Source: Gracilariopsis chorda (lineage: Eukaryota > Rhodophyta > Florideophyceae > Gracilariales > Gracilariaceae). Taken from it: 64,000 bases of DNA. Numbering within the stretch: the stretch's first letter is position 1; every line of letters begins with the position of its first letter. Under the pieces are notes generated by a model. That model worked only from the letters and a program-made list of their open reading frames with translations. It was not told the DNA's origin and searched no databases. Both the position numbers and the translations under genes were made by a program. Of this stretch, positions 1 through 64,000 are shown in pieces. The DNA is taken from the NCBI GenBank assembly GCA_003194525.1, contig NBIV01000036.1:310001-374000 (forward strand). Reading direction: 5' to 3'.

Positions 1-560
1 ATTTCATGCTTTCCGCCTATGCACCTATTGTGTCGAAAGAGAAGGCTTATCACGAGGAATCTAGTGTTTCCGAGATCACTTCAGCAGTCTTTGAGCCTAA
101 TGCTGCATTTGCCAAATGTGATCCACGCTCTGGTCGCTACATTGCTGTGTCTTTGAACTATCGTGGAGACGACATCTTCCCTAGGGATGTCAACGCGGCA
201 GTCGCATCCATCAAGACGAAACGTTCTATTCAATTTGTGGAATGGTCACCGACTGGTATGAAGATTGGTATCAACTCTCAGCCACCTACCTTGGTGAAGA
301 ACGATGATCTCGCCGAGTCCAAGAGATCCGTGTGCTCCATTGCTAACTCAACTGCCATAGCAGAAGTCTTCGCTCGCATCAACGCCAAGTTTGATCTCAT
401 GTTTTCGAAGAGGGCCTTCGTGCACTGGTTCGTTGGGGAGGGTATGGAGGAAGGTGAATTCTCCGAGGCACGTGAGAATCTTGCCATGTTGGAGAAGGAC
501 TACGCCGAAGTGTCAAACGAGGAAGAGGAGATGGATGAGGAGGGACCGGACGGATACTAG
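1..560 (+). CDS. TUBA: Alpha-tubulin, C-terminal part (5' end outside the window)
   Basis: The frame is already open at the window edge, so only about the last 185 residues are present. They match the second half of alpha-tubulin: the stretches [22 protein letters not shown] and [20 protein letters not shown] are family hallmarks, and [12 protein letters not shown] lies in the C-terminal helices H11-H12 that face microtubule motors. The product pairs with beta-tubulin to build microtubules. It ends in the usual acidic tail, but the last residues read GPDGY rather than the common EEY or EEF; the terminal Tyr is kept. No intron is seen in the visible part. The identification is secure; which alpha-tubulin paralogue it is cannot be told. 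Confidence 0.97.
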
Positions 561-2146
561 ATTGATGCGTACAAAGGCGTACAGAGGGATTTTCAGGACT
601 TATCCGTAGGATAGCCAGTTTTAGTTGAGCGGTATTGCAATCAGACAGCCACTATTGTGTTATCAGGGCTAGAGCGAAGCCGCTATTCGATAAACTATCC
701 TGTTGTGGTTCAATATGTTTTACACCTTAAATCTCCCTAAAACCCTTCTGTTTGAAGAGTCGGAACCTGACAATTCCACGAGCAAGCCACAGAGCTGATG
801 AGAATGATAACCAGTCGGCCGATGTGATTACGGTTCCATGACCCAAAGATACATTGTCCCCCTCACGTTGTGTAATCGAGCACTATCTGTTCCCTTGCAC
901 AGATTAGCTACGCTCAATCCGGGAAGTCAAACGCTACTTCAGGTAATGCTGAAACTACGAAGACCGGATAGGCAACTATTGTGGAGCACACTGAAGCTCC
1001 AGAAACACTATGGCTCAACCAGCTTGCTGCGTGTTGTCTTTACTCTAGAATCCCCTCTTGTCACCTAGCAACAACAACACGCTACAGGATGGCGCAACAA
1101 TCGTCTTCTTCTTCTTTTTTATGGGCACACATTACCTGATTACGGCATTGTGGTAGAATCTAACTCTACAGGGGAGCTTTTCTTCGTCTAGCATGCTAAA
1201 CTCTATGTACGTAAAGCTCCTCGGAAAGAAAGATTTTCTCTGTCCCGTAGTACCAATCTCTATTCATGTCCCCGGAATGTAGCCGATGACTGCTGCTTGC
1301 TCTCACCTTGCAGCAGCCGTGTTGCGCTCACTAGCTACTATCTCGGAACATGGAAAGATTAGTACCAAGCTTCTACGGGAAGACCCGAGATCGGATCCAT
1401 TTCGTTCTGACGCGACTCGCCTTTTCCATTCTTTTCTCTGCTATTCCTTCCCTTTCCACCAGAGGACGTCAGCTAAGGGGCACACCACGACAAGGCGGAT
1501 TCCAATGTGCCTCGTTTTCGTCGTCTAGAAGCACTAACGACGTTCTACCCACCCTTTCCTCTTTACCCTTGGCGATTTCGGGTAGTTGAACCGACCTAAC
1601 ACACGTGCTTTTCTTCAATCCTGGCGCAAGTTCCGTAAAAACCCTGTAAAACCATTCAGATCCTTGTACGGGCGGGCCTGTTTTCTTCCATTATCCACGC
1701 GATGCTGAGATGCTGCGTGAGGTAAGACTGCCGCCTCAGTTTCCGTAGGAAACTCCTGACCCTTCCGGGAAAACTCAGGGAAAGGCTGGCAAGATCTTCC
1801 GGGAAGCGCGTGCGTCGTGCCTACCGTTTCGCACAGCTTAGCGGGGGCCTTTTCTGGACAGTGCCACCCAGGTCGCTTGGGGCCGTCGGTCTGCCGACTG
1901 CCTGGTCGCTTTTAGAGACATCCCAAGTCGACGAAGGCGACCAGTCCGCCGATCGCCTGGGCGAGTTTAATGACATCCCGGGTCCAACAATCGTCAGGAA
2001 GAATCTGTTTAAGCATGCCCGTGGTTTGCTCAATATTTATCCTATCTTGTTATCAGGTAAATCAAGATACGAAGTGCTAGGCTCCCTCATTATACCAAGG
2101 TAAAACAGGTTTGGGGAAGACGAGAACAGTGACTTCATAATTTGTC
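561..2146. other. Intergenic stretch between tubulin and LINE fragment 1
   Basis: No gene is recognisable. The stretch holds only short open frames without family features, plus a diverged two-copy tandem repeat (listed separately). Around 1740-1790 there are short palindromic pieces such as TTTCCGTAGGAAA. It is probably decayed mobile DNA, since a LINE fragment follows directly. Confidence 0.5.
1889..1998. repeat. Diverged tandem repeat, about 2 x 55 bp
   Basis: Two adjacent units of about 55 bp each share the order GTCTGCCGACTGCCTGG / GTCCGCCGATCGCCTGG followed by GACATCCCAAGTC / GACATCCCGGGTC. The units differ by many substitutions, so the duplication is old. No function can be assigned. 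Confidence 0.55.
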
Positions 2147-3009
2147 ATGGCCTACTCCTATCTGGATTCCCAGATCATACTAGATGCCGACGGGCATAAA
2201 TTGGGATACCAGCTCCTTTCTCTGAAGAAGGTAGGAGCTGCAGCCTACACTATCTCGTGGAACGAGAACAGTCCTGAACAAGAACATGCCACACTCCCGG
2301 CTGGAGTGGAAGTGTCCTCGTTCACCGCAGAAGTCACCGCTGCAGAACACGCGCTTGAAAAGGTTTTGCAAAAATGTGAAGAAGGATGGAAAGGACGAAT
2401 CAGATTGGCAACGGAATCCAAAAGTATGGTAGATGGATTGCAGAGCTCGCTTCGACAGCAAACCTCTTCGTTACAAACTGTTTCACGAATACTAAGTTCC
2501 ATCACCGACAAAAGAGGCTGTTTCGTTGATATCGTTTGGATACCCGGGCACTGCGGCCTTCCGCAGAATGAGATAGCCTTGCAAAGCAAGGTTTGAGCAC
2601 TCCTTTGAAAGACCAAGTCAGAGTACCGGTCTACTTTGAGGACGCCAAGACACGAATCATGGCTGCCTCTAGAGCCAAGCCTTTGATCAATAATGTCCCA
2701 GAAGAACTACAGGGCATCATATCGCCGCGGAAAGCTGAAGTCGCGGTGTCTCAGATCTATGTAGGACACACGCCGAAGCTTCACCCTGTTGCAAGCTACA
2801 TAGAAGGGACACCATCACAATGTGACTGCAACACGGACGCTACCAACAGCGCTGAACACTATGTGCTTCGTTGTCCTAAGCGGACAGATTCTAGGAGACG
2901 CGAGCTTCCTGCCGCAGCAGAGAGAAAAGGTAAGACTCTGGCGGAGATAGTCCGCCAGTGGCCACAGAAGTTGTTAGCCTTTCTTAGGAGAGAGAGGTTT
3001 TTCTCATAA
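2147..3009 (+). mobile_element. LINE fragment 1: RNase H domain and Cys/His tail of a non-LTR retrotransposon pol
   Basis: The 3' part of a LINE ORF2. Positions 2147-2596 encode an RNase H-type domain with SSFTAEVTAAEHALEK and the signature VWIPGHCGLPQNEIA. Positions 2593-3009 encode the usual domain after RNase H: VGHTPKLHPVASYI, then a CDC...H...C knuckle and LRCPKRTDSRRRELP, ending WPQKLLAFLRRERFFS. The two parts lie in different frames: AKQGLSTP, which should follow NEIAD, continues in the second frame, so a small deletion near 2580 has broken it. The 5' part (endonuclease and reverse transcriptase) is missing. An A-rich tail with AATAAAGAAG lies at about 3050-3075. Same family as the fragments at 7787-8137 and 13098-14190. 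Dead copy. Confidence 0.85.
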
Positions 3010-3282
3010 AAAGAAAAAACCTCTCAGTATGCCGTAATCAGACATATTGAACCCAAAATAAAGAAGAAGAAAGTGAACTCATAAAGAAGAAGGGCCACAA
3101 GAATGTGTGAAGCATGAGCTAAAACCCCCAGAAGCCCTCCAACAAACAAAACAAGACTAGTGGACTCGTATCGAAGAGCTGGAAAAAGAATTTCTTGAGC
3201 ATTAACTATTGACTTGGATATTTACTTCTATAAAGCTGGAGTCAAGGGGACGTCAGGCAGATCACGTGAAGGCGGCTGTACA

Positions 3283-4686
3283 CTACACTTTATTCATAAA
3301 CAACTTCTCAAGTTGTATGGCCATGTCCGTGACGTAATGACCTTTCCCATTATAAGTTTTGCAGTTAGTCACCATTCTCTTGAAGTCTGCTATGAAAATT
3401 TCTTTTGTTACATAAAACCATCCGTTGTCGAGTCTTTCTTGCATCGTTGACAGGTCCATTGGGTTCTTGATAACATCGTAGTAATCAATCGCACCGGTTT
3501 CCTTGGCGTTTACTGGTTCTAAAAACGGCCATGCACAATCATGGTTCTTTACTTCGTCGAGAACGGATTGAAGATGTTTATGAAGAATTTCTAGCGAGGT
3601 CTTATCCCGCGAGGCGAGTCCCGCAGCGGGTCCACTTCGTGTTGAAGACGCACCGTTCTTGACTGCGACATCTTTCAAACCAGGAATGTCCTCAATTTTT
3701 ATGCCCTTCCTAGCCTCCACATCAATTCCGGGATACACAACATGGGAATTCGATATCTCCTTCATCTTCTCTACAAGCGCCATTTTTTGGGCTTTGAGTA
3801 GCATTGGAATATTCAGATAATCAACTTTGGGATGTAGGATGCATTCCATTAGCGTGACGCCGTCGTAATCTTTGATATAGCCTTGCCAGAGGTCAAACGG
3901 TAGTGTAATCTTTCTACTGAACCCTTGCTTCTTAAAATAAGGGACTGCATGGTTGTCTGCGCAAGTAAGAAGATGGGTGAGCTCGAGTTGCTTCGCACGC
4001 TCTTTCGTCTGCGCCATCAAACGAGTTCCGTAGCCCCTGATCTGTTCTGTTTGTGATATTGCCAAGAAGGCGATCTCCGCAAACTTCTGGTCTGGAAAAG
4101 GTCGGTAACAACAGCCACCCATGACAACATAATCGTTACCGGACTTCTTTAACAGCGCCAAAGATTCGTGTTTCCGATCGAACACAAGCCTAGAAACGTA
4201 TGGACGTGGCATGTTTGGCAGTTGCTTAACGAAAACGTTTTTCAGACCAAGAAGCATCAGCAGGCTTTCCCTGGTAGAATCGTTCTTTACAACTTCAAAT
4301 TTGACATTCTGGTTGTACTCCTCCTTCGCCATGCGCACCCATCTCTGAACGTAGTTGTGCTGAGAGTCCCAACCAAGAATGTCCTCCGTTGGATGCGTAT
4401 GCGCATCAGCTGGAGGAAGTCTCGGGTTCTTACAAGGCTGTACGGGTACAATCGGCATTATGTTATACGGCTTACCGGAGGCTAGATCGGCCTCCGAGAT
4501 TGGAACGGCCTCCTTCTCGACTTTGCTAGGGGCACCTCTTGTTGAATCCGGAATTTCAACGGCAACCAGTATGTGGGCAACTTCTTTGTTTAAAGCGCTT
4601 TCTTTCTTGACTGCAGGGCGAGGCGGAGCAGCAGGTGAGGAAGCAGAGAGCTTTGGCTTCTTGGCGGGAGGGGGCGGTGCGTCCAT
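3283..4686 (-). CDS. GCN5: Histone acetyltransferase GCN5 with C-terminal bromodomain
   Basis: 467 aa from an ATG. This is the catalytic subunit of SAGA-type coactivator complexes, transferring acetyl from acetyl-CoA to histone H3 lysines in the nucleus. The GNAT domain spans about residues 125-290. FAEIAFLAI carries the catalytic Glu204, QIRGYG (215-220) is the acetyl-CoA pyrophosphate loop, and YFKKQGF and WQGYIKDYDG are GCN5-specific. A linker leads to a bromodomain (about 365-465) with YYDVIKNPMDL and the acetyl-lysine-binding Asn446 in NCKTYN. The N-terminus is short, Pro/Lys-rich and disordered. The large PCAF-type N-terminal domain of animals is absent, as in yeast and plant GCN5. The gene is a single frame, and the LINE fragment lies just beyond its 3' end. 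Confidence 0.97.
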   Translation of the reverse strand: MDAPPPPAKKPKLSASSPAAPPRPAVKKESALNKEVAHILVAVEIPDSTRGAPSKVEKEAVPISEADLASGKPYNIMPIVPVQPCKNPRLPPADAHTHPTEDILGWDSQHNYVQRWVRMAKEEYNQNVKFEVVKNDSTRESLLMLLGLKNVFVKQLPNMPRPYVSRLVFDRKHESLALLKKSGNDYVVMGGCCYRPFPDQKFAEIAFLAISQTEQIRGYGTRLMAQTKERAKQLELTHLLTCADNHAVPYFKKQGFSRKITLPFDLWQGYIKDYDGVTLMECILHPKVDYLNIPMLLKAQKMALVEKMKEISNSHVVYPGIDVEARKGIKIEDIPGLKDVAVKNGASSTRSGPAAGLASRDKTSLEILHKHLQSVLDEVKNHDCAWPFLEPVNAKETGAIDYYDVIKNPMDLSTMQERLDNGWFYVTKEIFIADFKRMVTNCKTYNGKGHYVTDMAIQLEKLFMNKV

Positions 4687-5447
4687 GACGTTGGGAGAGG
4701 TTGCTTCCCGCTGAATGGAAGGAGCCCTGAGCTTCGCAGGTTGTAGCTCTTCGGTGCACGCGTGGGAGAGTCGATTCGAAAGCTCTGACGACTCAAGAGT
4801 GACGGAAATCCTGAATGCAAAACGTCATCTAGGGATATCCTTCGTTTTGTACACGTTTGACCGTTTTCGGTGGTTTCGGAGAAGGGCGAACGATGAAGGA
4901 AGGCTATAGGGTTGCTTCGAACAGCTGTGGTCGAATCACTATTATTTTATCACGTTTTCCTAACTGAATTCTTGAGTTTTGGTGAAGCCGTGAAGGACGT
5001 AGAGGAGAATTTTTCCTCCACATCCGCCGTGCACAGCACAAAAGAGATAATATACCCATCGCCTCAAACATTTCGTTGAAACCCCCAAACATTTCTTTTT
5101 CACCCATCTCGGTATTGTACGAGGGTAGCACTATACAGTAGTACCCACTGTATTCATAATACGAATGCTATGCAGTCGTTTCAAGTGTAGATTTCGATAA
5201 ATGTAACTTGCAGTCCATTGCAAGTTACATCCGGTGTAATGAACAAAGTTTTTTGCTGGAAGCCCGACCCACTTCTGCTTTTCGGAGGTATCTCAGCTTG
5301 ACTGAGTCAATAATCCTCTGGCTTTATAATCTCCCCCTCACGCTGATTACAGCTGCAGTGTTGCCTCGTGTCCACAACCTTTTCCAAGCGCAGCGCGTTT
5401 CCTCTTCGTCGGAAAGCACGCGACACCGACTGGTAACATACTCTGAC
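4687..5447. other. Region between GCN5 and the hAT-like gene
   Basis: This 5' flank of GCN5 contains no recognisable gene. Its only clear structure is the short inverted repeat at 5201-5230. Open reading extends upstream of 5448 in the transposase frame but has no ATG. Confidence 0.5.
5201..5230. repeat. Short perfect inverted repeat upstream of the hAT-like transposase
   Basis: 12-bp perfect arms (ATGTAACTTGCA / TGCAAGTTACAT) are separated by 6 bp. The repeat lies about 220 bp before the transposase ATG. It could be part of a transposon end or a binding site, and no matching copy was found on the 3' side. Confidence 0.6.
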
Positions 5448-7124
5448 ATGTCCCAGGAAATCAGCAGCACTCCAGTCGAACCTGCGCCACAAGCACTGGG
5501 CTCTTCTACCAACTACCCAAGGGCAAAAGGAGGACGCCCAAAAGCCTGGTGGACAGAGGAATGTTTTACCAGTACAACAGTTACCGCAACAAACAGCTCA
5601 AACGCTGTACAATGTCTCACGTGCAAGACCTGTCAATGGTCTACAAAAGCCAAGGTACCTAACACATCACAGCTAGGTCGGCACTTACTTCGCTGCCGCC
5701 GAATATCTCCATCACCTCGAAAGAGACTGTTGGAAAACGAGCGACTGGCCAAATACTACAACGAGCACTTACGGAAAGGAAGCTCAGAGCTTTTCGGTGT
5801 TCCAATGACACCATCTAAAAGAAGACGACGCCGCTCTACACCTCAATCGAAAAGTTCTGGAGAGATCCTAATGTCTGGTAGTGGAGCATTTGCGGACTCG
5901 AGGGATTCAAATCAAGCGGATAGTGACGATTCCTATACGAAGCGCACAAAGTTTAATGAACTACTGACCAAACTGTTCGTCACAAAAATGCTCCCGCTCT
6001 CTCTGCTTTCTCGCGAACCAGGGCAGGATCTTTTATATCAACTAATTCGGGTTGCCAATGCGGATATTGCAGAACAGATACCGACAGCCAAACGCATGGA
6101 GACCAAAAACCTTGATTTGTACCACAAATCGGTTTTCGACCGAGTGAAAGAATCCATAACCTCTGCATTGTCCGCAACGTTTGCTACATTAGTCTTCGAC
6201 GGATGGACCGATGTCAACGGTGAAGGAGTCGTAAATGTTTTGTTGTCACTCACTGGAGTCGAGCGAGTGCGTCGGACCTTTTTTCTTAAATCCGTTTATA
6301 CCGGATCGGAGAGCTGCGACGCAGCTTTTTACTGTCGCGTGATGACGGAGGTTTTCTCGGAGTTTGGGAGTATGAAGAGGGTATGTGCTGTTGTGAGCGA
6401 CAATACCAGCAGTTGCGTTAAAGCCAAAAACTCTCTGGCAGACGCGCACAATCATGTTCTTCCGATTCAAGACCAGACCCATTTAGCTAACCTGCTCATG
6501 CAGGACTTTGGCAAGCTTCCTTGGGTAGGAGAAATTTTGGATATGGTCTCCACCGTTGTGAGTGAAGTGCGGAATCATTCAAAGCTCTACCACAGGTTGA
6601 AGGAATTTAAGGCGCTTTACAACAAAGAGTTGGTAACGGAAACGACTTCAAATACGTATGACAAGTATGGCAGAGTATCTCTCCCAGGTGCTGTTATTTT
6701 ACCGCAACGAATGGCTCCGACTCGTTTCGCTTCGTCGGAGTCAATGTTAAGCTCTTTTTTGAGGAGCAAAGTGGTGTTAAGAAAGGTTATTGAGTGCAGT
6801 GATTTCAAAGAGAACTTATTTGGCAGACGGCACAACGAACGGCGTGGAGTTTTTGAGGATACGGTGAAGGACGACTCGCTTCACGAGAGTGCTCTCGATA
6901 TCTACCATATCCTCAGATTGGTGAGGCAGTATTTGCGCCTTTTTGATGATGAGACCTCTCTCATATCTGAGGTTTACCCCGCAACCATGCAGCTCCGCCG
7001 AAAGCTGCAGCTGCTTCCGCTAACCCCATTCTACACCAGCGCGCGAAAAGATCAAATACTTCAAGTGTTTGATCACCGCTTGTTTGGTGGCCTTGGTGGG
7101 GAGGGGGACGGAGCTTTGGGTTGA
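5448..7124 (+). CDS. hAT-superfamily transposase (BED finger + DUF659-like domain), C-terminally short
   Basis: 558 aa from the first in-frame ATG. Upstream the frame is open to 5208 but offers only a TTG. The N-terminus has GGRPK and a BED-type zinc finger with C56, C59, H79 and C83 (CLTC...GRHLLRC). A basic run, KRRRRR, follows near residue 124. The hAT/DUF659 core contains VFDGWTDVNGEG with Asp251, then AVVSDNTSSCVKA, the usual second acidic motif region. The C-terminal hATC dimerisation block is not seen: the frame ends in a glycine-rich, unrelated tail (GGLGGEGDGALG). The copy is therefore probably truncated or fused to foreign sequence at about 7070. It could act only as a DNA-binding remnant. 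Terminal inverted repeats were not found. Confidence 0.8.
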   Translation: MSQEISSTPVEPAPQALGSSTNYPRAKGGRPKAWWTEECFTSTTVTATNSSNAVQCLTCKTCQWSTKAKVPNTSQLGRHLLRCRRISPSPRKRLLENERLAKYYNEHLRKGSSELFGVPMTPSKRRRRRSTPQSKSSGEILMSGSGAFADSRDSNQADSDDSYTKRTKFNELLTKLFVTKMLPLSLLSREPGQDLLYQLIRVANADIAEQIPTAKRMETKNLDLYHKSVFDRVKESITSALSATFATLVFDGWTDVNGEGVVNVLLSLTGVERVRRTFFLKSVYTGSESCDAAFYCRVMTEVFSEFGSMKRVCAVVSDNTSSCVKAKNSLADAHNHVLPIQDQTHLANLLMQDFGKLPWVGEILDMVSTVVSEVRNHSKLYHRLKEFKALYNKELVTETTSNTYDKYGRVSLPGAVILPQRMAPTRFASSESMLSSFLRSKVVLRKVIECSDFKENLFGRRHNERRGVFEDTVKDDSLHESALDIYHILRLVRQYLRLFDDETSLISEVYPATMQLRRKLQLLPLTPFYTSARKDQILQVFDHRLFGGLGGEGDGALG

Positions 7125-7268
7125 AGCGGAGAAGATACAGGAGTGGTGACGGCCGTGGGTGGTGTAGGATCCGGTCGGGGCTTCTTTGCGGGGGGTTGGT
7201 CGTCTTCCGCGTCACTCTCTAGAGAGAAGGAGGAATTGGAGCGGTGATCAGGAAGGCGGCGGCCTACT

Positions 7269-7291
7269 GATTTGATCCAATGGATCAAATC
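7269..7291. repeat. Short palindrome GATTTGATCC-AAT-GGATCAAATC
   Basis: 10-bp perfect arms surround a 3-nt centre. The palindrome lies downstream of the hAT-like frame. It may be a relic of a transposon end; no further evidence. Confidence 0.5.
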
Positions 7292-7628
7292 TCCAGGTTT
7301 GGGATCAGAGAGCTGTGCGGAAGTTTCCGAACACGGGTAACTTACCCTTGTTCAGAATTCTGAGGCTGGATGTAAGATACAGATGTACTTTCTTTTTTTG
7401 CAAACCGTGCGAACCCACCACTCACCCAGGATGTTTATTCATTCGATCGTTTACGCCGCGAGTCAAAAAGGCTGAAAGATTGTACACGTGTTGTACAATT
7501 CACCGTGTTTGTAGATCGAGTTTGTTCTGCATAATTTATTCTGATCTGCAATAAAATATGGCTACACACCAACACAGTGGTGAAGTGCTCAGTTCTCGTG
7601 CACTGTGATTTCACCAACGGTCTCTTTC

Positions 7629-7651
7629 TCTCTCTCTCTCCCTTACGGGTA
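7629..7651. repeat. Dispersed motif: CT-repeat followed by TTACGGGTA
   Basis: The sequence CTCTCTCTCTCCCTTACGGGTA recurs at 54335-54357 with TTTTACGGGTA. In both places it is followed by TA-rich sequence with loose similarity. It probably belongs to the non-coding end of one repeat family. Confidence 0.4.
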
Positions 7652-7786
7652 CGTTAGCTTAATCCCTACTTAGCGCAGAGCGCTTCATATGAAAGTAGCG
7701 CTCTCTCACGAGGTAAGCCATCTCTGAAACATGTGTGTGTGTGTTTATATGAGCTCGCGTCTCTAATTCCAAGACTACGGTAGGGG

Positions 7787-8137
7787 TTACATTGAGAAGA
7801 ACCCCTCTCTCTCTAGATACACCAACAGTTTTTCTGGCCATGTCCTTACTATTGATTCGGCGTCAGAGCCCTGCCTCTCTCGGAGAGGCGGGAGCTCTCG
7901 ACGCCGGGACGGCGCTCTTCGGCGGCATCTAAGAACGAAATGGTCTGCACTATTAAGTATGTTGAGCCCACACCCGAGCGGGCAGAAGCATTTCCTGTTG
8001 TTGAGAAAAGTGGAGACTGGATGTAGCGTCGGAACGTGACCTGTAAATATCTGCGACAGATCTGAAACATGCTCGTCTCCGTTGGAGACCCAACCGCAGA
8101 TCCGTTTCGCTTCCCTAGCTAAAGGGAAGACATGCAC
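7787..8137 (-). mobile_element. LINE fragment 2: post-RNase H tail of the same family as fragment 1
   Basis: The minus strand encodes about 110 residues that align with the end of fragment 1: FTGHVPTLHPVSTFL versus YVGHTPKLHPVASYI, then a Cys/His knuckle with HFVLRCRRRAPSRRREL, and the terminus TWPEKLLVYLEREGFFS versus QWPQKLLAFLRRERFFS. The RNase H domain and everything upstream are missing. On its 5' side it abuts other foreign DNA, including a Ty3/Gypsy fossil. It is a 5'-truncated LINE insertion. Confidence 0.8.
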
Positions 8138-8302
8138 ACCACTTGAAGGCGGATCGCATGTGCCCGGCCCCTTTGAAGGAAATACACGGTTACTGTTTCA
8201 GAACCACAAAGCGAGGCTCAACCTATATCAAAGTTTGAGTATCAAATCAGTGTACAGGAAAAAGAAGAGACGCTAGAGCAATGGTAAACAAAAAGTTGAT
8301 GC

Positions 8303-8572
8303 TCAACAAGAGCAAGAGTGCACGAGTTCTTCTTGCCAGCTCTTTCTTGTGGCATCCAACATATAAGGCTTGCCTGGCTTTGGCAAAAGCAGAACTGGGG
8401 GATTAACCAAATAGTCTTTAAGCGTCTGGTACGCTTTGTACTGCTCGTTCGTAAAATCATCAAATTCTGACGGCATCCCCTTTTTCAACATATCGTTGAG
8501 AGGCGCAGCCATTATTGCGAATTCATGTTCCAAAAGCAAATATGTTGAACTTACGTATGTGTGTAATTTCAA
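8303..8572 (-). mobile_element. Ty3/Gypsy-type LTR retrotransposon fossil (pol fragment)
   Basis: A short piece of pol from the end of reverse transcriptase into the RNase H start. The family pattern FA-x5-APL-x2-ML-KKG is visible, as is PPVLLLPKPGKPYMLD. The element is broken and only a small internal part survives; no LTRs were recognised nearby. It looks old. Confidence 0.75.
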
Positions 8573-9443
8573 CTGGCTCTTGACAGGGCGACGCTAACTG
8601 TAACAAAAGATATAACACTATAGTACGGATGAAAATAGTACTCAAGGTAGCTCTTACCCTCTTCATCTTGGTAACTTAATGTGGGTGGCGGTAGCTCCGA
8701 CTATGAAAATTATGCCACAAGCATCCCTCCACTTCTTGTGTCTATATTTTTTTCAAACGCTTGTTTACTTTGATATAAATCGTGTGGGTCGAAAGGGCCT
8801 TAAGTTTGTTGTCGTTTACCGAAGATAAAGACCAGAATTTGTCAGATTCGCAACGGACTGATGCCGATGTACTCCAATGTGGTTGAAAGTTTATAAGATA
8901 TGAATTGTGTCATATCGTACAGTATCAGGAATGAAAAAGTGTAGGAAATGGAAAACGAAGCAAAAAACCTTGTTCGGACAGGGACAGACCGAGCGATACG
9001 TAGCTATGTATCCTAGCGTGGTTTTGATTTCAAAGAGGTGCAAAGTTGACAATCCACGCCGTTACGGATTGAAAATGATAAATGGTGAGGAGACAGCTCG
9101 TGTCTATAGGACCGCTGACTTCATATGAGGTCAAAACAATCAACTTAACCTTTAATTTTAGTTAATTTGATCGGAGTTTTTTGCCTTTCGTAGTCTGTAA
9201 AAGTTATGCAACATGTTTTTGTATAGCTAAAAGTCTAAGCTTCTGTTGTTTATGCTAGGCGAGAAGCAGAAACGTAAGACAAGCAGATGGTTTAATAGCG
9301 ATGTGCTGGTAAAATATGTCTAATTTTCTACAGAGCTTCAGAAAACCGGCTTTTTTAATATCAAAAACGTACTTTTGATTCAAAAACGTTTTTGAGGCGT
9401 GTATCGAAGTTTCAAAACCTTCAAAAAATAATCATTTGGCAAC

Positions 9444-9489
9444 ATTTCATCCGGGCGGATAGACAAGTGTCTATCCGCCCGGATGAAAT
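9444..9489. repeat. 46-bp perfect palindrome
   Basis: Two 22-bp arms are perfect reverse complements, starting ATTTCATCCGGGCGGATAGA. They are separated by only 2 nt. No gene lies within 1 kb on either side. Such a structure can form a cruciform or a long hairpin RNA, and could be a tiny fold-back element. Confidence 0.9.
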
Positions 9490-10737
9490 CGGCAGGAAAT
9501 GGATTGTTTTCTCACACGTGTGCCACAGCATGGGGCACCTATAGGCAGTTAATCACATTAAATTGCCCTTCGTAATTTATGGGTTCCATAATATGGAGGT
9601 GCAAGGAGCTAAGCCTTATCCCAACTCGAGATCCCCGAGAGGGCAGAGTGCCTTCCTTCCAGCGGAGGCGGCAACGGAATCGCTCAATCGGGCAAGTTAT
9701 TCTGCCCTCTGCGATCAAAATTGGGTTCATCTTGTGCCAGTACCGTTGGTACCTAGCGTTCGACGTACATGGTGGCGTCGAAGGTGCGGAGAAAACGTTC
9801 ATAAGAACGATAGCGAGCTTCCGGAACGATTGGGAGGGAACCAGCCCTTCCTCCCAACATTCTACCTGGTACTACATTTAGAGCGTACGGTGCTTCAGCT
9901 GGCAGCGGCTGCTGTCAACCGCCGCCGCCTTACCTCTGCACTTGGGGCCATGGGGTGCCCCCCTGGCCACTAAGGTAGGTGGTGACATATGTGGGCGTGG
10001 CAAGGCATCGTTAAACTGTTACCAGCTTCATCCACGAGGGCTTGATGGAGAGAGAGCTGACTGCGGTAAGATTCGAAGTCCCTTCACATGTTGGGCACTG
10101 CTTGTTTACCACAAAAACAGAATCCACCCGTCCTCTTTTTATCAGTCTTTTGAGACTTAGTAGAATCCAATGTTGATTCGAAAGGGTTCATTCATCACAT
10201 TTTGCTTCTGTACAACGGTTCTGTTGCTTTAATACTATCAACCGTTCGGTTCTTAAACCCCATTCCTCCAGGGTGCAGATACCAGAACCACTGTTTTTTA
10301 TCAAATACGGATCTACACCCTTCTACAATACATAAGCTCGCTTGCTTCGTGAGGTACGCTCTCTCAATATATTTGATGAGGCTTTTTTTTATGGTCCCGA
10401 TGATCTGTCAACTGCATTCAAGAGAAATTTGGTGGCGTACTGGTGTGAAAGAGAGGTGGAGGTTACTGGATATGGAAATTCGCCATTATAAGATAAACTC
10501 TAAATCTTTTGAAGAACAACGATTTCTTGGTATACGTAGATGCAGTCTGTTCTGTAGGAACATGTATCACATTTCTTGAAGAGTCCAAACATATAGAGAC
10601 CCTCCAACCATGGTTTCTTGGCATACGAAAGGAAAGGAAAGGAGAGAGAGAGGACCTCAACGACGCTTTTTGAGGCTTTCAATGTTTCCGATATGCGACA
10701 CGTAACGGGCAGCCCGCAGTATGTCGCATCAGTGTTA

Positions 10738-10960
10738 ATCATGTGGAAACCCCTCATCTTGAGCAGTGTCTGCGGCTAGCTCAAAGAGTTCGACAAAAGA
10801 TTCCTTCTTGATCACAGACGAGTATCCGACAAACGAGACATTACAACCATATTTCAAAAACAATGGGCATCACCGAAGCATAATCAGTGTATCTCGGAAG
10901 CTCTGCAAAGCGCCAACCGTACGTCTGGCAGAGCGGAAGCCTGTCAAGCCTTTCAAGACT
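10738..10960 (-). mobile_element. LINE reverse-transcriptase remnant
   Basis: The minus strand shows the order typical of non-LTR reverse transcriptase. TGFRSARRTVGALQSFRDT resembles the QxGFRxGRSTxDAL block. After a stop codon it continues with VSFVGYSSVIKKESF, which resembles the FVDxxKAFDSV block, then ELAADTAQDEGFP (family: LLxxLxxxGxP). The catalytic Asp position is Gly here (FVGY). It is a decayed relic, of unknown relation to the RNase H-bearing fragments. Confidence 0.45.
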
Positions 10961-12117
10961 TCTCGCAAGCGATATTGCTGCCCGGGTTCTTTGAACTCCA
11001 TTCGCAAGCAGAAGAAGAAGAATGCTGAGAAACTGTGGTGCCTGATTTGGTAAGATTTCGCATGATCATGGATCAGCGCATCCCATTTCACAGTTGAAAA
11101 CGCTTTACCAGACAGATAATCGAATAATCCTTTGGTCGAGATTCTTCGCTCACTTTTGATTTCCTTCAGCAGGAAGGTCGCGACACCACGGTGTGTGGAT
11201 TCCTGAAGTGTACTCTAGACGGGTCCGCAATTTTTCCTGTTTGACTCGTCATGACAATAGCAGTCCACCAAAACAGAACTTGGCATCCCTACTACAAAGG
11301 AGCTACAAGAGCTTTGAATTAACCACCTTCCTAGCTTCTCAACAGCGATATCGAATCACGATACGTTATAGATCATCGAGTAATGTGCGTTCACAACGCA
11401 CGCTTGCGTGGCCAGCATAAGGTATGGTGGTCAAGAAGCCGAAATTATTTGAGAAACCCTGTACACTACCTGAAAACGAAGCCCAGGAGAGAGGAATCAT
11501 AGCGATAGATGCGAACGAGTCCATCAGAGTGTAAGAAATGCAAAAGGCACGCGAAAAATGGAGTTATCCCTGGGGATACTGTTATTGCTTCATTAACATC
11601 TCTTATGATTATACACACCGCTTGTCATCTCGGGAACCCTGAATGAGGAGGCTCTGATATTCCTACAAGTTGATGAAGTCCATGAATTGATCAGGACGTC
11701 GACAGATCGGAAGGTGAGTGTCTGCATTCAATCACGCCAGTGATTGTGATGTACTAACTATTGGCTTTGACTCGGGCAATTCAGTAATTGTCAGCTCACC
11801 TGCTTTGTCCAGCTTTTGTAAACTGGGAAACAGGAGATCACATGAATCATACATGTGAAGCAACGTTGAGAAGAAGCTTGCCTTCCGAACTGTCGATAGG
11901 TATGCAGCGCAACTTACTTCCGGACGAATGCTTTTTCTCGACACAAATGCAAACCTGAATCGTGCTTGTGGTACTTCTTTGGACAAAGAGCGTCCTTGAC
12001 AAGTATTTATACCCGACAACCACACTGACTGAGAAACGAATTCGGTGCAACTCTGGACTTGCAACTGTTCTTGAGGCGTCTCACCGCAAATTACATTTCG
12101 AGAACCTGTCCTTTGGT

Positions 12118-12126
12118 ATATAAAAC
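12118..12126 (+). promoter_or_regulatory. TATA-box-like element upstream of the 12222 gene
   Basis: TATATAAAA lies about 96 bp before the ATG at 12222, a plausible core-promoter position given a 5' leader of about 65-70 nt. Seen by eye only. Confidence 0.45.
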
Positions 12127-12221
12127 GTGCTTACTGAACGCTTCAAAGCGGAACTTTGAAGATCACAAGACATCTTGAGGGTATAGACTACGGATTCTTG
12201 GTCATTTGAAGCTGCCACGAA

Positions 12222-12923
12222 ATGGAAGCAGTGAATTCAGCTAAGAAACCGGCACACGGGCAGGGAGAAACTCGTAAGAAGAATCTGTCTTCGAAAACTC
12301 TAGTTCGTCCAATAAGCGCTTTCAAAAGCAAACTTCGAGCCTTCGTCCGTAAGCTTTCTGGCAAGAGTAAGAAAGAGAAGGTTTATTGCAATTCGCCAAA
12401 CGTTGAACCTGCGTCCTCCGGAACACTTGTCACGGTTCCTGACGAAGACTTAGAAGACGTGGATGGCATTTGTGCACCAGACAGGGATGTGTTTGCATCT
12501 AAGGGCGCAGTGAATACGACTTCTTTGTCTCCTTTGTTGGGAGAGGAAAGATTTACTACGACATCATTGCAAGAAGCGAAAGCTTCGACTCAAGTCATCG
12601 AATGTGAAGGTGACGATCTTACTACCGTTGCGAGCACAACTGATTTCGGAGAACGAGCTGACGACGTTCCACACAGGGTGAAGAGCAAACTTCCAAGTGA
12701 AGAAACGCTACCGTTCATTGAGCCCGGATCAGTACGTTATACAATCAAGAAGCTAAACTTTGTGAGCTGCTTTGAGTTTAGGCAAGCTTCTTTGTTTCTT
12801 CAAGACAAAAACGTGCTCCAGCAACCTACCACGGGCGAGAATGCCGAAAGTCATATCGATTCATGCAGTAGCCAGAGCCTTGGATCTCGTTCTACAAAAG
12901 CTGCATCTGACACACCGTTTTGA
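12222..12923 (+). CDS. Unknown protein, basic N-terminus, possibly cut by a LINE
   Basis: 233 aa from an ATG with a TATA-like box upstream. I do not recognise a family. The first 55 residues are strongly basic (KKNLSSK, FKSKLRAFVRK, SGKSKKEK) and could form an amphipathic helix or a nuclear signal. The middle is acidic and Ser/Thr-rich (PDEDLEDVDG). LINE-related sequence begins soon after and may reach back to about 12830, so the true C-terminus could have been replaced. No signal peptide or membrane segment. It could be a lineage-specific gene or a truncated one. Confidence 0.45.
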   Translation: MEAVNSAKKPAHGQGETRKKNLSSKTLVRPISAFKSKLRAFVRKLSGKSKKEKVYCNSPNVEPASSGTLVTVPDEDLEDVDGICAPDRDVFASKGAVNTTSLSPLLGEERFTTTSLQEAKASTQVIECEGDDLTTVASTTDFGERADDVPHRVKSKLPSEETLPFIEPGSVRYTIKKLNFVSCFEFRQASLFLQDKNVLQQPTTGENAESHIDSCSSQSLGSRSTKAASDTPF

Positions 12924-13097
12924 ACCCAGTCCTCACTTGGATGTGGAACCAGCGATCTATCACATACGTCTGAAGCCCTGGAGATTTATACATCTGGACG
13001 TGTTGCCCTTTTGTTGTTGCCCGACGAGCCTGGAACACTCCATCTCTCACGCGTTACATTTTTGTCGGCACGGTGTTCCAAAGACGACACCCCCGAG

Positions 13098-14190
13098 GCC
13101 CAAGAAGCCGCTACCACCCAATTATTCCACGAGCTTCCGAAAGGGAGGTTCGACGCATGGTGCGACGGTTCGGTCGGTATGCCCGAGACTCCAGGCCAAA
13201 ATGCCAAACGTGCAGCAGTTGAATGGGATGAGGGATGGTACTGTGGAACAGTCTGCTACTCAGAAGATGACGGTTCAACACACAAGTGTGTCGCAGAATA
13301 TCACGAGACCCTTGGTGCATCGTTCTGGATTGACTATGACGATGGATTCCAAATTGCATATAGTTACGATGCCCAGATCGGCAAAGGAATCGATATGGAC
13401 AAGCAAGCTCTTCGCATTAAGTTGTTGGTGCCACACTTTGTTGCCTTCGAAGCATATGAGATATAGGAAACGGGTAGGCTCACTCCGCACCGCGAGGTCA
13501 AGCCTGTTGGCATTAACTTTTGTTCTTATACAGCTCAAATCATTGCCATGACTGCAGCGGTACAAACGCTACCCCTAACCACAGGGGAAGTGATTCGAAT
13601 CTTTACGGACTCTCATGCGGTGGTTGCAGCGTTACAGGGTAACATGAGACGCCAAGCAAGGCACTTGCAATGTCTTGCAAGCGCGCTCTATGATCTGAGC
13701 AATAAAAGGATATGTCTACTGGATACCAAGTCGCTGCAGAAAAGTCCGGAGCGAACGCGTTGACGCACGGCGTGGACTTAATTAGCCGTTGCAAGACCCA
13801 GTACGAGTTCCAATCGATATGTTTAACGTTACAGCGGCACGGTCTTTGTCTGTTAGAGGAAAACGAATCCTTCAGTGCCGTCCCGCGTTTTTTAGAAACG
13901 AGAAGAATGCGCGAAAGGCTGACGTAACCTTCGCACAATTCTACACTAAACACGTCTCTACCTTACTTCCAATGGTGATATTTTTTGAAAAGCAAACGCT
14001 CAGGTGCGACGGTGGAACGAATGTGAAGAAAGACTGCGAACCTGTCGTTCTTCGATGACCGCTGACAAATTCAGCCCGTAGAGAGTTCTTAGCCGATCTC
14101 CCAAAGAAATGCAAGAAAAGTATACAACAGTAAATTCGACATGAACCATGGAAGTTCTTGGCCTTCCTGAAGAGAGAACGCTTTTACTGA
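13098..14190 (+). mobile_element. LINE fragment 3: RNase H and tail, interrupted by a Tudor-like segment
   Basis: The element starts with the first RNase H strand (KGRFDAWCDGSV, the xWTDGSV block). After about 300 bp of unrelated sequence the domain resumes as FCSYTAQIIAMTAAVQTLP and VIRIFTDSHAVVAALQ. A tail follows that matches fragments 1 and 2: ADVTFAQFYTKHVSTLLP (fragment 1: AEVAVSQIYVGHTPKLHP), and it ends HEPWKFLAFLKRERFY before a stop at 14188-14190. Reading needs at least three frame changes, so the copy is dead and older than fragment 1. Confidence 0.75.
13182..13466 (+). other. Tudor/Agenet-like coding segment lodged inside LINE fragment 3
   Basis: The frame 13011-13466 carries the LINE motif AWCDGSV and then changes character to AAVEWDEGWYCGTV...FWIDYDDGFQ. 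This is the pattern of Tudor/Agenet folds: an aromatic-rich WDEGWYxGTV strand pair and a YDDG turn. In the host such domains read methylated lysine or arginine, or act as chromatin adaptors. After 13466 the LINE RNase H resumes. It may be a captured host exon, an insertion, or a divergent stretch of the element. The Tudor reading is by motif only. Confidence 0.4.
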
Positions 14191-15567
14191 AAGCTCTACT
14201 TCAGCTTAGTAATAGAAAGCTTTTGACCACAATAAAGAAAAAGAGGGTCCGTTTACACTTCGTCAACGACAAGCATCGACACTTAAGAGCGGTTAAGCAT
14301 TGGATTTTTGTGGGGAAGTATCAAACTCCTTAAATAGACAAAGATCCTTAGAACGATTGTTTTGTAGATTCTCGTTGTAAACCAGCCTAAACAGCATGAA
14401 TGCCTGCTATGTGTGAACGAACTCCGAACCCCGCCGCAACAACATCACCATGTGGTTTGTTTTGTTGTCTCCGCCAGACTTTTGCACCTGCCTTTCTGAC
14501 GTGCAGAAATCATACAGGCAGTACACGGCTGCCAACATCTTCGAGTGCGCCGGTGCTTTCATCATTGATGTACGACATCTTGCATCCATCACTATATTCT
14601 ATGTAAAGGCATGGTAGGCGTCCATTTGGCCCGGGATGTCATTTAAACTCGTCCAGGTGAAATGGGTTAAAGTTGAAGCTGTCGTGGCTCATCTCCAGAG
14701 CTGCGGTCCCAAGTCGCTTTTTGCTGTGTTAGTACTGCGCTGAGGGATGACGCGGGACAGCCAGTGGCCCCGCTTTGGGCACATCGCATTAATCCACGCC
14801 CTCGCGGTATGCCGACCTTCCTGCTGATGCGAATCAGGGGAAAGCAATATGGATTCGCAACTGGGCCTGCCTCGAGAAGTCGGTCTCCGCGGCAGAGAGT
14901 AGCTTCTTAGAGAGTTGGTACGTCGAAATCGGAACTAGGTTTCGTCCCTCCAAAAACAACAACAACAGAAACGAGTCCCCTTGCCTTCGCAGACTCTACA
15001 ACACAATTCCCGCTTTGTTGACACGCTCAAGTCGCGCTTTGTTGTTGCAGATTGCGAGCGCTATGCCCCTGATTACGACACCTATGTTGATGGCTGGACG
15101 AATATAGACCACAGCTGCTTAGCTTAGCACTTTGCTGCGGACGATACAGCACTATTGGTTGTGCGGGCGTGGATCGTAGTGATTAGCAAACGCTCCATAA
15201 CGAAAGGGCTATATTATTTAGACCAGAGACGACATGGATTACAAGCCACAGCATTGACGTGCCAGAACAGCATGGATAAGCAGTCAGTGGATAAGTAGTC
15301 ATGTCTCTATTGCTCTGAGGAGATCATCGCATTGCTCATGCTCTCGAGATCGGGACCCTTCTGGGCTCGGGAGTTGCTTGAACGCCGGAAGCAGAACTAG
15401 AGGTCCACGATGGCGTTCCCCATCAAGATAAAATGAGTACGAGATTATCTCGTTCGTGACGCAGGGCTGTCAGACAAGACTGTGGATTCGTGATAAAGAT
15501 CACAAGAGCATCGACTTCCTGCTTGGAAACCATACACAATCACGGAAGCTTGAAAGTGGCTTGGCAT
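14191..15567. other. Gene-free stretch with a dispersed repeat
   Basis: No gene is supported. It contains one copy of a dispersed repeat (14777-14879). At 15040-15130 the frame VADCERYAPDYDTYVDGWTN vaguely recalls the hAT motif DGWT, but it is too short to call. Confidence 0.45.
14777..14879 (+). repeat. Dispersed repeat, copy A
   Basis: About 100 bp aligns with 55633-55730 in the same orientation. Shared pieces include GGGCAC, then CCGACCTTCCT / TCGACCTTCCT, then GAATCAG, and GCAACTGGGCCT / GCAGCTGGGTTT. The two copies are clearly diverged. The family is unknown and there is no coding potential in common. Confidence 0.55.
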
Positions 15568-16587
15568 TTACGCATGCATTAGCTGCACCACGAGCGAGCG
15601 ATCGAACGTGAAGCTGCGCAGAGGATCTGTTGCGCGCAACTTCTCTATGCGTTTCTCGGCTGTAAAAGCCAAACGCTGGCGCCTTGCAATGCGAGCCATG
15701 TGCTCATACTGCTGTTGCGCTTTTCTTGGACCGTGCTCATCATCTCGAAACACTGTTACATGGAACTGCGATCGTTTCAACACGATTTTCCAGGCGTTAG
15801 GGTCCGCGGTACGTATATATCTGGAGAGAGTGCTGGTGATGGAAAGCAAGTGTTCGACGTCGAGTCGCGCGTATTGTAATGCTTCCTGCGAAAGGGGTCG
15901 ACGCAACCAGAAATCATCGTCGCCTTGCATACTAGTCTTGATGGCGTTCTTCATGCCGAGTTCGTCTTCGGTGGCGGAGGTGAACTTCTTGAGTAGCGTC
16001 TTTAGCGACACGGGAAGCCCTTCCGGCATACCTCTTGCTTTGCGCAGTACTGCAAAGACGACTTGCGTATCAATGACAGCGGCCAGCTTCACGCCGAACT
16101 GATGATATAGGGCATCTGAGTCATGCCGACAATCATGTATGACCTTGTACACCTTCGGGTTTTGCAGCAAATGCTTTAAACCGCCCTGCTCGAACATAGC
16201 ACGCGCATGATCAGGTTCGTCGCGCACAAGGTCGATCAGGTATAAATGATTCGGAGAGGCGAGTTGCAACAGACATAGACGGCCGGTGCGAGACAAGGCA
16301 ACCCCCTCACAGTCGACGGCAATTCGATTAAACTCTGAAAGCGAAGAAACCGCGCGAGCGCACTCCTCGAGGGTAGTAACGTAGGTGAGCGGGGGGGGAT
16401 GGCGACGGGTTTGGTCTGGATAACGCGGTTTTTGTCGGGACTGGCGTCGGCCGGAGGGACGCAGTGTGCGCGGGGTGGAAGCAAAAACATCAGAGTTGCG
16501 CTTGGGCTTCTTCGCGGAAGTGCCCGCACGGCGGTGGGGCAGCGCGGTATACGACGACTTTGGAATCTCGTAGCGTGAGGTAGACAT
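15568..16587 (-). CDS. 3'-5' exonuclease domain protein (RNase D / EXD-like)
   Basis: 339 aa from the ATG at 16585-16587; upstream in frame there is only a TTG. The DEDDy exonuclease motifs are all present. Exo I is IAVDCEG (Asp92, Glu94), Exo II is VIHDCRHDSDAL (Asp152 or nearby), and Exo III is QYARLDVEHLL (Tyr239, Asp243). This is the fold of RNase D, WRN exonuclease and EXD1/Egalitarian, which trim RNA or DNA 3' ends using two metal ions. The first 65 residues are basic and Ser/Arg-rich, either disordered or a targeting sequence. The linker LPVSLKTLLKKF is typical of the family. There is no HRDC domain, so it is closer to EXD1-type than to RRP6 or RNase D. Substrate unknown. Confidence 0.85.
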   Translation of the reverse strand: MSTSRYEIPKSSYTALPHRRAGTSAKKPKRNSDVFASTPRTLRPSGRRQSRQKPRYPDQTRRHPPPLTYVTTLEECARAVSSLSEFNRIAVDCEGVALSRTGRLCLLQLASPNHLYLIDLVRDEPDHARAMFEQGGLKHLLQNPKVYKVIHDCRHDSDALYHQFGVKLAAVIDTQVVFAVLRKARGMPEGLPVSLKTLLKKFTSATEDELGMKNAIKTSMQGDDDFWLRRPLSQEALQYARLDVEHLLSITSTLSRYIRTADPNAWKIVLKRSQFHVTVFRDDEHGPRKAQQQYEHMARIARRQRLAFTAEKRIEKLRATDPLRSFTFDRSLVVQLMHA

Positions 16588-17821
16588 GGTGGACAATCGG
16601 TAGGCCCCAGCAAACCTTCCACGAACTTCAGCGGCTCTGACAGACAGAAGGACCGCAAATTGGTGAGGATTAGCAATCCCAGCATGCTTGAAATGCAACG
16701 CCCAGTGGGACTGCAGGAGTTGTAATATATTATGTAGTCAGTACGGAAATCCAAAATCTATCTATTTTGGGGTCTACCTTTGGCAGAACAGTGTTCTGTT
16801 TTTGTCAGGAGCGCCCGGTTTTTGGTATTATATATCCTTGCAAACTGAACTTCCAAAATCATCCGAAACAACCCAAGTGAGGAGAAGCTGTTCTATGAGA
16901 CTTGGAAAACATTGTGAAGGCTCCCACACCCTGACGTAGAAAGCGCATCATGCACACTTTCTACAGTAGCATGATGAGCTCCCCCTTTTCATTCTGTGAC
17001 ACAACAAGGTCGTGACGGCGCAGACCCCTTCACGGAGCCACGGCTGTCAGAATGACTGCTTTCATGGTTGGGCGTCAGTGACGCTGAAATGCAGCTCAGT
17101 TGATTCGATTGCTTCTATGACACCTATGTCAAAAAGAAAACTCTTCTTGCACCGCACCGGAAACAAACGAGACATGAACGTCATAGAATGACTTAATTTG
17201 TAGTGTGCTCCTACAAAATGCAGCACGTCGCGAAGAACTGTTTTCCCGGCATGCGAGAACTGAAAGCTGGACATAAATGTGTCCTCAGACCCTTCAAATC
17301 CCAGTGCGATCTTTACAAAAGATGTCGTCACACACATACATCTGTAGATACCGCCAGCATCGGAAATGAAGCCAATATTTCCAGAAGTAAACTGCTAATA
17401 CACTCGTAGGTACGAAATAAAACAGGTATAAGGTGGTGCATGTACCACGTCACTGTGTGCTCGATCAAAAGACATGCATGATGCATTTTTAGCATGTTCT
17501 GAAACCCGAGTACGAGGGTTTGAATTCAAGAGCAATGAATGAGGAATGTCTTTCCACAGAAAACTTGAGCAGATAGCAACACAAAAAGACGTCTCAACTC
17601 ACTGGATATCAACGAAAAAAGAGAACGGTTTAATGCTACAAGAAAGTCAAAGACTTGAAGATTCACATCAGCGTCAATGAATGATTTAGACAGCCAACAA
17701 AACGAAACAAAAAAGAAAAGAGGACAAACGCAGCGAGCAAGAAAACAAAGGCATAGACGAAACGAAATATGATGCAAATGAACAGCTGATAGATTGCAAC
17801 AAAGACGAACAACGGGAAAGG
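16588..17821. other. Intergenic stretch
   Basis: This is the 5' flank of the exonuclease and the 3' flank of the BED protein. No gene, RNA or mobile element is recognised. Confidence 0.5.
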
Positions 17822-19039
17822 TCACTTGCGCTCATAGGAGATGCTCCAGTCGCGTTTACCGGTGAGCTGGGCAGCGTTTTCAAGCTCCTCATCCGAGTCA
17901 TCGGATTCGACATCGGCAGGACGAGGCGGGACCTGTGAACTAACGAGACTTGCGAGCGCACTCTGCAAACGGGCACACTTTGCACGAGCATCATCACGCT
18001 GTTTCTTGGACTTGGCGCGCGCCTGTTCCTTCACGTCACGTAGGGCGAGTCGAAATTCGGTGGGAGTTGGAACGGCAGCTTCCTTCTTGCGACCGTCGCT
18101 GAAGAGGGCTTCAATTACGGCGGAAGCTAAGGCGGCGTGGGCGTGCGCTAGGCCGTTGGACATGGGGTCGTCGACGATGCGGGCATTGCCAGCGGTGGGG
18201 TAGAGCAGGTCGGAGGCAGCGGCGGTGGAGAGGGAGACGTGTGGAGGTCGGGTGCGATCAGCAAGTAGCGCGGTGCGCATGGGAACCACGGAGTCGACGG
18301 CAGGTTGGTTGGATATGGCGTGCTGGGCGGAGTTCATGTTGGGTACGACGTTTGCGGAAATGTGACGTGGGGAGGACATGGTGGGAAGGGTGGCATCATG
18401 GGTCTGATGATCGGAGGGAGGGGCGTGTTTGAAGTCGAAGGAATGATGTGCAGGTTGATGAGGTTGGGCTGCGGAGTGGGCTGCTGCTGCTGCTGCGGCG
18501 GCGGCGGCGGCGGCAACGGGGGTGTGAGGAGATGGGGTGGGTGGGGAATGGTCGAGCTGTTGGGAGACGTGATGTTGATGGTGGGGAAGGGAGTGCTGCT
18601 GCTGTTGGTGCTGCTGTTGATGCTGCTGTTGCTGCTGGGATTGGTGATGGGGGAGGTGATGAGTCTGCTGGGAGGGGTGGAGAGCGACTGCGGCGGCGGC
18701 GACAGCGGCGGCGGAGGAGGAGGAGTCAGGCGGTGGCGGAGGTGGCGGACGACGACTGTACTTGTTATTGGTAAGACGGCGAAGACGGTCCTTAACGTGA
18801 TCCGGAGCGTTCTTGCAGATGAGGGTATGGCGCGTTGCGGGCGGAGCGCGAAAGACTCGAGTCTGCGAACGATGGTCACAGAACATGCACTTGGGTCCGA
18901 CGCCAGGCGTGTCAACGTCCTCCCAGAACTGACGCACAAGCGATTCGGGGCGCCCGCGCTTGCCGGTGGAGCCTGCGGCGGCGCCGCTGCCATCGGCGGC
19001 GCGACGAGTTCGCGTGGTGGTCGCCGCGCTGAGCGACAT
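17822..19039 (-). CDS. BED-type zinc-finger protein with poly-Pro, poly-Gln/His and poly-Ala tracts
   Basis: 405 aa from an ATG. The N-terminus holds one BED-like finger: GKRGRP, then C51-x2-C54 (CMFC) and H71-x3-C75 (RHTLIC). This has the same spacing style as the hAT-like transposase at 5448 (CLTC...HLLRC). Next come poly-Pro (98-104), Gln/His-rich (about 124-160) and poly-Ala (about 175-187) tracts. A charged helix near residues 320-365 (DVKEQARAKSKKQRDDARAK) could form a coiled coil, and an acidic tail with SDDSDEE ends the protein. No transposase core is present. It is most likely a nuclear DNA-binding regulator derived from a hAT transposase. Divergently arranged with the E2-like gene. 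Confidence 0.7.
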   Translation of the reverse strand: MSLSAATTTRTRRAADGSGAAAGSTGKRGRPESLVRQFWEDVDTPGVGPKCMFCDHRSQTRVFRAPPATRHTLICKNAPDHVKDRLRRLTNNKYSRRPPPPPPPDSSSSAAAVAAAAVALHPSQQTHHLPHHQSQQQQQHQQQHQQQQHSLPHHQHHVSQQLDHSPPTPSPHTPVAAAAAAAAAAAAHSAAQPHQPAHHSFDFKHAPPSDHQTHDATLPTMSSPRHISANVVPNMNSAQHAISNQPAVDSVVPMRTALLADRTRPPHVSLSTAAASDLLYPTAGNARIVDDPMSNGLAHAHAALASAVIEALFSDGRKKEAAVPTPTEFRLALRDVKEQARAKSKKQRDDARAKCARLQSALASLVSSQVPPRPADVESDDSDEELENAAQLTGKRDWSISYERK

Positions 19040-19360
19040 TGCACGTAGCGAGCGCGCGCGCTCGTGCCTTTTCAGCGCTATTAAGGAGTGCGCGACGCGG
19101 CGGGTGGCGCGCCACTTTGCGCCGTGCCCGCGTCAAGCGCGTTGGCGCCAGACGCGCCCTTCAAAAAAGGCACTCCGTTCCGCACGTTTCGCGCCCTCCC
19201 CCCGCTCCTCTTTTGCCCTTTTTTGGCCCACCCCCTCCCAAAAAAGCACACTAAGCCGCCAGCCCCCCAAAAAAGTCACTCCAGTCTATTTCGCATGCGA
19301 CGACCCCCCCCCCTCCCGATCACGTCCATCCCCGTCCGCGCCACCAGAAAGCTACAGACC
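19040..19360. promoter_or_regulatory. Bidirectional promoter region, GCGC-rich then C-rich
   Basis: This 321-bp gap separates the ATGs of the BED protein (minus) and the E2-like gene (plus). The half next to the BED gene is packed with GCGC/CGCG steps and includes TTGGCGCCA, which resembles an E2F site. The half next to E2 is C-rich and G-poor on the coding strand, with runs CCCCCC and AAAAAA. No clear TATA box. Confidence 0.5.
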
Positions 19361-20845
19361 ATGCTTCGAGTCGCGGCCGTTCCCGCCGTGCGCCATCTGG
19401 CGCGTCGCGCATTCGCCGCACTCCCAGATCATTCCAAGATCATCATGCCAAAGGTCAGTCCCACCATGACCGCAGGCCGCCTCGTCGTCTGGAAGAAGCG
19501 CGAGGGCGACTCCTTCGAAGAGGGCGAGGACATCGCAGATGTAGAGTCAGACAAGGCCACCATGCCAATCTCCGCCCGCGAGGACGGCTTCGTCGCCAAG
19601 ATCTTCGTTGAAGACGATACCCCGGACATCCCCCTCGGCCAGCTCCTCGCCATCACCGTTGAGGAGGAAGAGCACATCCCAGCCTTCGAGGACTACCAGC
19701 CCCTCGAATCATCCCCCGAGACCCGTGCCACTCCTGCCACTCCTCCCGCGCAACCGTCGCCTTCCCATGCCCCGCCTTCCCCCGCGAGGTACACCGGACC
19801 GCTCGGTCCGGCAATCATGCGATTGCTCAACCAGTACCCGAATCTCGATCTCGACGCCGTCACCCCCACCGGTCCAAAGGGGAGGATGCTTAAGGGCGAC
19901 GTTCTAGCTGCAATTAACGACGGATCCGCCCTGCGATCTGAACAACTTGAATCCACTCCGCAATCTCATCCACAGCCCAAGCAGCCCGACACCACTCCCG
20001 AACAACAACCGCAGCAAACTCTGCCCGATCAACGCATTGCTTATCACGATGTCCCGCTCACATCAATGCGACGAGCAATCGCGCGGCGTCTCGTCCAGTC
20101 AAAGACATCAATTCCGCATCGATACACGTCTGCAACCTATCAACTCGACGCCTTACTACAACTGCGAAAACGACTCAATGCCGTTGATCCATCCCCGAGG
20201 ATATCCGTCAATGACTTTGTCATCAAAGCAGTGGCTACTGCTTTGCGTCGCGTACCACAAGTGAATGCGTACTGGGATGAAAGCCAGCAAAGCGCCATGC
20301 TTCGCGATCAGATTGACATTTCAATGGCAGTTGCTATCCCGGGTGGTTTGATCACCCCGATTGTCACAGCAGTTGATAAGCGTGGACTGGCAGATATTGC
20401 CCACGTTTCCAAGGATCTCGTTGCTCGTGCCAGGCAGGGATTACTGGATCCCGAAGAGTTTGAAGGTGGCTCGTTTAGTACCAGCAATCTCGGCATGTTT
20501 GGCGTCACATCGTTTTGCGCTATTATCAACCCGCCACAAAGCGGCAACCTGGCCATCGGTAGCGGAGGTAAGTTGTTTCGTTTCTATTGTTTTAAGTCTT
20601 ACAACCAGACTTTGCGCTTTGCCTTCAGCGATGGCGTGCTTGATACTAACTTGCTGTGTCGACGAATGTGTTTGCATGTTGTAGTGCAGAAGGCGGTTAT
20701 GGATTCGGACGGATCGATGCACGTGATTACCGAAGGCGTTGCCACACTTTCGAGTGACGCGCGTGTTATCGAAGACGAAAAAGCCGCCGAATTTTTGAAA
20801 GAGTTCACAACGTGTCTCACACATCCGGAAAGCATGCTCATCTAA
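19361..20845 (+). CDS. Pyruvate dehydrogenase E2-like / E3-binding-protein-like subunit (one intron)
   Basis: Start at ATG 19361, which opens a good mitochondrial presequence (MLRVAAVPAVRHLARRAF). One intron (20568-20684) is removed, giving 455 aa. The lipoyl domain spans about 26-100 with the lipoylated Lys65 in ESDKATM. The peripheral subunit-binding domain that holds E3 spans about 145-186 (GPKGRMLKGDVLAA). The acyltransferase-type core runs from about 225 to the end. Active E2 enzymes have DHRxxDG near the C-terminus; here it reads SSDARVIEDEKAAEF. The catalytic His is Ala428, the Asp is Glu432 and the Gly is Asp433. Animal E3BP (PDHX) has SDSRVVDDE at this place. So the protein probably docks E3 and lipoyl groups but cannot transfer acetyl. 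A separate active E2 should exist elsewhere in the genome. Confidence 0.88.
   Translation: MLRVAAVPAVRHLARRAFAALPDHSKIIMPKVSPTMTAGRLVVWKKREGDSFEEGEDIADVESDKATMPISAREDGFVAKIFVEDDTPDIPLGQLLAITVEEEEHIPAFEDYQPLESSPETRATPATPPAQPSPSHAPPSPARYTGPLGPAIMRLLNQYPNLDLDAVTPTGPKGRMLKGDVLAAINDGSALRSEQLESTPQSHPQPKQPDTTPEQQPQQTLPDQRIAYHDVPLTSMRRAIARRLVQSKTSIPHRYTSATYQLDALLQLRKRLNAVDPSPRISVNDFVIKAVATALRRVPQVNAYWDESQQSAMLRDQIDISMAVAIPGGLITPIVTAVDKRGLADIAHVSKDLVARARQGLLDPEEFEGGSFSTSNLGMFGVTSFCAIINPPQSGNLAIGSGGKLFRFYCFKSYNQTLRFAFSDGVLDTNLLCRRMCLHVVVQKAVMDSDGSMHVITEGVATLSSDARVIEDEKAAEFLKEFTTCLTHPESMLI
20568..20684 (+). other. Intron in the E2/E3BP-like gene (117 nt, in frame, no stop)
   Basis: Donor GGAG|GTAAGTTG and acceptor TTGCATGTTGTAG|TGCAG. 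Removing it joins IGSG to VQKAVMDSDG, which restores the family spacing between the Pro-Pro-Gln strand and the SDxR motif. The length is 39 codons and it contains no stop, so an unspliced message would still read through. Confidence 0.85.
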
Positions 20846-20927
20846 TCTATGTCCATGGGCACTTGAACGTATTAACTTTTTTTATCTTCTTGTTTAGGGG
20901 ATAGCCTCACCGGTATTTAACAGCGTC

Positions 20928-21488
20928 TTATATCTTGCCCTTTTTCCTCACTTTGCTAATGGCCTTTTCTCTTCGAAAGAAAGTGGCTACGTCACGTACG
21001 TCGGCGTGGCGTACCACTTGATACTTCCATGTAGGCAGTTTCTTCCCTTCGCTAAGTGAATTTTGCAGCCATTTCGGTTTTACTACAACGGCTTGACCCC
21101 GCTTTGTCACCTCTAATGAAAGTTCCTTCTCCACTTTTGATGCCGCGAGACAATCGGCGATCACGTGTGTCACTTGTTTGCGGTACCATACCTTTAAAAC
21201 CTCGCCGCCATTCTCCCAAACGAGACGCTCTAAACGACGTTGGCTGGTCGATTTAACGCCTGTGAAGTACACCTTCACGCCTTTCAAAATGTCGGTTTGT
21301 GCTTTGGGTGCCTGTGCGGCCAGCTTTTTCTGACGGTGCTCAAAGTAGGAGGTCCGCGTCCAGCTCACTTTGTCTTCCTTCTTGGGAGCATTTGAAGGTG
21401 AGGGTTCCTTTTTCCTATTTGTATCGCACTGTTGACTCTGGGAGGGAGATTGGAGAGAGGGTTCGTATGGGGATTCCGCGTTGGCCAT
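20928..21488 (-). CDS. Small BRCT-domain protein, REV1-N-terminus-like
   Basis: 186 aa from the ATG at 21486-21488; another in-frame ATG at 21603-21605 would add 39 unpromising residues. A single BRCT domain spans about 65-160: GVKVYFTGV, ENGGEV, VTHVIADCLAASK and the conserved Trp140 in KPKWLQNS. The segment before it, YFEHRQKKLAAQ, resembles the lead-in to the BRCT of REV1 translesion polymerases, but no polymerase domain follows. The C-terminus is very basic (RKKGKI). BRCT domains bind phosphopeptides or DNA ends, so a role in DNA repair is likely but unproven. The stop codon lies only 82 bp from that of the convergent E2-like gene. Confidence 0.75.
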   Translation of the reverse strand: MANAESPYEPSLQSPSQSQQCDTNRKKEPSPSNAPKKEDKVSWTRTSYFEHRQKKLAAQAPKAQTDILKGVKVYFTGVKSTSQRRLERLVWENGGEVLKVWYRKQVTHVIADCLAASKVEKELSLEVTKRGQAVVVKPKWLQNSLSEGKKLPTWKYQVVRHADVRDVATFFRREKAISKVRKKGKI

Positions 21489-21919
21489 GACTATGATGGT
21501 TGCGACTTGAAGAAGTGGACGCGGACATGTGCATGTGGGTATGATATGATAAGTTGTTAGCTTTAATCTGCGATTATGCTGGCCTTGCTTCACTTCGGGT
21601 TGCATCGCATGCTATGCAAAGTTTGCGGGTGCGATTTCCCGCCATTCGAAAGGTATGCTTTGAAATTTCATGATTCAAGCATTTCTGAAATAGATCTTGA
21701 AGCTGTCCACGTTGCAACGGTGGCCAGGGCGGACAACGGTGCAGATAAATCTTTGCGTGTACACCCGTACAGCAGCTGCAGTGGCAGCTCATTGCCTGCA
21801 ATCGCCCATTCTTGCATCCCCAACTTGCGCCAGCGCTTTCCGCTCTGCAGGGCCCGGTTCTTCTCTTTCGGCTTGATGCCACTCCCCAAGCACTTGCCAC
21901 AGCCCACCTCGATACCCCC
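21489..21919. promoter_or_regulatory. Divergent promoter region between the BRCT and CX9C genes
   Basis: 431 bp between two head-to-head starts. No recognised motif. If the longer BRCT start were used, the gap would shrink to about 314 bp. Confidence 0.4.
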
Positions 21920-22327
21920 ATGAGTAGCGAAGCGAAACCAAGTGCAGAGACCCATCCACGGGACACCCCAGCCTCCCCCACAAGGGTACCATCAAACTGT
22001 GCAAAAGCGTTCGACAGCCTGTATTTTTGTTACTCCCCCTTCCACCAAGCGCGACAATATTACATCACAGGTCAACTAGACGACTGCAGAGGCCGTCTCA
22101 AGCGCTTCCGCATGTGCGTCATGTCTCGGTTCAGGGCGCAGAGCGATTCGGAACACCTTTACGAACAGGACGAAATCAACGAAAAGAAGAAGAAAGGACT
22201 GGACACTGTGAAACCCGTGTGGGAATTCCGCCAGGAATATCTTGACAACGTGAGACGCGCAGAACGGGAAGACACGGAACAACAGAAGCAAGGGCAAAAT
22301 GAAAACCAATCCGCCTGGTGGTTGTAG
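21920..22327 (+). CDS. Twin CX9C protein, EMI1 / C22orf39 (DUF3128) family
   Basis: 135 aa from the ATG at 21920; upstream in frame only a TTG exists. The core is a twin CX9C pair, C27-x9-C37 (CAKAFDSLYFC) and C56-x9-C66 (CRGRLKRFRMC). Between them lies the family segment YSPFHQARQYYITGQLDDC. Such proteins form a helical hairpin with two disulphides, and many act in the mitochondrial intermembrane space, imported by the Mia40 pathway. Yeast Emi1 and vertebrate C22orf39/PANTS are the named relatives, with poorly known roles. The C-terminal half is charged and helical (NEKKKKG, NVRRAEREDTEQQ). No cleavable presequence, as expected for this class. Confidence 0.8.
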   Translation: MSSEAKPSAETHPRDTPASPTRVPSNCAKAFDSLYFCYSPFHQARQYYITGQLDDCRGRLKRFRMCVMSRFRAQSDSEHLYEQDEINEKKKKGLDTVKPVWEFRQEYLDNVRRAEREDTEQQKQGQNENQSAWWL

Positions 22328-23059
22328 CTTCTTGCTTGCGTTGGCGCGGTCCAACTTCACACTTACATCCGATGTATCACACCCCCGGGCCATATGTATA
22401 TTGAAGTATAGCGCCTCGCGTGAAGAGTGCATACGTCCCTGTTTTGATAGAACTCAGTATTGAAACGCTTTACCGCTCGCTACACATGCTGTTTTGTAAA
22501 ACGCTATCTGCATGCGCACCATTGATGCCAAGGCATGTATTGCCTCTTGCTGCAACACGAATCGGGCAGAGTTACCGATAAATATGAGCAGTCTCACTGT
22601 CGTTACTGTGACCCGCCAAAACGCTAGCAGGGAAGTGATGGTCTCTACAATCAGAGAGACAGCAAACCTTCACACAAGTAGAAAGATACATTTACACGTA
22701 AACTGCGCAGATCGCGCCGTCAAGGGGCCCTGAGCGCAAGGTGGTGACGAATCGTAATGATGACGAACAGGGCGAATTATCTTAACATCTGAGTCGCGTG
22801 CTAAGATTAAATAATGATCAACAAGAGGCAACAGATCGGAAAGGGGGAAGTTCTGGTGTTGTTTTCAATTGTAGAATGCTTGAACGTACTACAACGAGGT
22901 GCTTCGACATCTACTATGTAGCTCAAGCTAACCCAAAATGTCCACAACAAAGCCGTGTGTTCGACTACCCTGAATAACCGAGAGATGAACCGAGTTTCAA
23001 AACTTAAATGACGCATGGACAGTCTGTGGGAAACCATCCAAGTTCGTAGCCTACGTGAT
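22328..23059. other. Convergent spacer between the CX9C and sigma-factor genes
   Basis: 732 bp of 3' flanks. Nothing recognisable; no repeat or RNA seen. Confidence 0.5.
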
Positions 23060-24595
23060 TCACTTTTCTTCGTAGACATACTCGCGGAGAACCGCATTGC
23101 GAGTAGGGTGTCTCAGCTTTCGCAGAGCCTTAGCCTCGATCTGCCGAATCCTTTCGCGAGTAACAGCAAAAATAGTTCCGATTTCCTCTAGAGTTTTCAT
23201 CTTACCGTCGTCAAAACCGTATCTCATGCGAACGACATCGCGTTCTCTTGGGCTAAGAGTGTTAAGAACGTTCTCGATATCCTCGCGAAGCAGCGATTTA
23301 ACGGTAGCTTCCTCCGGCGTATCACCGTTCCACTCGATGAAAGAGCCGAGGGTAGCAGCCGAGTCTCTAGAATCCCTGCCAATCGGGGTCTCCAAGCTGA
23401 GAGTGGAGCGACTTGATCTTGTGAGGAAGCGAAGTTTTTCCACGCTAAGGCGCATACGCTCCGCGATCTCAGACTCCGAAGGTGGTCTGTTGAGTTCTGA
23501 GAAGAGCTGCTTTGTGGTCTTTCTGATGGCGGAAATGGTATCGTTGACGTGAACCGGAAGACGTATAGGTCTAGAGTGATCAGCAATTGCACGGGTGATG
23601 GCCTGTCTGATCCACCAGGTCGCATAAGTAGAAAACTTGAAGCCCTTATTTCCATCAAACTTCTCAGCGCCGCGAATCAGGCCAATGCTACCTTCCTGGA
23701 TGAGATCTTGAAAGGTGAGGCCGCGATTGAGGTACTTTTTAGCAATAGAAACGACCAGCCGTAAATTAGCTGCGACCATATGCTCTTTGGCACGAAGACC
23801 ATCTCTGAGTACCTGTCTGAAGGTAGGATGATCCATTGAAGCAGCGTCTGCCCACTCTTCTATACTTGGATGACGGCCATTGATGCTCTTGAAACGGGCG
23901 CTAATGCGCTCCAAAGCAAGGAGCTTGGAGATTTGACGGGCAAGGGTGATTTCCTTGTCAGCATCCAGAAGCTTAACCTCACCAATTTCGCGAAGATAGG
24001 AGCGAATGGTATCGTTTGCGCTAGTAGTTTTTGGTTGAGCAGTATTAAAGGTATCTTCATTCGAGCTAGACGCGGAGGTTGACGTGCGGAACGAGCGAGG
24101 CGAAGATGGATCGGGGGCAAAATTGGTATCGATTACAGAGTGCTTTTGAAGTGCAGATCCCTTCTTGCGTCTGGAGGTGCGAGTGGTCGACTTCTTGCGG
24201 GATGGTGCTTGTGGGGCGGTGAAGTATACCTCGCGGGTGCGGTCTTCGCGACTGGCGGCTTCTAGAACTTTGAAATTGAGATAATCTTCCCTGTTGCGTC
24301 GGGTAGATGTGGTTGGAAGGGGCCGGTTTGATTCGGAAGCAGAACCTGGTTGGCGGGGAGTGAGATGGGGCACAGAGGGTGGGGCAGAAACGGGGGCATC
24401 TACAGCAGTGCGAGCAGCTGCTACGGCGGCGGCGGCAACGGCAGCGGCGGCAACGGCGGCAGCGGCGGCGGCAGCGGCGGCAGCGGTGGTGGTGGTGGAG
24501 GGAGTGGGAGAAGGATTGGCAGTGAGGATGTCAGGCGCTGTGTTGACGCGGGTGGGCGGGGCGTAGGCGGAGCGCGGATCATGTGTGCGGGGCAA
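23060..24595 (-). CDS. SIG: Plastid RNA polymerase sigma-70-type factor
   Basis: The open frame gives 511 residues but has no ATG near its 5' end. It directs the bacterial-type plastid RNA polymerase to promoters. Region 1.2 is at about 194-225 (DTIRSYLREIGEVKLL). Region 2 is at about 267-340 (NLRLVVSIAKKY, DLIQEGSIGLIRG, FSTYATWWIRQAI), containing the -10 reading and DNA-melting residues. Region 3 is at 345-425. Region 4 is at about 436-500, with the helix-turn-helix TLEEIGTIFAVTRERIRQIE for the -35 element. Before region 1.2 lies a 190-residue extension with poly-Ala and a basic Ser/Thr-rich part, typical of nuclear-encoded plastid sigma factors. The likely start ATG (24655-24657) is in another frame, just before a run of seven C; see findings. 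Confidence 0.93.
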   Translation of the reverse strand: MPRTHDPRSAYAPPTRVNTAPDILTANPSPTPSTTTTAAAAAAAAAAVAAAAVAAAAVAAARTAVDAPVSAPPSVPHLTPRQPGSASESNRPLPTTSTRRNREDYLNFKVLEAASREDRTREVYFTAPQAPSRKKSTTRTSRRKKGSALQKHSVIDTNFAPDPSSPRSFRTSTSASSSNEDTFNTAQPKTTSANDTIRSYLREIGEVKLLDADKEITLARQISKLLALERISARFKSINGRHPSIEEWADAASMDHPTFRQVLRDGLRAKEHMVAANLRLVVSIAKKYLNRGLTFQDLIQEGSIGLIRGAEKFDGNKGFKFSTYATWWIRQAITRAIADHSRPIRLPVHVNDTISAIRKTTKQLFSELNRPPSESEIAERMRLSVEKLRFLTRSSRSTLSLETPIGRDSRDSAATLGSFIEWNGDTPEEATVKSLLREDIENVLNTLSPRERDVVRMRYGFDDGKMKTLEEIGTIFAVTRERIRQIEAKALRKLRHPTRNAVLREYVYEEK

Positions 24596-24657
24596 CGGCG
24601 GACATTTGCAAAGGCGCTTGAGCGCTGAAGCGGAGGGGGGGCGTTAACGAAAGCCAT

Positions 24658-26939
24658 GGCAGCAAAGGTGGTACGGAGGAGGTGGATGGCGAGATTAGCG
24701 CAACTGTTGACGGGGGGGGGGTTGTGGAAGAAGCGCTCTTTTAAAGACAGATGCCGTAAAACGAAGCGTTGGTGCACTTGACAGAGGGGTGTAACTGCGC
24801 TGCTGTGGCAGGTGACCTCGTCGGCGACGGCCACAGTGAGCTCGTAGTTCCATATGGAACCGGTGCTATCTGCGCTTCATCTGGGCGCTGGTGCCGGGTT
24901 GCAGTGGTGGCGGTTTGAAAGTGCACGGCATGTGGCGAAGTGAGTGGGTAAATAGTGAGATCGAGATTTGCGCGAATTTTTTGGCGGATGTACTGCATGT
25001 GGACCGTCGATGAGTAGATATTGGTGGAGGCGGCCGGGATGAAGGCGGCTGATTTGGTTGGATGGTTGCGTGTTGGGCTGCGCTTTCTCACTGCGCATTG
25101 GCCGCAATTACGCCGGTCCGCCACAAATCTTCGTTACACATGGCGACTCGATCATTTTTTTCTGAGCGCGTCCGGAATGGCGCGGGCCAAATCGGCGTCA
25201 CATGCACCTGTGCACGCTCTCGCTCTCAAACCTACGCAAATCGGAACGAGCAACTGTCCTTCTTTTTTCTCTTCCTAGATTTTTGCTAATTGTTCTGAGC
25301 AGCGGGCGCTTTGTGGTATCCTTGGGATACCTGCGGTAGGTGCTCATGGTAGCCGTTGTCCTTGCTGGCGTCGAGTAGCTCTGCATTCGTACGCTCGGTG
25401 CGAATGAGCACTGCGAAGGGCAAGCGGTGGCTGCGGTTCCGTCGTTGGCACTCGGGCCACGCGCAAGCCACGCAGATTGGCAGATACCCTTGGTATCTAC
25501 TACGCGTGGTGAACTAGATACTAAGGGCAAGGTTAGTGCGGCTGCTGTCGGAGACTGCCGCTTGTGTCCGTTTGCTTGTACGGGTGCGTAGCGTAGACGC
25601 GTAGGCTAACTATCAAATTGCACCCGGCTCATGCGATGGTGGTCGTGTGTGAATGCTGTGGCGGATGAGCATTCTCCAACAATGCGTTGCAGTGTTCATC
25701 CCTTCGAGAACCGCCGCTCAACTGCCGCACTTTGCGTGTCAGTATCGTAACTGTCCGTCGCCCTTCGCAGCATCATGCATGATGCTCTGAGTGCCGACAC
25801 GGCCTCTATTGCCCAACAAACAACTCGAAACGCCTTCACCCAAAACTCGGTAACTGCTGCGTGGCAGTTAAATTGCAAAGCCCGACATAGATACGTCAAC
25901 GTCGCCAACACCTCTCCCCCGTGCAACGAACTCAAACCTACGTCCCATCCCCCCCAGCGCCCGTCACATGCGTCCGAAAACGGAATCAAAGCCGGTAAAC
26001 AACACAAGTACGCACAGCGTGTATACCGCAACGTCACGGTCTGTGATGCCGCATCTTCAAACGCTGACAAATGCAAAAGCGTCGAATGCCACGATGCGCA
26101 ACCATCGAAGGCGCCAGTTCAGAGGCCTGCACCGTCCGACAAGCGCTGTGGAAGGTAAATCCACAGAGCGCAACGCAACATTCGGCGCCGTGCTCTCAAC
26201 GCCTCCCGAAAGCTCGCTGCAGCCGCCTTGTACAGCGCTGTAAGCAGCGCGCCGGGAGCGCCGCGCATCGCATGCGCGTGTCTAATTTGGCGAGGTCGAA
26301 GTGTGCCAGCCCAACGCGGCAGCGTGTTGGTAGCGCTGCGCGCGGCCGCGTCCAATCAGCGTGCCGTTTGCATTGCCCCCAGCGGCCCTCTTTTGCGTCC
26401 GACCGCCTCCGCACCAGCCTCTTCACTTCGTCCCCCACCCCACTCCCCCCCCCCCCCGCGAAAACCCCCCGCCCTTGCCACACGTCCCAACCACACCAAA
26501 AACCAACCCCTCTCCCCTTCCCGCCTCCGTCCCCCGTCTTCCTCACCGAATATTCACCAAATCCCCTCCCCCCCCCCCCCATACCCCGCTCTCTTCACCT
26601 CCGCTACCTCCTCTCCTTTCCTCACCTCCCTTCACCTCTCCTTCTCCCATCTCTTCAAAACGACAAACCCTTCCCCCATACCTCACCCTTACCCTTCCAC
26701 CCTCCCTCCTCCCCCCCGCCCCCCCCGCCACACTACCGAACTTCCTCCTCCCGCTTCCTGAGCCGTCCCAGCATTTCCCGTGCTCGCACCGCGACGCCGC
26801 TTTCGCGGTCGTCCATAGTGCTTCTCTAACTTCCATTTCCAAGACCTCCACGTTTGCCACCACCACCCCTAACTAATTGCCAACCCCCCCCCCGTTCGTC
26901 TTCACACCACATTCTAATCAACCCCACTGCGCAATCATC
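24658..26939. other. Divergent spacer between sigma factor and ELL, with C-rich tracts
   Basis: 2.3 kb without a supported gene. A G10 run (plus strand) at about 24711-24720 lies in the sigma leader. Between about 26150 and 26350 the DNA is GCGC-rich. From about 26400 to 26930 the plus strand is extremely C-rich and G-poor, with runs of 10 or more C near 26446 and 26570, and this forms the leader of ELL. Open frames here on both strands are products of the base composition. Confidence 0.55.
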
Positions 26940-28454
26940 ATGCCGACCGCACATCAGCCTCAGTCCGACCTTCCCCACAGCCCCACGTACTTGCCGCCAC
27001 TTTCGCCTTCCGCAAAGTGCCATCCACACCATGCGTCCGGTACACCCGTGCCGCAAACCTACCAACTCAAGCTCTCCTCCGATGTGTTCAACGCCATTCT
27101 CAAAGGTCAGGACCAAGCCACCATCGAGTTTACAGAGCTTGACCAAGGCACTATCCACCTTCCGAACCATGCTGATGTCTCCTTCAACACCCGCCCCACC
27201 CCCGCCAACGACGACGAAACCGCCCGCGCAGCACTTTACTCGCGCCGCGGAAACAACATGCGTCTGGTGGCGCCCGTGCACTACGAAATGGACATTCATA
27301 AACACACCACCCCCCGCCGCAAAGTAAACATTGGTCCCCTGCCTAAGCGAGGGAAAACCAAACGCGACTCAAAACCAAACGAAGATTCACAGCGCCCGCC
27401 CAAGAGGCCACGCTCACGAATTCCTGTCCAGTGTCCGCGTGGTGAATCACCCACACGAAATTCCACAGCGCTGCCAGCCACGCCATCGCAATCACACAAA
27501 GCCAATGGCTCGGTCATTCAAGTGCCGCGCAGCGGGCCTATCAACGCGCCGTTGCGATCTACATCTCGTTCTCCGCCCACCCAAAATGGAAAGCAGAGCG
27601 GCACGCAACGCTCTATGAAAAGTTCGATCAGTTCTATTGGCGCTCTTAGGCAGCGCTTTTCACCGCCGTCTACAACGCAGCTGCCCGGGCCGATTGGGCG
27701 TGCGGCACCGACAAAGTCGAGACAGGCACCGCAAACGATTTCACGAGGTGGGTCTCCAAACACTCAAACTGGCAGCGGGGCAGGTTTGGGCGCCAAGCCG
27801 AAGCTGAAGGACAGCGAAGAGATTCGACGACACGTTGTGCATTCACTTGCGCTGGGCGATATGACGTTGAATGCTATGAGACGGCGGCACGAATCGCGTA
27901 ACATGGACAGCGCAGTACTTGACGAAGTGCTGAAAGATGTTGCGGACGTGACAGGTGATAACTACAGGTTGAAGAAACGTGCTTGGCGAGAAGTGTACGA
28001 CAGCTACTCGGAGTATAGCGATATGAATAGAAAACTTATGAGACAGAACCGTGTGCAAGTTTGCGGACTTGTGGACGGCAAACTGCGTGCCGAGTTCATG
28101 AACGATGATGCTCTGCAGGAGGAAATCAACGAGCTGTCAAAGCAGTTTTCTAAAGGCGTGTATGAGGTTGAAAACGACGAGGATGAGCGCTTGGCGCGCA
28201 GGAACTATGAACGGGTACATGTGTTGTACGGCGAGGTGATTGATCGGATGAGCATGGTGAATGGGAAATTTGTTGAACTGAGAGAAAGGCTGGAAACGTG
28301 CACGGAGTCAAGTGGGAAGGAAGAAGTGAAGAATACTATCCGAAGCTGTGACAGACGGTACGGGGAGAGCTTCAAGCGCTTTGAGAGGGTTTTACCCAAG
28401 ATGCATGGCTTTCTCAAAGGTATTCAGGAAGCTGTATGCAATTATGAACGATAG
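26940..28454 (+). CDS. ELL: RNA polymerase II elongation factor ELL-like protein
   Basis: 504 aa from the ATG at 26940; the open frame begins earlier but without ATG. ELL suppresses RNA polymerase II pausing as part of super- and little-elongation complexes in the nucleus. The N-terminal strand YQLKLSSDVFNAILKG and FTELDQGTIHLP resemble the start of ELL. A long Pro/Ser/Arg-rich disordered linker follows (about 130-285). A winged-helix segment (about 288-352) has RRHVVHSLALGDMTL, matching the RVIHLLALRP block of ELL, then LKDVADVTGDNYRLKKRAW. The last 110 residues are helical with the occludin/ELL-type pattern (NYERVHVLYGEVIDRM to FLKGIQEAVCNYER). Similarity is by pattern and moderate, so the call is likely but not certain. 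Confidence 0.7.
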   Translation: MPTAHQPQSDLPHSPTYLPPLSPSAKCHPHHASGTPVPQTYQLKLSSDVFNAILKGQDQATIEFTELDQGTIHLPNHADVSFNTRPTPANDDETARAALYSRRGNNMRLVAPVHYEMDIHKHTTPRRKVNIGPLPKRGKTKRDSKPNEDSQRPPKRPRSRIPVQCPRGESPTRNSTALPATPSQSHKANGSVIQVPRSGPINAPLRSTSRSPPTQNGKQSGTQRSMKSSISSIGALRQRFSPPSTTQLPGPIGRAAPTKSRQAPQTISRGGSPNTQTGSGAGLGAKPKLKDSEEIRRHVVHSLALGDMTLNAMRRRHESRNMDSAVLDEVLKDVADVTGDNYRLKKRAWREVYDSYSEYSDMNRKLMRQNRVQVCGLVDGKLRAEFMNDDALQEEINELSKQFSKGVYEVENDEDERLARRNYERVHVLYGEVIDRMSMVNGKFVELRERLETCTESSGKEEVKNTIRSCDRRYGESFKRFERVLPKMHGFLKGIQEAVCNYER

Positions 28455-29267
28455 GCGGATATAGCTTCGGTAGATATAGAGCGCAGAAGGAAGATGGGGT
28501 GTGTGTTTTTTTTTTTTCTTCTTCTCTTTATTAGTTTTGTGGTTGTTTTCGTCTTGGGTTGATGTGTAGGGGTGTATGGGTATGTTTGACTTTCTTTTTT
28601 TGACTGCTGCTTTCTGTTTTTTTTTTTGTTGTTTCTGACTTGATGAAGAAGAAGAGCTTTTTTTTTGTTAACGAGACTTTTGGAAGCTGAAGTGAGGTAG
28701 CATAGCGATGTTTCTCTGCGGCGAGCGTAACTAGTGGAGTAGAAGACAGCGGTGCGCTTTAGCCCTTTGGTGCCAAAGGTAAGGGTTAAGGGTTACCAAC
28801 GGTACCGTTGGTACGTTTGGCGTTTGTGCAGCACGCATGCTTTGCGACGTATCTACGAAGGTACAGTATCCTATAGACGACGGTGCGTCATAAGATAATG
28901 CCAACCAGCAATTCGACGCATTTACAGTTTTTTCATTTTCAACTACAAAGCGCCAGCGAGGCGTGACCAAGGCGCGCATGAATCTTTGCCACGTATCACA
29001 CGTGGGGAGAGTCCGTTCAGAACGCATGCTGTGGCAATGCTTGCCACTTGATGTTTCGCGCCACTGAGTGGGAGCGCGTGGGCGCCCCTCAGCGGAATCG
29101 CTTGCCACAGCGCTGCGCCGCACCCTCCGCGTCAGCATCCGCGCGCGCGTAAGGTGTAGTGCACAAATCGACCCGCAGTCGCCGCTACTTTCCGTCGTTT
29201 GCGCGTTTGGTCGCCGCGCTGCTCCCCCAATGTGCCATGTGAACTCCCGACCAATCCACCCCCAACC
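28455..29267. other. Spacer between ELL and MRS2
   Basis: The first 250 bp are T-rich on the plus strand (several runs of 8 to 10 T) and look like a 3' untranslated region. A 20-bp perfect palindrome lies at 28794-28813. The 200 bp before MRS2 become GCGC-rich and then C-rich, like other promoters here. Confidence 0.5.
28794..28813. repeat. 20-bp perfect palindrome TACCAACGGTACCGTTGGTA
   Basis: Perfect self-complement with no loop. Its half, TACCGTTGGTA, also occurs near 9741. It could be a dimeric protein-binding site or chance. Confidence 0.5.
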
Positions 29268-30875
29268 ATGCCCCCCACACTGCGACGTTCCTCGTCCGCA
29301 CCCTCCTTTTCCCGTCACCAACCTCCCCGGCGCTCCCATCTTCGTCGCCTGCTTCACGCTTCGCGAAGATGCATTCCGTCCCGTCCGAACCCCAACTTGT
29401 ACCCAACTCCACTTCCACCCACCCCTACACCCTCGCTAAACCCCCCAGAACCTAATGACCATGTCGACCCGCTTATGGACAATGCCAACCTGCATAAACT
29501 CTACGCGCGTCGAAACCCACTGCTTAGCTTTCTCGAACTTGACATGTATGGAATATCTCAAACGCGCAATCTCACCCGTCAGCAAATCCTCGCCGACATT
29601 CGTAGAAATGCCAATTCATCAGAAACAGCAAACAATCACCGTCCCCATTTTCTCAATCGCACCCCAGCAAACCGCTACCCAGCCGCCATACTCGACCACC
29701 CGCAATCGAAGAGAGAACGACGAACATCTAGAAGAACCCGAGCAGCCACCAGAAATTCCGCTGCCAGCCCCCTTCACTTCCCTTCCGCAAACAACAAACG
29801 CCGCAGTGCAAACCGCCTATCCATTCGTGACATGCGCCAAATGGACCCGCAGTTCCCTGCAAACCCGGCCATTTGGATCCGCGAGGACGCTATGGTCGTC
29901 AGTCTAGAGTCGGTTCGAGCCATTATTCTGCACAACAAGATACTGATTTTCGACCCGGAGAATGACCTTTCGAAGAAACCCATCTGGTACATCCGCAAGC
30001 GCATTACCAGTAATGAGGACTTGTTTTTGCCGTTTGAATTCCGCGCTCTGGAAGGCATTTTGTTGCATACCTGCGCCGTTCTTGAACGCGATTTTGTCGG
30101 CATTGAACCGCAGTTACGGCAGACGTTGGGTACATTGCCTACCCGTATTACGAATGAGGGTTTGGAGATGTTGCGACTTCTTGAACAACGCTTGAATCAT
30201 TATTACTCCCGCGTGCGCAAGGCGCAGTATGCTTTGCAGTCCGTTTTGGATGATGATGAGGACATGGCTGAAATGTATCTCAGTGAGAAATACAAAACCC
30301 CTTCGCTTCGTAGAAATCCACTCGATCATGATGAGGCTGAAATGCTTTTGGAGACGTACATGCAAACGGTTGACGATGTCACCATCAAGGCGGAGTTATT
30401 GAATCGGGCTATCGATGACACTGAGAATCTCATTGAGATTCATCTCGATACCATGCAAAACCGACTTTTGTTGGTTGATTTGTTCATCACTGCCATCACT
30501 ACCACTTTGTCATTCGGCACGTTGGTGACCAGCATTTTTGGAATGAACATGCCACTGCCGCGTCAGATCACCGATCTTCCTAGTAGCCAGTTTTACTTTT
30601 ACGGCTGCGTGTTTGTGACGCTTACTATTATGGCCATTGGTTTGGCTTTCTTGATGAGGTGGTGTCGACGAGAGGGTATTTATAGAGGACGGCCGCCTTC
30701 CAGTAAGAGGTGGCGCATGCGTAAGCAGAAGAGTGCTATCATGCAAGTGAGTGAGGCTGTTCGCCAGCAGGCGGAGGAAGTGCTGGCAAAGGCAAACAAA
30801 ACCGCTCATCGTCAGCAGTTCAGCTGGGAGAAAAAGGCCGCTGATCTCACCGTCAGGGACGGGCGACTGGTTTAG
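29268..30875 (+). CDS. MRS2: CorA-type magnesium channel, MRS2 family, probably mitochondrial
   Basis: 535 aa from the ATG at 29268; upstream in frame only a TTG. The presequence is Arg/Ser-rich without acids (MPPTLRRSSSAPSFSRH), fitting the mitochondrial inner membrane. The MRS2 soluble domain contains REDAMVVSLESVRAIILHNK and LPFEFRALEGILLHTCAVLE, both family marks. Two membrane helices lie near the C-terminus (about 401-424 and 441-465). The first ends in the Gly-Met-Asn selectivity motif (FGMNMPL, 425-427). The protein forms a pentameric channel for Mg2+ influx. A disordered insert (about 110-190) is rich in Asn, Arg and Pro. The C-terminal tail of 70 residues is basic. Convergent with the NDK gene, 252 bp away. 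Confidence 0.93.
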   Translation: MPPTLRRSSSAPSFSRHQPPRRSHLRRLLHASRRCIPSRPNPNLYPTPLPPTPTPSLNPPEPNDHVDPLMDNANLHKLYARRNPLLSFLELDMYGISQTRNLTRQQILADIRRNANSSETANNHRPHFLNRTPANRYPAAILDHPQSKRERRTSRRTRAATRNSAASPLHFPSANNKRRSANRLSIRDMRQMDPQFPANPAIWIREDAMVVSLESVRAIILHNKILIFDPENDLSKKPIWYIRKRITSNEDLFLPFEFRALEGILLHTCAVLERDFVGIEPQLRQTLGTLPTRITNEGLEMLRLLEQRLNHYYSRVRKAQYALQSVLDDDEDMAEMYLSEKYKTPSLRRNPLDHDEAEMLLETYMQTVDDVTIKAELLNRAIDDTENLIEIHLDTMQNRLLLVDLFITAITTTLSFGTLVTSIFGMNMPLPRQITDLPSSQFYFYGCVFVTLTIMAIGLAFLMRWCRREGIYRGRPPSSKRWRMRKQKSAIMQVSEAVRQQAEEVLAKANKTAHRQQFSWEKKAADLTVRDGRLV

Positions 30876-31127
30876 CGATACATCAACAACAACGCCACTA
30901 CTAATAATACAAGTAAATATTTTCGTCAGCATAGTATTCAGATATAACTTTTCTTTTTGGTTATTTATTTAACTGGTGGGGTGCATCCTAAAAAGCTGCA
31001 AGAGTACACTAATTGGTTTGTCATACTTTTTAATTCACCCGCGACAAAGCAGCGAGGAAGACGCGTTTGATCACTTTTTGCTTTCAAAATTGTGTATTTC
31101 CGTTCCCACAACGCGCCCGCTATTGCT

Positions 31128-31961
31128 TTATTCGTATATCCATACGGCTGAGGTCGGTTCCCACGCGGTGAGCTCTCCCTGCTCGAACCAAAGAGAGATT
31201 TCGCGTTGGGCTGTCTCGACGGCATCGGATCCACTGATTCGCACGCAGAAAAGGAATGCATTAGTGGTTAGAAACTGTGGTCGTTGGCGTGTTGCTCGCT
31301 CGCAATGGCATGTATCAAAACGTACTGAATCACACTGTTTCCAAGCAGCGTGCAACATAGGGAGCGTACAAGATGAACGGAAAGAGGGTAAAACGTCAGA
31401 ATCTCTAAACAAAACCATAAAAATGGGCGCAGCTGGGAATCTCTAATTCCAAGTGGCGAAGCGCAAAACGTACTTTCGACCAACATCAACAGCAAAGTCA
31501 CCTCGGATTGTTCCTGGCGCACTACTCAGCGGATTAGTCTCACCTATCATCTTACGTGCAGTCACAACCACCTGTTCCCCTTCCCAAACCATAGCGCACA
31601 CCGGCCCGCTTGTAATGAAATCCACAAGGTCCTTAAAGAAAGGCTTTTCCTTTAGAGCAGAATAATGCTCTTCAGCTAGTTGCTTGGAAGGCACAAGCGT
31701 TTTGATCCCCACTAATTTGTACCCCTTGGCTTCGAAACGAGAAATTATGTTGCCGAGAATCCCACGGTTCATTCCGTCGGGCTTGACGGCGATGAAGGTT
31801 CGTTCTGTGCGAGCCATGCGCGGTGTTGTCAGATTTGCTGTGCATTGTCGCTGCATTCTTGCGTTCGATAGCCTTGGGGTGAAGCTGCATGTTCGTAGCG
31901 GACACGACGCTACAGTCGGCTTCTTGCATGGGGTGGACGCAACCGGTGAGACGAATGCCAT
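31128..31961 (-). CDS. NDK: Nucleoside diphosphate kinase, organelle-targeted; three exons including a 9-nt microexon
   Basis: Exons on the minus strand are 31961-31474 (488 nt), 31334-31326 (9 nt) and 31233-31128 (106 nt), together 200 codons plus stop. The enzyme passes the gamma-phosphate of ATP to NDPs through a phosphohistidine. Conserved blocks are [49 protein letters not shown] and, after splicing, GRNVIHGSD with the catalytic His166, then ending VWIYE. The start at 31959-31961 opens a targeting peptide of about 49 residues ([14 protein letters not shown]...) before [12 protein letters not shown], with a Phe close to the N-terminus, suggests the plastid; mitochondria are possible. The first exon alone would end in an unrelated tail. 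Confidence 0.93.
31234..31325 (-). other. NDK: NDK intron 2 (92 nt)
   Basis: Donor CA|GTACGTTTTGAT and acceptor GCGTGCGAATCAG|TGGATCC. The His codon CAT is split by this intron. Confidence 0.85.
31326..31334 (-). other. NDK: 9-nt microexon of NDK encoding Val-Ile-His
   Basis: On the minus strand: GGAAACAG|TGTGATTCA|GTACGTTTT. With the flanking exons ending CGA-AA and starting T-GGA-TCC it yields AAT GTG ATT CAT GGA TCC, that is Asn-Val-Ile-His-Gly-Ser. It has a consensus AG before and GT after. The donor GTACGTTTT is identical to that of exon 1. Not confirmed by transcript data. Confidence 0.85.
31335..31473 (-). other. NDK: NDK intron 1 (139 nt)
   Basis: Donor AA|GTACGTTTTGCG after the Arg codon of GRN; acceptor CTTGGAAACAG|. 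It contains in-frame stops if retained. Confidence 0.85.
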
Positions 31962-33083
31962 TTTTTCAGGAGTGATGTCCGAATCGTAGCCGTCCTGTAT
32001 AAGATTCGCCTGTAACACGACACCTCGGCTTTCCTTCAGAGCTTTTACCTAACCGCTGATCCACTGATGCTTTGTCAGGAATTGACACGCTCTGTCGAAG
32101 TAGGGTCGGTGCGCTCGCTCTTCGCACAAATTCTGCCCGAGATCTCGAAGAGACAGCCACCCTATACTATGAGGTGAGCAAAAGAAGCATTCCTAAAATT
32201 GAAACACATTTTGATTATCGCCCAATTAAATCCCGGGATCTAGATCGCCATTGGCAAATGTTCATGAGAGCACTATCCCACGGTGGCACCCTAAACAGAA
32301 CAGCCAATAGAGACTCTCTATGCGTAACCCTGGTACTCTCTATTAAGGGTCATGAAGAGTAGCTACGCAGAGGAGGATTCAGACCACAAATGTCTGTGGT
32401 ACAGTACCAGGAATTGTCAATCTGTCACGGGGTATCCAGCGCGATTATCGTGATTCATTAGTATGAGCAGGCACGCTGATGAGCGAGCCGCCTGCCGTCG
32501 TACTCAGATACTGCCTACCCGTCATGGTAAGTTGTTGATGATTCTAGCTGAGAAACCTTGAGGCTCTACCGCTTTCTAAGCGTTCTTCTCTCCTAAGAAA
32601 ATCCAAAACGGTGCTTTGCATATGAGGCAGATATCCCCGTCATGGGTGATCAGCTTAACTCAACGCCGATTTCAATCTCGTCTATTGGCCCTATCACCAG
32701 AGCACTGCTCCAACAACAACACTGGCACACGGAACAAATCATTATTGATGGTTGACTGAGGTTAATGTTGCTCTATGGGCTTCAGGACAGGGAGGAGTAT
32801 GTTGGAGGCTGTACGACATTCACGGCTATCGTGTTGCAGCGTTCTCAATTTTCCTCCATACCGTATCAACTGAGTCGCTCTTCAAATTTTGCAGTTTACA
32901 CTAATCGAAGCTCTAACACTAATAGCTCTGGATCTCCTGCAACGAAAAGTGTCAAGCAAATCCAATATTGAGGAACTGTAGTGCGTGTTTATGTTATTTT
33001 TGTCGTCTTTTACATGCGAACGGCTCTCTTGTTCCAAACAAGCGACGGGGATCCTTTTTCAGAGAAACGCTCTCTTTTTATAA

Positions 33084-33108
33084 AGGCCAGCACCCGCGAT
33101 GCTGGCCT
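33084..33108. repeat. Hairpin with 9-bp GC-rich stem
   Basis: AGGCCAGCA / TGCTGGCCT arms are perfect around a 7-nt loop. CTCTCT to the left and GAGAGAG to the right extend the pairing loosely. Confidence 0.55.
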
Positions 33109-34573
33109 CCGAGAGAGAGCCTATGGTACTGCCTTTTTTCCTTTACTCCTTTTCGGAGAGAAGACAGATACACCTCGGGAAGGCGGGCTTGCGTGTACCT
33201 TGTGCGCTCTTATGGGCCGTGTTCAGATTTCAGAACATACGACAGGGCTTCTCATATGAAATATAGCGCTCTCCCTAGCTCGGTGGACCAGCACGTATGC
33301 CCGTCATTTCTGAATTGGTATTGGAAATAACCACTTCAGGAGTGAGCAGAACTGAGACCAATACCAAAGCCTTCAGATGTTTGGAGTTCAAAAGGAATAA
33401 TTATGTCTTGGCATTAACTTATGGATATGTTGGCATTTGCAAGAAGGATTTGGTATCTGGTGTAATCGGCGAAAAAGCTCTGCGCATGTCCGTCTCATCT
33501 CTCATCTCTATTCCCCACATGTGCACAGATTGCGAAGGTTATCCTTATAATTCAATATTGAGCTCACGTTCAATATGACATCTTTTTGACTCTTGAGCAG
33601 TTTTGTTGGCCTGTTGTGGTTGAGCGTTCGGCTTTCACAAATTCTTGATTAAGCATCCGCAGCAAAAGCTAGGCAGTCCCGCAAATCGGTCAACTTTGCT
33701 ATGTCTCCCATGGCAAGGCAGATGAAATATTGAATTGGGCGATTGAGCTGCTGTCCCGTCCACGGACCACTGGTCCAACGCAACGCGGCTCATCTTTCAA
33801 GCTTTCAGATGAACTCTGACGAGCAGTATGTTTCTCTCATGCGTTGAATAAGAGTGGATGCACCTTTTGTCATTCCGATTCAGAAACTGAAGCTAGTGTT
33901 AAGAAATGGAAGAATGCTCGCATAAGAATCTTTCCTTGCAAAGAAATGGAAGAAAATGTTTAGGAAAAGGAAACACCGCGAACAGTGCGCTTTTCTATCA
34001 GGAGGTATGTAAGCATACCGTTTCCGTGTCATGGAAACTAATCTTCAAAAATCTGATTCTCTCTTCTGAGAACAGCCATGGCTATAATTGTTCCATACAG
34101 GAGCTCCTCATCGTCTCTCACTTTTTCGCTATTGGAACTTTTTGGTACAGTCTCCTCTTAGAACTTCTACGTAAGGCGATTGATAGATTTCGTACAGCTC
34201 AATACTAGTTCCAAAGAAGAAGACGAAGCCCGCGATTCAAATACTAGAACATGCATGGTAACATTCCGGATTGCGATAATATCTTGTGCATACCGACGAA
34301 AAGCTTGCGTAGGAGGATTGTATTGTACCGTAACTTTCGGGCTCCAAGGCAACTTGTTCGGATGTCAAGGCAGAACCGGTTTTCTTTCCTCAAAATATCC
34401 AGACTCGCGTCGTCTATTTTTGAAGACGGATGCTGAGGTAGCAAGTATCACTCTCTAACAACTCGAAAGTTGAAGTCGCGTTCCACTGAAGACATCTCAG
34501 AGAAATTTGTGTGCCTCACATGAGTCCATGTTGAAAGCATCTATTGAAAAACAATCAGAACAGTTCATCTTTA

Positions 34574-34707
34574 CTATTTTCAGTTCTTGGAACCGGTTGA
34601 GAATGATATTCAAGTACTTTCCTTATACAAGTCCATTTCACTATATTCAGTTCTTGGAACCGGTTGAGAACGATATTCAAGTATTTTCCTTATACAGGTC
34701 CATTTCT
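34574..34707. repeat. Tandem duplication, 2 x 67 bp
   Basis: Both units contain TTCAGTTCTTGGAACCGGTT, then GATATTCAAGTA and TTTCCTTATACA. They differ at about five positions, so this is a fairly recent duplication in non-coding DNA. Confidence 0.85.
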
Positions 34708-34987
34708 ATGTAAATCCAAGCTGTGCGACTAATCGCCATAAAACTAAAACGCCACAAGTTTCAGTGAACTGATATTTCCGTTTAGAGTGTGTCATGCAAT
34801 TCCTCTTTGAAGATTCTTGTGGAAAAAGATGCGATGCCTTCCACAGGAAGTGAGGTACCTGTTAGCACTGCATTATTCCATTATATGGACTTTGCACTCC
34901 AAAGGGCTGCCCCGCAAATGCTGCCGATCCGTTTGCATCAAAGCGGTGCTCCTCAGTCTTTTCTTCGCAACCTTTAACATACTCTCG

Positions 34988-36091
34988 TTATTTGCAGAAA
35001 GCATGAGAGAAGGAGAAAGGATTATGCCATATGTTCAACAGGCGAATGTATTCATCAAGCATGCTCACGGTGTATGAGTGCTTCCAAGGAATACCATTTT
35101 CATCAACAAGCCTAATTCTCGGTGAGTAATGAAGCATAGCGTGTATTTTCAGTTCTACAAGTCGAGCCCACGCCGGTGATTTCTCATGCACTCGTTGAAC
35201 GAAAGCTCTGCAGGCTTCTGAATTGATCCTTCTCGCATCTCCAGCAAGGTCAAGTCCCCATAGTGCCACATACGATGCAAGTTGCTTCCCTGTAAGACTT
35301 GAGCTTGCCCGCAGCAAGGCATGAGTCAACATTTCCGGAAAAGCATCCGCAAACCGAACCGTAGCAATTTTTTCTTTGAGCATTTCTGTATCTAGACAGT
35401 CAGAGGTGCAAGTGGTTAAGTAATCCAAACAGGCCTGGCGGTTTCGCTCTAAAGAAGGCATACCTTCGAAATGCAATATGATTTCCTCTCTAGTATCAAA
35501 CCAGTGACTTGCAAACGTTAACATTCGAAAAGCATCAAACGGGAGCTGAAACGCTTCGTTCGTATCCAGCACCCAACGTCTTACCATGGCTATCTCAAAG
35601 ACTGGGCGATTCATAAATCGACAGAGCTGACGATCTTCAAACCTCGTCACTTGACTAATGTCTCCTTCGTGGACACTGATTTTGGGATCTTTTACGTACT
35701 TACTCCAAAAGCAATCCAGACGAAGACTCGGAGGTTTCATTCCCTCAAAGAATTCAATATGTTTCATTTTTGCTTGAATGACCATTAACATGGATAAGGG
35801 GAACTGAAATATGTTTGCCTTGTAGTATGCCTCAACGAAACCATAGAGAGTTGTAATACCAATCTGGGCACCAAATTTCTGATAGAAGTCGATCACTTGA
35901 CGCAGACGGGTTTGCCTGAAGTACGGTTTGATAAGGGCTCCTGGCCTGGCCGTGACAACCGTGGCGTACAGGTCTATAATCTCTTCGACTGAAAGATCAA
36001 GCAAATCGCGTCCTTCGATGAAGTTCCAAGCCAGATAGTTGGCAAACTTTGCCAGGTCTTCAGATGTGCATTGAAGTGACACTCGAGGCAT
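34988..36091 (-). CDS. Unknown protein, 367 aa, helical
   Basis: A complete open frame from ATG (MPRVSLQCTSEDL) with even, protein-like composition. No family is recognised. There is no signal peptide or membrane segment; the pattern of leucines and aromatic residues suggests an all-helical fold. Scattered Cys and Trp residues show no metal-binding spacing. The codon use looks less GC-biased than in the gene islands, and the gene stands alone between long gene-free stretches. It could be lineage-specific, a former transposon gene, or laterally acquired; the sequence alone does not decide. Confidence 0.6.
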   Translation of the reverse strand: MPRVSLQCTSEDLAKFANYLAWNFIEGRDLLDLSVEEIIDLYATVVTARPGALIKPYFRQTRLRQVIDFYQKFGAQIGITTLYGFVEAYYKANIFQFPLSMLMVIQAKMKHIEFFEGMKPPSLRLDCFWSKYVKDPKISVHEGDISQVTRFEDRQLCRFMNRPVFEIAMVRRWVLDTNEAFQLPFDAFRMLTFASHWFDTREEIILHFEGMPSLERNRQACLDYLTTCTSDCLDTEMLKEKIATVRFADAFPEMLTHALLRASSSLTGKQLASYVALWGLDLAGDARRINSEACRAFVQRVHEKSPAWARLVELKIHAMLHYSPRIRLVDENGIPWKHSYTVSMLDEYIRLLNIWHNPFSFSHAFCK

Positions 36092-38316
36092 TGTGGCACT
36101 TGATTCTCAATATAGTAGTATTTGTAGAATTCGTTAGATGGGTTCACGATTCTGCTTTCGAACTTCAAGCTTGTTGAGAGTAGCAGCTACGTCACAACAA
36201 GAATTTTGGATGACGTAGGGATCAAATGAGTTTTCAAAATCGCAAGGACAAAGTCTTTGAGATGAAGCACAAAGCGAAGAGTACAAAGGTAGAAAACGCT
36301 CTCCCACAACGTTGTGAGACCTTCAAGGGTTACGGTGGCTACCTTTGTACAAGTGAGGCTTTCGCCCACGAGACTTTTCTTGAATATGTGAAATACAAAT
36401 CATGTTGGAGAGTCTGTGCTTACAACCAGCTCTTCGTTATGAATACTCAACACGCATCGTGGATAGCTGAAACAAACATTTGTGAGAGAGAATGATTCTC
36501 TCTACACGAGCAAATGATGTGCAGAAATGAAACGAGGAGCGATCCTATTGGCTTGAAGCGTAGGATTCATGGATTCGCCGTGAGATATGTATCAGTCTGT
36601 ACTGGCGGGGATGCATGTCAGGAATTGAAGGACAGGCATAAGATAGTGAGTGTTAGCAGGAAACGGACGGAGAACTGCCTGCTTTAATATTAAAACGTAC
36701 AAATATAAAGAACACGGCGAGGAGAGAATTCGCAGTTTGGGTGAGGACATCAGGGTAGGCACCAGGGGTACCTAAGGCACCTTCATACCTTGAACGGTAA
36801 AGAATGTTTGTTCATTCAACTCTACAGGAAAGATGGTATGCCTACTGGGATACCAAGGGTATAAAGATTGTTGGGTATCCAAAGCTGGCACAAATGCGTG
36901 GAGAAGCATATGTACAGTCTCACAGAGTGCAGCAGTTGTGCCGAATGTATTGGTTCAATGCTGGCTTGCAACTATAGATACCGCGCGGTGTGAACTAGTG
37001 TGGTAGAAAAGTGGAAAGACGCTGAGTGACGTGTACGTAGCAAGGTAAGGGTTAGGATATTAATACCTTATCCGTGTTGGGTGTGGGTTCGCTGAGGGCT
37101 GGCCCATGAGGGCTAAACTTATAGTGATAGGGTAAAACACATCATTCCCTTCTTCATGCGGTGTCACCTTCTAGGAATGCAGGTGGGACAAAAAAAATGT
37201 GTCCACAAGCCGTTCAGTGGAGGGAAGTTGGCGCTGAGAGTCTGTTCCAACAATATGGCCAACAAACTGTTTGAAGTGGAATCTTCCTCGATCCGAAGCA
37301 TTTGTGTGTAATGATCTGTATGGTTGTAGTGTGACAAACGGAAGATGTGAAGAGTTAGCTTGCGGTGACGCGCTTCCATGTATTTTTTTTCGCAAGGGAA
37401 CACTGTGCCGAACCAAATGTTCGTCATGCAAAATTGCTCAGCATTGATAACTTCAAACGTACGTTTCTATTGAAGACTCGTCAAGTATCAAGCCGTGAGG
37501 GATCAACCCGTTTCCAGAGAAATGTTCCGTAACTGGCACCGTAATAACTGTCCCATTTCAGATCTCCAAGGGCAGCTCTCTTTTTTTTTGTGCACTGCGT
37601 TCTGCGTCTTGGATTTTTCTCTTGAGTTTCACCAATAGCATTATTTTGGCGCGTAAATGTAAGTGACGTTATTTGTGATATTTAACCGCAGAAATAAGGA
37701 TAACGGAAATGACGTTTCCGTGCCGCTTTTCCATCTGAATGAGGTACCAACCGTATTTGATTATTTTTTGGCTTGGAGGCAGTTTATTCTAAGCATTGAT
37801 CCCTACACGCCTCATACCGTTGAAAAAATGTGGTGCGACTCGCGAGCGTCAAGGGATACATACCAACGACCGGAAAAACGTAACTTTGCAAGGGCTAGCT
37901 AGGCGTAGGAGGACAAACACACGCACTTTTTTTGAAAACGTTTTCCTGCACAAACAAACAACATCGAACGCATGGAAAGACTTGACCCCACAACACGAAC
38001 TCCTTCGCGGTGAACGGTTATTCGGATAGCTCTCTCCTCCAGAGCGCGCGCTTCACCAACCTACACGCATTCCTGGTCCTGATGACATCGCTTTACCTTT
38101 TCGCACCAGATCATCTCCCCTCACTGGCACGATTTCACAACTTGACCCAAAGTTTCCGCGTTAGAGTGATTTAGAGTACTCTGCTTGTCAACTGTCAACT
38201 CTGCCTGTATCACACTACACACCTGCATCGCGCTTCTAGTCAACCGTTAGGCCACTCCTGCTGCTTGTCCTCCTCCGACGACAGCATTACATTTTTCACA
38301 TACACCTGTATTAGTG
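36092..38316. other. Gene-free stretch before SEC3
   Basis: 2.2 kb with only short frames of no recognisable family. Around 36760-36890 short inverted pieces of the form GGTATCC/GGATACC and GGTACC recur. The last 200 bp serve as the SEC3 promoter and leader; no motif recognised. Confidence 0.5.
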
Positions 38317-41300
38317 ATGCTTTCCCAACGTCGTTCCAGTGAACAAGCTTCACAATCCACACATTCTTCTCCTTCCCAACTGCGACTCGAGTCCGCTTTG
38401 CGCCATGTGAGTATTCTGTTCTCAACAACAGCCTTTGAAGACCACGACGCCCGCCCGGAGTCGCCCATACCATCTCGAACTGCCCCTCGCAACTCAGAAG
38501 CATCGGCCGTGCGCCGCATCTTCTCGCGCGAGCCACGTCGCCGTCCAGCACATAGTCGGCTCGCTGTAGCTGCCAATCTAAAGAATTCACATCTCATTCG
38601 CATATACCATCTTGTCGACTATGGCGCTAATACACGTCCAATCATCTATCACTCTTGGAACATCTCAGACATACGGAGAATTGATGGACTGGGTCAACCA
38701 GTACCGGATGGCGTCTCTTTTGCATTGCATGTCATTCCCAACAAAGTTTTTACCTTCCGCACCAACTCGCCGCAAGCCAGAGCCACTTTCTTATGGTCGC
38801 TTTTGCAAACATGCGTGTCAACGTTGAAACGGGCACCACCAGTACAGCACCTTCGCTTGCTCGATTTGCAGACAATGGCTGAGCAACGAGCAGAAGGCTC
38901 GCATGATCGCCCCTCTGTTAAGGGCTCACTTGCAGATTCATCTCCTTCAAGAAGTGCCGATGGAACTGAACGTCATTCTGATGTGCCACCAACTCGCACG
39001 TCAGAGGCTTCAACAAGAAGGCACTCGTCTCGGTCTCGAACTACACAATCAAGGAATACCAGCGCGGGCGGATCAAGAGGTGGCTCTGTCAAACAAGATC
39101 ACTTCTATGATGGGCGCTCTCAAAACACTGATTCCCAAGCAAAGCAGGGGGCCCTGGCACATATGCCTTCACATGCACAGGGCTTTCCTAGGGCATACTC
39201 CGAACCAAAGCTCTCGGACTCACACTCCCAGAAGGATAGCGAAGGATTTCCAGACGAACAGTCTTTGCACGAAGCTCCTAATTCAGAGCGCATTCGTGCC
39301 AAAGATCCGCATGTAGATCAAGTGGCTTTCGAGTCTGCAGCGTATCGCTTGCAGCAGAAGCGTGTTTCAGGCCTTCCAACTGATGCCAGGGATTTCCTGT
39401 CTAGCAATGGCAGTGACGCAAATGCCCTTTTATTCGAGAACAGAAGAAGAACGGGCGATGCTAACACTAGGACTCTAATTGATAGAATGCGAATTCAGCG
39501 GCAAAGGAAACAAGCAAGGCTTAGCCATGAAGAGAAGACAGATTTGATGTACTCGTTGAAGCTTTTCGAAGAAGACGGAGAAGTCCATCTGCATGAATTC
39601 GGGAAATGGCTTGAAAATCGCATTCAGAGGTTGGAGGTGGAAAACATCGGAGATATAGTCGATGTCGAGAGTTGCGAGCCGGGTCACGAGACTGAGGAGA
39701 AAGAAACATCACAGGATGAAACAGAGAAGGGAAATCTCCATGATGTCTTGATCAAATCAATTGTGGACGCTGACCCCTGGCTTCGAAAGTGCGAAAGCAT
39801 CTTGGAGCCTTATGCAAGCCTCGCAGAAGAGGTTAATCACGATATAACCCTATTGGAAACACAACGGGAGAATAGCCGTGCTCTACAACAAGAACTGGAA
39901 ACACTTCTGCAGTCCATATCGTTTACCGGCATGGAACAGGGGCTTATTGACGACCTAGATGTTACGTTTGCTATTCATAGGAACAATGTCGACTATTCTA
40001 AGCTACATGAAGTTATTAATCTACTAACGTCTAAGTCGAGAGAGATCGCGAAGCTGTCAAAGCTTTCGAACATGTCCGCCGTTACAAACATTGTGAGGTT
40101 TATATCGGACAAACAGAACCGCGCATCAACCTTTCTACTTCCGGCATTGAAGGAGTTTCTTGATAATTTGTATATTGCCAAACGTAGGACTCTGTTTGGG
40201 ACTGAGGAAGGTAGCCCCTCATCTGATACTGATATTCGTGGCTGGAGTGAAGAAAGCCTCAAAGATTTTCGCAAAGGTCTCAGATGTATTGCTGTTTGTG
40301 AGAACAACTCTCTCTCGTACATCGTAGATCATTATGTTGAGCTCGCATCATCTTGGACCACAGATCTCCTTCAGTTTTTGATGCAAGGGGAACCGCCCTT
40401 GTCCCTAACGAAAGACGCGTTGGACGTTCGAATGGAGCGTTTTGCTGAGAATTTGTTGTACAGCTGCCTTCTCGAGGGTGATCTGGCCTTCAGGCTCCTT
40501 GATCGAGAACTTCACGGAAGGGAAAAGATATTGCCATCATTGCTCCGACGACAGCTTCCTTCTCCAGAACTCTTGCGAGAATTTTTGAAGCGCCATGATC
40601 GTGATGACAAAGGCTTTGAAGCATGCATCCACCAACACTTCTGGCACTCCTTGGATTTCTTTGGAAAGAAATATGAAGATTGTTCTGGAGAAGATCTTCG
40701 AAGTACGGTTTCGAACGTAGAAGTACGTCTACGTACGCTTTGCGAAGTTCTCGGAAGGGGATTCCCCGTTGCAGAGCTACAAGTCAGGAATCTGCAAAAC
40801 ACGGACGAAGCCACAAAAGCAACCCTAGCGAGCTATCGCGTGAAGTGTCGCATCCTATCCCTTACGTCTCAGCGCCTGGTAGAGACTCATGCCAATGACA
40901 TGGTTGCCTCGCTCTCAGAATCACTGGATCTCAAGCGAGCGACAAAAAGGGCGGTTTTCTTTTCCCGGGTGAAGGAGGCCGTCGATCTCTGCATCGAATT
41001 ATCATCACCACTGTATGTGGGAGTTGGAGATCCGCAATCAGCAAGCAACGAGAAAACAAAGTCAATATGCGAAATGCTTATCGGAGCAGCTCTTCGTCGC
41101 ACTGAAATTGCATCGGCCGGAGCCGGCGAACAAGCGGATGATGTTAAATTGCAATGCTACGGCTATATAGCTGCGAAGCTCCGCGAAGCAGCAGATGTAG
41201 ATTATCTTGCACGGTTAGCACACTTGTCTAATCGAGTGCGAGAGCATGTTATGTGTCGCTGGACACAGAGAATCGTGCTGTCCAAGATGTTCCATGGTAT

Positions 41301-41622
41301 TACCATAGAAACAACAAGTCAGGATGCAGAGGTCTACTCAAAAGTCAAGATGGCAGTGGCAAGTCTCGATGCGTCCACAACCATTATGGAAGTCCGTAAA
41401 GCTGTGCATGCAACTCTGGAGGAGGCTGCAAAGACATGCGTGATCTTGCCGTTTTACACAGACATGATGTCCCTCATCAAAGAGCGAGTGGAAGATATGT
41501 TGCGCAAAGCGAGAAACAATAAGTACGTGTCCGACATCAGGCCCACAATGCGCTCTTTCACTTCAGAGTTGCTTTCAAGTTTTCGGAAAGAACTGGAGAT
41601 TATGCGAAAACGCTGCAGGTGA
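38317..41622 (+). CDS. SEC3: Exocyst complex component SEC3 / EXOC1
   Basis: 1101 aa from the ATG at 38317. The exocyst tethers secretory vesicles to the plasma membrane. An N-terminal PH-like domain (about 70-170; HLIRIYHLVDYG, SWNISDIRRIDGLG, FALHVIPNKVFTFRT) matches the SEC3 phosphoinositide- and Rho-binding module. A disordered Ser/Arg/His-rich linker follows (about 185-370). Then comes the SEC3 core: LLESLKLFEEDG-like (YSLKLFEEDGEVHLHEF), a coiled coil (EPYASLAEEVNHDITLLE, RENSRALQQELETLLQSI) and a long helical C-terminus. The order is right for SEC3 and the length is close to usual. Single frame. The gene is convergent with pescadillo, with 120 bp between stops. Confidence 0.85.
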   Translation: MLSQRRSSEQASQSTHSSPSQLRLESALRHVSILFSTTAFEDHDARPESPIPSRTAPRNSEASAVRRIFSREPRRRPAHSRLAVAANLKNSHLIRIYHLVDYGANTRPIIYHSWNISDIRRIDGLGQPVPDGVSFALHVIPNKVFTFRTNSPQARATFLWSLLQTCVSTLKRAPPVQHLRLLDLQTMAEQRAEGSHDRPSVKGSLADSSPSRSADGTERHSDVPPTRTSEASTRRHSSRSRTTQSRNTSAGGSRGGSVKQDHFYDGRSQNTDSQAKQGALAHMPSHAQGFPRAYSEPKLSDSHSQKDSEGFPDEQSLHEAPNSERIRAKDPHVDQVAFESAAYRLQQKRVSGLPTDARDFLSSNGSDANALLFENRRRTGDANTRTLIDRMRIQRQRKQARLSHEEKTDLMYSLKLFEEDGEVHLHEFGKWLENRIQRLEVENIGDIVDVESCEPGHETEEKETSQDETEKGNLHDVLIKSIVDADPWLRKCESILEPYASLAEEVNHDITLLETQRENSRALQQELETLLQSISFTGMEQGLIDDLDVTFAIHRNNVDYSKLHEVINLLTSKSREIAKLSKLSNMSAVTNIVRFISDKQNRASTFLLPALKEFLDNLYIAKRRTLFGTEEGSPSSDTDIRGWSEESLKDFRKGLRCIAVCENNSLSYIVDHYVELASSWTTDLLQFLMQGEPPLSLTKDALDVRMERFAENLLYSCLLEGDLAFRLLDRELHGREKILPSLLRRQLPSPELLREFLKRHDRDDKGFEACIHQHFWHSLDFFGKKYEDCSGEDLRSTVSNVEVRLRTLCEVLGRGFPVAELQVRNLQNTDEATKATLASYRVKCRILSLTSQRLVETHANDMVASLSESLDLKRATKRAVFFSRVKEAVDLCIELSSPLYVGVGDPQSASNEKTKSICEMLIGAALRRTEIASAGAGEQADDVKLQCYGYIAAKLREAADVDYLARLAHLSNRVREHVMCRWTQRIVLSKMFHGITIETTSQDAEVYSKVKMAVASLDASTTIMEVRKAVHATLEEAAKTCVILPFYTDMMSLIKERVEDMLRKARNNKYVSDIRPTMRSFTSELLSSFRKELEIMRKRCR

Positions 41623-41742
41623 CGGGATTGTGGAAGGCGAACAAAGATCTTTAGAGAGCTGCAAAGCGGGTCAAATCTGCATATACAAGCCAACTCCCAT
41701 AACTGTACAACAACTCTGTACATAAACGCCTATAGACCCTAA

Positions 41743-43683
41743 CTACTGCCTTTTTCGCTTTGCTTTGTTTGCCTCTCTTTCTGCTCTTGCAGCTTCCAGT
41801 CTCTTTCGCTTCTGTGTCAACTTGTCGCGAGTGGCTAACTTATGGTCCTCCATTCGTTTATGCTTTTGATACTGTCGCATCTTCTTTCGACTTAGCATCA
41901 GGGTAGCCATGTCGCGTCCCTCTTTATCCATTCGCTCACTGTTGCTCTTCGAAATCTTTTCTTCCTCACCTTCTTCATCTTCGTCATCCTCGGGTTCTTC
42001 ATCTTTCTTATCAGCCCCTTGTGCAGAACCATCATCAATTCTGTTATCGAGTTCTTTTGCAACTGTTTCTTCGGCCGTATCGTGGCTTGAGTTTTCGATT
42101 TCCATTTCGAGGTCCTTGTCAACTACTTCTTTCGTGTTCGCGGCAGATGAATTATGCACTTCCTGGGAATCTTTCACCGCCTCATTCCTACGATTATTTT
42201 CTTCAGATGTTCTCTTTTTCTTTCGATCACCGGTTTTATCATATTTTGCAGCTTCCTCGGTATATACCACAGCAGCGGCCTCCTCAACAACAGAAGTGTC
42301 ACCTGCCTTAATGCGTTCTATAATATCTTTGAACCACGGACGATATCCCCCGTCATCTTCTTCCGATACGAAAGGACTTAAATGCGGTGGTAGAGGCGCA
42401 CCAGGTGTGTAAAGAGAAGGCGGCAACAAAAGTCCAGCGTTAATGGAGTCAAAAACGTATTGAGGTTGCACATACTCAAGGGACATATCCCGATTCCCAC
42501 TAACTTTAGGACGGTCTATAATCCAGTGGGTATACCCTGATAAACGATTCTCTGTATCAGTCAAATCATCCTCTCTCGAAACTTTTTCTGCTCCAGCGGC
42601 TCTTAGACAAAACTCAAGCTCGGCATATGGAACCTCTCTTCCGAGAACTACCGACTTTCCATTGAAAACACCGGATCGACCTGCCTGCGAAGAGCTCTCA
42701 TCTCCGTCGGCCATGTCCGGGTCATTTCCGGGAGCTTCATCATCAAATTCGTAGTCGTCGTCGTCTTCTTCATTTTTAGCTTCCATGGCGAGCTTCTCTG
42801 CAATCTTGACTGTTTCTGCTGGTAGTTGATTAGGTTCATCCTTGTCTCCGTCTCCTTGACCTTGTCTGCGATCCACGTCAGACTTAGCGGTCTTCTCTAC
42901 GACCAGTGAAGAAAGCTCCAGCGCCTTTGCATCTGCAGGACGCAGGATTTTCGGAGGGTATGCAAGGTTTTGACTAGTGTAGAGACGAAAGTTGACAAAA
43001 CTCATTATGCATTCGTAGAGTTCAAGGAACGTGAGCATGACGGAGTAGTCAACGTCAGCAGGTAAAATTTGACTGAAGCGGTGCGGAGTTATCCAAGTAA
43101 CACTTTCCCCCATGATATCTGCTTGGAAGTAGTATCCTTTGATAGAAACGAAAACTCTCCGCAAGGAATTTGTATGAGCTACATAGTTATGAAACTCTCG
43201 AAGAAGGCATTGACACCTCGAAACGCGCTCTGGTGCAATGCCAACGTTATGATCGGCCGGGAGATTGGCAAACAACGCAACTATGCACAGAGGATCGTCG
43301 AGTTCCCTGATAGCATCAACGAAATTTGGATACCGCTCAAGGACTAAGTGATCCAGCCGAGTCTTCGGAGCGCTGAGGGCTAGCCGCTTCAGGATGTCAA
43401 TTCTTCGTTTAGAGCGAGCCTTGACGACTTTCTTTCGATGCGAATTCTGTTGGCGGATAGTCCCTATTAGGCGCTCGTGAGCCAAGAAATCGATGTCTTT
43501 GCGCAGGTAGTAAGTCTTGTCAGAACCTTCAAACTTCTTTCTGGGGTCCCGCGGATAGATTCCTTTGAGAATGCATAGTCTTCGAAACTCTTGCAGTGAA
43601 AGCTGAAGTTTCTTGAGGGCCTTCTCTCGGCTTATGAAGGCCTTAACATTTCCTGATGTTCCCTTCTTCTTCTCGCGACCCAT
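41743..43683 (-). CDS. PES1: Pescadillo homologue (PES1 / NOP7), ribosome biogenesis
   Basis: 646 aa from an ATG. It works in the nucleolar PeBoW complex with BOP1 and WDR12 for 27S/32S pre-rRNA processing and 60S assembly. The N-terminal pescadillo domain is very clear: LQEFRRLCILKGIYPRDPRKK (23 to 50), HLVLERYPNFVDAIRELDD, LPADH and VSIKGYYFQADIMG. An acidic stretch lies at about 302-330. A BRCT domain spans about 338-440 (VPYAELEFCLRAAGA, THWIIDRP, YVQPQYVFDSINAG). The C-terminus is acidic and then strongly basic (KRKRLEAAR, KAKRKRQ), as usual for nucleolar proteins. Its first codons overlap the small ORF at 43643-43852 in another frame. Confidence 0.96.
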   Translation of the reverse strand: MGREKKKGTSGNVKAFISREKALKKLQLSLQEFRRLCILKGIYPRDPRKKFEGSDKTYYLRKDIDFLAHERLIGTIRQQNSHRKKVVKARSKRRIDILKRLALSAPKTRLDHLVLERYPNFVDAIRELDDPLCIVALFANLPADHNVGIAPERVSRCQCLLREFHNYVAHTNSLRRVFVSIKGYYFQADIMGESVTWITPHRFSQILPADVDYSVMLTFLELYECIMSFVNFRLYTSQNLAYPPKILRPADAKALELSSLVVEKTAKSDVDRRQGQGDGDKDEPNQLPAETVKIAEKLAMEAKNEEDDDDYEFDDEAPGNDPDMADGDESSSQAGRSGVFNGKSVVLGREVPYAELEFCLRAAGAEKVSREDDLTDTENRLSGYTHWIIDRPKVSGNRDMSLEYVQPQYVFDSINAGLLLPPSLYTPGAPLPPHLSPFVSEEDDGGYRPWFKDIIERIKAGDTSVVEEAAAVVYTEEAAKYDKTGDRKKKRTSEENNRRNEAVKDSQEVHNSSAANTKEVVDKDLEMEIENSSHDTAEETVAKELDNRIDDGSAQGADKKDEEPEDDEDEEGEEEKISKSNSERMDKEGRDMATLMLSRKKMRQYQKHKRMEDHKLATRDKLTQKRKRLEAARAEREANKAKRKRQ

Positions 43684-43852
43684 TCTTAGAGGTTTCTTGT
43701 ATAGCCGCCGCGGTAGCGTTCCTTACTAGGTCGTCGAAGATATAAACGCCAGACGCAACCCCAATAATTGCGGTGAACAACAGCGATCCCGGGGCTAGGG
43801 AGGAGAAAGGATTGAATCTGAAAAACGCAATGCGATGCCTCGGTCTTGACAT
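43643..43852 (-). CDS. Possible small membrane protein overlapping the PES1 start
   Basis: 69 aa from ATG 43850-43852. A basic start (MSRPRHRIAFFRF) is followed by one hydrophobic helix (GSLLFTAIIGVASGVYIF) and a polar tail with NGSREEE. It resembles small single-span organelle proteins in build, but I recognise no family. It ends inside PES1, overlapping its first 41 bases in a different frame. It could instead be an upstream ORF in the PES1 messenger RNA that lowers PES1 translation, or chance. Confidence 0.35.
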   Translation of the reverse strand: MSRPRHRIAFFRFNPFSSLAPGSLLFTAIIGVASGVYIFDDLVRNATAAAIQETSKNGSREEEGNIRKC

Positions 43853-44376
43853 GGACTTTTTTCGTCGGATGAATGTGAGCCTCCTTGACGAAGAAAGAAT
43901 TGACTTCCTGGGCACTCAGTTCAACAGCTCGAGAAGAACGGAAGAACGAAAGCAGACTCTAGTGCGGAAGAGAGGTCAGAACGCGAAGAGGCTCTATCCG
44001 TGAAAGTGCCTTCCGTAACGCTTGTCTCCGCCGCCGTCTTCACGGTGCTTGGCGTGACACGGATTGTCACCTGTAAATCTGACTTTCGTGATCCAAACAG
44101 AACCAGATTTAAATTTCGCGGCAATGCACGTTTTGCTACACCAACTTGGCGGGTGCACACTGTTTGGTTCATCGGTACTGTAGATACCACTGTCCGAAAC
44201 TTGTTGCTTTCGAACTGCAGGAAAGGAGCTGACGCCGTGCATTCATCGCTTCATGCCAAGAACGCGGACAAAGTCTAAGGGGTTGGAACTCTATCTACCA
44301 CCGAGCCGCGAGATTTATTGAACGAAAGGGAAACCGTACTTCGCCCAGCTGACCGGGCTCAAGTTTCGAGAGTAGA
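43853..44376. other. Divergent spacer between PES1 and the 44377 gene
   Basis: 524 bp containing the promoters of both genes. No motif or additional gene is convincing. Confidence 0.4.
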
Positions 44377-45567
44377 ATGCCAGGCACCATGGCAAAGCAC
44401 ATGCAACATGCAGACTTGACGGCCCAGCTCTTATCTGATATCTCTCCTGACCAGGCAATTCGATGGATTACGCTTCAAGGCCTACAGAAAAAGCTGGCCA
44501 ACCAGCGCATCGTTCCTCACGTCATCACCCGCTCCCTTTTTTCCATACTGCTGCGAGCAGCGTCAGATGCTGAAGCCCAACTTGCTCAAGATGCAATAAA
44601 AGCAGTGCTTTTGTTGCCACAGGAGCACGATGCGTCTGCTCTGGGCTTTTCGGCAGGAGATTGCACCTCATTTATTACCAACGTTCTAGTTGAGATGTTG
44701 TCGGCATCCGCACAAGATGAACCCCTCTTGTCCACAGCGTTCGTTCTTTCGTTCTATTCAGAAGCTGGTGCCGGAGCAGGGGATGCTGACGAGTTCCATA
44801 TCGCGACTCCGGAGCATCGAGTCGCTCACTGCTTTCCTCACGAATCGCTAAGCGATGTGCGACAACGGAATCTCGCTAAGACCATTCGAACTTTCGCAGA
44901 AGCATTTCAGGAGCAAGGATGCAAGAGAAAGCTCTTAGAGGTTGCACGGAGTAATATGCACAGGCTTCTCACACCATGGTTATCTATTCTGCCGACTACA
45001 ATAGGCCAACTTGAAGAGGAATTACGTGAAGCACTGCTATGTTTTTACAATGCATTACTTCAGGCTTTGCGAGAAGACGAACGTGACGAGCTTGTAACTC
45101 GCTTGGTGGGTTCAATCATGCAGACTGTTCAATCTAATGTAGACCATCTGCATCTTTACCTTGACTGTATTGCTGATGAATCTGTGCGATTTTCTGCGTG
45201 TCGCTTGTGTCTCATTCAACGCTTTCGTGTCAATGACAACCATTCCAAACCATTGACAATCCGGAAGCTAATTGACGGGTATTTTACCTTGAAACCCGTC
45301 ACAGGACGTGCTAACCAAGCTGTTCCTGCATTACTGACCTGTCTGATATGCGCATGGCTGGAAATAGTGCTTCGCAACGGGTCTGAAGTTGGTGTGTTGT
45401 GGAGTGGGAAACCTGAAGGGCAACCACAGTCGAAACGCCTCAAAACAATCCACAGTTCGAAAAACCGCGTCATCACCAGGTTTGCCGATGCCCCAAGTCA
45501 AGACATAATAGCGTTCAAGATGGCAATCTCAAAACTCTTGCATCATATGGTTACTCCCGGGCTCTAG
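44377..45567 (+). CDS. Unknown all-helical protein, 396 aa
   Basis: Complete open frame from ATG (MPGTMAKHMQHADL). The sequence is Leu/Ala-rich with regular amphipathic helices (LFSILLRAASDAEAQLAQ, LREALLCFYNALLQALRED) and could be a HEAT- or ARM-like repeat fold, a scaffold type common in nuclear or transport complexes. No catalytic motif, signal peptide or membrane helix. A basic patch, QSKRLKTIHSSKNR, near the end could be a nuclear signal. Composition and GC content match the neighbouring conserved genes, so it is likely a real, fast-evolving host gene. Function unknown. Confidence 0.65.
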   Translation: MPGTMAKHMQHADLTAQLLSDISPDQAIRWITLQGLQKKLANQRIVPHVITRSLFSILLRAASDAEAQLAQDAIKAVLLLPQEHDASALGFSAGDCTSFITNVLVEMLSASAQDEPLLSTAFVLSFYSEAGAGAGDADEFHIATPEHRVAHCFPHESLSDVRQRNLAKTIRTFAEAFQEQGCKRKLLEVARSNMHRLLTPWLSILPTTIGQLEEELREALLCFYNALLQALREDERDELVTRLVGSIMQTVQSNVDHLHLYLDCIADESVRFSACRLCLIQRFRVNDNHSKPLTIRKLIDGYFTLKPVTGRANQAVPALLTCLICAWLEIVLRNGSEVGVLWSGKPEGQPQSKRLKTIHSSKNRVITRFADAPSQDIIAFKMAISKLLHHMVTPGL

Positions 45568-45818
45568 GACTTGAGGTCCTTTGCTTAGTACAGCGTCTAC
45601 AAGTTGAGTCACCGACTCTATCAGGGAAGTGTGCGAACCATTGAACAGTTTGTCTGTGATGGAACATTTGCCTGTTTGGGAGCTCATCGATACGCAGTGT
45701 CTTATAAATTGACTGTGAATATGTTCAATTTTGTGTCAGTTAAGAGCTTTCTAAACTATGTGGCACATTACATTTGTAACTGCAAGTGATATGGCGATAG
45801 CCTAATAGCGGGAGCTTC

Positions 45819-47327
45819 TCAGCTGTGAGAAGTTGTGTTGGCTCTCTTGCGCAAGCCTTGGGGTGACTTTTCAGGCCTCGAGGAGCCATTGTCCGCGGAG
45901 ATTGGTGTTTGCGACGTTGTATCGGATGAGGACGTGTCATCCGAATCTTTGGGTGTTTGTGTCCTGTCTGCGTCTTGTTTTGGCGCCGTTGTTGACGTTG
46001 CACCTTTCTTTGTGCTGTTATGCGCGATTATGCTGATAATCGCAACCGCGAAAAAGCCCAGTGCGGCCCCGAACTTAGCTTTGATGCGAGCTTCACGTCT
46101 TATCATGTGCTCCATTTTATCTACCCACAAAACGCTCGTCGACAGCTTGTACAACACATTAAACAACGCGATAACTTCGTTCCGTTCGAGCTCAGGGGTT
46201 TTCTCCTCGAATAAGACGCGCAGCGCGGTGCCAAGACCAAGGAATTGCAGTTTTCCCCACACACGACATTTCTCACATCCCACACAATCCATGATCATGC
46301 TTATATTCCTGAACGCTCCACGGAAATAAGGAAGCATGTACTTGTTCTGTTTCAAAAACATGTCGGACTCGTCAAATGTCTTGTGCTCGCAATGAGGTTG
46401 CAGCAAATGAAGCTGGAATAAACGATCTACCTGCTGTTGAGTGAAGCGGTCGTTTGCTTCATTGCCTGTGACATAAGTGTAGTTTTGCGACGAAAGAGCC
46501 GTAGATGCCTTTGCAAGAGCGCGCATCGCAACTGCATACGCAAGATTCAAATTCTGAATTCGTTCCGGATACGGGCGCAACCTCTCTTTGTAGATGGTGA
46601 CGTTTGGTCCCCATACCGAACCGAGTAGATACCGCTTTGCAATATGCATACTGATGGAGGAGTGAAGTCCAGATATTAGAGAATACAGAACGCGTTCTTC
46701 TTTGCAAGTGTCTGAATCGCATATCCCTGTGCGACATTTGTCCGAGAAGATAAAACAGTTTTCATCGTATATCGCTTTCCACACACGCTGGGAGCCAGGA
46801 CCCGCGTAGCCCGTGTACTGCTCGGGGTTTCGTCGCAAATCAACATAAACGCTGTCTCGTTCGTCGTCGCGCACAGTCCATGCATCATCATCAGCTGTAT
46901 ACCACAAAGGTTGACCAACCAGTGCAGCGAGACCCGTAAGCCTACGATCGACATTGTTGAGAGGATCGTCTCGCTTTTGATGAGAGCGAACGCAGGGCTT
47001 GCCTTGCTGATCGCGCCATGCTTCTGGGACTTCGTCTTCCCGGCAATTTTTAACAGTACATTCGCGAATAACGCATTTGGCCTCTTCGTCGCGCCAAAGT
47101 GGACATGGCTTGTCCAGTGCTACGCTGAAGACGGAGAAAAAGGTGGAATTGGAAGCGAGGTTTTGCAAAAGGTTGTTGACAGCGAGAGTGGAGCGTCGAT
47201 CAATTTGGCGCGCATCCGCACATGTTTCTGGAGCCCTTGTTGGAAATGGAGATTTGCCGAGTGCAACAGAGATAACGAAAATGGATATAGCGCCAATCAC
47301 AACACTGGAGGTGGTTTTGCTTGTCAT
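45819..47327 (-). CDS. ERO1: Endoplasmic reticulum oxidoreductin ERO1
   Basis: 502 aa from an ATG. This FAD enzyme oxidises protein disulphide isomerase in the ER lumen and passes electrons to O2. An N-terminal hydrophobic signal (VVIGAISIFVISVALG) is followed by the luminal domain. The shuttle disulphide is in ECTVKNC (Cys90, Cys95). DDAWTVRDDERD and YTGYAGPGSQRVWKAIYDENCF are ERO1 marks. The inner active site is CVGCEKC (348, 351, 354). N-glycosylation sites are present (for example NVT, NYT). After the core a second hydrophobic segment (about 419-436) and a 65-residue Ser/Thr-rich tail suggest a membrane anchor, as in yeast and plant ERO1 forms that are membrane-bound. Divergent with VPS41. 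Confidence 0.95.
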   Translation of the reverse strand: MTSKTTSSVVIGAISIFVISVALGKSPFPTRAPETCADARQIDRRSTLAVNNLLQNLASNSTFFSVFSVALDKPCPLWRDEEAKCVIRECTVKNCREDEVPEAWRDQQGKPCVRSHQKRDDPLNNVDRRLTGLAALVGQPLWYTADDDAWTVRDDERDSVYVDLRRNPEQYTGYAGPGSQRVWKAIYDENCFIFSDKCRTGICDSDTCKEERVLYSLISGLHSSISMHIAKRYLLGSVWGPNVTIYKERLRPYPERIQNLNLAYAVAMRALAKASTALSSQNYTYVTGNEANDRFTQQQVDRLFQLHLLQPHCEHKTFDESDMFLKQNKYMLPYFRGAFRNISMIMDCVGCEKCRVWGKLQFLGLGTALRVLFEEKTPELERNEVIALFNVLYKLSTSVLWVDKMEHMIRREARIKAKFGAALGFFAVAIISIIAHNSTKKGATSTTAPKQDADRTQTPKDSDDTSSSDTTSQTPISADNGSSRPEKSPQGLRKRANTTSHS

Positions 47328-48145
47328 GTCTAGGGCTCAAGCAGATGCCACGGGTGGGTGTAACGTAACAAGCGTATGAGAAGTGCTGGACGGGCTTGCG
47401 TGGAGGGGGCAGATGAGCGGGATTGATACCAGTAGATGAAGTGGTATGGGGTGAACTGGGAGAAAAACGTTGGTCGCAGAGGAGCTCCTGAAAGTAGTAT
47501 GGCGGGGAACTACATACCGCTGGCAATACGAGCTACGAAGAAGACGAGCACTCCGCAACGAACAGAGTCATCAATCATTATGGCGATTGGGCTGAGCATA
47601 TTGGTTGATCCACAGCCTATGGACTCCATAGTATGGAGGTTGTTCAGCTGCACTGCATTGCTGTACAGTATGCTATTAGATTCGGTAATAATATACCCTT
47701 CGCAGACCACACGGATATCTTAAGGAAGGGCGTGGCTCGCCAGTCCGGGGCGCGTCCGTTTCGACGCGTGAGCATGTACTTTGAGGGACAATTTGCTTTC
47801 ACTGTAAGCTCGGTGGGAGTGCATCCAGCCGCCACGTATTCCACGCGACGCGGACAATTCGTGCAAATGAAGATGCAGGACCGCTGCGCCCATCGTGTGC
47901 GCATTGAAGCGCAACTTGGGGCGCCCCACAGAGCAGCGCGGCACAGCACTTGGCCTTCATCGCCGCAAACCACCGCCCATCGCGCGACGATGGGCCGTTT
48001 CACAACATCGCACCTCTCACGCGTCCTCTTCGCCAAACTCGCACCCCCTCCCCCCGCCTTGTGAGCACCCTCCCCGCTTTGCTGCATCCCCAAAATTCCT
48101 CCAAGTCAACCTTCCCCACATGAATCGCTGCGTTTTCGCAGCATC
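47328..48145. promoter_or_regulatory. Divergent promoter region between ERO1 and VPS41
   Basis: 818 bp. The part near VPS41 (about 47880-48120) is GC-rich with GCGC steps and ends in a C-rich, G-poor leader (CCCCCTCCCCCCGCC). No TATA box is apparent. Confidence 0.4.
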
Positions 48146-50923
48146 ATGCAGGAGCCCTCATTCTCTGTCGCCGCCTTTGCATCGGACAAACTTGCTACTC
48201 CTTCCTCTCCCAACGTCTACGTAACATGCGCCGCCACTTCTGCAAAACTTGTCGTGCTCGGTCTCTCCGACGGTTCGCTCTCTCTCTACGACGTCTTTGG
48301 AAACCGACTAGACCACCACAATTCCCTCCACGTCGGTCCCATCGTCGCATTGGCTCTTGGCGGAGGACCGGCTGCCGATGAGGTAGTGGCTTCAGCCGGT
48401 GGGGCACGTGCTGATATTCGAGCAGCCCGACTTTTCACAGGCACTTCCGTCACCTCAAACATCTCTACAGACAAATCCATGCTTAAGGATGCCACCGTTG
48501 CCTTCACTCGTCACATTGAAACTGATGTCGTTGCTCTTGCGGTTGATCCAAACTTTGGAAAGCCTCGTCACGGCGACAGGGTGGCGTACGCTGATGCTTC
48601 CGGCCGTGTCGCCTTGTACACCGCAGGTTGGTTTGGCGGCTCTGACATTCCAATAGAGCACAGCTTACCGGAGCCGGCCTCGTCGCTTTCTTGGGTTCAG
48701 CACTTGTTGGCCTATGCAATATCCGATAGTGTCAGGGTCTACGACACTCGCAGTGCCGTTCCTGTATGTCGAGTTGCGTCGCCAGGCTCCAGTGCCCCGC
48801 CATCACCGCTTCCCAAGTTCCGCCAGCATGTGCTTCCAAATCAACCGCACGAGAATATAAATAACAACGAGCTTACCCCTCCAGCGCACACACTCAAGCC
48901 GAGCCACACCACAGAACAGGAGAAACAACCTTCAATTCCACGACTGACTGCGGCAAAGACATGGGCTCTAAAGACCAAGATTTTTATGGAGCAGAACCTT
49001 TCCGAACCGCTCTCACCGCACGGCGAATCTAGCGTCAAGCTATACGTCACTTGGCCGACTGGAGCCCGTATTGTTCGTATTGGTCCGTATAAAGACGTTT
49101 TGCAACCATCCGACCCTTCCCAGCGCGTTCCTGTTCGAGACATAGCAGTCGAGTTCAGGTTGAATCGTGAGACTCTTCCTATGACAGACCTGTCTCCGGA
49201 AGAACTGAACGTCATGGAGCACTCCGTCAATAATATGGCGGTTGATTCTCCTCTTCTAGCCCTTGTACCGTTTGGCGAAGAGGACACCGTAGCACTCATT
49301 GGGACACCATCAAAAGGTCTTATGATTCACTTAATTACACCAGAAGGGAAGAGTGAGAAGAGTATGCGACTGACCCACAAGAATCTTTGCGATGCGGACA
49401 TGCACACAATTCCGGGCGGTGATCCGCTTGTCCTCATCTTTGGTCATCTCTGCAGTTCCAAGCAGTCCCTTAAGACCACTGACGATGGTAGGGGACCACC
49501 TAAGCAAGAAGTAGTCTATGTTCGTTCTCGAACCACCGCTGAGAGAGTCAAGTGGCTTTTGGGCCAGAACCGTTTCTCGGATGCTTTGGAAGTGGCACAA
49601 AGCGCTCCCGGCGGTAGTCTCCGAAGAGCAGAAGTTTCGCTCGAAGATGTGGGTGAACAGTTCTTGGAATCACTTCGAGAAAAAGGGGAGTATGATCGAC
49701 TTGCTTCAGTGTTGCCAGAGACCATAACCACGACTACACCGTACTTTGGATTCCGAGCCAGGGACAAAATAATGGCAAAGCGGAAGAAGCGATGGGAAAG
49801 GTGGATTGAAACATTCAAGAAAGGTCATAAGCTGGAGATTGTCGCACCCGTAATTCCGACATACGAACCTCATCTCGACGAAGACACGTATAATTCGATT
49901 CTCAGTGAGCTGTGCGAGAGCGTTCCTGAAGTAATGTTGCATGTTTTGAAGACGTGGCCTGCAGACGTTTACGGTGTTTCAGCTGTCACCATCGCCATTG
50001 AGGAGAAGCTGGCTGGGATGGAGAAGCATTCACAGTATTCACAGGAGGGCAGAGAAGCACTGCGAGAGGGACTACTAATGATGTACGGACTGTCTGGAAG
50101 GCATGACGAGACTCTGAATCTTTTGCTGCGTGAAGAATCTCCCAAAGTATATGACTATATTCGATCACATCATCTTTTTGAGGCAGTTAGATCGCCAGAA
50201 ACGATCCAAGGTCTTTACAAAATTGACGCCAGTGCAGCCACTGATGTTCTTTCTCATGCTCCGGAGACTGTTCTTCCACCAGAAGCTGTTGTGCCGATTC
50301 TTGTGAAGCTGGATAAGTCCGAGTGGACTTTTATGTACTTGCATGCTGTTTTTCGATTGGACCCAGAACAAGCACCAAAGTACCATAACCAACTTCTCAA
50401 ACTCTATGTGCAGCATGGGAGTCCCGGTCTTCTTTTCAACTTTCTTAGAACAAGCTCCCACTATTCATTGGATCGCGCTTTGGAAGAGATGGGTGGCCCA
50501 AAAGGCTTCAAGCCAGGTCAACTTGCCCGAGAACGGGTGTACGTCTTATCGACAATGGGTGATCTGAACTCAAGCATGGATATTTTGCTAAGTGAGCTTG
50601 GAGATACTTTCGCGGCAATTGAGTTTGCTTCAGATCACGGCGACGCGATCTTGTGGGAGAGACTTATCGAACACGCTAAAACACATGCAGACACCCTTGC
50701 AGCGTTGTTGGACAGCCCTGCAGGAGGAAAAGTTGATCCTGTTCGTCTCGTCCCTCTCCTGAACTCAGAGATGAGAATTCCACACCTTCGCGACCGTCTT
50801 CATCGCATTCTAGTTGATGCCGCATTAGAGAGAGCACTGCGGGAGGATGCAGCCGCTGCGCTACACCATGACGCAAGTGAGCTTTTGAATACGTTAGATG
50901 AATGCGTATCGGTGCTTCCATGA
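48146..50923 (+). CDS. VPS41: HOPS complex subunit VPS41-like, without C-terminal RING
   Basis: 925 aa from an ATG. VPS41 works in HOPS, tethering late endosomes and vesicles to the vacuole. The N-terminal half is a beta-propeller-like region (LVVLGLSDGSLSLYDVFG, VALALGGG). The C-terminal half is a helical clathrin-repeat solenoid with VPS41 features: AERVKWLLGQNRFSDALEVA, VGEQFLESLREKGEYDRLA, RWERWIETFKKGHKLEIV, VIPTYEPHLDEDTYNSIL, and near the end RIPHLRDRLHRILVDAAL. Animal and plant VPS41 usually end with a RING-H2 zinc finger. Here the protein stops about 35 residues after the RDRL block with no Cys/His cluster. The neighbouring COX11 stop is only 82 bp away, leaving no room for a missing exon. 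Confidence 0.85.
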   Translation: MQEPSFSVAAFASDKLATPSSPNVYVTCAATSAKLVVLGLSDGSLSLYDVFGNRLDHHNSLHVGPIVALALGGGPAADEVVASAGGARADIRAARLFTGTSVTSNISTDKSMLKDATVAFTRHIETDVVALAVDPNFGKPRHGDRVAYADASGRVALYTAGWFGGSDIPIEHSLPEPASSLSWVQHLLAYAISDSVRVYDTRSAVPVCRVASPGSSAPPSPLPKFRQHVLPNQPHENINNNELTPPAHTLKPSHTTEQEKQPSIPRLTAAKTWALKTKIFMEQNLSEPLSPHGESSVKLYVTWPTGARIVRIGPYKDVLQPSDPSQRVPVRDIAVEFRLNRETLPMTDLSPEELNVMEHSVNNMAVDSPLLALVPFGEEDTVALIGTPSKGLMIHLITPEGKSEKSMRLTHKNLCDADMHTIPGGDPLVLIFGHLCSSKQSLKTTDDGRGPPKQEVVYVRSRTTAERVKWLLGQNRFSDALEVAQSAPGGSLRRAEVSLEDVGEQFLESLREKGEYDRLASVLPETITTTTPYFGFRARDKIMAKRKKRWERWIETFKKGHKLEIVAPVIPTYEPHLDEDTYNSILSELCESVPEVMLHVLKTWPADVYGVSAVTIAIEEKLAGMEKHSQYSQEGREALREGLLMMYGLSGRHDETLNLLLREESPKVYDYIRSHHLFEAVRSPETIQGLYKIDASAATDVLSHAPETVLPPEAVVPILVKLDKSEWTFMYLHAVFRLDPEQAPKYHNQLLKLYVQHGSPGLLFNFLRTSSHYSLDRALEEMGGPKGFKPGQLARERVYVLSTMGDLNSSMDILLSELGDTFAAIEFASDHGDAILWERLIEHAKTHADTLAALLDSPAGGKVDPVRLVPLLNSEMRIPHLRDRLHRILVDAALERALREDAAAALHHDASELLNTLDECVSVLP

Positions 50924-51005
50924 GGCTTATGTAACCTTCATATTTTCGGTATGATGTTTAACTAAACTAACATAGATGTTACACTTGACTTTCAGCACAG
51001 AATCT

Positions 51006-51800
51006 TCATTGACCCATTGCCGCAGCTTGAGCTCGTTGTAGCTGCTCCGGAGTGACATCTTCTGCTTTGAAGAAAGTGTACGACAACATTATATCTTTGA
51101 CATCAGCCATGTCATCATCATGAGCGAACTCCGGGTCAATATAAAAGAACACTGGCATGTCTAGTGCTTCCCCCGGTTTCAAACGCTGCTCGTCGAAACA
51201 GAAACATTGCACCTTGTTAAAATAGATTGCTGCTTTGGCAGGTGTAACATTGTAAGTCGCGATCCCGGTGATAGGGTCTTTTGAAAGGTTCCTCGCTGTG
51301 TAAAAGGCAAGTGCTGTCTCTCCGGGAAGCACAACAACCTCCGATTGCAGCGGGGTGAAGCGCCATGGGACATGAGCTGAGACATCTGCATTGAAGCTAA
51401 TCTTAATAGGACGACCTTCCACTACCTTCGTTTCATCGATTGCGGTCATAAAGGCATCATTTTCTTCTCCCTCGTTCGTCCTGACAGTTCCTCCAAAACC
51501 AGTGACCTGACAAAACATACGATAGAGAGGAACAGAAGCGTACGATAGACCAACAGTCGCGAATGCTAGCGCAGCAGCCCATGCTGCCAGGTTTCGGTTT
51601 CTTTCTCTTATCTTGGCTTCTCTCTCAGGACTTCTCCTGGCTCCACGAAATGCATCATTTACCCTAGAACTTGAATAGGATCGCTGGGACTTCCAGCCAC
51701 GCAAAGCTGTTTTCTGCGAGACTTCTACAGAGACTCGCTGAGCTACAAAGCGTGCAGCATAGCCAGGAAAAGACGCAATCTGCTTCTGCACTTGATTCAT
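51006..51800 (-). CDS. COX11: Cytochrome c oxidase assembly protein COX11
   Basis: 264 aa from an ATG. COX11 delivers copper to the Cu(B) site of COX1 at the mitochondrial inner membrane. An Arg/Ser-rich presequence (MNQVQKQIASFPGYAARF) and basic linker precede one membrane helix (about 71-90). Then come the conserved SVPLYRMFCQVTGFGGT with Cys97 and the beta-sandwich CtaG domain. The copper-binding motif is CFCF (Cys199, Cys201) in KVQCFCFDEQ. FFYIDPEF and ILSYTFFK are also family marks. All copper ligands are present and length is normal. The pogo-like transposon has landed about 195 bp upstream of its start codon, so promoter effects are possible. Confidence 0.97.
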   Translation of the reverse strand: MNQVQKQIASFPGYAARFVAQRVSVEVSQKTALRGWKSQRSYSSSRVNDAFRGARRSPEREAKIRERNRNLAAWAAALAFATVGLSYASVPLYRMFCQVTGFGGTVRTNEGEENDAFMTAIDETKVVEGRPIKISFNADVSAHVPWRFTPLQSEVVVLPGETALAFYTARNLSKDPITGIATYNVTPAKAAIYFNKVQCFCFDEQRLKPGEALDMPVFFYIDPEFAHDDDMADVKDIMLSYTFFKAEDVTPEQLQRAQAAAMGQ

Positions 51801-51996
51801 TCTAGCCGTTTGGGCTCATTCGTGACTTGACATGTGCGAACCAGTACCCTTCGAAACCGTTAGCACCACGTGCAATCTGCAATAACTCAACAAATCGATG
51901 CTGTCGTAGATAGCTCCAGAAGCTCTTCACTGTGTGACGAAATCTGGTGAATTTATTATTCATTCAAAAACTTCACCTTTAAAGAGTTGACGGGTA

Positions 51997-52023
51997 GCAG
52001 TCAGAAAGGGTCAATTTGAGACA
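51997..52023. repeat. Left terminal inverted repeat of the pogo-like element
   Basis: GCAGTCAGAAAGGGTCAATT..., preceded by TA. About 20 of 27 positions match the right end read on the other strand. Confidence 0.85.
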
Positions 52024-52155
52024 AAAACTGTGCCTCAAATAGCTTGGAATTTGACGGTGAAATCGCATGGTTAATGGGAGACGATGCTGCCGCACGCAGC
52101 AAATGGGTTTATTTGAGACGATGCTGCCAAGCGGCCACCATTTCCCCCGCGGCAG

Positions 52156-54039
52156 CTAGCGCGGCAACCGCAGACGATTTGATCCTCTAACTTCTTGTTC
52201 TCCCTTTCCGCGAATACCGTCGTGCTTATCACGCCTCGCCATTGCACTGCGCCGTCGTAGAAGCGCACGAATCGAGACAATGTCGTCCGCCGGGCTCTGG
52301 AAAAGGGAAGGCAGAAGCGCTTTGACCCGCAAACGGGCAAGAACTCTTTGAGTGCGTTTCTCAATCTTTTGGTTCGGATCTTCATTTTCCTTTCCGCTGA
52401 AAAGGTCTCCCGCCCTCACGTTCGGAGACCCCTTATTCTTTGTCAACCACATGGCTGGCGTTTGACCCATTTTTGACCCATTACATTTGATGACACGAAC
52501 TGGTGCGCGTAGCGGCGCCGATTCCCACAACACTCTGTTCGATGTACGGTTCCTTTGCAAGATGTTCTCTACGGATGTTACAGCAATTGTTGGGTCTTCG
52601 GTTTCTGCGAGAACTCTCCTCAACTCACTACAGATGGCCTTGTCTGTACAGCGCAATCGATCAGATCTTCTCACCTTCTGGCTTCTGCTTTCCGTTGACA
52701 TCGTTGTCCCTTCAAGCCGTCGCTGGACTTTATCTCGCAACTTATCCACAAACGCGTTACTCAATGGCCATAAACCGACGTCTACAAAACTTTTGTGGAC
52801 GATCTCCCTGGTAATTGCCCGATAACCGGCCATGGCGAGCTTCATTTTGAAACTCATGTTTGCATGCGAAAACTCTCCTGTCAACAAAAGCTGGTCACGA
52901 ATTTCTCTGCTTTCCTGTTTGAAGTGTTTGTTAATGTGGGAATCACATGGCTGTAGGAAGTGGGATGTATTAGCGGGAAGTTGAATTGCGTGTATATTGA
53001 ACTTCATGCATTCTTCTACCCATTCGGTTCCTTTTCGTGAACTGTGGCCATCTAGAAGAACAAGAACGGACTTCGAATCTGGAACGAATTGGCGTACAAA
53101 CTCCGCAAAGTGTTTCACCAAATGTTTCAATGTGTGTGCATCCATTGAACCTTTCGGTGTACATCTTATCGTGGTTCCTTTCGGAACCCAATTATTGTAA
53201 CCAAGCCACTCGTACTTAGCGGGAAGCAATCGCAGCACTTTCTGTTCCATCGCATTCATCCACTTTGGCATGCCCTTCTTCCCGGCGACTATGAGGAATG
53301 GAGGTGCTACTTTTCCAGAAACCGAAGCCATTATTACTGCAGTAAGGTGCTTCCCATTGTCTTTGAGATCGTGTCGGCGTCCGGGGTGGTGCGTTTTTGA
53401 CGATGAGAATACTTTAACCTTCTTTCCATGCTGCGCACTAACTGCCGTCTCGTCCAAATTCCATATTCTCTGTGGGTCCTCGAACAGGTCTGGTTCTTCT
53501 TTCTGCAACTCAGAAAGCGCTAAACTCAGAGTCTGAACATGCTCCACACTTTCCCCTTCAAAGTGTTTGTGGCACATATCCTCAGCAGAACGAAATGTCA
53601 ACTCTCGATTCCTTGCTCGGAAGGACCGCAATGCATCTTCCGAAGGAATGCCTCGTTTATATCCTACGCGTCCATCAGAAGCAACTGCTCTCATCAGTGT
53701 TTTCATGTTGTTGACATCCAGCGCAAATCCGCGGCTTGCTGCAAACAACGTGCGTTCCACAATCGCGTGTTCTTCGGATTTGGTGAGCGTCGTTGGTCGT
53801 CCGGGAAAGTGTACTACTGGATTAAGGAGTCTGTTGAGTTTTGCTGTGTGTTTGTTCTTTAATGCTGCATACAAGCGGTATGCAGTGGAACGAGAAAGAC
53901 TACATGCTGATGCTACCGCACGCGCTTTTTTGCCTTGTTTGAGAAGCTCTACTGCTTGTTCGCGTTTCGCTTTTTCTGTCAGTCTACGTTGTGTTCGGTT
54001 TTTGAGTCGGGCTGTCTGGCGTCTCATGGACAGAGGCAT
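52156..54039 (-). CDS. Pogo-like DDE transposase, 627 aa
   Basis: ATG start, uninterrupted. An N-terminal helix-turn-helix region (about 20-60; AVELLKQGKKARAVASACSLSRSTAYRL) of the psq/CENP-B kind is followed by a second DNA-binding part. The DDE_1 catalytic core has Asp196 in RIWNLDETAV, Asp330 in VLVLLDGHSSR and Asp366 in LQPCDSHINKHFK. That is a DD35D spacing, with LPANTSHFLQPCD typical of pogo/Fot/jerky-type enzymes. The C-terminus is basic and disordered, with KRTQRVLARLR. All three metal-binding acids are present, so the enzyme may be active. Domesticated relatives exist in other lineages, but here the terminal repeats show a transposon. Confidence 0.93.
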   Translation of the reverse strand: MPLSMRRQTARLKNRTQRRLTEKAKREQAVELLKQGKKARAVASACSLSRSTAYRLYAALKNKHTAKLNRLLNPVVHFPGRPTTLTKSEEHAIVERTLFAASRGFALDVNNMKTLMRAVASDGRVGYKRGIPSEDALRSFRARNRELTFRSAEDMCHKHFEGESVEHVQTLSLALSELQKEEPDLFEDPQRIWNLDETAVSAQHGKKVKVFSSSKTHHPGRRHDLKDNGKHLTAVIMASVSGKVAPPFLIVAGKKGMPKWMNAMEQKVLRLLPAKYEWLGYNNWVPKGTTIRCTPKGSMDAHTLKHLVKHFAEFVRQFVPDSKSVLVLLDGHSSRKGTEWVEECMKFNIHAIQLPANTSHFLQPCDSHINKHFKQESREIRDQLLLTGEFSHANMSFKMKLAMAGYRAITREIVHKSFVDVGLWPLSNAFVDKLRDKVQRRLEGTTMSTESRSQKVRRSDRLRCTDKAICSELRRVLAETEDPTIAVTSVENILQRNRTSNRVLWESAPLRAPVRVIKCNGSKMGQTPAMWLTKNKGSPNVRAGDLFSGKENEDPNQKIEKRTQRVLARLRVKALLPSLFQSPADDIVSIRALLRRRSAMARRDKHDGIRGKGEQEVRGSNRLRLPR

Positions 54040-54183
54040 GGTGGTTGTCGAACTTGGAATGTCCGAGGGTCAGGAGGGTAGTCAGGCTCTGGCAAGGGCT
54101 TGCTGAGGTTGGAAGCGAGGCGAGTGGAATTTGCGAGATTCGAGATTCCATGTCTCAGAGCCATGCCGTCTCAAATTAAACCA

Positions 54184-54210
54184 TTTCCCAAATTAAGCCG
54201 GTGTGACTGC
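54184..54210. repeat. Right terminal inverted repeat of the pogo-like element
   Basis: On the minus strand it reads GCAGTCACACCGGCTTAATT..., and it is followed on the plus strand by TA. Confidence 0.85.
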
Positions 54211-54334
54211 TAACCCTTACATGCCGATCCGCCTTCACGAGGTGTAGCAATCCTACTCGCCAACGAGGAAAGCGAAATGGACAGGCGATTGGGTCTCTCA
54301 CGAAGACCAACAACCTTTCCTTTCAAAGAGTTGA

Positions 54335-54357
54335 CCTCTCTCTCTCTTTTACGGGTA
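54335..54357. repeat. Dispersed motif: CT-repeat followed by TTACGGGTA (second copy)
   Basis: CTCTCTCTCTCTTTTACGGGTA matches 7629-7651. Similar CT-rich and CTCGTAAGACAAG-type sequence follows, as near the LINE fragment 2 flank. Confidence 0.4.
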
Positions 54358-54655
54358 TACTAGTTAACTTCTCTGGTCTAGCTTAGATCGAAAGAAGTCC
54401 TTCGTTCCCTTATCTCGTAAGACAAGACTATCGCCCAGTTCAGGAACGACGAGTGGATAAATTTCGTGGTGCAGAGGTATAAGGATAGGTTATCCTTGTA
54501 ACGGTTAGACCTGGTAAACGGTTAGCGGTCTAACTAGGAGTAAGTATTATAGGTTGTCGGGGTTCCTAGCAAACCCCCGCGCTACGAGGAATTAATGTAT
54601 GCGTGTTCGTAAAATAGAGAGAGAGCGGTGCAACCCTTGACTCTTTTTATCTTTT

Positions 54656-54704
54656 GTATTCAATGCAAAGGAGTGTAGAATATACACTCCTTTGCGTTGA
54701 ATAC
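54656..54704. repeat. Long hairpin: 22-bp arms, one mismatch, 5-nt loop
   Basis: Arms start GTATTCAATGCAAAGGAGTG and pair with TACACTCCTTTGCGTTGAAT and its flank. Only one G/A position fails to pair in DNA, and it can wobble in RNA. It could be a fold-back element or an RNA hairpin. Confidence 0.85.
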
Positions 54705-55632
54705 TCTTTAGATGTTTTAAATTGCGCGACAGTAGCGCGTTCCGACATCGAAGACTTTGGAGAGAACTGGTCTCAGCAATGAAAGAATCGCAGTATCATA
54801 GCTGCCAATGGATGGTGTCGAAAATAGATTTGTAGGTATACATTCCAACGCGTCTACCGAGGAAGGCTTCGCTGAGTGTATACATAGACACTATGTCTAT
54901 GTTTATGTCTGTCTAGCTAGGATTGCTCTCTGCACTGAATAGGCCATAATATTCATCATGGATGATCGATGTCTGCGCCTCGAAGTATAGATAGGGACAA
55001 ACGTTAAATCGACAACCTTGTTACTTCCTGCTTTCAACAAATTATTGACTAGTGTTTCACTTCGTTTCGTATCAGCTTTAGCGATATTCTCTGTTCTCAT
55101 GAAGGAAGCACAGCCAGTTGCCAATAACTCACAATCCTTTGATACGCATTGTACATCGAAGGTACCTGGATTGTGAAATTCACTTTCGAACTAATTCACG
55201 TTCGATCTGCATATTCCGTTACTTCTTCAAATGCACCGTGTTACGAAAACCTTCTTTTCTTCTAATCTGTGAAGCCTTCTTGAGATCAAAGAGACTATCG
55301 TCTCCATGACAGAGGGTAATATGTAATGAAGCCGGGCACATCTTGGAGTTGATTGAGTTCTCAGTCCAAGATTCAAGCTGGATGCAATACAAGAATTCCA
55401 GTTCGGGTTCGAACCACGTGTATCTGGAGCTGCATGTGCTCTTTCTACGTGATGCAGTGGCGACCGGGGTCTGCAACTTTCGGTCATCGACCTTTTCAGT
55501 TCTTGTAGTAGTGTCCTTAGCAGGAGACGTGTTCGTCTACCGTGAGTTATAGTTGCTTACTGAACGAGTTTCAAGACTGAGGGTAAATCACAAGCTCATC
55601 ATCCATTATCAGTAACAAGGCCGAACCATCTG

Positions 55633-55730
55633 GGGCACGGCGCGTTGAGCCAGTCGGCGTAGTGTCGACCTTCCTCCGGAGATGAATCAGATTAAGCGAA
55701 ATGGATCAGCAGCTGGGTTTGGCTTGAAAA
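55633..55730 (+). repeat. Dispersed repeat, copy B
   Basis: Aligns with 14777-14879 (copy A) in the same orientation, strongly diverged. Confidence 0.55.
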
Positions 55731-56398
55731 CTAGATAGGGCTTACCCGCCAACAATGAGGAACAGTACGTAAGAAATGCGTTATCGAAGACCAATGACAG
55801 TGAAGGCAAAGAAGGGTACGGACAACTGCGCCATACTGAGGATGTGCTCACTGATGTGGCAATGATAAGCACTTAGAATGCTGAAAGACAGGAGGCGGAT
55901 GGCGAACTGTGGACGCGTATGAGCACAAAGGCATGAACTTCTAATCTTCATGGCAGCTTTCGCTTTGTTCAAAGGTCGAATAGGGTGAGGTATTAGACTC
56001 CAAAGCAGGAAGTGCGCAAGGCAGACAAGTAACCAGTCACATGCTGCTTCGAAACTATGTCCACCCTCGGTATATTCTCTTCGAGAATCATATATGTACA
56101 TCACAAAACGACTCTATTGAGTCAACACCATGCCAAAACGGCTGGAAAATGGAAATCTTGTAACCTCTTCTGAAACTTCAGACTTGGTCGGACGCCATTC
56201 GGCAAACGAGGAGTTCTGCAGATTCCAGACCTCGGGAAGCACTCTACCCGTGGTAGTACGATTTCCAAAAGAAGACTCCATGTAAATAATCATGGTCTCC
56301 AGCGATGAGGAGGCCCATCGGGACACTTCGCCAGTGTGCTATCTATCTCTACCTACATAGGTTAGGAAACTAACATATTAGCAGACCTATTCTGAATA

Positions 56399-59300
56399 TC
56401 ATGCAACCAGAGCGGGGTTAAACACCCTATCACGCAGTATTGAGTCTGTGGGACTACTGCTCGACCCGGTATGCATTCCTTCAAAGGCCACAGGTCTGGT
56501 AATCATCGATGATCCACCATACACGTCACGGCCATATATATGGGTTGGCCTGTTACCTCTATCATAGTTTCTCCACGCCTGCCAGTACAAACCTTCGACA
56601 TTGCGTACCCATCGCTCTGTGTCAAACAATGCGTTGGTGTCCCTTGATGCCTCAAGCTTTGCTCTGATTGCAGCCAATCGAGGTCTGTTCGTAGCCAGCT
56701 CAACCGCGAGATCTTCGTATGCATTCATGTCAGGAGCAACCAACTCTGGAAATCCTGCGGCGGTGAGTAAACTGGCTGCCACTCTAGAAGCGAAAAGAGA
56801 ACCTGGACATGTGATCATGGGAACTCCCGACCACAGTACATCTGTTCCTGTGGTGTGCGCGTTACATGTTGGTGTGTCCAGGAACAAGTCCCCGAGACCA
56901 GCTCGAGCGACATGCTCTTCCTTCCCAGCAACGTCAGTGAAAACCAGCCTATCCGGGGTAAGACCACGTGAGTAAGCCTCGTGCCTTATCCGTTGCTCAG
57001 CTGTTGGTGGGAAACGAAGTAACCAAATCTTCGAGTTGGGCACTCGTTTCAGTATTCGTGCCCATACGTCAAATGTATCCGGTGACAGCTTGTAGAGCTG
57101 GTTGTGCATAAGGAACAGAAAGCAGTCTTCCGGTAGACCATACCTTGCTCTGGTCAACGGCCCTGATGGATATGCCGCAGGACCTCGAAAGCTAGTTTGT
57201 CTATGATCGTTAACGAAATAGCTGTGCGGATGGTACAGCAGTGATTCCGAATGCATGCGCGAAGCCAGACTGGGCGGGGAAGTGACAACATCGGTGATAA
57301 AATACTCGATGTAGCTTGCACCAAGGGTTCCTGGAAAACCCATAAAAGACACTTGGACTGGAGCAGGTCGCAATGCGAAAAGCTCGGTTCGAGCACCTTT
57401 GGTGTAGCCATTGCAATTCACAAGAACATGGATCCCGTCATTTGCTATAGCTTCCGCGGATTGCTTGGCGGAAAATGCAGAAATATCAAGAAAGTGTTCA
57501 GCCTCCCTCTCAATCCGTCTTCGCCATTCCGAGCCATCTGAAGGCGTGAGGGCATAGCAGAAGCATTCAACACTCGTACCTTTTCCATGAAGCCCATATA
57601 TGCTCTGAGTCAAGTGGCTGTATGGATGATTATTATAGTCGGATGAAACATACCCAACCTTCAGGCGGGCTCTTGGCCCTCTCGGTCGGCTCCATTGCTG
57701 AGTAACGCGCGGGATTCCGGCCACCACGGATTCCGCTCTCGAGGCGTAGGCGGCAGATAATGCCTTGAACTTCTCCGGGCTAAGAGGGTAAATGAGGGCA
57801 TGAAAAGGCTGGACACTAGGAAGTCCACTAATAAGAACGGGAGAAACAACCGAAGGTGAACTTGAAATGAACTTTGCGAACTTACTCTTCAGCGTGGACT
57901 TCCTGAAAACGGCCGGCGAAGAGGGATGATGGACGTATTTTCTTCGGACTGATTTGTCCGAGTTCTCTTCTCGAAGATGGGTGCTGGACAGCGAACCATC
58001 TCGCTCCGACCTAGAACAACAGGCGTCCACCAGTTGCGGTGTGGAGTTAGATAGGGCGCCAGCAAGAGTGTGCTGCAGGCCTGAAGGAGTTCCCGGGTTC
58101 CTCATCATAGCAACAAGTTGTTTGTCAATGATGGCCAACAAAGTCGCAAAGTTCTGCGTGCGATCCGTCCAGTCACAAATCACGCTCAGCGAGTGCACCA
58201 TATTGCAGAATGCATCCGGCAAGTCGGGACGCAGCGAGAGTGCAGCCTTGTAACTGGCGACCGACTCTTCAATCTTGTTAAGGTCCTTGTATGTATTAGC
58301 CAAGTTGGCGTGGTGGTCAGCGGCGTCTGGTTGAAGATTGACGGACCGGATGTAGAACGGAATCGCTTCCTCTGTCCTGCCCATGTCACGCAGCGCAGTT
58401 CCAAGTCCGGCGGCAGCTTCAGCCAGGTTGGGGTCTGCCATCAAAGCGGCTCGATACTGAATCTCAGCTTCCTGGGGCTTACCTTGGTCGCGGAGCAAGC
58501 CTGCCAAGTTGCAGTGAGCCGTCGGGAAGCCCGGATGACAAGAAAGAGCCGCGTTGTAACAATGCATGGCATCAAAAATAGCTCCTCGAGCCCTCATCGC
58601 ATTACCGAGGTTGTTCCAAGCATTGGGATGTCTCGGGGAAATATTAAGCGCGGCACGGTAGGCCATTTCGGCCTCGTTGATTCTACCAATTGAGCGCAGT
58701 GTGTTGCCAACATCATTGAAGATATCTTCAGCAAGCACAGGGGCAAAGTCCAAGGGAGTCGGAAACTCGGACATGTTGGGATCATAGACTCCTTGAGTAT
58801 ACATGGCATTTGCAAAGGCGGTGCGAGCGTCGGCAGATTCCGGACAGATAGCAATACAAGCGCGATAGACGTCGGCGGCAAGGTCAGCTCGACCTACATC
58901 TCGGCAGGCGCGAGCAACCGCCATGTAAGAATCCAACATATCGACAGGGACGGTGAACTGTACAGGAGCCAATATTTCTGGCATAGCCATGATGGGTGGG
59001 GCAGAAACCTGAGCGGCTGGAACGAGTTGCTGCATAGTAAAGTCTTCAGAGGGATCGAGTGGCTGTGCAGATGTTTGACCCAGAGGTTGCTGTGCTGGAG
59101 CTAAGAGCAAAGCAGTGGGTTGAGGTGGGTGATTGGCAAAGGATTGAGGAGTATATCTGTCCATGACACCGTGTTGAGCAATGGATGGGTTCGGCCCTGG
59201 ATGCGTTCCATATTGGTCGGGCGAAGACATTCGGAACGGTGGGAGTGAGAAGATGGTGGTCTGAGATGGGTGGAGGTGGTGGTTGGAGTTAGTAGGGAAG

Positions 59301-60280
59301 GAGGCGGGATATAAGACATCATTGGATACGGGATCGTCGTGGGCCATGTTCTGTAACGAAGTGGGAGCAGGCATTGGAAAATGGTGTTGAAGTGTGGAAT
59401 GAGGGTCATGGTGAAAAGAGTGCGGAGGGCGCAACGAATTGACATAGGCCATATTTGCAGAGCTGTCCTCCTGCAGATGAGACTGAAGAGAATTTGTGTC
59501 GGTGAGGTGATAGGGATTGGAATCATGCTTGGATTGGGGTTGCTTTCCAGACGAGGGTTTTGGCAGCGATGGAGTTTGAATGTGCAGGGCGGTTGAGGCG
59601 ACGGATTGATGCGGGAGATATGGCACGGGCTGCGATTCGCTCTTGCTCTGATGCGGCTGAAAGTGGGGCGGGTGGTGGTGGGAATGGAGATTGGAGTGGA
59701 TGTGATGCTGATTGGCGGCATCGGTGGGGAGATGAGGAGCAGCGATGTGGGTGAGTTCGCGATCGAAAGGAGCAAGATGGACGACAGGCTGGGGGGCGGT
59801 ATCAAACAGGGTATGAGCTGGCGGAACGGGCGAAAAAGAGGTGGGGTCGTAATATTGTACAGACTCGCGCGGAGGTTGATGGTGCGATAGAGCAGAAGGA
59901 GCAGGCCTCTGAGACAGAGTTGGGGGGTGGTGCGGATGAAGATGTGGGTATGTAGAGTCAGTGAGCACGAGCGAGTGGGGATAGAGTTGGGGTTGCGGTG
60001 GTTGGTGATGTTCCTGTTGCAGGACGGGGGCATCGTGGGCGGGATGCATTGGTGCGAAATGCGGCTGGGCGTTGTGGAATTGAATGGGGGGATGCACAGC
60101 CGCGGGGTTTGGCGACGGTTGGGCTGGATAGAATGGATTGTGCGAGTGGGCAGGCATGGTGAAAGGAGGGGATGAAGAGAGGCGACGGGGCGGTTGAGAG
60201 AGAGGAGAGTGCAAGTCGGGGCGCAAACGCAATTGATGAGGCAACGAAAGTGGTGGCACCAGGTGCAGGGTGGCGGCCAT
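56399..60280 (-). CDS. OGT: O-GlcNAc transferase (OGT / SECRET AGENT type)
   Basis: 1293 aa from an ATG. It transfers N-acetylglucosamine from UDP-GlcNAc to Ser/Thr of nuclear and cytoplasmic proteins. Residues 1 to about 440 are a Pro/His/Gln/Ser-rich disordered extension. TPR repeats span about 450-700 (NAWNNLGNAMRARG, TAHCNLAGLLRDQG). The catalytic part starts with CDWTD and is interrupted by a Ser-rich insert (about 735-820) before HALIYPLS. Key motifs are VGYVSSDYNNHPYSHL (about 875-890), LVNCNGYTKGARTELFALRPAP, the UDP-contact Lys1064 in HNQLYKLSP, and TCNAHTTGTDVLWSGVPMIT. All match OGT (GT41) rather than the fucosyltransferase SPINDLY, although separating the two plant-type clades by eye is not fully safe. 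Confidence 0.93.
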   Translation of the reverse strand: MAATLHLVPPLSLPHQLRLRPDLHSPLSQPPRRLSSSPPFTMPAHSHNPFYPAQPSPNPAAVHPPIQFHNAQPHFAPMHPAHDAPVLQQEHHQPPQPQLYPHSLVLTDSTYPHLHPHHPPTLSQRPAPSALSHHQPPRESVQYYDPTSFSPVPPAHTLFDTAPQPVVHLAPFDRELTHIAAPHLPTDAANQHHIHSNLHSHHHPPHFQPHQSKSESQPVPYLPHQSVASTALHIQTPSLPKPSSGKQPQSKHDSNPYHLTDTNSLQSHLQEDSSANMAYVNSLRPPHSFHHDPHSTLQHHFPMPAPTSLQNMAHDDPVSNDVLYPASFPTNSNHHLHPSQTTIFSLPPFRMSSPDQYGTHPGPNPSIAQHGVMDRYTPQSFANHPPQPTALLLAPAQQPLGQTSAQPLDPSEDFTMQQLVPAAQVSAPPIMAMPEILAPVQFTVPVDMLDSYMAVARACRDVGRADLAADVYRACIAICPESADARTAFANAMYTQGVYDPNMSEFPTPLDFAPVLAEDIFNDVGNTLRSIGRINEAEMAYRAALNISPRHPNAWNNLGNAMRARGAIFDAMHCYNAALSCHPGFPTAHCNLAGLLRDQGKPQEAEIQYRAALMADPNLAEAAAGLGTALRDMGRTEEAIPFYIRSVNLQPDAADHHANLANTYKDLNKIEESVASYKAALSLRPDLPDAFCNMVHSLSVICDWTDRTQNFATLLAIIDKQLVAMMRNPGTPSGLQHTLAGALSNSTPQLVDACCSRSERDGSLSSTHLREENSDKSVRRKYVHHPSSPAVFRKSTLKSKFAKFISSSPSVVSPVLISGLPSVQPFHALIYPLSPEKFKALSAAYASRAESVVAGIPRVTQQWSRPRGPRARLKVGYVSSDYNNHPYSHLTQSIYGLHGKGTSVECFCYALTPSDGSEWRRRIEREAEHFLDISAFSAKQSAEAIANDGIHVLVNCNGYTKGARTELFALRPAPVQVSFMGFPGTLGASYIEYFITDVVTSPPSLASRMHSESLLYHPHSYFVNDHRQTSFRGPAAYPSGPLTRARYGLPEDCFLFLMHNQLYKLSPDTFDVWARILKRVPNSKIWLLRFPPTAEQRIRHEAYSRGLTPDRLVFTDVAGKEEHVARAGLGDLFLDTPTCNAHTTGTDVLWSGVPMITCPGSLFASRVAASLLTAAGFPELVAPDMNAYEDLAVELATNRPRLAAIRAKLEASRDTNALFDTERWVRNVEGLYWQAWRNYDRGNRPTHIYGRDVYGGSSMITRPVAFEGMHTGSSSSPTDSILRDRVFNPALVA

Positions 60281-61560
60281 AGCACGGGCGCGAGGGGGTT
60301 TGGGGGGGGGGGGGGGGGGGGATTTGGACAGAGGGTCAGGAAGGATCCATGAAGAAGGCGTTGGCGCTAGACGCAGGAAGGGGGTGGTTGGAGCAGGGGA
60401 AGGGCTGGGGCGGGAGGGAGGTGTGGGAGATGGGGGTGGTGCAAGCGGCGAAGAAAGGGTTGGGAGGGGGGGTGTGTGTGGGGGTAGGTATGTAGGTAGT
60501 GGTGGGGGGGTAGGCGTTTGGGGGTGTGGTACTGTGATGTGGACAGGGGGGGGTGGTGGGGGACAGGGGCCGTGTGGGTACCGAACGGTAGTAGCAAACG
60601 CAAACGTTGGTGACCCTTGAGGATTGGACAGGTGGAGATTGCGCTTGACAACGGCGAATGGTGTGGCAAAAGACTCTGTGCGGCGTGGCCAGCGATGCAG
60701 CGTACGTGTGCGTTACGTAGTGCGCGCGTGCGGAGCACGCGCGCCACGTGTGCGACGTTGCGCACGCTGGTTGGACGCGAAAACAATGGCGATGGCGGCG
60801 CTGACAACTCATTGGGCGGCGACCATTTGTACAGCGCCATGCCATTGCGATGGGCAACTGCACGTGGATGGCAGCGCAGCGCGCCGCTGCCAACGGGCTG
60901 TTGCGCGCAGCCTCTCAGCCGGCGTGCGCGGCGGCCGATATTCGCTCTGTCCAAGTGCACGTTGCGAAGCGACGGCGACGACCACTTGCTCGCGCGCAAC
61001 AGCTTCGACGGCGTTGGGCGGGCGGCCGCCGCCGCGCGCGCTTGAGCAATGGGTTGTCAAACTTGAGCGACCGTTTGCTGGCGCCCAATGGGCGCGCGCG
61101 CGCACAACGCGTGCGCGCTGCGCGCCCGTGCGCCCACTCGACGCGCCAATCAGCGCGCAGCCGCGCAGAAGCACGTGGCGTGCACCGTCTGTAAGCAGCG
61201 GCCGTCTGTCAGCCGCGCGCTGCTTCCAGCCGCCGCGCGCGCCGCGGCTGGCGCAGGAGCGACGACGACGTGCTACGTGTTGCCGGCTGAATTTTGGATA
61301 TTTGTTGCGGAGACGCGGTTGGTGCGTTGCTCTCGCGCGCGGGGGGGGGGGTGTCAGCCAGCGCGGTGGTTGCGAGACGCGCGCCCGCAGTGCATGCGCC
61401 CCGCGCAGCGCTCTTGCAGCGCGACATTCGTTTGCGTTCGCTGCGTCTGCCCGTGTACTGTTGTTGGTGCACATGTGGTGCATGATCGCCAATCAACGTC
61501 GCATGTTTGTGCGCAGAAACAACATCAAAAACGATTCGTCGCGCTGTTTTTAACCGCCGT
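60281..61560. promoter_or_regulatory. GC-rich upstream region of OGT with G20 run
   Basis: The first 330 bp are G-rich on the plus strand (C-rich leader for OGT) and include a run of 20 G at 60302-60321. From about 60700 to 61400 the DNA is dominated by GCGC/CGCG steps on both strands. Overlapping open frames on both strands (up to about 300 codons, Arg/Ala-rich) follow from this composition and show no family features. It looks like a CpG-island-type promoter. Confidence 0.5.
60302..60321. repeat. Homopolymer run of 20 G
   Basis: Seen directly. It lies about 22 bp upstream of the OGT start codon; its length is likely unstable and prone to sequencing error. Confidence 0.9.
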
Positions 61561-64000
61561 CTCACATTGGTGCGCGTTGCGTCATCAATATCGCACACCT
61601 ACATACAGCGCTTACACGTTACACTTGTGACACACACGCTGTTGCGCCCCTTCCAACCGAATCTACCCACAGAGTTATCTACGAAGGGTACGATTGCTAG
61701 TACATACCTGTACTCCAATCGAAAAATGTACAACCGTATTACCCACCAAACGATAAGTTAACCTGCGCAAAATATAAGCTTCACATATTCTGCGCTCCAT
61801 ACCGGGGCCGTTTTGCATATCATCCAAAAGCTACTGAGCCACATGCCATGCGCTCCCTCCATTGCTTTTGTCTCCGCCCTCATTAACACCCAAATCCACT
61901 CCGATAATCGCTGTTTGTCGACCAACTCCCGAACAACTGAAGCCGTTTGCCTTTGAAACAAACAAAACGTGTCCAGAAAGCAACATTCACCTTCACCCCA
62001 TTCCATTTGGAGACACTTGCGTGTTGCATCACCTTACCAACGAACACGTAAACCGTACCAACAGCTCCACATCTTGCATTAGCCCAAGTAAACACCTATC
62101 CCACGCATTTTAATCAAAACAAAACTTTCGTTTCACCATTCAAAAAATCAGCCGTTTCAGCACGAAAGAAGAAAAGCTCACAACACTCAACCTTAGTTAG
62201 TATACAACAGTTGTCCAAGTATTCACACAAAAGCCGCCCCAAACTACAATATATAACTTCACACACAAAAGCAAAACACCCCCAAATGCCTGTCAAAGCT
62301 CTCTACCATCACAACTCCAGCACACAAATAAAACGCTTTGCACCACACGTTCCAACTCAACATCACAACAGCACTTTACCTAAACTTCAATAAAGCCTAC
62401 AACGCGCCACGCGTTCATATCTGTCCTTCTGTCTTAGGCGCTGGCGTCTGGTCGCGGAACACGAGCCATCCTCGTCGCTCTCAGCCACCAATTCCCAACT
62501 TGTCCTTTGTTTAGTGAAAATACCCGGTTTTTAGCCACTTCATTTGACACTCAACGCGCTCCCTGACCGCCCGTTTTTCACCGAGGTCTGCCCGGTCTGC
62601 CTGTCTAGCTAGGTAAACTATCTACCGACGCTCCTCCACCAAACCTACTGAAGATCGCTCAAAGGAGAGCAGCCGAATGCGAAGGATAAAAATATGTGAA
62701 TGCTTGCACCCACCTTGTCCAAAACAATAGCCCTCTTGCCAACGAAATGTCTCCAATTCCACACACACCACCAGTTGAGCAACTCTGCGTTCTAGCTAGA
62801 TATACCCTTCGGTACACATATTTTTCGGACATAGCAACGCAGCCTCCATCATCGAATATTCCAATTTCTTCCAAATATTTGAGAGCAAACCAGATGAACC
62901 GATATCAGCATATCTCACCAATACATCGCGCAGATATAATTCAGTCGTCGATACGTTCCACCTACAAGGGTACAGTAACTTATCGCGGGTACAGGTACTG
63001 TAACTGCTAGCAATTGCTAACCCTTTACTACATTACTCTGGCCATCATATACGAACAACAACTGCAATAATCTGGTCGCCAGTGTTACGAGACTATAGAT
63101 GCCCTTTTTTCTTTACATGTGTCCAAACGTTCGCTCTGTCTAGAGCATTTACATTTGTGTCGGTCTGAGTTTTAAATTTCTTATGAGCAAAGGACTGTTG
63201 ATCTTGATGAGAGGCTGAATCGCCGCCTTTCTTTAATTTTCATGTCCCATAAGGAAGGACAGCAGCAGCTCGTAAAATTGGACCGTGTTGTGTTAAAACA
63301 GGTTTCATGAATAGTTACTCTGCAGTTATAAATACAGTAATTTTTAAGTCTTCGAGTGGACGCACATCCCCTCGGTCTGTGGAGAGATCTAACCCCACGA
63401 GGGAGTTGTCTATTAAAGAAAGTTGCGCCATCTTCGAAGCAAAGCCTTCTTCTTCGCAGGACGGTCGCCAACGTTGATTGCCGCCACTAAAAAGAAAGCA
63501 AACACTCTTTGCTGTATCGTGACCTCTGTCCTCTTTTCTCTCACAAGAATATCGTCACTTACTATACCTTCATGTTTCCTTCCTTCTGCAATAGCCGTAG
63601 TGCTGCACAAGTTTGAACTGAACAAAAGTTGTTACATTCAGTACCCATTTACCCTTGGTAGAAAAGGGCCATTGTTTTTCGTGCAATAAAGCTATGCTTA
63701 ATTGGATTTGGAGGGAGTATACAAGATATTGATTTAGAGTTTTAAGGATAAACTATTATTACGTGTGGTGTGGAATATACCGTTCTTGTGTATGGAATAG
63801 AGGTCTAGCAGATACTTTCATGCCTCAGATCGACGTTAAGCTTGCCAGATTCTTATTCCAAAGAAGGAAAAGGCCCTGTGTAGTTCGTTGACTGGATATT
63901 TGGTGGAGAATGGACACTACTACATGGCTTTCAGGAACAAGACAAATAAAAAGAGAGAAGAACTTCAAGCCTGGAAGTAAAAGGATGAAAAGGGTTGTGC
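61561..64000. other. AT-richer stretch with no recognised content
   Basis: Only short frames without family features. No tRNA, repeat pair or mobile element was recognised. A short inverted piece, AAGGGTACAGTAACTTATCGCGGGTACAGGTACTGT, occurs near 62970. Confidence 0.45.

Follow-up and report, generated by a model that had tools for sequence, protein, structure and literature searches.

A nine-nucleotide exon within the active-site motif of a nucleoside diphosphate kinase gene from the red alga Gracilariopsis chorda

In the acid invertases (GH32) of plants, a mini-exon of nine nucleotides encodes the D-P-N/D-G/A portion of the β-fructosidase motif, as set out in the available part of PMC8831610. 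This mini-exon is described as constitutive, and the second intron is removed first (PMC4674806, available in part). Plant AP2 genes have a nine-nucleotide microexon (VYLG) that is likewise in-frame, lies inside the core domain and is widely missed, according to the same part of PMC8831610. The one-nucleotide exon of Arabidopsis APC11 is another very small exon, constitutive and mis-annotated (excerpts of PMC4674806). A survey of 45 plant microexon tags recorded none in Chlorophyta, and red algae do not appear in the available portion of that survey (PMC11096116).

Among the titles and abstract openings of a partial literature library, no published microexon carrying a catalytic residue in a red alga was found. 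By the figures in the available text of PMC5880011, the intron positions held in common with green plants number 121 in G. chorda, 212 in Chondrus and 1199 in Galdieria. With so few positions in common, two introns that are situated nine bases apart are notable. The nucleoside diphosphate kinase (NDK) gene described here has such a pair. The exon between them resembles the invertase mini-exon in having nine nucleotides, in being in-frame, in encoding part of a catalytic motif and in being often missing from reference annotation (PMC8831610, in part). The initial annotation of the locus had stressed the rarity of exons of this size; the plant invertases, in which a nine-nucleotide mini-exon supplies part of a catalytic motif (same excerpts of PMC8831610), show that the exon is not unique in kind.

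Gene structure and splice signals

The window, a 64,000-nucleotide stretch of contig C36 (381,967 bases) in a 91.3-Mb assembly of 1,081 contigs, has the NDK gene on its minus strand, from 31961 to 31128. An MRS2/CorA-like magnesium transporter ORF (29199-30875, plus strand) is convergent with this gene and ends about 250 bases away from it. Farther off, the minus strand encodes a sigma-70 family protein (23063-24595), which has regions 1.2, 2, 3 and 4 and a long N-terminus rich in alanine and is probably a plastid sigma factor encoded in the nucleus.

The sequence of the NDK gene was read directly, and the spliced product was rebuilt by script. Exon 1 (31474..31961, minus strand, as are all features of the gene) is 488 nucleotides long, encodes an N-terminal extension and the NDK core up to GR(AA), and ends in GGTCGAAA; the Pfam NDK match within it spans profile positions 1-112. 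It is followed by intron 1 (31335..31473), which is 139 nucleotides long and has GT..AG borders (GTACGT...CAG). The microexon, TGTGATTCA (31326..31334), consists of nine nucleotides, which supply the third base of the Asn codon, the Val and Ile codons and the first two bases of the catalytic His codon. It has GT-AG introns on both sides and in-frame junctions. Intron 2 (31234..31325) is 92 nucleotides long and has the same kind of borders (GTACGT...CAG). The last exon (31128..31233, 106 nucleotides with the TAA stop) begins with the last base of the His codon and runs from GSD to the terminal WIYE and stop. Both introns are in phase 2; they lie nine bases apart, with Val-Ile and all but the last base of the catalytic His codon between them.

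Upon joining the three exons, 603 nucleotides or 201 codons including the stop are obtained, encoding a 200-residue NDK that reads GRNVIHGSD. The exon lengths (488+9+106) and the coordinates of the initial annotation were all correct when the gene was rebuilt, and the nine bases restore the motif exactly, as it had proposed. Its statement that skipping of the microexon preserves the frame also holds: exon 1 joined directly to the last exon gives an in-frame product of 197 residues with GRNGSD. Retention of intron 1 leads to a stop after 172 residues, and that of intron 2 to a stop after 184. The NDK motif N-x-x-H-G-S-D is present in the spliced product, and in the deposited G. chorda protein described below, only with the microexon included.

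All splicing models were enumerated across the final 404 bases of the gene, with GT or GC as donors (54 sites), AG as acceptors (23 sites) and introns of at least 30 nucleotides. A single one of the 33,411 two-intron models yields both [N/D]xxHGSD and the WIYE end, and it is the model with the microexon at 31334-31326; no one-intron model over these 404 bases does so. The initial annotation had named a different internal exon as one case that would overturn its reading, and none of the 33,411 models has another internal exon that supplies VIH. The proposal of a nine-nucleotide microexon that holds two of the three bases of the catalytic His codon is thus supported by the enumeration, as it is by the deposited protein, P0004. 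Intron 2 contains a second triplet run, TTG-ATA-CAT (Leu-Ile-His), and LIH is seen in 19 proteins among the matches listed in the first two protein searches. This run was considered as a source of the missing residues and rejected, as no enumerated model joins it in frame.

The nine bases might be nothing but a random match in one 240-nucleotide intron, belonging either to a pseudogene or to a gene with another active-site exon. The match is short, and intron 2 holds the Leu-Ile-His run by chance, although no splice model uses it. A strict pattern, AG^Y-GTN-ATH-CA^GT (a caret marks a splice junction), nevertheless occurred in only 21 of 200,000 dinucleotide shuffles of the 240-nucleotide interval. 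A looser one, allowing V, I or L, then I, V or C, then CA, occurred in 174 of 200,000, and each pattern is found once in the 64-kb window when both strands are taken together. In addition to these rates, the single splice solution, the intact frame and C-terminus, the VIH of P0004, the conserved position of intron 1 and the read-through signatures in relatives speak against coincidence, which we regard as extremely improbable.

The donor of the microexon is identical to that of exon 1, as the initial annotation had observed, over exactly ten bases (GTACGTTTTG). This 10-base donor has two matches in the window, solely at these two introns, against a mean of 0.07 expected from shuffles. A common origin of introns 1 and 2 was considered and rejected: past the first ten bases, their similarity score is equalled or exceeded in 127 of 200 shuffles. 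The hexamer GTACGT was looked for at five exon pairs of ubiquitin-conjugating enzyme genes from the same genome. The pair on contig C101 has a single splice solution, with donor GTACGT; that on C125 is ambiguous, with four solutions, two of which have GTACGT; that on C115 has donor GTAAGT; and the remaining two pairs gave no splice solution. The donors of an NDK paralogue on C216 are GTGCGT, GTAAGT and GTAAGT. Since GTACGT also serves as donor at one intron elsewhere and may do so at a second, it is not peculiar to the NDK gene, and no conclusion is drawn from the shared hexamer. Its use elsewhere does not account for the four further bases that both donors share.

A candidate branch point in intron 1, CTGAC (31395..31399), lies 65 nucleotides before the end of the intron, and one in intron 2, CTAAC (31267..31271), lies 38 nucleotides before the end; both are consensus matches only. 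In intron 1 CTGAC is followed by a pyrimidine-rich stretch, and the next AG is the acceptor; in intron 2 the next AG after CTAAC is likewise the acceptor. Such matches are what the intron-defined splicing of two short introns would require, although a match to a consensus is not proof.

The deposited protein and its relatives

P0004, the nucleoside diphosphate kinase deposited for G. chorda, is 100% identical to the spliced product over its 152 residues and contains VIH, with the catalytic histidine at position 118. The deposited gene model therefore has the microexon. It matches PF00334 with 189.3 bits (cut-off 27) over profile positions 1-134 of 135, NDK being the sole Pfam match, and NCBIfam NF001908 with 200 bits (cut-off 155).

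P0004 starts at Met49 of the 200-residue product (codon 31817-31815). The preceding 48 in-frame residues (31818..31961, minus strand), which begin MAFVSPVAS and resemble a plastid transit peptide, are absent from the deposited 152-residue model. A start of the form MAF or MxAF is found in 26 of the 255 proteins among the matches listed. These include a Purpureofilum protein of the same 200-residue length, three MMETSP transcripts and P0007, which from the style of its identifier we take to be from Cyanophora. A phenylalanine motif has been reported at the N-terminus of plastid precursors in Cyanophora and Porphyra (PMC2222254, available in part). An N-terminal extension with a Phe near the start is a mark of red-algal plastid-targeted proteins, and MAFVSPVAS has it. 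Because of this beginning and of the similar starts among the matches, the reading from Met1 is preferred; the deposited model probably begins too far downstream, although translation may also start at Met49. The NDK of G. chorda would accordingly be imported into the plastid, to judge from its N-terminal sequence, and the assignment to an organellar type made in the initial annotation is supported by a MAF start common to other red algae; a red-algal source for the gene is supported as well. The extension is missing from the Chondrus protein P0005 and from several unannotated ORFs.

Three protein searches, in each of which the best 120 of 8,000 scored candidates were kept, gave 255 different proteins; with the exon 1 translation from the window, 256 sequences were classed by the residues that follow GR of the motif. 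The histidine motif is found in 217 of the 256. Another 29 are unannotated ORFs among the matches listed that break at the same donor, reading K-stop (12), KYV (16) or KYA (1) after GR. As read from the protein, they imply AA^GTA at the same base, unless a K-stop stands for AAG-TGA, and the position of intron 1 is thus conserved. Five more of the matches listed break at an earlier intron, after PGT; P0135 is a fish gene model of chimeric make-up, and one sequence is the exon 1 translation from the window itself. The last three of the matches listed are the annotated Chondrus crispus protein P0005 and the EukProt entry P0124, both with GRNGSD, and P0191, which reads GRNVVQ-stop. In vertebrate fused NDK models (P0183 and P0135) a second NDK copy follows directly on VG(R/S), suggesting that in animals, too, an exon junction lies about one codon or less from the position of the red-algal intron 1.

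A tree was built from 59 rows and 110 columns; with so few columns and with 25 of its 55 inner branches open, it was not used for dating. In this tree 27 of the 29 ORFs that break at the same donor fall into a clade of 29 rows (98/93) that also includes G. chorda and Chondrus, and in which P0004 is the sole row with VIH. Another, P0188, shares a clade of eight rows (100/99) with P0124, and P0208 is placed weakly beside Galdieria (53/76). The 8-row clade comprises P0124, P0188, P0191, P0203, P0209, P0211, P0212 and P0217, six of which (P0188, P0203, P0209, P0211, P0212 and P0217) seem, as read from the proteins, to have an extra intron after PGT.

The sequence GRNGSD in P0005 and P0124 is the exact product of the G. 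chorda junctions joined without the nine nucleotides. The two proteins might be genuine, their genes having lost VIH, so that the microexon would not be conserved beyond close relatives of G. chorda. As annotated, GRNGSD is indeed their sequence, and the Chondrus-like read-through P0122 lacks a microexon signature. Two separate losses would, however, need to match the boundaries of the G. chorda microexon to the base. Moreover, the break at this donor is also seen in P0122, whose match to the Chondrus protein has 99% identity and covers 77% of that protein. While 217 of the 256 sequences (matches listed) keep the histidine motif, 29 of the other 39 break at this donor. A genuine loss of VIH is therefore very unlikely. 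The GRNGSD of both proteins is best explained by missed microexons, and in P0005, to judge from these sequences, the histidine is very probably missing solely through an overlooked microexon, the annotation being wrong at the catalytic site. The remark of the initial annotation that such exons escape most gene finders fits P0005 and P0124, but not the deposited G. chorda model, which has the microexon. In an alignment of 37 proteins the histidine is present in at least 90% of the rows, but all rows other than P0005, P0124 and P0004 had been pre-filtered for the motif, and the alignment is therefore not counted as evidence of conservation.

The DNA was seen for G. chorda only; in relatives the microexon was read from proteins translated through intron 1, which allow several codons. 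The tails of such ORFs were checked for codon compatibility with AG^Y-[V/I]-[I/V/C]-CA^GTRNG. Three of the 13 tails of at least 15 residues are compatible (P0187, P0200 and P0205), whereas 0.24 are expected; at least as many came up in 24 of 20,000 shuffle runs. The same proteins make up three of the four tails of at least 40 residues, a number reached in 4 of 20,000 runs. These figures are partly post hoc, as the test was written after the signature of P0205 had been spotted by eye. The implied lengths of intron 1 are 167 nucleotides in P0187, 151 in P0200 and 120 in P0205, near the 139 of G. chorda, and as a control the pattern was found to have 11 matches in 29,113 residues of coding sequence. 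The fourth long tail, that of P0122, has no microexon signature before it ends. The GRNVVQ-stop of P0191 would fit either an intron at the position of intron 2 in a gene without intron 1, or a transcript from which intron 1 had been spliced while intron 2 was kept; in either case the layout is not uniform in its clade.

The initial annotation had suggested a search for the same microexon in other red algae. The donor in 29 ORFs, the three compatible long tails and the two GRNGSD proteins point to its presence there, while P0122 and P0191 do not fit. We infer from these translations that the microexon exists in species other than G. chorda; its layout looks conserved among the relatives of G. 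chorda and is probably present in a second red-algal clade.

None of the NDK paralogues found in the same genome (on contigs C216, C98 and C160) has the microexon. The C216 gene has its motif within one exon. The C98 locus (162875-163276) is a long ORF in which an NDK domain with an intact NATHGSDS is followed by an adenylate-kinase-like part, as we take its GGPGSGKGTQ to indicate. The third (C160, 14424-13975 and downstream) is a mitochondrial-looking NDK with one phase-2 intron in the same motif, at AT^C CAT. This intron falls between the two intron positions of the gene in the window, and one genome thus has three phase-2 intron positions within nine bases of NDK active-site sequence.

Inclusion and skipping of the microexon

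The AlphaFold models of P0004 and of the skipped form have mean pLDDT values of 91.6 and 89.2, the skipped form in this comparison being represented by Chondrus P0005 instead of a G. chorda protein. The two models agree in the helices listed and in the remaining strands. The strand that bears the histidine, residues 117-119, is present in the P0004 model and missing from that of P0005. Across block 111-120, P0004 has a mean pLDDT of 84 and P0005 one of 66; in P0005, owing to the deletion the block holds three later residues. AlphaFold is a poor judge of stability. Nevertheless, the loss of this strand from the model indicates that the skipped product is probably damaged and that a healthy but inactive twin of the enzyme is doubtful. 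The expression "full-length but catalytically dead", used in the initial annotation, probably understates the damage. Despite having no catalytic histidine, P0005 and P0124 score 162.2 and 171.4 bits against Pfam (cut-off 27) and 171.7 and 182.2 bits against NF001908 (cut-off 155). The Pfam and NCBIfam NDK profiles therefore do not flag the loss.

The initial annotation had also raised the idea of a built-in switch, in which the cell would control inclusion of the microexon, for instance by temperature or light, and deliberately make a full-length inactive NDK. Nine is divisible by three, so the skipped mRNA stays in frame, and two annotated red-algal proteins, P0005 and P0124, have exactly the skipped form. 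The available portions of two reports add a cold-induced exon skipping in a potato invertase gene (PMC8483784) and, in the congener G. lemaneiformis, exon skipping in 392 of the new long-read events (PMC9762032). The skipped annotations are explained equally well, however, by gene finders that miss nine-nucleotide exons, as in the invertases of rice and maize; most coding microexons have a PSI above 0.5, and in plants retention is commoner than skipping (available part of PMC8831610). The splice signals look ordinary, no regulatory element was identified (though without a systematic search), and the strand lost from the predicted product makes a stable inactive twin doubtful. The switch is thus unsupported and, in our estimation, improbable. 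A broader version, in which inclusion would be regulated across red seaweeds and kept in the Gracilariopsis-Chondrus clade, with the GRNGSD forms of Chondrus and P0124 as real isoforms, would let one nine-base splicing decision set the amount of active plastid NDK; we consider it decidedly unlikely.

It is highly probable instead that the microexon is an old, routinely included exon between two intron-defined phase-2 introns, with a layout that is clade-wide. Each of the short introns (139 and 92 nucleotides) would be recognised across itself, by way of its good donor, its branch-point match and, as acceptor, the AG that comes next after this match, so that the nine-base exon would need no exon definition. 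Splicing of both introns by intron definition is what their sequences suggest. The microexon would then be included as a rule, since active enzyme can come only from the included mRNA, and its inclusion would be constitutive. Skipping or retention would be splicing noise, giving damaged or truncated protein. The arrangement appears to be old, as it would be common to the Gracilariopsis and Chondrus clade and probably to a second red-algal clade.

Comparison with known enzymes and small exons

P0004 can be matched to solved NDKs along almost all of its sequence, with 5u2i (residues 4-152) as the best match and 1w7w (2-151) as another, and in this it resembles the group I NDKs (NME1-4 type). It differs from them in that the G. 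chorda gene splits the codon of the catalytic histidine, the first two bases of which are in a nine-nucleotide exon.

The plant invertase mini-exon belongs to an unrelated enzyme, lineage and position, and it is in phase 1, whereas the NDK microexon is in phase 2 (comparison with the available text on the invertases). It was considered as a homologue and rejected: the gene is an NDK with neither GH32 nor DPN, and the likeness is one of analogy only. The plant AP2 microexon lies in a DNA-binding domain and carries no catalytic residue. The APC11 exon is a single nucleotide, the skipping of which shifts the frame; constitutive inclusion, which it is reported to have, would be shared by the NDK exon to judge from the sequence. 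The NDK microexon is therefore a plant-type nine-nucleotide exon carrying core residues, in a new gene and a new lineage, and a homologue of neither the invertase nor the AP2 exon. It extends to red seaweeds the lesson, drawn from plants, that tiny exons can carry essential residues, and it poses the question of how an intron-poor lineage came to retain, over an active site, a pair of introns with only nine bases between them.
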